A program made the translations under genes and the position numbers. The notes under the pieces are model-generated. The model saw only the letters and a program-made list of their open reading frames with translations. It ran no database searches and was not told the DNA's origin. Below, piece by piece: positions 1-7,117 of a stretch of DNA of 7,117 nucleotides; positions within the stretch are counted from its first letter, which is position 1, and every line of letters starts with the position of its first letter. Source of the DNA: Anaerolineaceae bacterium (lineage in GTDB: Bacteria > Chloroflexota > Anaerolineae > Anaerolineales > Anaerolineaceae); the NCBI GenBank assembly GCA_028714615.1, contig JAQTMA010000210.1:1-7117 (forward strand), read 5' to 3'.

Positions 1-265
1 TGTGAAGCAGGTCCAGGCAGTTCGTCATGGCCGTGACCAGATCGGGAAGGTGCTCCAACACATCGTTGGCGATGATAAGGTCGAAGGTCTCCTTTTCTAT
101 GTAGAAATCGCCAAACCGGGGTGAGTGAAATTCATGATCCCAGGCAATCGGCTTGCATATATCGTATCGCCAGTCTGGGTTAGTGGCTGGATTGGCATCT
201 ATATTAAAGAAAGCGTCCCTAAAATCTTTGCCGCTACCGAGATTTATTTGTTTTGGGATGTTCAT
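1..265 (-). CDS. SAM-dependent class I methyltransferase, 5' part (C-terminus outside window)
   Basis: The first 88 residues are in the window and the gene continues past the left edge. The start of a Rossmann methyltransferase is visible: a glycine-rich loop N8-L-G-S-G12 (motif I, SAM binding), an acidic residue D23 in NIDANP at the end of strand 2 (usual SAM ribose contact), and a strand-4 motif, FDLIIANDVLEHL, at residues 61-73, typical of Methyltransf_11-like enzymes. The substrate cannot be told from this part; small-molecule, sugar, protein or nucleic acid are all possible. No DNA-methylase DPPY/NPPY motif lies in the visible part. The start is the ATG at 265, preceded by a 26-base gap to the upstream stop and by no good Shine-Dalgarno. 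The fold is a firm call; the role is unknown. Confidence 0.8.
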   Translation of the reverse strand, partial: MNIPKQINLGSGKDFRDAFFNIDANPATNPDWRYDICKPIAWDHEFHSPRFGDFYIEKETFDLIIANDVLEHLPDLVTAMTNCLDLLH

Positions 266-291
266 ATTTTGTAATTGCTTAGGGGTCGCCG

Positions 292-465
292 TTATAAATC
301 AATAGGAGAGTAGAGTAGGTTAAATATCATAGTTCCTAGGGCGCAACCTAAACTACCACCTATTAAATCATCCCAAGAGAAAATACCGAAATTTGATAAG
401 ACTACTGAGTATATAAAAATAAACAAAATACCGCTTATCAGGCCTCTTACTAATGCAGTTTTCAT
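292..465 (-). CDS. Small membrane protein, 57 aa, unknown function
   Basis: The sequence starts MKTALVRGLISGILF and ends NLLYSPIDL. Two hydrophobic stretches, about residues 9-28 and 35-52, are separated by a short polar turn with two aspartates (W31-D-D), so a two-span inner-membrane hairpin is likely. Its ATG overlaps the stop of the exonuclease gene as ATGA, which indicates translational coupling. I recognise no family. Its position after a nuclease gene, not beside lysis genes, gives no reason to call it a holin, though small two-span phage proteins can be holins. Existence is supported by the precise overlap, a clean stop and membrane-like composition. Confidence 0.6.
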   Translation of the reverse strand: MKTALVRGLISGILFIFIYSVVLSNFGIFSWDDLIGGSLGCALGTMIFNLLYSPIDL

Positions 466-998
466 GTTAGTTCCTTATCGAGGTTTAATAGCTCAATCAA
501 ATGCCGAGCTTGGCTTTCCGCATCATCCACCGCATTATGGTAGGTTCCAACACGTTGCATCTTGATGTTTGGATAGAGGCTTCTCACAGTACGATAGCAC
601 CGGTCACCCCAAAATGCCCATGGCGTAGGAAGCTTGCAACGTTGATAGGCGGAAGCAAGGATCACGTTATCGGAGGCGGCACCATTACCCCACATTTGAA
701 TATCGTCACGGAATGCACGATCAGCCACCCAGCAAGAGAATTGGTCAAGCACAGGTTTAAGGTATTCCCCATTTCTGGAAAATGCCGACCTTGCTTCATC
801 GCTTTGTTGCATCCACCACAGCACAGTAGAAGCATCAATTATACCGCCCGATTCAACCGAGGATGCTAGATCAACGACGCGGTAGAACCTTTCACCTACG
901 GTTCGCGTTGAAATGTCAAATTCAACGGCACCTATTGCGATAATCGCCGCATTTGGGTTGGTTCCCATCGTTTCCAGATCAAGCATTATATTTTTCAT
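462..998 (-). CDS. DnaQ-fold 3'-5' exonuclease, Rv2179c-like (phage exonuclease)
   Basis: This 178-aa protein is a stand-alone DEDD-type exonuclease. Exo I is D7-L-E9 in MLDLETMGT. Exo II is the segment WGNGAASDN with D110. Exo III is H154-N-A-V-D-D159, a DEDDh-type site that would bind two metal ions. The internal WWMQQSDEAR (61-70), PWAFWGDRCYRTV (126-138) and the final DDAESQA are typical of the Rv2179c-like 3'-5' exonuclease family common in phages. It would remove nucleotides from 3' ends of DNA or RNA; the substrate is not evident. It differs from the exonuclease domain fused to the polymerase. The ATG at 998 overlaps the upstream TGA (ATGA), so it is probably coupled to the 59-aa gene; its own Shine-Dalgarno is weak. 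The stop overlaps the next gene in the same way. Confidence 0.9.
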   Translation of the reverse strand: MKNIMLDLETMGTNPNAAIIAIGAVEFDISTRTVGERFYRVVDLASSVESGGIIDASTVLWWMQQSDEARSAFSRNGEYLKPVLDQFSCWVADRAFRDDIQMWGNGAASDNVILASAYQRCKLPTPWAFWGDRCYRTVRSLYPNIKMQRVGTYHNAVDDAESQARHLIELLNLDKELT

Positions 999-1174
999 GG
1001 TTGTAGCTCGTAATCATTATCTACGACTTTCCAATATCGAGGGCTGTTAGGGCTGGCTGCATCGTTGATGGCATCCGCTATGCGCTCGGCATGCTCTTTG
1101 GGCATCGCAAACAACACGAATCTTTCACCTGGGTAGTCGCCGCCAAAATTATCAGTTTCAACTATTCTTGCCAT
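995..1174 (-). CDS. Conserved small phage protein, 59 aa, unknown function
   Basis: The protein begins MARIVETDNFGGDYPGERF and ends RYWKVVDNDYELQP. This layout (an N-terminal ETDNFGGDYP segment, a central helix with A-x-x-IADAIN, and a terminal WKVV-x-x-x-YxLxP strand) resembles small unannotated proteins I have seen in many proteobacterial phages, but I know no function. There is no membrane segment, and it is probably a small soluble alpha/beta protein. An AGGG lies about 10 bases before the ATG as a weak Shine-Dalgarno. The TGA overlaps the exonuclease ATG (ATGA), placing it in the same transcript. The pattern and exact overlap make it a confident gene. Confidence 0.75.
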   Translation of the reverse strand: MARIVETDNFGGDYPGERFVLFAMPKEHAERIADAINDAASPNSPRYWKVVDNDYELQP

Positions 1175-1225
1175 AGTACGGTTGCCCTATTTTCCTAAGA
1201 GTATTCCAAATATAAAAACTCATAT

Positions 1226-1495
1226 TTATGTCCTGTTGCCACTGGCATTATGGCCAAACATAAAATCCGCCCATACCTTCGATCCGTCTTCGCTCTTTCG
1301 CATGGTCAGCGGTTTTGCCATACTTACTGGATGGCTTATGCCATCGCTATCACAAACCAAAACAGAGCATGGATTACCGTGCTCATCAGTTTCTGGCCAG
1401 TCGCGTAGCAGCGCCTTTAATTCAGCCACGGTCATGCCGTCAGGATAGTTTGCTGTTACTATATAGTTGGTAAAACTATAATATGCTTTCTGCAT
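1226..1495 (-). CDS. Phage hypothetical protein, 89 aa
   Basis: The likely start is the ATG at 1495 (MQKAYYSFTNYIV), preceded by GGGACGACGA as a modest Shine-Dalgarno. An in-frame ATG at 1507 would add four residues (MGRR) but has no ribosome binding site. Either start overlaps the end of the upstream gene. The core has a MTVAELKALLRDWPETDEHG motif followed by a strand-rich SVLVCDSDGISHPV segment. This resembles small unannotated phage proteins whose N-terminal helix carries an L-x-x-L-L-x-x-x-P-E pattern. No catalytic motif or membrane segment is visible, and I cannot assign a function. A gap of about 50 bases separates it from the next gene. Confidence 0.65.
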   Translation of the reverse strand: MQKAYYSFTNYIVTANYPDGMTVAELKALLRDWPETDEHGNPCSVLVCDSDGISHPVSMAKPLTMRKSEDGSKVWADFMFGHNASGNRT

Positions 1496-1715
1496 TCGTC
1501 GTCCCATTCAATTCAGGAGGTATTGTCAATCCAAGGGCCTTAGCCTCTTCAACCGTCACTAATATAGGATCAGGACCTTGTTTTAGGTATTGAATTTCAG
1601 CAAGCCTGTTAAGATAGAGCAGCGCCATTCTTGCATAGCTTTCTTGGAGCATCGCCACCATTTCATGAAGGTATCGCTCTTCCTCTGAATACTCAGACTC
1701 GTTTGGCTTAAACAT
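1476..1715 (-). CDS. Hypothetical protein, 79 aa
   Basis: The chosen start is the ATG at 1715, because GAGGT sits exactly six bases upstream (GAGGT-ATGATA-ATG). The more upstream ATG at 1721 directly abuts that Shine-Dalgarno and is less likely. The first half is acidic and helical (MFKPNESEYSEEERYLHEM), followed by an amphipathic helix rich in Leu/Met/Ala. The end (ILVTVEEAKALGLTIPPEL) looks like a short folded tail. It is not membrane-bound and has no recognisable domain. It is the first gene after the tRNA-like element and overlaps the next start by about 20 bases. It is probably a small phage accessory or regulatory protein, but that is a guess. Confidence 0.6.
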   Translation of the reverse strand: MFKPNESEYSEEERYLHEMVAMLQESYARMALLYLNRLAEIQYLKQGPDPILVTVEEAKALGLTIPPELNGTTNAESIL

Positions 1716-1894
1716 TATCATACCTCATATGGAAGTGTGGACCGGACGCTACCCCGGCTGCTGGCCCCGATGATGCGCAGGTATGGAGTCGAACCAACCA
1801 CACTGCCAGCCGCTCTTTTATCCGTTGAGCTATTCAATCGCATCATCGACTGCGTGTCTGCTTTCCACGCCGCCACACAATAAGAACCAGGCCG
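1716..1894 (-). other. Intergenic region of 179 bases holding a structured tRNA-like element
   Basis: This is the longest stretch without a gene. It lies between the Ig-like gene and the 79-aa gene. Besides the tRNA-like element it holds a 5-bp inverted repeat, GCGTG/CACGC, at 1852-1856 and 1866-1870, and a GC-rich segment at 1743-1768 that could form extra pairing. The Shine-Dalgarno GAGGT of the 79-aa gene sits at its left end. I see no convincing sigma-70 promoter and no U-tract terminator. Confidence 0.5.
1768..1848 (-). other. tRNA-like element lacking an anticodon arm (degenerate tRNA or structured RNA)
   Basis: Read on the minus strand, a perfect 10-bp pair of arms (CGATGATGCG at 1848-1839, CGCATCATCG at 1777-1768) closes a 61-base interior. 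Inside is a tRNA-type D arm, TAGCTCAACGGATAAAAGAGC, with GCTC/GAGC stem and the GG of a D loop. After it comes a TTCGACT T-loop (1793-1787) flanked by G and C as in true T arms. However, only 18 bases separate the D arm from TTCGA, against about 28 in a normal tRNA. No 5-bp anticodon stem with a 7-base loop fits, and the T-stem pairs poorly in canonical register. A 9-bp alternative stem with one bulge (about 1778-1786 with 1798-1806) is possible. This could be a decayed tRNA, an attachment-site remnant or a processed RNA. It is not called a functional tRNA. Confidence 0.4.
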
Positions 1895-2215
1895 TTACGG
1901 GTTCAGCACCGCCGTCACGTTGAGCGACACCGCCTCACTGGCAGCCACTTCGACATCCAACAGGCCGGTGATGGTGGTCACGCCCTCGCCGAGGTCAGCG
2001 TCGACAGAGACCTGGACCTGGGTGCTGCCCAGCTTGATCGGGAGGGTAGGCGCCAGGATGGCGGTCAGGCCGTCGGCGGACGGGGTGATGGTTGCAATAG
2101 TGGGGTCGACGACTGAAAACGTGGGAAGGCCGTCGATCTTGGCCGGCTGGCCGGCGGCATCCAGGGCCTGGAATGAAATGGTCGCACTCTTGTTGTCGGG
2201 AAGCATGAAAGCCAT
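1895..2215 (-). CDS. Small Ig-like (Big_2-type) domain protein, 106 aa
   Basis: The start is the ATG at 2215 (MAFMLPDNKSATISF), preceded by AGGAG with eight bases of spacing. The reading frame is open up to an ATG at 2341, which also has an AAGG, but the extra 42 residues do not look like part of the domain. The protein is nearly all beta: Ser/Thr/Val/Ala-rich with a DPTIATITPSADGLTAIL core and a VQVSVDADLGEG segment, as in bacterial Ig-like group 2 domains. Such one-domain proteins occur in many phages and may decorate virions or bind surfaces. No signal peptide is visible. GC is about 68% in a sampled 60-base stretch, much higher than its neighbours, suggesting a different origin. The fold is likely; the role is unproven. 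Confidence 0.7.
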   Translation of the reverse strand: MAFMLPDNKSATISFQALDAAGQPAKIDGLPTFSVVDPTIATITPSADGLTAILAPTLPIKLGSTQVQVSVDADLGEGVTTITGLLDVEVAASEAVSLNVTAVLNP

Positions 2216-2378
2216 GTGGGTATCTCCTGAAATGATTGCACCGCTATACTGGATATTCCAGCGAAGGCGCGGTTTTACCTTCGCTAAGGTTTCGTGAACG
2301 GAAAAAATCCGCCTGTCGAAATCAACATTGATGCTGAGCATGTCAGTACCTTATTTGAGTAAAGCGAAAGGGATTACA
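2216..2378 (-). other. Intergenic region/leader upstream of the Ig-like gene, with an 8-bp hairpin
   Basis: These 163 bases separate the VRR-NUC stop from the chosen start of the Ig-like gene. A perfect inverted repeat, AGCGAAGG at 2260-2267 and CCTTCGCT at 2278-2285, leaves a 10-base loop. It is not followed by a run of U on either strand, so it is not an evident intrinsic terminator. The frame is also open back to an ATG at 2341, so part of this could be coding if that start is used. No clear promoter was found. Confidence 0.4.
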
Positions 2379-2672
2379 TCACAGTTCTTCATCGCCGTCC
2401 AATAAATTTTTTATGAAAGAATCCACCTTTTCCTTGGTATCTATTGATACACAAATGAATCCAAGCGATCTAATAAAATGAGCCATTCTAATTTGACCCG
2501 GCCTGGGTTTTTCACCAGGCCGTTTCAGTTCCACGAAAGCAATCCTGGCTCCCGGCAGCAGCACCAACCGATCCGGAATGTGCCGATACCATTGCGACGG
2601 GAGCTTCCATGCAACGCCGTGATGGGTGTTGCATTGCGCGATAAGGTAATCCTCAATAGCTTTCTCTAACAC
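2379..2672 (-). CDS. VRR-NUC domain nuclease (PD-(D/E)XK fold)
   Basis: This 97-aa protein is a stand-alone VRR-NUC domain. The catalytic signature is visible: an acidic E3 or E7 in helix 1, D34 in H-I-P-D-R, then the V-E48-L-K50 strand (the E-x-K of the PD-(D/E)XK core), then RPGQ with Q60, and a late helix carrying HFIRSLGF. Family members are metal-dependent nucleases. Small phage ones often sit near replication or helicase genes and are thought to cut branched DNA, perhaps as Holliday-junction resolvases. That role is inferred; no helicase is in the window. The start is a GTG at 2672, three bases after the upstream TAG, with no strong Shine-Dalgarno, so re-initiation after the 65-aa gene is likely. 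Confidence 0.88.
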   Translation of the reverse strand: MLEKAIEDYLIAQCNTHHGVAWKLPSQWYRHIPDRLVLLPGARIAFVELKRPGEKPRPGQIRMAHFIRSLGFICVSIDTKEKVDSFIKNLLDGDEEL

Positions 2673-2675
2673 TGG

Positions 2676-2873
2676 CTATTCTAGCGGTAGGGCTTCCTGC
2701 GCCAATTTACTACAGATATATGTGATAACCATCCCTATCAAAACCGGAAGACTTGGTAGCATAACTGCAAACAAACCCATGGCCAATAGGGCTCCCGTAA
2801 AGAAGCCATAGATAAAACTGGTGCCGCATAACTTACGGGGCCTAAAATCAAGTAGCGGTAAAGGCCTTCTCAT
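2676..2873 (-). CDS. Small membrane protein, 65 aa
   Basis: A basic N-terminus (MRRPLPLLDFRPRK) precedes two hydrophobic stretches, about residues 18-38 and 41-56. They are separated only by a Pro-Ser-Leu-Pro turn, giving a probable two-span hairpin with the positive N-terminus in the cytoplasm. The tail is short (SKLAQEALPLE). The ATG overlaps the stop of the 62-aa gene as ATGA, and its own Shine-Dalgarno is poor, so translation is probably coupled. I recognise no family. A holin-like protein is conceivable from topology, but the neighbours are replication-type genes and no endolysin or spanin is near. Confidence 0.65.
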   Translation of the reverse strand: MRRPLPLLDFRPRKLCGTSFIYGFFTGALLAMGLFAVMLPSLPVLIGMVITYICSKLAQEALPLE

Positions 2874-3058
2874 TGGGGTTTTTCCGATCTGGTTCTTTCC
2901 GCAAGCATGGCATCAGCCATTACATAAGACAAATAGGCAATAAGCTCAGCTTTCTGGGATTGCGCTGCCGGATGCTGGCTTGAGCTATTGTGCGCAGCCA
3001 GCCACCCTTGCATGGCAGCCATTGCGAATTGGTCTCTTAAACTTATGGATTCATTCAT
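2870..3058 (-). CDS. Conserved small phage protein, 62 aa (RDQFAMAAMQGWLA type)
   Basis: The protein carries a recurring phage pattern: an N-terminal LRDQFAMAAMQGWLA helix (residues 7-21), a polar linker, and a C-terminal helix with YVMADAMLAER (about 45-55). I have seen this pair of motifs in many phage and prophage proteins of unknown function. It is probably a small helical protein with no membrane span. GGAG lies seven bases before the ATG, a good Shine-Dalgarno. The start overlaps the 102-aa gene by eight bases, and the stop overlaps the next ATG (ATGA). It is confidently a gene; the function is unknown. Confidence 0.82.
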   Translation of the reverse strand: MNESISLRDQFAMAAMQGWLAAHNSSSQHPAAQSQKAELIAYLSYVMADAMLAERTRSEKPQ

Positions 3059-3359
3059 CGTATCGCTCCGTTAGAATTACGATTCTCTTATGCTCTGGAA
3101 TCATTGCGATGACCTCATCAATGGTAGGTGCTTTCTGTAATCCAGCTAACTCAGCGACGAGCCCCTCCCAATTTAAACCTAGTTCATGCGCCATAACAGG
3201 ACGGCCTAATGCTTTTTCCAATGCTTCATGAAAAACTTCAAATGGGCAGCATAGATTAACCTGAACCAACTGAAACGCTGCAATGAAGGCAGGAGTTGCG
3301 GTCTCCCACCATCCTGTCTCCGCTAACGCGATGGCCTCTTTCCGTGTTAGCTGTTTCAT
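3051..3359 (-). CDS. Conserved phage protein, 102 aa, unknown function
   Basis: The protein starts MKQLTRKEAIALAETGWWE, then FQLVQVNLCCPFEVFHEALEKALGRPVMAHEL (about residues 29-60), and ends with an IDEVIAMIPEHKRIVIL segment. The F-H-x-A-x-E-x-A-L-G-R-P-V-x-x-H-E pattern is one I know from unannotated proteins of proteobacterial phages, often beside the 62-aa type that follows here. It looks like a soluble alpha-helical protein with a final beta strand. The ATG forms ATGA with the polymerase stop, and GAGGT lies about eight bases upstream, so it is both coupled and independently initiated. No enzymatic motif is visible. Confidence 0.82.
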   Translation of the reverse strand: MKQLTRKEAIALAETGWWETATPAFIAAFQLVQVNLCCPFEVFHEALEKALGRPVMAHELGLNWEGLVAELAGLQKAPTIDEVIAMIPEHKRIVILTERYDE

Positions 3360-6300
3360 TTTCTATACCTCTTGGCTTCAAACCCTGCCGCCGCCAGCGG
3401 CAGACCGGATGCCCATGGAATTGGAGCGGACATGCATTGCGCCAGTTCGTCTACGGTGTACTCGGGCGAGTCAGGGACTTCGGTTATCAGCTCGTCGTGT
3501 ACCGATAGTACAAGTTTATATCCGGCTTCCTCTGCTTTCTTCATGCCACAAACGAGTATGTCCCGAGAAACAGCTTGGACACAGTTATGTACTATAACAG
3601 GGCCTGCCGCAGTTATGATAGTAAAAGAATGGCGGGGGCCGCAATTTAGCAGATCGTAAACGGATTCCTTTTTAGCTATATTTTTCCACGTCAAGGTCAT
3701 TTGAGATGGCACATTTATTTCTTTCATTATGTTTAGCGATGATCCACTCAATTGATCTTCCTTTTTCAATATGGTAGCGCAATGAATTTGAGCTTCCCCA
3801 ATTAGGCAAAAAAAGTCTCCTGAACTCTGATGTCGGTATGCTGACCCCATTATAGTCGATAAAAGTTGTTTTCCTTCGATTATTTGCATTGATCTTTCTT
3901 GGAACGAGTCTGATATTTCCAGGCTCATAATTTCCATCATTGTTGATTCTATCAATATCAAGAGATATATCATCCCATCCAAATAGAGTCTTTCCATAAT
4001 CGAAAAACACTCGTCGGTTACTTCTCCATTCTTCATACATTGATATACCTCGCGCGCCATAATTCTTGTACTCAGCGCATGATGGGGAATAACAACGCCG
4101 TATGATTCCAGTATAGCGATGATTCCACAAGCTTCTGATTTTCGCATCAGAAAAAACGTCTGAATACCGTTCTCGTTTTTTCCCACCTTCAACCCAACCA
4201 CACGAGCTACACCTGATGGCCTGGCCTCTAAACAGTTGTCGGTTGCAAATTTGGCTAACACGTCCACAGTCACATTCGCATTCTGAATATTCTGAGTTTC
4301 CAATGCCTGCGTATAGCACAACGAGTTTATCGAAACGCGCCCCCACTTTAGGGCTGCGAGCGTAGCATTTTCGTCCAGAGCTATCACAGGTTTCCACAAC
4401 CTCCCATCGTGGATCAATTGATTCGATGTTAAATGAACACCCAGCCATTCTCCTACCTCTTGCTCACCTTGATATATTGGGCCTTCAGTATTGACCCATT
4501 CATAACCATCCCACACTAAATCCTTAGACGTTATGTCAACTATAGTTTTTATACCGGCTTTAGTCAATACCTTTGTATCATAAGCAAAACAATTTTCTAC
4601 CAGCTTCCCGCTATAGGTTTTGATCCAGCCCCACTTCTTACTAATCGGACGGACTCCAAGATACATCAGATTGTTGGTTTCGTCCACATCATCGTCTATG
4701 GCATCTTCTTCCTTGATTTCATCAATGCCTTTTACTTTCATGTAGGGATAGGTCAGGCAACGGCCTGATGGCAAGATCACCCTAAGCCACACGCCTTTCA
4801 ATTCCACTTGTATGTAGCCAACCTCATACATAGTACCTGGGTATTGCAATGCGCTTCGTATGGCGTTTTCCAGGTCGTAGGCGAACCTGACTATGTTTGG
4901 GTTGGCTTGCCTATACAACTGCTTCAATCCATCGCATGCAATATAGGTCTGTTTATCAAGTCCAAAGACCGCGCTGGTAATTTTTTCCAGCCGGCTATTT
5001 AATTTCTTTTTTTCAGAAGTGAAAGTTTCCTCTTCTATTTTAAGCCTTATTTTTTCACGCTTCTTCTCTCGTTTATCTTCCTTGGTCATTGCGCGATCCC
5101 ACATTTCCTCACCCTTATAGATAATGTCCTGAGAAAGTGTAGGATATACCACAGCACCGATTTGGTTTTCAATATCAATGTTAAAACCCGTCGCTCCTTT
5201 TACTATCGCGCCGACGCCGCCCAGGTACTGAAGCAATAACGAGGCCACCTTTCCAACCTGTCGTTGGCTTTTGCTGATGGCTGATATTGGAACCTTAAAC
5301 ATATTAGAATAGGTTAATTTATATTGATCTTCGCCGGTGCCGGCATCGTATTTTCTGAACGCTTCAAGTACCCATTCCTCGCCTGCCAGCCAAGCCAGAA
5401 CCCGTGCTTCGATGGCGCTTAGATCGGCCACGACCAGCTTCATCCCTGACCTGGCGGTAAAGGCTCCCCGGATGACGGCGGCACAGGCTTCCATGATGTC
5501 GTCCGTAAGCAGGTCAAGGGAATCCAGTTTGATGAATTCCGCGAGGTCTTCACAGAGCCCGGCATCAATGGCTTTCTCGTCCATGGGTCTTCCTTTCCAC
5601 ATAGGTCTCGGAAGGTTGTGAGGCTGCAATCCCTTACCCGCCCACCGCCCGGTACGGGAGGCTCCGCAAAACTGTAAGCTTCCCCGTAGTCTGCCATCCG
5701 CTGACACCCACTCCAGAAACTTGGCGTACTTAGCGGTGCTAGTCTTGGTCGCACTCTGGCGATTGTTCAGCAGTTCAAGCAAGACCAGCGGCAGGTCCGG
5801 TTGCTCAAGCAGCCGGGAGACTGTGGCCTTGGTCAAATCTGAAATGGCCAGGTCGTATTCGCTAAGTATGAACCGAAGAAGCGCATCCCGTTGGGTCGTT
5901 GAAGCGACTCGCTGGTTTGTGAGCTCTCGGGCGCGATCCGCCAGCCGTCCCTTCTCAGCGTTGGTCAGCCGGATGGCGGCCTCGCATAACTCAGTATCGA
6001 CGCAAACCCCGCGCCGATTGATCTCATAATCCAGGTATAGCGTGCGAAGTTCGCCACCCCGAAGGTTCCATCGCGGCATCCTCCGGAAAACCTCCCGCAT
6101 GGCCACGATGTCCATCATGGCATACTCGCAAAACTCGACCCACTCCTTGGGGTGGGTCAACCGGGTGGCGCGGCCTTGCTTCCTCGGCACACAGAACAGA
6201 TGGATGAGCGCTTTACCATTCTTGAGCTTGCGTTGATCCTGGGGGAGCCCAAGAATTTCACAGAGCTTGTCCAAGGAGCCCGGCAGCGAATGGGCCAAAG

Positions 6301-6643
6301 CTTGAAGCATCGTATCCCACATCCGCTCTGGCGGAATCCGGATGCCTAATGCGTGTTCAAGCACCACGGAATCGAAATTGAAACCGTTGTGCCACACTAA
6401 AAGTATATCGGGGTCTTCTAATATTCTTTTAAGGTACACCGGCATTGGCCCGCCAAGTGTCAAGTCCCAAATATATACTTGGCTATCGCTTAACGCACAG
6501 GTCCAGATCAGAACCTCGGCGGCTTCCGCATAGCGGTGGGAGCCATAACCAATCGGAATCGGCGAATAGGTTTCCAAATCCATGAAGGCAAGCTTTGGCT
6601 TCTTGCCATCGAACCAACCTATTTCGTGGGAGGGCAGGATCAT
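3356..6643 (-). CDS. Family A DNA polymerase with 3'-5' exonuclease domain, interrupted by an intein
   Basis: This is the phage replicative DNA polymerase: a 1095-aa precursor, about 759 aa after splicing. Exonuclease motifs: D22-L-E24, N89-F-D91, Y174-x3-D178. Polymerase motif A is D407-L-S-A-I-E-A-R; motif B has R461, K465 and Y473; motif C is V-H1049-D1050-E. An intein (C685-N1020) splits GKLVEN/CVQAVSRD just before motif C, so D1050 joins the active site only after splicing. A Lys/Glu-rich, low-GC insertion lies near residues 517-555. Start: the ATG at 6643 overlaps the upstream stop as ATGA; a TTG at 6664 in the same frame adds seven residues without a good ribosome binding site. The stop overlaps the next gene as ATGA. 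Family and motifs are certain; the start is likely. Confidence 0.95.
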   Translation of the reverse strand: MILPSHEIGWFDGKKPKLAFMDLETYSPIPIGYGSHRYAEAAEVLIWTCALSDSQVYIWDLTLGGPMPVYLKRILEDPDILLVWHNGFNFDSVVLEHALGIRIPPERMWDTMLQALAHSLPGSLDKLCEILGLPQDQRKLKNGKALIHLFCVPRKQGRATRLTHPKEWVEFCEYAMMDIVAMREVFRRMPRWNLRGGELRTLYLDYEINRRGVCVDTELCEAAIRLTNAEKGRLADRARELTNQRVASTTQRDALLRFILSEYDLAISDLTKATVSRLLEQPDLPLVLLELLNNRQSATKTSTAKYAKFLEWVSADGRLRGSLQFCGASRTGRWAGKGLQPHNLPRPMWKGRPMDEKAIDAGLCEDLAEFIKLDSLDLLTDDIMEACAAVIRGAFTARSGMKLVVADLSAIEARVLAWLAGEEWVLEAFRKYDAGTGEDQYKLTYSNMFKVPISAISKSQRQVGKVASLLLQYLGGVGAIVKGATGFNIDIENQIGAVVYPTLSQDIIYKGEEMWDRAMTKEDKREKKREKIRLKIEEETFTSEKKKLNSRLEKITSAVFGLDKQTYIACDGLKQLYRQANPNIVRFAYDLENAIRSALQYPGTMYEVGYIQVELKGVWLRVILPSGRCLTYPYMKVKGIDEIKEEDAIDDDVDETNNLMYLGVRPISKKWGWIKTYSGKLVENCFAYDTKVLTKAGIKTIVDITSKDLVWDGYEWVNTEGPIYQGEQEVGEWLGVHLTSNQLIHDGRLWKPVIALDENATLAALKWGRVSINSLCYTQALETQNIQNANVTVDVLAKFATDNCLEARPSGVARVVGLKVGKNENGIQTFFLMRKSEACGIIAILESYGVVIPHHALSTRIMAREVYQCMKNGEVTDECFSIMERLYLDGMIYLLILIESTMMEIMSLEISDSFQERSMQIIEGKQLLSTIMGSAYRHQSSGDFFCLIGEAQIHCATILKKEDQLSGSSLNIMKEINVPSQMTLTWKNIAKKESVYDLLNCGPRHSFTIITAAGPVIVHNCVQAVSRDILVCGMKKAEEAGYKLVLSVHDELITEVPDSPEYTVDELAQCMSAPIPWASGLPLAAAGFEAKRYRK
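3672..4448 (-). CDS. HNH-family homing endonuclease nested in the intein in the -1 frame
   Basis: This 258-aa protein is read in a different frame from the polymerase/intein that encloses it. Residues 1-33 overlap intein block B and look like a by-product leader. From G36 the layout matches free-standing phage HNH/AP2-type endonucleases: a G-A-R-F-x-K-L-V-V strand, a zinc-ribbon-like set C57-x-C59-x-C61-G and C80-x2-C83, a core W108 to Y130-G-A-R-G-I135, and a nuclease segment LDIDRINNDGNYEPGNIR (163-180) followed by NANNRR. A C-terminal DNA-binding repeat (about 197-237) has the Y-N-G-x-S-I-x-x-S-E-F and R-x-x-I-E-K-G-R-S patterns. It has a Shine-Dalgarno at 4455-4460, a same-frame TGA at 4464-4466 just before it, and its TAA lies just before intein block F. 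The likely role is cutting intein-free polymerase genes to spread the cassette. Target site and activity are inferred. Confidence 0.9.
   Translation of the reverse strand: MAGCSFNIESIDPRWEVVETCDSSGRKCYARSPKVGARFDKLVVLYAGIGNSEYSECECDCGRVSQICNRQLFRGQAIRCSSCGWVEGGKKRERYSDVFSDAKIRSLWNHRYTGIIRRCYSPSCAEYKNYGARGISMYEEWRSNRRVFFDYGKTLFGWDDISLDIDRINNDGNYEPGNIRLVPRKINANNRRKTTFIDYNGVSIPTSEFRRLFLPNWGSSNSLRYHIEKGRSIEWIIAKHNERNKCAISNDLDVEKYS
4455..4460 (-). promoter_or_regulatory. Internal Shine-Dalgarno for the nested HNH endonuclease
   Basis: AGAGGT lies six bases before the ATG at 4448 (AGAGGT-AGGAGA-ATG), embedded in the intein codons for E-Q-E-V-G-E-W. In the endonuclease frame a TGA stop sits at 4466-4464 directly upstream. 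The gene therefore cannot be a read-through fusion from the intein start and must begin its own translation, unless ribosomes shift frame in the 18 bases between. Confidence 0.7.
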
Positions 6644-6747
6644 TTCGGGCCAAACAGAAGCCAATCCAGGCAGTAGCTGATAAACGCAGCGACTATAATT
6701 AAAGCCGTCAGTATTAAACCGATACCAGAATATATTTTAGCTATCAT
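6640..6747 (-). CDS. Tiny single-span membrane protein, 35 aa
   Basis: A 35-residue peptide that starts MIAKIYSGIG, has one hydrophobic span (about residues 9-25), and ends CLDWLLFGPK. Its ATG overlaps the stop of the 55-aa gene and its TGA overlaps the polymerase ATG at 6643; both junctions are ATGA. Two such junctions in a row, together with the membrane-like composition, argue that it is translated. A GAG about nine bases upstream is a weak Shine-Dalgarno. The role is unknown; it may serve partly to couple polymerase translation to the genes upstream. It is easily missed by gene finders because of its size. Confidence 0.55.
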   Translation of the reverse strand: MIAKIYSGIGLILTALIIVAAFISYCLDWLLFGPK

Positions 6748-6911
6748 AATCGATCACTCGTATTCCAGGGTTTATCACTACAGGTTATTGACGCTGCTGC
6801 CTCTCGGCACCATTTATATCGGGTTATCTTAATGAACAACGCCAGCACGGATATGAAAACGATCAGACAAACTACGAGTGCCAGTTTGAGTATTTGATCG
6901 TCCTGTTTCAT
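6744..6911 (-). CDS. Small single-span membrane protein, 55 aa
   Basis: An acidic N-terminus (MKQDDQILK) is followed by one hydrophobic span (about residues 10-27), then a basic stretch (KITRYKW) and a polar tail with two cysteines. The basic residues after the span suggest the C-terminus is cytoplasmic, by the positive-inside rule. The ATG directly abuts the TAA of the upstream gene, GGA lies about eight bases upstream, and the TGA overlaps the ATG of the 35-aa gene as ATGA. I recognise no family. The placement just before the polymerase does not suggest lysis, and the pair of overlapping membrane peptides is not an evident i-/o-spanin pair, because no lipobox is visible. Confidence 0.6.
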   Translation of the reverse strand: MKQDDQILKLALVVCLIVFISVLALFIKITRYKWCREAAASITCSDKPWNTSDRL

Positions 6912-7117
6912 TTAAGTATCCGCCATGAAAACAATATCATCCTCGATATGGGTATAATCCTTAAACGTATCCACAGGAAAATAACCTTCGTGGCGTTTAA
7001 ATTTGCTGCTTCCTGGCTCAACCCTCTTAAACAGAAGCCCGAAAACTATCCCATAGTCCGGCGAAGAAACATACTGAAACTGAAATATCGTATCTTTATC
7101 GGGCGATAGATATTTTT
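6912..7117 (-). CDS. Unknown phage protein, C-terminal part (5' end outside window)
   Basis: The frame is open from the right edge to a TAA at 6914-6912, giving 67 complete codons. The residues look like a real folded protein, with mixed aromatic, charged and glycine residues: PDKDTIFQFQYVSSPDYG, then GLLFKRVEPGSSKFKRHEGYF, ending HIEDDIVFMADT. It is probably beta-rich and soluble, with no membrane segment. I recognise no family. The next ATG follows the TAA without a gap, so it belongs to the same transcript. The start and full length cannot be seen. Confidence 0.6.
   Translation of the reverse strand, partial: KYLSPDKDTIFQFQYVSSPDYGIVFGLLFKRVEPGSSKFKRHEGYFPVDTFKDYTHIEDDIVFMADT

Follow-up and report, generated by a model that had tools for sequence, protein, structure and literature searches.

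Can a mobile intein carry its homing nuclease in another reading frame of the same bases? This question is raised by a stretch of 7,117 nt from an Anaerolineaceae bacterium (contig JAQTMA010000210.1; the whole stretch is called the window here), in which the open frame of a phage-type DNA polymerase gene runs through an intein-like insert and a complete HNH endonuclease gene lies within that insert in another frame. The parts of the locus are as follows:

3356..6664, minus strand: precursor of a phage-type family A DNA polymerase, the intein host (1102 aa, TTG start as listed)
3584..4591, minus strand: 336-aa intein with Cys1 at one end and His-Asn at the other (polymerase residues 692-1027)
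4307..4591, minus strand: N-terminal splicing half (intein residues 1-95), with block A, 'VWDGYEWV' and block B
3584..3694, minus strand: C-terminal splicing half (residues 300-336), with blocks F and G, VYDLLNCGPRHSFTIITAAGPVIVHN
3581..3583, minus strand: Cys+1, residue 1 of the C-extein, as read from the sequence
3672..4448, minus strand: HNH endonuclease gene of 258 codons, nested in the intein and offset to its +2 (= -1) frame
4449..4460, minus strand: Shine-Dalgarno-like stretch of the nested gene, AGAGGTAGGAGA, abutting the ATG
3711..4349, minus strand: HNH-alignable stretch (nested residues 34-246), from the PHROG match ranges

We consider it highly probable that the window contains a mobile intein and that the predicted homing nuclease of this intein is encoded apart from it, by a complete HNH gene in another frame of the same bases.

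The polymerase ORF comprises 3'-5' exonuclease and polymerase domains (Pfam DNA_pol_A, 3e-16; DNA_pol_A_exo1, 1e-6) and matched the PHROG 17 DNA polymerase family at 4e-107. Its frame is open throughout the insert, which is located between GKLVEN and CVQAVSRD, a site that we named pol-c. An earlier note on this DNA had proposed splicing blocks in the polymerase frame with a 258-aa HNH ORF inside them in the -1 frame, and this layout held, coordinates included. Its claim that the nested gene has start and stop signals of its own was also borne out: GAGG is found 7 nt upstream of the ATG (anti-Shine-Dalgarno duplex energy, -7.6 kcal/mol), and the ORF is open over all 258 codons to its stop. The ATG lies at intein residue 48/49, just upstream of block B, and the stop (residues 306/307) falls just before block F (VYDLL at 311).

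The termini of the insert are those of an intein (C1, H335-N336 and Cys+1), and both ends are predicted to form a HINT fold. AlphaFold2 pLDDT was 97 over intein residues 301-336 and mostly below 50 over residues 103-294. The predicted structure matched mobile inteins with a fused endonuclease, e.g. PI-SceI and PI-PfuI; Foldseek alone gave no match under E 0.001 for either model. The comparison of the intein ends with profiles, which the earlier note had proposed, gave a divided result. The predicted HINT fold was clear, but TIGR01445 (intein N-terminus) matched only weakly (E=0.012, below its cut-off), and Pfam Intein_splicing matched just one of 44 aligned inteins. In block B the window has Thr-x-x-Gln in place of TxxH. 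The histidine is kept in 43 of the 44 aligned inteins, the window being the sole exception, and a database protein with a mini-intein (P0001, see below) also has Gln. Because this histidine is replaced, splicing in the window could be slow or impaired. Some inteins without the block-B histidine are said to splice. Judged by its motifs and modelled fold, the insert is a predicted self-splicing intein.

The absent histidine and the single Pfam match would also suit an insertion in which the HNH gene sits in an open host frame, nothing splices and the polymerase tolerates an extra loop. According to passages of PMC11855218, such an insertion is the ShiLan domain (2025), an out-of-frame HNH in phage methylases with an open host frame, for which its authors found no splicing domain or intron; passages of PMC12613952 report another ShiLan-like methylase. 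The ShiLan domain and the Pacc40 insertion (for which the out-of-frame HNH is less certain) are like the window in their sporadic occurrence within open phage genes (passages of PMC11855218). The window differs from ShiLan in that a predicted HINT domain is encoded on either side of its HNH gene, in the frame of the host, which makes an insertion without splicing very unlikely here.

A group I intron would be another carrier of an HNH gene, since such genes commonly sit in phage group I introns (passages of PMC11855218). The host frame, however, continues uninterrupted through the insert and has splicing blocks there. Rfam detected no group I RNA core: the window gave no match at the gathering threshold, and positions 3400-4800 gave none at E up to 1. 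We rejected the group I intron as scarcely conceivable.

The N half of the window intein also gave a weak match to PHROG 93 (VRR-NUC 'endonuclease'; E=0.006, profile positions 3-67). This profile appears to include an intein N-terminal half at approximately the same positions, and because 42 of the 44 inteins match the family, inteins may be misannotated as endonucleases. A VRR-NUC-type endonuclease gene is located downstream of the window polymerase (2379-2672, minus strand; PHROG 93, 1e-23), and a similar one is found near the APSE polymerase.

Searched against HNH families, as the earlier note had recommended, the 258-aa protein matched the PHROG 374 HNH endonuclease (E=4e-31) over residues 34-214, which include the cysteine-rich part and the HNH core. 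The same family matched all 54 rows of our alignment A6 (the window included; ten rows were database proteins from an HNH search), and HNH PHROGs matched none of the 44 aligned inteins when translated in the intein frame. Residues C59, C61, C80 and C83 precede the HNH core and are likely a zinc ribbon. Bases 3711..4349 also encode most of the predicted disordered intein linker. The HNH ORF lies between blocks B and F, the place of the nuclease in mobile inteins, but in the +2 frame and not fused in frame. A role as homing nuclease, with cutting and homing, is what this sequence would predict.

The overlap in the window is difficult to attribute to chance. When the synonymous codons of the HNH gene were shuffled 5000 times, stops in the intein frame averaged 4.07, and 0.12% of the shuffles had none there; the observed number is zero. 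The third frame of the overlap had 33 stops (31.4 expected). Conversely, the open run of 263 codons in the +2 frame was not matched in length by any of 5000 shuffles of the intein codons. The nested gene could still be a relic that is no longer under selection, and HNH remnants in two other loci (L089 and L162) together with mini-inteins without HNH suggest that decay happens. The window ORF, however, is full length, retains the four cysteines as well as other invariant columns of a 53-row alignment, and has a confident predicted fold, so that a relic appears unlikely.

How general is the layout? We examined the 120 best polymerase homologues, of which 118 had a large insertion gap against the extein (automatic count); the HNH profile had no in-frame match in any of the 120 (best E, 2.4). 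Alignments of intein ends brought 230 further loci on viral contigs, some sharing a contig. The survey of 235 loci plus the window with profiles for N half, C half and HNH yielded 252 N halves and 209 distinct intein sequences. Of the latter, 187 (window included) combine all three parts. Of these, 182 were large with an open intein frame and had the HNH gene in the +1 (102) or +2 (80) frame. The remaining five were two inteins of mini length with HNH remnants (L089 and L162) and three large ones with stops (L024, L115 and L157). The earlier note had stated that homologues with a conserved endonuclease in the intein frame and a decaying -1 frame would speak against a two-frame cassette; none of the 187 has the HNH in the intein frame, and the lone exception that we met, Salmonella phage SS3e, lies outside the survey.

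By automatic labels, the 182 cassettes were assigned to pol-a (90), pol-a' (11), pol-b (25), pol-c (37) and 'helicase' or 'other' (19). Sites pol-a and pol-a' are two places in the QIGK..ELA region, pol-b follows GGK-L/S and precedes C, and pol-c is between EN and C. Judging by their flanks, nine of the 19 'helicase'/'other' cassettes are in polymerases and ten are not. A host-gene scan of eight of these ten (L145 and L044 were left out) matched SNF2 domains (hosts of L148, L119, L092 and L143), a phage DNA helicase family (L158) and terminase large subunit families (L152, L153 and L102). The cassette is found at no fewer than four sites in polymerase, plus helicases and terminases. Four polymerases (P0002, P0006, P0007 and P0076) seemingly carry two or three inteins each at different sites.

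Isolated phages with the cassette were APSE-1, APSE-7, Caulobacter phage GB2A, Salmonella phage vB_SalS-S10 and E. coli phage fEg-Eco19. Irrespective of the HNH frame, DNA similar to the whole S10 cassette was present in 163 phage records out of 50,697. For Ent1, the record annotates an intein of the same size (897 nt) without an HNH feature. Passages of PMC6763661 imply that other Guernseyvirinae have inteins, and inteins in Jerseyvirus are mentioned in passages of PMC8425127.

On an unrooted tree of 139 HNH rows, the frame label was strongly clustered, with four changes for three groups compared with a mean of 50.1 after shuffling. One half of the tree included 58 frame-1 rows and all eight free-standing rows; the other half contained 58 frame-2 rows and a separate clade of 12 frame-1 rows. 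This distribution of frames suggests more than one nesting event, as far as an unrooted tree can show.

Frameshifts introduced by sequencing or assembly could make an ordinary intein with in-frame HNH look two-framed, and the records of SS3e show that entries for one cassette can disagree on frame. In SS3e (L246 24693-27793), the polymerase extends over orf41, orf42 and orf43, and in orf42 (= database protein P0131) a single frame runs through both an intein N half and the HNH. Because the polymerase is spread over three ORFs, we interpret SS3e as a deletion variant or a sequence error. For the class, on the other hand, an origin in sequence errors is already contradicted by the 182 distinct cassettes in two tree-clustered frames, by their presence in isolated phages, by the 163 phage records with S10-like DNA and by a codon periodicity that flips at both borders (see below). 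The earlier note had considered two compensating errors unlikely, and with these data sequence errors become practically untenable as an explanation. We conclude that the window cassette is a real, recurrent variant of the mobile intein.

Selection on the two frames was analysed in 128 dereplicated cassettes, selected as open (frame 1, n=70; frame 2, n=58), with expectations from synonymous shuffles. Over the HNH region, the intein frame had no stops in all 128, compared with 419.3 (frame 1) and 169.4 (frame 2) expected. The third frame had 742 and 700 stops (expected, 707 and 699) and was open in none of the 128. As controls, four of four free-standing phage HNH genes had stops in both other frames, in approximately the expected number, and so did four of four separate HNH genes in the surveyed loci have stops in both.

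Substitutions were compared in 48 disjoint cassette pairs, taken from cassettes other than the window. Outside the overlap, most change was at position 3 of the intein codons (0.25-0.41). Inside the overlap, most change was at HNH position 3 (0.39 and 0.36 versus 0.11-0.16), and this codon periodicity flipped at both overlap borders. Median amino-acid identity over the same bases was 77% in the HNH frame versus 46% in the intein frame and was higher for HNH in 48 of 48 pairs. A conserved intein frame over a decaying HNH frame, as in the homologues that the earlier note would have taken as a refutation, is the opposite of what was found, the HNH frame being the conserved one in the overlap. With no stops and a conservation dominated by HNH, the intein frame of the overlap is kept open while its residues drift, as in a spacer.

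A start signal of the nested gene is most visible in the frame-1 cassettes. The start is at nt 202 in 31 of 70 frame-1 representatives, and in these 31 the mean anti-Shine-Dalgarno energy was lowest (-6.8) for the 9-mer beginning 13 nt upstream. In many printed frame-1 rows, this 9-mer lies within the bases that code for '(E/D)GW' of block B. In the frame-2 (+2) cassettes, the group of the window, the signal was not clean. A best-of-background comparison of anti-Shine-Dalgarno energy did not separate real starts from others. Internal initiation would be the probable route to the HNH protein, but we infer it with least confidence for the window's own group, owing to the weak frame-2 signal. Programmed ribosomal frameshifting would instead produce the HNH as a fusion to the intein N half. 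Such a fusion exists at the DNA level in SS3e P0131, and the weak signal in the +2 cassettes would agree with it; the shared start with a well-placed Shine-Dalgarno-like site in the 31 frame-1 representatives argues for internal initiation instead, and we regard frameshifting as quite unlikely.

If the cassette is mobile, related alleles should differ by its presence. The earlier note had called for homologues with the same intein but no nested gene, and the database protein P0001 is such a case. Its extein is 98.0% identical to that of the window (744 of 759 aligned residues). The mini-intein of P0001 occupies the same site as the window intein, is 139 aa long and has no HNH-sized middle; its first 51 and last 26 residues are identical to those of the window intein. 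Intein-free homologues, likewise called for, were found for related cassettes, and P0001 is the alternative allele available for the window itself. Salmonella phages S10 and SHWT1, with flanks 91.3% identical, differ by exactly the 897-nt intein, which is missing from SHWT1, and the same empty span of 1201 nt was seen in 10 of the 60 matches listed (of 401 records). APSE-7 strains differ by the intein, with exteins 98.3% identical. The intein-free APSE-7 allele (L243, LR794146.1, 995-3058) is recorded as a polymerase 'partial, missing large internal portions', an annotation that is corrected by its recognition as an intein-free allele.

Other loci deviate from the open two-frame layout. At L024 (4024-4987, pol-c), the N half runs to a stop and is followed by an HNH gene and then by the C half just after an in-frame Met. 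L157 (135-1136) and L115 (1286-2272) are similar, at another polymerase site near residue 365 of the reference extein. All three look like the known fractured form with a split intein. Fractured genes, in which a free-standing nuclease lies between the halves of a split intein, were reportedly described by Dassa in 2009. They are like the window in that a nuclease gene lies between two intein halves, its product being made separately (presumably so in the window). They differ in that the host gene is broken in two, whereas the window has one host ORF that overlaps the nuclease. We rejected a fractured gene for the window, where the polymerase is one ORF with its frame open throughout. Split inteins of approximately 1.2 kb end to end are also present near polymerase residue 330 in L183 (2337-3553) and L190 (2413-3622); the HNH profile gave no match in these two, which may carry another nuclease family. 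The remnants in the mini-length inteins L162 (2902-3409) and L089 (4024-4495) are short, in an alternate frame, and probably represent decaying nucleases.

These observations are consistent with the following model of a two-frame intein. The ends of the insert would provide, in the polymerase frame, the two halves of the predicted HINT splicing domain, and its stop-free middle a predicted disordered linker. A ribosome reading the polymerase frame would make a precursor that splices itself, and internal initiation at the nested ATG would yield the HNH enzyme separately. When a co-infecting phage has a polymerase allele without the intein, this enzyme would cut it, and repair would then copy the whole cassette into the cut allele. 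Selection would at once preserve the HNH protein and keep the polymerase frame free of stops. Decay of the nuclease would leave a mini-intein, and closure of the polymerase frame would leave a split intein with a separate nuclease gene. Sequences at the same or related sites look like both of these end states.

Mobile inteins of the PI-SceI and PI-PfuI type are like the window in that their HINT splicing halves flank a nuclease, located after block B and before block F. Their nuclease is LAGLIDADG, in frame and part of one polypeptide; in the window it is HNH, in another frame and presumably a separate polypeptide. The earlier note knew of no standard family built this way, and here it must be revised, since the layout is widespread and single cases had been noted before. 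One is a brucellaphage terminase (2015), in which, as in the window, an out-of-frame HNH gene overlaps the central part of an open phage gene; the authors called this HNH 'intein-encoded' (passages of PMC4422536). It differs in its host gene and its restriction to one phage group, and the passages of PMC4422536 contain no splicing-block, fold or two-frame selection analysis. The other is the APSE-1 record, where the HNH ORF P46 is annotated inside the DNA polymerase P45. This is the same type of cassette, at a neighbouring site and in the +1 frame, in a polymerase approximately 40% identical to that of the window; P46 is annotated shorter than the open frame allows. No class-level description of two-frame inteins was found in the literature searched.

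We lean towards the view that two-frame mobile inteins are a general phage class, found in polymerases, helicases and terminases, that has arisen more than once, is stabilized by joint selection and is a hub from which mini- and split inteins derive. The multiple origin within this view is based on the two frames and the separate HNH clades. The usual description of an intein is a single protein that contains its nuclease; in these cassettes the two functions share bases, in either alternate frame and at several sites, but apparently belong to separate polypeptides. If the class is real, the nuclease would be freed from the host protein and its dosage. Such a class would account for many 'large' phage inteins with unmatched middles and would connect mini-, full and split inteins by a natural path. 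It would also be a strong example of extensive gene overlap in which each frame is clearly selected. Whether an essential gene can be invaded by a homing nuclease that is not spliced as part of the same precursor becomes testable, and the cassettes offer many new predicted splicing domains of phages. Elsewhere in the window, a gene for a Rv2179c-like 3'-5' exoribonuclease is located at 462-998 (minus strand; Pfam PF16473, 3.5e-53).
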